Of a stretch of DNA of 15,436 bases, positions 1-15,436 are shown piece by piece. Under the pieces are notes generated by a model. The model was not told where the DNA came from. It did not search any database and worked only from the letters and a program-made list of their open reading frames with translations. Made by a program: the position numbers and the translations under genes. Position 1 is the stretch's first letter, and each line of letters opens with the position of its first letter. Source of the stretch: Betaproteobacteria bacterium (GTDB lineage: Bacteria > Pseudomonadota > Gammaproteobacteria > Burkholderiales > SG8-39); NCBI GenBank assembly GCA_011391295.1, contig JAABQT010000011.1, positions 1-15,436 on the forward strand. The letters run 5' to 3'.

Positions 1-1
1 C

Positions 2-835
2 GAGGCGGACTACGGCGAGGAACGCGCGCGGCGCCTGGTGGAACGCGAGTTCAACCTGTCCTACGCCGACGAGCTGCCCGGCCACAACCAGATTGTCGCC
101 GGCCGCTGGTTCGCGCGCGGCGCGCAGGAGCTTTCGGTGGAGGAGGGCATCGCCACCACGCTCGGATGGAAGCTGGGCGACGAGTTGGCGTTCACGGTCG
201 GCGCCGAGCGTTTCGCCGCGCGCATCAGCTCATTCAGGAAGCTGCGCTGGGACTCGATGAAGATCAATTTCTTCGTCATCGTGCCGCCGGCGCTGCTGCA
301 GGGCTATCCGGCGAGTTTCGTGTCCGCATTCCGCCTCGAACCGGGGCGCGAGGCGGTGATGAACGATCTGATCCAGCGCTTTCCCAACCTCACCACGGTG
401 GACATCAGCGCCGCGCTGCGCCAGGCGCAGGGCATCGTCGACCAGGTGATCAACGCGGTGCAGTTCGTGTTCCTGTTTGCGCTCGGTGCCGGCCTGCTGG
501 TGCTGTACTCGGCGCTGGTGGCGACCGAGGACGAGCGGCGGCGCGAAGCGGCGGTGATGCGCGTCTACGGCGCCTCGCGCCGGCAGGTGACCGGCAGCCA
601 GCGCGTCGAGTTCCTCGCCATGGGCCTGGTGGCGGGCATCCTCGCCACGCTGGGCGCGGCGGTCATCGGGCAGTTGCTGGCGCGGCGGGTGTTCGAGCTC
701 GATCTGCCGCCGAGCCCGGCGCTGTGGATCGCGGGCCCGCTCGCCGGGGTGCTGCTGCTGTCGTTCAACGCCTGGGTCTCCGCGCGCAAGGTGCTGACCG
801 CGTCGCCGGCGCTGACGCTGAGGGACTCGGTCTAG
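2..835 (+). CDS. FtsX-like ABC transporter permease, C-terminal part (YbbP type)
   Basis: The frame is open from the first complete codon at base 2 to TAG at 833-835, so the gene is cut at its 5' end and only the last 277 residues are visible. A soluble, probably periplasmic, stretch comes first (PGHNQIVAGRWF, then a region typical of MacB-like domains). Three hydrophobic segments follow, around VFLFALGAGLLVLYSALVA, FLAMGLVAGILATLGAAVI and LWIAGPLAGVLLLSFNAWV, with the cytoplasmic loop DERRREAAVMRVYGASRRQV between the first two. That loop and topology match the C-terminal FtsX domain of inner-membrane permeases. The YbbA/YbbP-type assignment rests on overall resemblance. The ATP-binding partner would be expected upstream, outside the window. 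The substrate cannot be read from the sequence. rmuC starts 8 bp after the stop, so the two are probably co-transcribed. Confidence 0.85.
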   Translation, partial: EADYGEERARRLVEREFNLSYADELPGHNQIVAGRWFARGAQELSVEEGIATTLGWKLGDELAFTVGAERFAARISSFRKLRWDSMKINFFVIVPPALLQGYPASFVSAFRLEPGREAVMNDLIQRFPNLTTVDISAALRQAQGIVDQVINAVQFVFLFALGAGLLVLYSALVATEDERRREAAVMRVYGASRRQVTGSQRVEFLAMGLVAGILATLGAAVIGQLLARRVFELDLPPSPALWIAGPLAGVLLLSFNAWVSARKVLTASPALTLRDSV

Positions 836-843
836 AATCGCGC

Positions 844-1926
844 ATGGCCGAAATCGCCGCGATCGCCGCGATCGCCGCACTTGCGGCAGTCGTCTGGCTT
901 GTGCTTCGGCTGCAGGGCGGGGCGGAGAAGAAGCACCGTGAGATGCTCGGCGACCTGCACGACGGGCTGACGAAGCAGGGCGACCGACTTGGCGGCCAGC
1001 TCATGGAGCTGAGGGAGGCGTTGGCGGGCAAGCTCGACGCGCGCCTGGACCAGATCTCGGCCAAGGTCAGCGAGCGCCTCGACGAGGGTTTCAAGAAGAC
1101 CAACGAGACCTTCGTCAGCGTCATGTCGCGCCTCGCCACCATCGACGAGGCGCAGAAGAAGATCGAGACGCTGACCGGCAGCGTGGTGAGCCTGCAGGAG
1201 CTGCTCGGCGACAAGCGCTCGCGCGGGGCGTTCGGCGAAGTGCAGCTCGAGGCGCTGGTGAGAAACGTGCTGCCGAACCAGGCTTTCGAGATGCAGTACA
1301 CCCTGTCCAACGGCATGCGCGTGGACTGCGCGCTGAAGCTTCCCCCGCCGACCGGACTGGTGTGCGTGGACTCGAAATTTCCTCTTGAGAACTACAAGCT
1401 GATGCTGGACTCGAAGGCCAGCGAGGTCGAACGGGCGATTGCGCAGAAGGCATTCCGCCTCGACGTGAGGAAGCATGTCGATGCGATCGCGTCGAAGTAC
1501 ATCATCGACAACGAAACTTCGGACGGGGCGGTAATGTTCGTGCCGGCGGAGGCGGTATTCGCCGAGATCCACGCCTACCATTACGAGGTGGTGGAGTACG
1601 CGATCGGCAAGCGGGTGTGGATCGTGTCGCCGACCACGCTGATGGCGGTGCTCAACACCGCGCGCGCGGTGCTCAAGGATGTCGAAACGCGCAAGCAGAT
1701 CCACGTCATCAAGGAGGCGCTCGGGCGCCTGGCCGTCGAGTTCGGCAGGTTCGACGACCGGCTGAGGAAGCTCGCCGACCACATCCGCCAGGCACACGAG
1801 GACGCGGAGCGCATCCAGATCACCGGCGGCAAGATTGCGCAGCAGTTCCAGAGGATCGAGGCTGCGGAAATCGAGGACCGGCCGGCGGCCGAGGTCGTAC
1901 GACTGGAGGACGGGCGCAAGCCCTGA
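844..1926 (+). CDS. rmuC: DNA recombination protein RmuC
   Basis: This 360-residue protein has the RmuC layout. An N-terminal hydrophobic anchor (AAIAAIAALAAVVWLVLRL) is followed by a long charged coiled coil over roughly residues 30-120, then the conserved RmuC domain. Recognisable blocks are RGAFGEVQLEALVRNVLP, VDSKFPLENYKLMLDSKA, VMFVPAEAVFAEIHA and VWIVSPTTLMAVLNTARAV. RmuC family proteins are linked to restraint of inverted-repeat recombination and are thought to have a nuclease-like fold; their biochemical activity is poorly defined. I chose the ATG at 844 because it begins the membrane anchor and lies just after the permease stop, although the frame stays open further upstream as an overlap with the permease gene. 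The Ala-Ile repeats at the start come from a short repeated GC-rich unit and carry no separate meaning. Confidence 0.95.
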   Translation: MAEIAAIAAIAALAAVVWLVLRLQGGAEKKHREMLGDLHDGLTKQGDRLGGQLMELREALAGKLDARLDQISAKVSERLDEGFKKTNETFVSVMSRLATIDEAQKKIETLTGSVVSLQELLGDKRSRGAFGEVQLEALVRNVLPNQAFEMQYTLSNGMRVDCALKLPPPTGLVCVDSKFPLENYKLMLDSKASEVERAIAQKAFRLDVRKHVDAIASKYIIDNETSDGAVMFVPAEAVFAEIHAYHYEVVEYAIGKRVWIVSPTTLMAVLNTARAVLKDVETRKQIHVIKEALGRLAVEFGRFDDRLRKLADHIRQAHEDAERIQITGGKIAQQFQRIEAAEIEDRPAAEVVRLEDGRKP

Positions 1927-1929
1927 GCC

Positions 1930-2436
1930 ATGTTCTACCTCGAGCTGTTTCGCGCGCTGCAGGAAGAGCGGGTGCGCTACCTGGTGGTAGGCGGCGTGGC
2001 GGTCAATCTGCACGGAATCGGGCGCCTGACGGTTGACGTCGATCTCATGCTGGCGCTCGATGCACAGAACCTCGAGCGCTTCGTCGCAGTGGCGCGCAGA
2101 TTCCCACTCAAGCCGGTGGTGCCGGTCAAGCTCGAGGACTTCGCCGATGCCGCCAAGGTCCGCGGCTGGATCAAGGACAAGGGTATGCTCGCCTTCGCAC
2201 TACGCGCTTCCGACCCCGCGACCCCGACCGTGGACATTCTCGTCAAGCCGGTCGTCCCGTTCGATGTCGCGTGGGCGCGCAGGGTGGAGCGGACTGTCGA
2301 ACGCATCGCGATCCCCATCGCTTCGATCGAGGACATCATCCAGTTAAAGTCAGGCACAGGCAGGCAGAAAGACGAGGCGGACATCAAGGCGCTGCGGCAG
2401 ATCCTGCGCATGGAACCGGCACGCTATGCAGGCTGA
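1930..2436 (+). CDS. Minimal nucleotidyltransferase-fold protein (DUF6036/AbiEii-like)
   Basis: This 168-residue protein has the signature of small nucleotidyltransferase-fold proteins. GG at residues 21-22 is followed by HG at 28-29, then the metal-binding pair D36-x-D38 within RLTVDVDLML, and a candidate third carboxylate at D102 (TVDIL). Near the end, IEDIIQLKSGTGRQKDEADI matches the K-x-x-x-GR-x-KD-x-x-DI motif common in DUF6036 and AbiEii-type nucleotidyltransferases. The catalytic residues look intact, so it is probably active and transfers a nucleotide or phosphate to an unknown target. It starts 3 bp after rmuC and overlaps the next small gene by 11 bp, which implies translational coupling. 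Relatives occur in toxin-antitoxin and phage-defence pairs, but others are simple housekeeping neighbours, so a defence role is only a possibility. Confidence 0.8.
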   Translation: MFYLELFRALQEERVRYLVVGGVAVNLHGIGRLTVDVDLMLALDAQNLERFVAVARRFPLKPVVPVKLEDFADAAKVRGWIKDKGMLAFALRASDPATPTVDILVKPVVPFDVAWARRVERTVERIAIPIASIEDIIQLKSGTGRQKDEADIKALRQILRMEPARYAG

Positions 2437-2614
2437 GCGCGATCCCTACCCGATCACCGACTACTGGTACGAGGTGACGGACGAGCAGATCCACGAGCAC
2501 CTGGCGCGCTCGCCGTTCGACCGTCTCAGGTGGCTGGACGAGGCGCGCCGGTTTACGCTGCTGGCGCGCAGCGCACCGCTGCGGTCCTATCGCAACGGCG
2601 AAGTGCTGGAATGA
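2426..2614 (+). CDS. Small protein of unknown function paired with the nucleotidyltransferase
   Basis: This 62-residue protein has no family I can name. It begins with a polar segment rich in Asp, Tyr and Glu (DPYPITDYWYEVTDEQ). An amphipathic helical stretch follows (PFDRLRWLDEARRFTLLARS), resembling small acidic proteins often found next to nucleotidyltransferase genes, and it ends with YRNGEVLE. It has no signal peptide, membrane segment or Cys pair. Its ATG lies inside the end of the nucleotidyltransferase gene (11-bp overlap), and its TGA overlaps the pfkA start as ATGA. This double overlap supports it as a real, translated gene coupled to both neighbours. It could be a binding partner or regulator of the nucleotidyltransferase, by analogy with two-gene systems; that is inference. 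Confidence 0.65.
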   Translation: MQAERDPYPITDYWYEVTDEQIHEHLARSPFDRLRWLDEARRFTLLARSAPLRSYRNGEVLE

Positions 2615-3582
2615 AGCGCATCGCGGTCCTCACCAGCGGCGGCGACGCGTCCGGCATGAACGCCGCGGTGCGCGCGGTGACGCGCTCGGCGCTGGCCCAA
2701 GGCTGGGAAGTGTTCGGCGTACGCAATGGTTACGCGGGTCTGCTTGCCGACGCGTTCGAGCCGCTGGCCGCGCGCGACGTGGGCGGCATCATCCAGCGCG
2801 GCGGCACCATACTCGGCAGCGCGCGCTGTCCCCAGTTCGCCGAGCCTGCCGGTCGCGCCCAGGCGCTCGCCCACCTCGCCGCGCACGGCATCGACGCGCT
2901 CGTGGTGGTCGGCGGCAACGGCTCACAGTCCGGTTCGGCGTCACTGGCGCGCGAGGGCTTTCCGGTCGTCGGCGTGCCATCCACCATTGACAACGATCTC
3001 TATGGCAACGACGTCAGCATCGGCGCCGATACCGCCATTAACGTCACCCTGGAAGCCATCGACCGGCTGCGCACCACCGCGTCCTCGCACCATCGCGCCT
3101 TCCTCGTCGAGACCATGGGCCGCAACTGCGGCTACATCGCGCTGATGGCCGGCATCGGCGGCGGCGCGGAGGTGATTGCCATTCCCGAAAGCGAGGTCGA
3201 GGCGCCCGAGGTCGCCGAGCGGCTGCGCGCGGCCTACCGCCGCGGCAAGTCGCACGCGCTGGTGGTGGTCGCCGAAGGCGCCAAGCACGGCGTGCAGGCC
3301 CTGCTCAAGCTCTACGGCGAGCAGCGCGCCAGCATCGGCTTCGATTTGCGCCTTACGCGTCTCGGGCACGTGGTGCGCGGCGGCGTGCCGAGCGCCGTCG
3401 ACCGCGTGCTCGCCACGCGCTTGGGGGCGGCGGCGGTCGACAGCCTCGCTGGGAACCGGCACGGCGTGTTGGTCGGCATGCAGCGCGGCGAGATCACTGC
3501 GACATCACTTTCCGAGATCACTGGACGCATGCGGCCGGCGGATACCGCGCTGGTTGAATTGGCACGCGTGCTCGCGATGTGA
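2611..3582 (+). CDS. pfkA: 6-phosphofructokinase, with atypical nucleotide-site residues
   Basis: A 323-residue phosphofructokinase that phosphorylates fructose 6-phosphate to the 1,6-bisphosphate in the cytoplasm. It can be numbered almost exactly like E. coli PfkA. SGGDASGMNAAVR forms the first nucleotide loop, GGTILGSAR gives R72, TIDND gives D127 and D129, SSHHR gives R162, MGR gives R171 and AEG gives E222. The later LTRLGHVVRGG block supplies the subunit-interface Arg and His, four residues later than in E. coli. The ATP-loop motif reads GGNGS rather than GGDGS (N103 instead of the Mg-binding Asp), and residue 124 is Ser (PSTIDND). G104 argues against a classic PPi enzyme, which has Asp there, but the donor is uncertain. 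The ATG at 2611 is chosen because it starts the conserved KRIAVLTSGG strand and overlaps the previous stop; the frame is open upstream from 2530. Confidence 0.92.
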   Translation: MKRIAVLTSGGDASGMNAAVRAVTRSALAQGWEVFGVRNGYAGLLADAFEPLAARDVGGIIQRGGTILGSARCPQFAEPAGRAQALAHLAAHGIDALVVVGGNGSQSGSASLAREGFPVVGVPSTIDNDLYGNDVSIGADTAINVTLEAIDRLRTTASSHHRAFLVETMGRNCGYIALMAGIGGGAEVIAIPESEVEAPEVAERLRAAYRRGKSHALVVVAEGAKHGVQALLKLYGEQRASIGFDLRLTRLGHVVRGGVPSAVDRVLATRLGAAAVDSLAGNRHGVLVGMQRGEITATSLSEITGRMRPADTALVELARVLAM

Positions 3583-3587
3583 ACAAG

Positions 3588-3643
3588 GCGCCTCGGCGAC
3601 GGGGCACCCGGGCAAACGTTTCTCAACAAAAAAGGTGAGGCGC
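3588..3643 (+). promoter_or_regulatory. Inverted repeat reaching the DUF3467 ribosome binding site
   Basis: A 7-bp inverted repeat, GCGCCTC at 3588-3594 and GAGGCGC at 3637-3643, flanks a 42-base loop in the leader between pfkA and the DUF3467 gene. The right arm overlaps the likely Shine-Dalgarno sequence GGTGAGG at 3634-3640, which sits 9 bases before the ATG at 3650. If the arms pair in RNA, the ribosome site would be masked. The long loop and GC-rich background make a chance match quite possible. No T-run follows, so this is not a standard terminator. Confidence 0.25.
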
Positions 3644-3649
3644 GACATC

Positions 3650-3991
3650 ATGGCAACCAAGACTCCAGAAACGACGGAAATCCGCGGCGACACTGCGGGC
3701 ATGAAGATCAAGTGGGACGATTCGAGCATGAAGAGTTCCTACGCCAACGTCTGTAACGTCACCAGTACGCGCGAGGAAGTGGTGATGCTCTTTGGCATGA
3801 ACCAGGCTTGGAACCGCGGGCAGACCGAGGTCAAGATCCAGCTGACCGACCGCATCGTGATCAGCCCCTACGCGGCCAAGCGCATGAGCCTGCTGCTGGC
3901 GAACGTCGTGAAGGAGTACGAGAACCGCTTTGGTACGCTCAATATCGACGCGGCGATGGGCGGCGGTACCGGTGGCGAGCCGAACAAGTAG
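3650..3991 (+). CDS. DUF3467 domain-containing small protein
   Basis: A 113-residue soluble protein matching the DUF3467 pattern. A short charged N-terminal tail is followed by SSYANVCNVTSTREEVVMLF, an antiparallel strand region, then TDRIVISPYAAKRMSLLLAN and a helix ending KEYENRFGTL. Family members commonly share this I-V-x-S-P-x-x-A-K turn and the terminal Y-E-x-x-F-G motif. The glycine-rich end (AAMGGGTGGEPNK) looks disordered. No biochemical function is established for the family. The ATG at 3650 has a good ribosome site (GGTGAGG, 9-base spacing). The 67-bp gap after pfkA suggests it may be separately expressed, and downstream it faces the treY remnant. It has no signal peptide or membrane helix. 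Confidence 0.82.
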   Translation: MATKTPETTEIRGDTAGMKIKWDDSSMKSSYANVCNVTSTREEVVMLFGMNQAWNRGQTEVKIQLTDRIVISPYAAKRMSLLLANVVKEYENRFGTLNIDAAMGGGTGGEPNK

Positions 3992-4023
3992 CGGGCTCGC
4001 TCTCCCCCCACTGGTGTCCGGTA

Positions 4024-4067
4024 GTCGGGCCTCAATCGGGCGGTTGCAGTCCGTGCGCGGGCCCGAC
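4024..4067. terminator. Possible bidirectional hairpin between convergent genes
   Basis: An 8-bp perfect inverted repeat, GTCGGGCC at 4024-4031 and GGCCCGAC at 4060-4067, lies in the 99-bp gap between the DUF3467 stop and the treY stop. Those genes converge here, so a shared terminator is expected. The loop is long (28 bases) and neither side has a U-run, so an intrinsic terminator is not strongly supported. I see no other structure or open frame in this gap. Confidence 0.3.
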
Positions 4068-4090
4068 GCAGCACCGGCTGCGCGGCCTGG

Positions 4091-5512
4091 CTAAGTAACC
4101 AGCAGCGCCGCCACGGGGAAGCTGGCGCAGGCGCGAGCCAGGGCGATCGAACCGTCTTCGACCTCGAGGGTCTCGCCGGTGAGCACGTTGGCGAGTCGCG
4201 TGCCATCGGGCAGCCCGCCCGCCGCGCCGCGCGTGCCGGCCCATGCGTCCGCGCCCAGCGGCGGTTTCTCCGCCTCGCCGAGCAGCTTGGCAAACAGCCG
4301 TCCGCAGATCACCACCAGCGTCGCGTCAGCCTGCCGGCGCGCGTAGGCGAGCACGTGCTCGGCCCGCTCGCCCTGTGCATCGAGCGGCAGGTAACTGCCG
4401 TCGCGAAACAGTTCGGGCGTCCTGCGCCGCTGCTCGAGCAGGCGCCAGGTGGCCCACAGCTTGGCGCGGCCGTCCCCCGGCGCGACCAGCAGGGCTTGCG
4501 CAAATTGCGCCGTGCCTTGCGTCGTGCCTTCGAATTCATCCAGCAGCCGGCTGCGCAATTCGTAATCCACCGGGCGGCGGTTGTCCGGGTCGACGAGGCT
4601 GAGATCGACCAGCTCGCTGCCCTGGTACAGGTCGGGCACGCCGGGCGAGGTGAGCTGGATCACCGCCATGGCGATGCTGTTGAGGGCGCCGAACCAGGCC
4701 AGGGTGGCGGCCTGCGTGCGCAGATCGTCGAGAAAGGGATTGGGCTGCATACGCCCCAGCAGGGCGCGTACGAACGCGCTCAGCCCGCGTTCGTAGTCCT
4801 CGTTCGGGCTGATCCAGCTGGTGTTGGCCTTGGCTTCGCGCGCTGCCTTCAGCACATACTGCTCGATGCGCTCGCGGAACGTACCGAGCGCGGCCTCGTC
4901 CAGGTCCTGCGCTGGCAGGACGCCGAGCAGGGTCTGGTAAAGCAGGTACTCGTCGGCCGGCGAGGGCGCGAATCCGGCGTCCAGCTTGGTGCGGTGAGCG
5001 CGATTGAGCCGGCTCCAGCGACGCAGCGTGAGCCGCCAGGCGGCCGGGATCTCGGACAGGACATTGATGCGGTTGCGCACGTCTTCGCCGCGCTTGTTGT
5101 CGTGCGTCGACGTGGCGAGCATGGTGTGCGGCCAGCGCGCCGCGCGATCGGCGCGCTTGCCGAGGTAGGCCAGTTCCTCGAAGGTCTCGTCCTCGCGCGT
5201 AAAGGCGTGCCAGATGCGGTCGAACTTGGCTTGCGCGCTGCTGTCCACCAGCACCCCGTTCGCTACCATGGCAAAGTGGTAGCCCGTGGTGCCGTGCACG
5301 TGCCAGCTCTGCGGAACGTTTTCGTGCGGCGCCACGGTTTTCTCCACCGCCACGTACAGCGGGCGCGCGGGGCGGCCCCTGGGGTCGCGTGCCGGCCGCG
5401 CAATGCCGGCGCACCGGGCGTACCCCTCCTGCAGGCGGCGAAAGTACTGCGCCGGGTCGTACATCCCGTCGGGATAGTCGATTCGCAGCCCATCCACCGC
5501 GCCTGCGGCATG
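4091..5512 (-). pseudogene. treY: Maltooligosyltrehalose synthase, C-terminal part only (5'-truncated)
   Basis: TreY converts the reducing end of a maltodextrin to a trehalosyl unit. The minus frame is clear from about HAAGAVDGLRIDYPDG (His codon 5510-5512) to TAG at 4091-4093, about 473 residues. It keeps the GH13 nucleophile region (GLRID, Asp codon 5477-5479), the acid/base region (VAVEKTVAPHENVP, Glu codon 5342-5344), the STHDNKRGED block (Asp codon 5099-5101) and the late LTSPGVPDLYQGSELVDLSL. Upstream of 5512 the open frame continues to 5767, but its residues are Arg/His-rich and do not resemble TreY, because the same DNA codes for a GT20 tail on the other strand. About the first 230-250 residues, with the start of the barrel and the first GH13 region, are therefore missing. 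It is unlikely to make an active enzyme. The cause is a deletion or an assembly join. Confidence 0.85.
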
Positions 5513-5770
5513 GATCCCGCCGCGCGCCAGTCGCGCATGCACCGCATGCGCGTCTCGATCCGCGAGAACGACGTGTTCTTCTGGGTGGATTCCTACCTGC
5601 GTGCGGCGATCACCAAGGACCTGCGCGCCTTTCCACAACCCGAGGGGCGCATCGAGGAGGACGCGCCGGAGTACCAGCTGCCGTTCTCGCTCAGCCCAGG
5701 CCTTCGAACGGCTGCACCTGCACCGGTTCGCCGGCCTCGACCCGGCCGCGCTCGTGCTCCAGCACAATGA
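5501..5770 (+). pseudogene. C-terminal tail of a GT20 synthase (trehalose-6-phosphate synthase-like)
   Basis: On the plus strand the frame reads GMDPAARQSRMHRMRVSI, then RENDVFFWVDSYLRAAITKD and AFPQPEGRIEED. This matches the last helix of GT20 enzymes, where a Met-Pro-like segment is followed by an R-M-x-x-M-R helix, an x-N-D-V-x-x-W motif and a short helix to the C-terminus. OtsA-type trehalose-6-phosphate synthase is the likeliest parent, with glucosylglycerol-phosphate synthase as an alternative. About 85-90 residues remain of a normal 450-500. No GT20-like sequence lies to the left of about 5500, where the strand is antisense to treY. The frame stops at 5768-5770. Its last 26 or so residues are antisense to the moeA 3' end, are Pro/Arg/Ala-rich and may not be native. 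The identification rests on a short segment, so the family call is moderate. Confidence 0.6.
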
Positions 5771-6950
5771 AGCAATTGGCCTCGGACATCGAGCGCAGTA
5801 CCCCGGCGCCCTGCTGGCCGGTGGTCCTCACCTTCCACTCGCCGCCGTCGCGGAACATGAGCCCGCGCTGGTACTCGGTGCGCCCGGCAAGCTTGCGCAT
5901 CGGCTCCGCCGCCGGGACCTTGAGCAGGGGCAGGGCGCAGTCGCCCGTGCGTCCGGAGAGCTGCAGCAGGGCCTCGCGCACGAACTGGTAGAAGGTGACC
6001 ATCACGGCCACCGGGTTGCCCGGCAGGCCGAACAGGAACGCATTGCCGATGCGGCCGAAAGCCATCGGCCGGCCGGGGCGCATGGCGATGCGCCAGAACA
6101 GCGCTTCGCCCAACTGCGCCATCATCGGCTTCACATAATCGGCCTCGCCCACCGAGACGCCGCCGGTGGTGACGATGACATCGGCGTCCGCGGCCGCTTT
6201 TCTGAACGCGGCTTCGAGTTGCGCCGGGTCGTCCCGCACCACGCCCAGGTCCTGGATCTCCACCCCCAGCCGCATCAGCATGCCGTGCAGCGTGTAACGA
6301 TTGGAGTCGAAGACTTCGCCTTCACGCAACGCCGTGCCGATCGAGGCGAGTTCGTCGCCGGTGGAAAAGAATGCCACGCGCACGCGCCGCCGCACCTGCA
6401 CCTCGCCCAGGCCCAGCGAGGCGATGAGCCCCAGTTCCGATGGGCGCAGCAGCTGGCCGGGCCTGAGCACCGGCTCGCCCGTTTTCAGGTCCTCGCCGGC
6501 GTAGCGCACGTTTTGCCCGCGCTTCTGCCCGGCGGGCACGGTCACCTTGCCGTCGCGGAGCTTCACCACCTCCTGCACCACCACGGTGTCCGCGCCCGCC
6601 GGCATCACCGCGCCGGTGGTGACGCGCACGCATTGTCCGGTCCCGAGGGATCCGGCGAATTTCCTGCCGGCGAGCGCGGCGCCGATTTCCTCGAGCACGG
6701 TCTGGTCCGCGCCGAGATCTGCATGGCGCAGCGCGTAACCGTCCATGGCGCTGTTGTCGTGGCCCGGTACGTCGATCGCCGGCACGATGACCTGGGCGAG
6801 CACGCGCCCGAGCGCCTCGCGTACCGGCAGCCGCACGGATTCCGCCACCGGCACGAGGCAGGCACGGATCGCCGCGCGCGCCTTGTCCACGTGCAGCGCC
6901 TCGGGGTCGTAGCCCTCGATGGCATTGACGATCTGCAGGATGCGCGTCAT
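5691..6950 (-). CDS. moeA: Molybdopterin molybdenumtransferase MoeA
   Basis: MoeA inserts molybdate into adenylylated molybdopterin, the metal-insertion step of cofactor synthesis in the cytoplasm. The 419-residue length fits the family. Visible hallmarks are PGHDNSAMDGYALR near residue 65, VRVTTGAVMPAGADTVVVQE, the mononucleotide-binding region with FFSTGDEL and VIVTTGGVSVGEADYV, then MRPGRPMAFG and FLFGLPGNPVAVMVTF, and a C-terminal beta-barrel domain ending VQVQPFEGLG. The ATG at 6948-6950 overlaps the mobA stop as ATGA, so translation is probably coupled to mobA. The last 80 bp are overlapped on the opposite strand by the GT20 remnant frame, but the MoeA C-terminus itself reads as normal and complete. 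Confidence 0.96.
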   Translation of the reverse strand: MTRILQIVNAIEGYDPEALHVDKARAAIRACLVPVAESVRLPVREALGRVLAQVIVPAIDVPGHDNSAMDGYALRHADLGADQTVLEEIGAALAGRKFAGSLGTGQCVRVTTGAVMPAGADTVVVQEVVKLRDGKVTVPAGQKRGQNVRYAGEDLKTGEPVLRPGQLLRPSELGLIASLGLGEVQVRRRVRVAFFSTGDELASIGTALREGEVFDSNRYTLHGMLMRLGVEIQDLGVVRDDPAQLEAAFRKAAADADVIVTTGGVSVGEADYVKPMMAQLGEALFWRIAMRPGRPMAFGRIGNAFLFGLPGNPVAVMVTFYQFVREALLQLSGRTGDCALPLLKVPAAEPMRKLAGRTEYQRGLMFRDGGEWKVRTTGQQGAGVLRSMSEANCFIVLEHERGRVEAGEPVQVQPFEGLG

Positions 6951-7510
6951 GCGTTGTCCAGTTCTTCGCGCGTATTGATGTTGCGGAACGCGTCGGCCTG
7001 GTCGTCGAAGCTCACCTCCACGACCTCGAGGCTCGCGTACCAGGCGTCGATCTTGCGCCCGCCGCCGGACAGGAATGCGCTCAGGTGCTCGAACACCGAG
7101 CGACGCACCAGGGAGAATACCGGATGTGCCTGCACGCCGGTCCTTGCCACCGCGAGCTCGTGATCGCCCAGCGCATTGCGCAAGCGCGCCACCAGATCGG
7201 TCGGCAGAAAGGGCGAGTCGCAGGGCACGGTGACGCAGAGCGCGTGGCTCGCCGCTGCCAGCCCGGCATGCAGCCCGGCCAGCGGGCCGGCATGGCCGCC
7301 GATGGCGTCGGGCACCACGCGGTGGCCGAAGCGCGCGTAGGCCTCGAGGTTCTGGTTGGCGTTGACGATGATCTCGTCCACCTGCGGCGCAAGGCGCTCG
7401 AGCGCCCAGGCCACCATCGGCTTGCCGCGCAGCGGCTGCAGTCCCTTGTCCACGCCGCCCATGCGCCGCCCCTGGCCGCCCGCGAGCACGATGCCTGAAA
7501 CACCATCCAT
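6947..7510 (-). CDS. mobA: Molybdenum cofactor guanylyltransferase MobA
   Basis: MobA joins GMP to molybdenum-molybdopterin, giving the guanine dinucleotide cofactor used by DMSO-reductase-family enzymes such as formate dehydrogenase. The 187-residue protein opens with the nucleotide-binding signature GIVLAGGQGRRMGGVDKGL, has PLRGKPMVAWALERL next, and carries the metal-site segment VTVPCDSPFLPTDLV. The short length is normal for MobA without a MobB fusion. I chose the ATG at 7508-7510 because it lies just before the signature strand, although the frame remains open far upstream through the antisense of the MFS gene. It is divergent from the MFS transporter with only 30 bp between start codons, and its TGA overlaps the moeA start. 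Confidence 0.95.
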   Translation of the reverse strand: MDGVSGIVLAGGQGRRMGGVDKGLQPLRGKPMVAWALERLAPQVDEIIVNANQNLEAYARFGHRVVPDAIGGHAGPLAGLHAGLAAASHALCVTVPCDSPFLPTDLVARLRNALGDHELAVARTGVQAHPVFSLVRRSVFEHLSAFLSGGGRKIDAWYASLEVVEVSFDDQADAFRNINTREELDNA

Positions 7511-7540
7511 GCCCCGGATTTTACGAGGTAAGCTATTTGC

Positions 7541-8746
7541 ATGACCCAGAACCGCTGGCTGGTGCCGTTCCTCAACCTCGGTCACCTGCTCGACCACCTG
7601 GTGATGCTGGTGTTCCCGACCGCGGTGGTGGCCCTCGGCCGCGAATGGGGCCGCCCGTATTCGGAACTGCTGCCCCTCGCGCTGGGCGGCTTCATCGCCT
7701 TCGGCGCCTTCGCCATCCCCGCCGGCTGGCTGGCGGACCACTGGAGCCGCTACCGCACCATGGTGATCTTCTATTTCGGCATCGGTGCGTCCCTGTTCCT
7801 CACCGGCTTCGCGCAATCGCCCTGGCACATCGCCGCCGGCCTTACGCTGACCGGCGCCTTTGCGGCGATCTACCACCCTGTAGGCATCGCCATGTTGGTC
7901 GCCTCGTCGGCGAGGATGGGCCACGCGTTGGGCTGGAACGGTCTGTGGGGCAACCTCGGGCTCGCCGCGGCGGCGTTGTTTACCGGAGCGCTGGTAGATC
8001 TCGTGGGCTGGCGCGCCGCGTTTTTCGTGCCGGGCCTCGCCTGCATTGCGGCGGGCGCCGGGTTCCTGCTGCTGGTGCAAGACCCGGGCAAAGTGAAGAA
8101 ATCCTCCAGGACCATAGGCCTGCACATCGACGTCCGCACCATGGTGCGCGTGTTTGCCGTGCTGCTCGTCGCCACGGCCTTTGGCGGCATCATCTTCAAT
8201 TCCACCACGGTCTCCATGCCGAAAGTTTTCGACGAACGGCTGCGCGCGCTGACGCAGACCAATTTCGGCGTCGGCGGCCTGGTGGCCGTGGTCTACACGG
8301 TGGCGGCTTTCGCCCAGGTGGCGATGGGCGCGCTGATCGATCGCTTCGAACTCAAGCGCCTGATGATCGGCGTGGCGCTGGCGCAGATTCCGCTGCTGGC
8401 GCTTGCAGCACATACGCAGGGTTGGGCCATGCTGGTCGCCGCAGTGCTGATGATGCTTGCGGTGTTCGGGCAGATCCCGCTCAATGACGCCATCGTGGGG
8501 AAGTACTGCGCCGACGAGTTCCGCGCGCGCATGCTCGCGGTGCGGTATGTGGTGTCGCTGGGCGTGGCCTCGATCGCGGTGCCGATGATCGCCGTGTTGC
8601 ACGGCACCGAGGGTGGCTTCGCCAACGTGTTCCTGGTGCTTGCCGTTCTGGCCTCGTGCATGCTCCTGGCGAGCCTGTTCTTTCCCTCCCGTGGCGAATT
8701 CGCTGCGAGCAAACTGCGCGCCGCCGGGACGGCGGCCGCCGCCTAG
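7541..8746 (+). CDS. Major facilitator superfamily transporter
   Basis: A 401-residue integral membrane protein with about twelve hydrophobic segments, the usual MFS size. It begins NRWLVPFLNLGHLLDHLVML. The loop between helices 2 and 3 reads GWLADHWSRYRTM, matching the MFS signature G-x-x-x-D-x-x-x-R/K. The central loop carries QDPGKVKKSSRTIGLHIDVR, and the second-half counterpart is MGALIDRFELKRLMIG. The style recalls fosmidomycin-resistance-like MFS members, but the substrate cannot be called. A ribosome site GAGGT lies at 7525-7529. It sits between mobA-moeA and moaA-fdhD-gst, yet on the opposite strand and convergent with gst (3 bp between stops), so a link to molybdate, formate or a precursor is only a guess. 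Confidence 0.88.
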   Translation: MTQNRWLVPFLNLGHLLDHLVMLVFPTAVVALGREWGRPYSELLPLALGGFIAFGAFAIPAGWLADHWSRYRTMVIFYFGIGASLFLTGFAQSPWHIAAGLTLTGAFAAIYHPVGIAMLVASSARMGHALGWNGLWGNLGLAAAALFTGALVDLVGWRAAFFVPGLACIAAGAGFLLLVQDPGKVKKSSRTIGLHIDVRTMVRVFAVLLVATAFGGIIFNSTTVSMPKVFDERLRALTQTNFGVGGLVAVVYTVAAFAQVAMGALIDRFELKRLMIGVALAQIPLLALAAHTQGWAMLVAAVLMMLAVFGQIPLNDAIVGKYCADEFRARMLAVRYVVSLGVASIAVPMIAVLHGTEGGFANVFLVLAVLASCMLLASLFFPSRGEFAASKLRAAGTAAAA

Positions 8747-8749
8747 CCG

Positions 8750-9406
8750 CTATTGCGGCTTGTAGGTATCCAGCTTGACGCGCTCGCGCTCGAGCGCGGC
8801 CGCCACCGGCGGCGATTGCATCACGCGCTCGACGTAGGTCTTGTAGGCGGGCAACGAATCGGGGTCGATCCCAGCATAGCCGCCCCAGCGCAGCAGCGTG
8901 AACGCATAGGCGTCGTGGAAACCCGGCTTGTTGCCGAACCAGCAGGGCCCGGCCGCCTTGCTCCACTCCTGGATGCGCTCGAGGTGTGTGCGCAACTGCG
9001 CCGCGGCGAGGCGCTTCACATCAGCCTGGGCGGCCTCGCTCTCGGCGAAGTAGCCGGTGCGGAACCAGCGCGTGAACGTGGGGTGCACCGTATTGTTCAT
9101 CCACGCGAGCTGCGACAGCGCCTCGGCGCGCGCCCACGGCTCGGCAGGCAACAGTCCCGCCTTCGGGAACAACCGGTCGATTGTGTCGCAGATGGCCACG
9201 ATCTGGTGCAGCGGCTTGCCCTCGACCAGGAGCACCGGCACCTGGCCGTTGGGATTCATCGCCAGGAATTCGGGCTTCTTGTTCTCGCCCTTGTGCAGCT
9301 TGACCAGATTGGGCTTGAAGTCCGCGCCGGTGGCCGCCCTGACCACCTCGAGGCCGACGTGGGGAACGAAGGAACAGGCGCCGGGGGCGAAATACAGTTC
9401 GAGCAT
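8750..9406 (-). CDS. Glutathione S-transferase family protein
   Basis: A 218-residue cytosolic protein with the two-domain GST layout. The N-terminal thioredoxin-like domain starts LELYFAPGACSFVPHVGLE, which carries the Cys-Ser pair at residues 11-12 seen in beta-class bacterial GSTs, and includes MNPNGQVPVLLVEG with the cis-Pro loop. The all-helical domain carries the helix-capping motif in NKPGFHDAYAFTLLRW, where GST proteins usually have an (S/T)-x-A-D-like box; here the equivalent reads PGFHDAYA. Likely reactions are glutathione conjugation or peroxide and disulfide chemistry, with the substrate unknown. The ATG at 9404-9406 has AGGAG just upstream. It follows fdhD by 8 bp and is probably co-transcribed with moaA-fdhD, which hints at a detoxifying or redox role beside cofactor maturation. 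Confidence 0.88.
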   Translation of the reverse strand: MLELYFAPGACSFVPHVGLEVVRAATGADFKPNLVKLHKGENKKPEFLAMNPNGQVPVLLVEGKPLHQIVAICDTIDRLFPKAGLLPAEPWARAEALSQLAWMNNTVHPTFTRWFRTGYFAESEAAQADVKRLAAAQLRTHLERIQEWSKAAGPCWFGNKPGFHDAYAFTLLRWGGYAGIDPDSLPAYKTYVERVMQSPPVAAALERERVKLDTYKPQ

Positions 9407-9414
9407 GGCTACTC

Positions 9415-10260
9415 CTAGGCGATCGCCGTTTGCCGCGGCGCGGTGCTCAGCAGCCGCTGCCGGCCGGTAAAGGCGAGGTAGTGGCGGCCGCTGGCGCGGC
9501 CGAGCATGGTGATGCCGGTCTTTTGCGCGATCTCATGGCCCATCTGCGTCAGGCCCGATCGAGAGACGAGAAACGGGATGCGCATCTGCGCGCACTTGAT
9601 CACCATCTCGGAGGTCAGGCGCCCGGTGGTGTAGAACACCTTGTCCGAGCCGTCGATGCCTTGCAGCCACATGTAGCCCGCGATGGCGTCCACGGCGTTA
9701 TGCCGGCCGACGTCCTCGACGAACATCAGGATCTCGCCCTCGCAGGTGGCGAGCGCGCAGCCGTGCACGGCGCCGGCCTGCTTGTAGATGGTCTCGTACT
9801 TGCGCACCTTGTCGACCAGGGTGAACAGCTGCTCGTCGCCCAGAGACACGTCGTTCCTGAGCTTGATGCGCTCGATCTCCTCCATCAGGTTGCCGAACAT
9901 CGTGCCCTGGCCGCAGCCCGAGGTGACGGTGCGCTTGCCCATTTTCCTCTTCAGGTCCTTGACGCTCTTGCGCGTAGTGACGGCGCAGGATTCGGTCTCC
10001 CAGTCCACCTGCACCGCAACCACGTCCTTGAGCGCGCCGACCAGGCGCTGGTTGCGCAGATAGCCCAGGGCGAGCGCCTCCGGCGCGTGACCGAGCGTCA
10101 TCAGCGTGACCAGCTCCCGCTTGTCCAGGTAAAGGGTGAGGGGATGCTCGCCCGCCACCGCGGTAGGCACCATCTCGCCGCGCTCGTTGACCGCCTCGAC
10201 CTCGAACGTGGCGGGCTTGGCGGCGTCGGTGAGCTGGGGGCGGTAGGGCTTCTTAGCCAC
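9415..10260 (-). CDS. fdhD: Formate dehydrogenase accessory sulfurtransferase FdhD
   Basis: FdhD takes sulfur from a cysteine desulfurase and passes it to the molybdenum cofactor so that formate dehydrogenase becomes active. The 281-residue sequence shows the FdhD core: [71 protein letters not shown] and [20 protein letters not shown] followed by [10 protein letters not shown]. The usual CxxC near residue 116 is reduced to C116-G-Q-G119, so only one of the two cysteines is present. I chose GTG at 10258-10260, which overlaps the moaA stop by 8 bases (GTGGCTAA) and gives a normal length. An ATG at 10353 would add 31 unlike residues read antisense-free from moaA. It is translationally coupled to moaA and followed by gst. 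Confidence 0.92.
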
Positions 10261-11317
10261 CGATGTAGGACATCTCGATTTTGTGCTGCTTGGCGGTATC
10301 TGCAGTGCGGATTTCCGAATAGCGGTCATCGCGCGCGCGCCACACCGCGGCAATCTCGTTGACGATCACTTCGTCCGCGGCGCCGCGGCGCAGCAGGTGC
10401 TTGAGCGGATGGCCCTGCTGCGCGAACAGGCAGGTGAACAGCGACCCTTCGGCCGACAGGCGAAGCCGATTGCAGGTGCTGCAGAAGGCCTGCGTGACCG
10501 AGGAGATGACGCCGATCTCGCCCGCGCCGTCCCGGTAGCGCCAGCGTTCGGCGACTTCGCCCGTGTAGTTCGCGTCGGCGGCCTCGAGCGGGTAGCGAGC
10601 GCCGATCGCCTTGACGATCTCGGCCGAGGGCACCACCTCGTCCATGCGCCAGCCGTTGGTGCTGCCCACGTCCATGTACTCGATGAAGCGCACGATCTGC
10701 CCGGTGCCGCGCCAGCGCTCGGCCATCGCCAGCACGTGCGCGTCGTTCACGCCGCGCTTCACCACCATGTTGATCTTGATCGGCGCCATGCCGGCGGCAG
10801 CCGCGGCCTCGATGCCCTCGATCACGCGCGCGACCGGGAAATCGGCATCGTTGACGGCGCGGAAGGTGGCATCATCGAGCGAGTCGAGACTCACCGTGAC
10901 GCGCTTCAAGCCCGCCTGCGCCAGCGCTGTCGCCTGCCTGGGCAGGAGCGAGCCATTGGTGGTGAGTGTCAGGTCCAGGCCCGGGATCGCGGCGAGCAGC
11001 GCCACCAGGCGGTGCAGGTCGCGCCGCACCAGCGGCTCGCCGCCGGTGAGCCGGATCTTCTTCACCCCCAGGCCGGCGAACAGCCGCGCGAGGCGCGCGA
11101 TTTCCTCGAAGTTGAGCACCTCGTCGTGCGTCACGAACTTGAAATCGCGGTCGAATACTTCGCGCGGCATGCAGTACACGCAGCGGAAGTTGCAGCGGTC
11201 GGTCACCGAGATGCGCAGATCGCGCAGGCCGCGCCCGAGCATGTCCACGAGCGGCCGCCCGTCGTGGGGCGGGGCCGGTGCGCGTGCCGAGCTGATGGGA
11301 AAAACCTTCTGCGTCAT
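10253..11317 (-). CDS. moaA: GTP 3',8-cyclase MoaA (radical SAM, molybdopterin synthesis)
   Basis: MoaA catalyses the radical cyclisation of GTP that begins molybdopterin synthesis. The 354-residue protein has the radical-SAM cluster C42-x-x-x-C46-x-x-C49 ([13 protein letters not shown]), the SAM-binding GGEP motif in [26 protein letters not shown] in the barrel, and the second cluster site in [20 protein letters not shown]. It ends in SYIGG, the double-Gly tail that MoaA needs. The ATG at 11315-11317 gives a tail of about 40 residues before the first cysteine, somewhat longer than E. coli MoaA. Upstream codons to 11554 stay open but run antisense through the DUF3305 gene. It is divergent from DUF3305 across 58 bp and coupled to fdhD downstream. 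Confidence 0.96.
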
Positions 11318-11375
11318 AGTGTTTCTCGAACCTTGGATCATAGCAAACGGGGGGGATTGAGCTATAGTTCCCAGC
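11318..11375. promoter_or_regulatory. Divergent promoter region of moaA and the DUF3305 operon
   Basis: This 58-bp gap separates the oppositely directed moaA and DUF3305 starts, so it should hold promoters or operators for both the cofactor and the formate dehydrogenase accessory operons. On the minus strand TATGAT (plus coordinates 11337-11342) could be a -10 box about 20 bp before the moaA ATG, but I see no good -35 box. On the plus strand TATAGT at 11363-11368 lies only 7 bp before the DUF3305 ATG and would give an almost leaderless mRNA. A run of seven G is at 11349-11355. Confidence 0.4.
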
Positions 11376-11846
11376 ATGGAAAATCCGCGCTTTCCGGTGT
11401 CGGTGGTGATGCAGCGCCGCGCGTTGCAGAACCGCTGGCAAAGCGAAATCTGGGAGCCCGTTTCCGTGCTCCCGGGGCACAGCGAAGGCGAGCCGCGCAT
11501 CGTTGACGAGCAGCCGGCCATCACGCGCTGGGTGTACCCCCGTATGGAAATCATGCTGCGCGTGGCCGACGCTGACGGCTACTTCCTCAATGTTTCCACC
11601 AGCGAGCCCAGCGTGTTCGTGCTGTGGCGCCTGGAGGGTGTGCGCGCGGCCCCTTGCCACCTGACCGTGAGCTACAGCGAGGCGAGCAGCTGGATGGACG
11701 GCGGGGAAAACGTGGACCGCGTCCCCATGGCGCCCGAAATCCTCGCCTGGGTGAGCGAATTCGTGGTGCAGCACTACCGGCCGCAACCCAAGAAGAAAAT
11801 CCGTCCGGAGTCCTTCAAGAGCCCGAAGGACCGGGCCCGCATCTGA
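11376..11846 (+). CDS. DUF3305 domain-containing protein (formate dehydrogenase cluster)
   Basis: A 156-residue soluble protein of the DUF3305 family, a group found almost always beside formate dehydrogenase genes. The core reads [20 protein letters not shown], followed by WEPVSVLPG, the strand-rich section [20 protein letters not shown] and VFVLWRLEG, and it ends with the basic tail [19 protein letters not shown]. It has no signal peptide, membrane segment or cofactor motif. The family's role is not established; its genomic partners suggest help in assembly or regulation of the dehydrogenase. It is the first gene of the plus-strand operon, divergent from moaA, and its TGA overlaps the DUF3306 start by one base (TGATG). 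Confidence 0.85.
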
Positions 11847-12331
11847 TGGCGCAGGACGGCGAGGATTTCCTGCGGCGCTGGTCGCGGCGCAAGCTGGAGG
11901 TGGCCGCTGAGCCGGCGGTGACGAAGCCGGCGGCCGGCGAACCGCCGCCGCCGCTGCCGTCGCCCGACAGCCTGACCTTCGAGTCGGACTTCAAGGCGTT
12001 CATGCACGCCAAGGTCGAGGAAGGCGTGAAGCGCGCGGCGCTGAAGAAGCTGTTCGCAGACCCGCACTTCAACATCATGGACGGGCTCGACATCTACATC
12101 GACGACTACTCGAAGGACGACCCGATCCCGGCGGCGATGCTGGCGCAGCTGGAGCATTCGAAGACGACGCTGTTCGGACGCAAGCAGGAGCAGGAGAAGG
12201 AAAAGGCGCAGGAAGGCGAGGCGCCCGCGAAAACTCAACAGGCGCCGGAGGCACCGCCGCAGCAGCAGACCGCGTCGAACGACGCGCTCCCGCCCGAAGG
12301 TGCCGAGAACAAAGATGGCGCTGCAGGATAA
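11846..12331 (+). CDS. DUF3306 domain-containing protein (formate dehydrogenase cluster)
   Basis: A 161-residue protein of the DUF3306 family. The N-terminus has the family motif EDFLRRWSRRKLEV, followed by a Pro/Ala linker. The core is DSLTFESDFKAFMHAKV, then KRAALKKLFADPHFNIMDGL and DIYIDDYSKDDPIPAAML. After about residue 110 the chain becomes low-complexity and charged, with Gln, Glu, Lys and Pro runs (KQEQEKEKAQEGEAPAK), and looks disordered. No catalytic motif is visible and the function is unknown. It overlaps DUF3305 by one base, and its TAA lies 15-17 bases inside the next gene, so the three genes are tightly coupled. Confidence 0.83.
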   Translation: MAQDGEDFLRRWSRRKLEVAAEPAVTKPAAGEPPPPLPSPDSLTFESDFKAFMHAKVEEGVKRAALKKLFADPHFNIMDGLDIYIDDYSKDDPIPAAMLAQLEHSKTTLFGRKQEQEKEKAQEGEAPAKTQQAPEAPPQQQTASNDALPPEGAENKDGAAG

Positions 12332-14432
12332 GACGATCAAGCTGTGCAGCTGCAACGGCACCATGGCGCTGGACGCCAAGGCGCTGGCGGCGGTGCTGAA
12401 GCAGGCGACGCCGCTCACGGTTCACACGGAGTTGTGCCGCAAGCAAGTCGCGCAGTTTCAGTCCGGGCTGCACGAATCGGAAATTCTGGTCGCCTGCACG
12501 CAGGAGGCCGCGCTGTTCTCCGAACTGGCGCAGGCCGCCGAATCCAAGGCGCGCGTGGATTTCGTGAACATCCGCGAGAGCGCCGGCTGGTCGTCGCAGG
12601 CCGCGCGCGCGACACCGAAGATCGCGGCGCTGCTGGCCGTGGCGGCCTTGCCCGATCCGGAGCCGGTACCCAGCGTCTCGTACAAGTCCGGCGGCCAGCT
12701 CTTGATTCTCGGACCATCCGCGCCGGCGCTGGCGTGGGCACGTCGCCTGGTGGGCGAACTCGGCGGACCACTCGAGCCGAACGTGCTGATGACGCGGCAG
12801 CAAAGCGGTGAACTGCCCGTGGAGCGGGCCTATCCGGTCTGGTCCGGCAAGCCCCTGGGCATCAGCGGGCACCTCGGCGCATTCAAGCTCGAGTGGCAGC
12901 AGGATAATCCGATCGATCTGGATCTGTGCACGCGCTGCAACGCCTGCGTCGATGCGTGCCCGGAGAACGCGATCGACTTCACTTACCAGGTCGACCTCGG
13001 CAAGTGCAAGGCGCACCGGAAATGCGTGAGTGCCTGCGGCGCCATCGGCGCGGTCGACTTCTCGCGCGCGGATCGGGCGCGCAGCGAGACCTTCGACCTG
13101 GTGCTCGACCTCTCGGGCACGCCGCTGCTGGCGATGCCGGATCTGCCGCAGGGCTATCTTGCGCCGGGCGCCGACCCGCTCGAGCAGGCGCTCGCGGTGG
13201 CCAGGCTTGCGCAGCTGGTGGGAGATTTCGAGAAGCCGCGCTTTTTCCAGTACCGCGAAAGCATTTGCGCGCACAGCCGCTCCAGTGTGACCGGGTGCAC
13301 GCGCTGCCTCGACGTCTGCTCGACAGGTGCGATCCGCGCCGACGGCGATCACGTCAAGGTCGATCCGCATCTGTGCGCCGGCTGCGGCGGTTGCGCGACG
13401 GTGTGTCCTTCCGGCGCGATGACCTACGCGTACCCGCGCGCGCCGGACTTCGGCATGCGCCTGAAATCGCTGCTCGGCACTTACCGCGAGGCGGGCGGAA
13501 AAGACGCCTGCGTGGTATTCCACGATCTGGAGACGGGTCGCGAACTCGTGCAGGGGGTCGGGCGGCGCGCGGTGCGCGGCGGCAAGGGCTTGCCGGCGCG
13601 CGCACTGCCATCGGGGGTGTTCCACGTCGCATCGATCGGCATCGACGCCTTGCTCGGGGCGCTGTGCTACGGCGCGAGCCAGGTGGTGGTGGTGATGGAT
13701 GAGGACAAGCCCGAGGGCTACGCTGCCGCGCTGGCGGAGCAGATGCGATTTGCGCAGGCCATCGTCACCGGGCTGGGCTACCAGGGACGGCACTTCGAAC
13801 TGCTGCGCGTTGCGGACGCGAAAACGCTTGAGACGCGGCTGTGGGCGTTGGAGGCTGCGAGCGGCGTGGCGAAAAGCGCGGGCTTCAACTTCTCCGCCGA
13901 GAAGCGCACCACGCTCGATTTCGAGCTCGATCACCTGGCCAAGCAGGCCCCCGCGCCGCAAGAAATCGTCGCATTGCCGGCGGGCGCGCCATTCGGTGCG
14001 CTGGTGGTCAACAAAGTCACCTGTACCCTGTGCAAGGCATGCATCGGCGCTTGCCCGGAATCGGCGCTGCTAGACGCGGCCGACGCGCCGAGCCTGCGCT
14101 TCATCGAGCGCAACTGCGTGCAATGCGGGCTGTGCGAGGCGACCTGCCCGGAGGACGCAATTCAACTCGTCCCGCGCCTGCTGTTCGGGGCGCAGGCGAA
14201 GGAGCCGGTGGTGCTCAACGAGGCCGACCCGTTCCATTGCGTGCGTTGCGGCAAGGCGTTCGGCACGCGCCAGATGGTGGACAACATGCTCGGCAAGCTC
14301 GGCGGGCATTCGATGTTCGCCGGCGGCGTGGCACACAAGCGCCTGCAGATGTGCGGCGACTGCCGGTTGGTCGACATGATGGAAAACAAGAGCGAAGTCT
14401 CCGTCCTCGACCTCGCGCCGAGGAAGCGGTGA
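12315..14432 (+). CDS. Large multi-[4Fe-4S] ferredoxin-type protein of the formate dehydrogenase cluster
   Basis: A 705-residue iron-sulfur protein with no signal peptide, so cytoplasmic. Four full CxxCxxCxxxC sets start at C205, C354, C570 and C601, three of them in typical CP-E/S contexts. Two further sets are irregular: C231, C237, C241 (GKCKAHRKCVSACG) and C318 followed by C328, C331, C335. The N-terminus has KLCSCNGTM. The C-terminus has two CxxC pairs, 642/645 and 680/683, that look like a zinc or rubredoxin-like site. Middle parts carry Rossmann-like stretches around GQLLILGPSAPALAWARRLV and ASQVVVVMDED. Electron transfer to or from formate dehydrogenase is likely by context; partners are inferred. 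The ATG at 12315 was chosen over GTG at 12300. It overlaps DUF3306 by 17 bases and the next gene by 4. Confidence 0.88.
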   Translation: MALQDKTIKLCSCNGTMALDAKALAAVLKQATPLTVHTELCRKQVAQFQSGLHESEILVACTQEAALFSELAQAAESKARVDFVNIRESAGWSSQAARATPKIAALLAVAALPDPEPVPSVSYKSGGQLLILGPSAPALAWARRLVGELGGPLEPNVLMTRQQSGELPVERAYPVWSGKPLGISGHLGAFKLEWQQDNPIDLDLCTRCNACVDACPENAIDFTYQVDLGKCKAHRKCVSACGAIGAVDFSRADRARSETFDLVLDLSGTPLLAMPDLPQGYLAPGADPLEQALAVARLAQLVGDFEKPRFFQYRESICAHSRSSVTGCTRCLDVCSTGAIRADGDHVKVDPHLCAGCGGCATVCPSGAMTYAYPRAPDFGMRLKSLLGTYREAGGKDACVVFHDLETGRELVQGVGRRAVRGGKGLPARALPSGVFHVASIGIDALLGALCYGASQVVVVMDEDKPEGYAAALAEQMRFAQAIVTGLGYQGRHFELLRVADAKTLETRLWALEAASGVAKSAGFNFSAEKRTTLDFELDHLAKQAPAPQEIVALPAGAPFGALVVNKVTCTLCKACIGACPESALLDAADAPSLRFIERNCVQCGLCEATCPEDAIQLVPRLLFGAQAKEPVVLNEADPFHCVRCGKAFGTRQMVDNMLGKLGGHSMFAGGVAHKRLQMCGDCRLVDMMENKSEVSVLDLAPRKR

Positions 14433-15061
14433 GCGGCACCGCGCCCCTGCATTTCAAGCCGAATGTGTCTCCCGAAGACCACGCGCGCGCGCAGTTGTAC
14501 GGATTGGTGGCGCGATTGTTCCACTCGGCGCCCGATGCGCAGCTGCTGTCCGCGCTGGTGCATGCCGAAGGTTTCCCCCGGGACGACGCGTCGCGTACCG
14601 GGCAGGGTAAGGCGCTGGCCGCCGCGTGGCGCGAGATGGCCGACGCGTGCCGCCGCGCGTTTCCCGTACTGCTGGTGCATGAGCACACGGCGCTGTTCGC
14701 TGCGCCGGGGCGTGCGGCAGTGACCCCGTACCTGATGCACTACTCGATGCGATACGAGAGCGAGACGCCGCTGGTGGATTTGCGTGCGCTGCTTGCGGAC
14801 TGGGGCATCGCCCGCCACGAGAACGTCAACGAGCCGGAAGACCACGTGTCGGCACTGTGCGAAACCATGCGATTTTCCATTGCGGTGCAGCAACGAACCA
14901 TTGAAGAGCAGAAGGCGTTTTTCAATCAATACCTCTACCGGGGTGCGAGCAAGTTTTGCGACGCGGTAAAGGCTTCTGAGACTGCGCGTTTTTACAAGCC
15001 TGTTGCAGCATTCACGCGCGCATTCTTCGAGGTCGAGCGCGAGGCGTTCGAGATCGACTGA
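14429..15061 (+). CDS. TorD/DmsD-family molecular chaperone
   Basis: A 210-residue, mostly helical cytoplasmic protein of the TorD family, which binds Tat signal peptides or apoenzymes of molybdenum oxidoreductases until the cofactor is in. Visible blocks are HARAQLYGLVARLFHSAP, a central VHEHTALFAAPGRAAVTPYL, and the family region VNEPEDHVSALCETMRFSI, where TorD proteins carry a conserved P-E-D-H pattern. It ends with a helical segment AFTRAFFEVEREAFEID. The start is GTG at 14429, overlapping the previous stop as GTGA, with AGGAA at 14421-14425 as the ribosome site. Its natural client is probably the formate dehydrogenase catalytic subunit encoded just beyond the window. Confidence 0.88.
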   Translation: MSGTAPLHFKPNVSPEDHARAQLYGLVARLFHSAPDAQLLSALVHAEGFPRDDASRTGQGKALAAAWREMADACRRAFPVLLVHEHTALFAAPGRAAVTPYLMHYSMRYESETPLVDLRALLADWGIARHENVNEPEDHVSALCETMRFSIAVQQRTIEEQKAFFNQYLYRGASKFCDAVKASETARFYKPVAAFTRAFFEVEREAFEID

Positions 15062-15073
15062 CAAATCGAGGGC

Positions 15074-15117
15074 GAGAATGAATCTCATCTTGGCGAGGAT
15101 TGATGAGATCGGTTCTC
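15074..15117 (+). promoter_or_regulatory. Extended stem-loop downstream of the chaperone gene
   Basis: Two nested inverted repeats share one axis. ATCTCATC at 15082-15089 pairs with GATGAGAT at 15102-15109 across a 12-base loop. GAGAA at 15074-15078 pairs with TTCTC at 15113-15117 through a symmetric 3-by-3 internal loop. Thirteen matched pairs in 44 bases, starting 13 bases after the stop codon, are unlikely by chance. No long U-run follows, so it could be a weak terminator, an mRNA-stability element or a protein-binding site. Confidence 0.5.
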
Positions 15118-15137
15118 AGTTGGTCAATTTCCTTCTC

Positions 15138-15184
15138 TTGATCAATGGAAAAGTGAAGGTTAAGTTACACAGAATTTCACTTTT
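15138..15184 (+). promoter_or_regulatory. Candidate promoter with 9-bp inverted repeat (possible operator)
   Basis: TTGATC at 15138-15143 and TAAGTT at 15161-15166 are spaced by 17 bases, a sigma-70-like layout with modest box matches. A perfect 9-bp inverted repeat, AAAAGTGAA at 15149-15157 and TTCACTTTT at 15176-15184, has one arm in the spacer and the other near the expected start site, the geometry of an operator. TTGATCAA at 15138-15145 is itself a palindrome and resembles TTGGTCAA at 15120-15127. The region is AT-rich compared with the rest of the window. The promoter call is inferred; the repeats are seen directly. Confidence 0.4.
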
Positions 15185-15223
15185 GCCCTGGGTTTTGCTT
15201 CGGGGCCCGAATACGCCAGACAC

Positions 15224-15230
15224 AAGGAGG
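15224..15230 (+). promoter_or_regulatory. Strong ribosome binding site that decides a GTG start
   Basis: AAGGAGG sits six bases before GTG at 15237. It is the best Shine-Dalgarno match in the window and fixes the start of the small Tat-leader gene, whose frame is otherwise open further upstream. It suggests high translation of this gene despite the GTG codon. Confidence 0.75.
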
Positions 15231-15236
15231 CGCGCC

Positions 15237-15434
15237 GTGAGCCAGAAAAACGCCAAGCTTTCCCGCAGAAATTTCCTGTTGAGCGTCGGTGCCGGGGGTG
15301 TCGCCGGTGCGGCCGCGATCGTCGGGGGCAAGCAGGCCCTGCAGGGTTCGTCGACCGAGGGTGACAAGCGCAAGTCTCGCGGCTACCAGGAGACGGCGCA
15401 CGTGAACAACTACTACCGCACCGCCAAGGTCTGA
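15237..15434 (+). CDS. Small Tat-leader protein of the formate dehydrogenase region
   Basis: A 65-residue protein starting at GTG. It opens with a short polar stretch and the twin-arginine motif SRRNFLLSVG, then the hydrophobic Ala/Gly segment GAGGVAGAAAIVGG, and a short polar tail ending HVNNYYRTAKV. This matches the formate dehydrogenase region Tat-target family (TIGR02811), a small protein that usually sits directly before the catalytic alpha subunit gene. It is probably exported or membrane-tethered through the Tat system, perhaps riding with the dehydrogenase, but its role is not established. The gene is complete here and ends two bases before the window edge. Confidence 0.85.
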   Translation: MSQKNAKLSRRNFLLSVGAGGVAGAAAIVGGKQALQGSSTEGDKRKSRGYQETAHVNNYYRTAKV

Positions 15435-15436
15435 GG

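Follow-up and report, generated by a model that had tools for sequence, protein, structure and literature searches.

Two truncated trehalose genes and their neighbours

The window, that is, the whole stretch of DNA analysed, is the entire contig C13 (15,436 bases) of a genome assembly, G000, of 2.08 Mb in 420 contigs that is 62% complete; the nearest genomes compared with it, G001, G002 and G003, belong to the same genus. Between a phosphofructokinase gene and moeA, the window carries remnants of two trehalose-pathway genes, treY and otsA, which lie head to head, each without its 5' part:

2605-3582, plus strand: phosphofructokinase gene (pfk), left neighbour; close to treY in G002 and G018 as well
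3689-3991, plus strand: DUF3467 gene, between pfk and the treY remnant
4097-5149, minus strand: treY remnant, C-terminal part; approximately residues 1391-1735 of the 1738-aa MalQ-TreY fusion of G003
5150-5154: putative inner deletion junction; shared bases GGCGC; ~486 bp (162 codons, in frame) absent relative to G002
5155-5489, minus strand: treY remnant, middle part; approximately residues 1113-1228 of the fusion, the first few within the outer junction
5490-5503: putative outer deletion junction; 14-nt core CCATCCACCGCGCC; overlap of treY and otsA homology; ~17.6 kb absent relative to G003
5504-5686, plus strand: otsA (GT20) remnant; last ~65 of ~500 codons
5687-5689, plus strand: position of the otsA stop codon; TCG in the window, TAG in G001, G002 and G003
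5691-6950, minus strand: moeA, full length; directly to the right of otsA in G001 and G002 as well, and at a distance of 1.1 kb in G003

Comparison with TreY (TIGR02401; MalQ-TreY fusion, PRK14507) shows that two stretches of the window protein match and that the N-terminal part and ~160 internal residues are missing. Matches to TIGR02401 in the window's own genome are confined to 4103-5155 (minus strand; model positions 510-836) and 5156-5542 (minus strand; model positions 242-352), and the two pieces align to TreY of G003 at 4097-5161 and 5150-5515. The internal gap of ~160 residues, which escaped the preliminary description of this DNA, measures 486 bp by anchor words in G002 and 480 bp from BLAST coordinates, both multiples of three. 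The TreY domain comprises residues 796-1735 of the G003 fusion (940 residues), of which ~460 are left in the window, ~317 N-terminal and 162 internal residues having been lost. The whole window frame matches PRK14507 (E 1.4e-166) and TIGR02401 (E 5.9e-127) under both curated cut-offs; against TIGR02401, the model by which a functional TreY was judged, it scores 425.1 bits, compared with a cut-off of 498.65, with model positions before 242 and 353-509 absent. The stretches DGLRIDYPDG and STHDNKRGED, which we take to lie near the catalytic residues of TreY, are still present. Because so much of the domain is gone at its N-terminus and internally, TreY activity of the fragment is, judged from the sequence, very unlikely.

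The treY remnant contains no stop codon in 470 codons (4100-5509). For its C-terminal part, dN/dS is 0.37 (window-G002), 0.36 (window-G003) and 0.35 (G002-G003); for the short middle part, it is 0.14-0.22 in comparisons with the window vs. 0.33 for G002-G003. (The G002 MalQ-TreY stretch used for dN/dS has one stop; the TreY part of G002 is listed without stops.) In this test for relaxed selection on the remnants, dN/dS is thus not raised in comparisons with the window, and the stop codon of otsA is gone. An open frame of 558 aa at 4091-5767 (minus strand) would correspond to the twice-deleted treY remnant with a 5' extension antisense to otsA and moeA, and automatic annotation could mislabel it as TreY.

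For otsA, comparison with GT20 OtsA proteins (TIGR02400/PF00982) shows that the last ~65-76 residues resemble the OtsA-like proteins of G001-G003 and that ~86% of the gene is gone. Only residues 433-502 of the G003 OtsA (502 aa) match, at 5471-5686 (plus strand), and residues 420-495 of the 495-residue G001 OtsA match 5462-5686 with 85% identity (E 6e-37). Identity to G001 is 97.4% for the otsA remnant and 91.6% for moeA. A search of Pfam with the in-frame 72-aa GT20 fragment returned no family, a search of NCBIfam returned a weak match (PRK14501, E 0.00076, inside the long frame 4355-5770), and PF00982 has no match across the genome assembly; the TIGR02400 or PF00982 match by which a functional OtsA was judged is absent. 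Because the fragment is too short for Pfam and weak in NCBIfam, its identity as OtsA rests on the relatives, in which the intact OtsA-like proteins score 541 bits (G003) and 536 bits (G001), just under the TIGR02400 cut-off of 565, and 469 bits against PF00982, far over the cut-off of 32.5. The loss of the otsA stop codon, also unremarked in the preliminary description, fits a gene that is no longer needed.

Elsewhere in the window, positions 5691-15436 hold molybdenum-cofactor and related genes (moeA, FdhD, a MoaA-like radical SAM protein, a protein with many 4Fe-4S domains, and a Nitrate_red_del, TorD-like, chaperone). A nucleotidyltransferase-like gene (DUF6036) at 1930-2436, between rmuC and pfk, is missing at the matching place in G002 (contig C350, 1275-1278).

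The junction and the corresponding island in relatives

DNA alignments to relatives show that minus-strand treY homology changes over to plus-strand GT20/OtsA homology at ~5490-5503. From 5490 rightwards, the DNA of G001 and G002 aligns with the window (89% and 82% identity), and otsA-side DNA of G003 aligns with 5490-5690. On the other side, the treY match ends at 5503 in G002 and 5509 in G003, and at 5491-5494 in three other genera (G018, G019 and G026). Profile matches (TIGR02401) and alignments to relatives' TreY and OtsA proteins bear out the preliminary description in that both genes lack their 5' parts, are divergent, and meet at one point; the change-over it placed at codon 5510-5512 is real, but sits slightly to the left, at ~5490-5503.

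A short, imperfect repeat is present at the junction. The core CCATCCACCGCGCC at 5490-5503 is identical in otsA of G001, and treY of G002 and treY of G003 each match G001 otsA at 11 of its 14 positions, a level reached by 0.026% of random position pairs. Other pairs of relatives, with otsA of G002 or G003, match at 9-10 of 14 positions (random pairs, 0.2-0.8%), and a scan of treY with the core shifted by two bases finds words matching at 10-11 of 14 positions at other treY places too. These scores are for relatives' sequences, which stand in for the ancestor's own treY. Searches of the window with ARAGORN, and with Rfam at gathering thresholds, detected no tRNA or other RNA feature that might have served as an integration site.

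In G003, contig C80 carries treY, otsA and moeA in the order and orientation of the window, with the corresponding break points at 23872 (treY) and 6278 (otsA), 17.6 kb apart. Between the break points, the remainder of the MalQ-TreY fusion (1738 aa) is followed by treZ, glgX, a gene for a mechanosensitive-channel-like protein, treS-maltokinase, glgE, glgB, another mscS-like gene, and the remainder of otsA. (Gene names are from NCBIfam; TreS was scanned as the G002 orthologue, GlgE was named by Pfam and solved structures, and the channel-like proteins score under their NCBIfam cut-offs.) The two flanks of the window junction are thus neighbours in a relative, with order and orientation kept and with extra DNA between them, as at a deletion scar. 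The proposal in the preliminary description that one deletion took both 5' ends together with further tre/ots genes therefore agrees well with G003, which has the same genes with treZ, treS, glgE, glgB and glgX between them; its suggestion that a promoter shared by treY and otsA was part of the deleted DNA does not, since the two genes are far apart there.

Parts of the same arrangement occur in other genomes. In G002, pfk, malQ-treY and the end of treZ lie on contig C350, and the stretch from a partial glgX to otsA-moeA lies on C129. In G018, from another genus, a single contig (C75) carries pfk and treY together with the 3' portion of a moeA gene, in the same orientation. Among the matches listed, treY and moeA sequence share a contig in G003 and G018. 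A survey of the family found TreY in 20 of 61 genomes (with a query whose start lies ~72 residues into the domain) and OtsA in 31 of 61 (most matches at 33-43% identity, in long frames), counts that include G000 and fragments. Besides G000, only G018 among the matches listed has treY and otsA less than 1 kb apart on one contig, and its pair is full-length or nearly so and lies tail to tail. A conserved compact treY-otsA arrangement is not seen across the matches listed for the 61 genomes.

In the part of an account of Pseudomonas aeruginosa that bears on these genes (PMC8084333), trehalose and GlgE genes form two predicted operons, and otsA and otsB are given as absent. To judge from that part, treS-maltokinase, glgE, glgB, malQ, treY, treZ and glgX occur both in the P. 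aeruginosa clusters and in the G003 island; in G000, by comparison, this set would be deleted, and otsA would have lain at the island edge.

Probable pathway loss in the genome and in a sister genome

At the locus, the TreY/TreZ, OtsA and TreS routes to trehalose and the GlgE route to alpha-glucan are absent or truncated. To determine whether the genes lie elsewhere, the G000 assembly was searched. Protein searches with TreY and OtsA found the window as their sole match in the 62%-complete assembly, and protein searches with OtsB, TreS, TreZ and GlgE found no match in it. Island DNA, by which alone GlgB and GlgX were sought, matched only the otsA remnant and some short sequences, none longer than 58 bp (40 first-look candidates scored per search). 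The search for intact treY, treZ and otsA that the preliminary description had proposed thus found none, but in an assembly only 62% complete, a level that leaves room for intact copies elsewhere in the genome. Among the titles listed by a literature search, none deals with the loss of trehalose in this lineage.

The sister genome G001 shows a different state of the island. Its contig C15 carries full-length pfk followed directly by the first ~118-130 residues of GlgB (1059-1505) and then otsB, a trehalose-phosphatase gene at the start of the contig that scores over its cut-off; a nearly complete otsA lies at the start of contig C47, beside moeA, and the contig ends suggest that C15 and C47 abut. 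TreS, TreZ and GlgE have no match in this fragmented, 88% complete assembly. In G001, a different deletion seems to have taken everything from treY through most of glgB and to have spared otsB-otsA. We considered whether the G001 deletion could be the ancestor of the G000 state and rejected this, as G001 is without the treY part that G000 has kept. Since neither state can be derived from the other, the island has probably been cut independently, at least twice, in two sister lineages.

Two further observations concern G001. On contig C64 (9702-10342), residues 21-152 of GlgB are followed by residues 1657-1735 of TreY in another frame, beside a glucokinase-like gene (named by eye), a combination that may represent another decayed copy of the island. 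On contig C71, a second OtsA-like match lies in a 770-aa frame, with an OtsB-like match beside it.

Origin of the join

Four accounts of the join were weighed. According to the first, the site is the scar of a genuine chromosomal deletion. According to the second, the 17.6 kb and the ~486 bp were dropped by an artefact confined to the locus (chimeric amplification, gap closing, or a strain-consensus error), and the organism keeps the island. An artefact of this kind would suit a highly fragmented, 62%-complete assembly and remnants without visible decay apart from the stop codon, and amplification chimeras also arise at short homologies. To set against this, the otsA remnant has lost its stop codon, the island was not found elsewhere in the assembly beyond short hits, and the sister G001 is also without TreS, TreZ and GlgE matches. 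In addition, two deletions would have to fall in the same 1.4 kb, compared with one gap of at least 24 nt (a gap of 27 nt) inside aligned blocks over 81.9 kb of G000 aligned to G001. That comparison set 39 of the 420 G000 contigs against ~1.0 Mb of G001; 15 of the contigs matched, over 81.9 kb. Between aligned blocks, there were nine length differences of more than 60 nt, with G000 the shorter in two and the longer in seven; one of the nine falls in the window (1-835 and 2609-3611 vs. G001 C15). Within the window, alignments to G001 of pfk and of the genes on the right-hand side of the scar have no gap longer than 8 nt. Widespread deletion errors in G000 are not seen in the part compared (81.9 kb). 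Collapse at a repeat during k-mer assembly is unlikely, the common stretch being ~14 bases, below the usual k-mer of assemblers. On balance, we consider a within-locus artefact improbable. (In the G000-shorter case inspected, G000 C27 2762 vs. G001 C21 1584-5882, an RND efflux pair is present only in G001, where an amidase gene and an RNase G-like gene meet; these genes were named by eye.)

A contig joined from two unrelated loci or from two organisms, the alternative offered in the preliminary description, would explain why both sides are truncated at a single point; against it, the two sides are neighbours in G003, with the right order and orientation, and both match G001 (left, 95.6% and 88.4%; right, 89.1% and 78.8%). 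Because gene order and orientation are the same in G003, a deletion between genuine neighbours accounts for the join better than a chance fusion does, and we give the joined contig next to no weight. It is likewise very hard to credit, on the sequence, that the remnant was retained because a shortened TreY, or a fused product of the 558-aa frame, would be functional. The in-frame inner deletion, the freedom of the treY remnant from stops, and dN/dS below 1 would be in keeping with such a product, but a deletion stays in frame by chance one time in three, long open frames arise by chance in G+C-rich DNA (the window has 73 frames of at least 80 aa), OtsA retains ~14% of its length, and TreY falls short of its model by the positions given above (425 bits vs. 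a cut-off of 499). We conclude, with a probability of roughly 0.83, that the site is the scar of a genuine, fairly recent chromosomal deletion. Remnants with so little decay imply that the deletion is recent or that it is an artefact, and we read their fresh look as a recent deletion.

According to the history that we propose, an ancestor would have carried pfk, treY, a set comprising treZ, glgX, treS-maltokinase, glgE, glgB and others, otsA, and moeA, in this order, an arrangement still whole or partial in relatives; what the immediate ancestor's island held, we infer from them. A deletion between short similar stretches of treY and otsA (the 14-nt core at 5490-5503) would have removed ~17.6 kb, comprising both 5' parts and everything between, probably through replication slippage or end joining. 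Before or after this event, ~162 treY codons would have been lost in a separate deletion, in frame and ~486 bp long, with short repeats at its ends (5150-5154). Both remnants would now be pseudogenes, the TreY domain with ~460 of 940 residues and OtsA with its last ~65 residues and no stop. In view of the second deletion in treY, the trehalose routes may or may not all have been lost in one event, as the preliminary description suggested for the maltodextrin- and UDP-glucose-based ones. If the outer deletion is real, a single break cost the organism several ways of making a common stress protectant, together with the linked alpha-glucan store.

What is most interesting in the finding is that the sister genome probably has a second, independent deletion. 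If this is real, two sister lineages cut the island differently, and the genus is a natural experiment, on a small scale, in when bacteria abandon trehalose. It is tempting to go further and to suppose that sister species of the genus are independently losing the entire trehalose and GlgE alpha-glucan island (in G000 from the treY 5' part to the otsA 5' part, in G001 from treY to most of glgB), and that the recurrence of this loss may stem from selection against the stock in their habitat; we regard this extension as speculative and rather doubtful.

The locus is, in biological terms, an ordinary pathway deletion with pseudogene remnants, and a new example of a known process. Like known deletion scars at short repeats, it has truncated genes, short stretches of bases in common at the junction, and missing genes that are present in relatives. 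Nothing notable sets it apart from them, except the apparent independent deletion in the same island of the sister genome.
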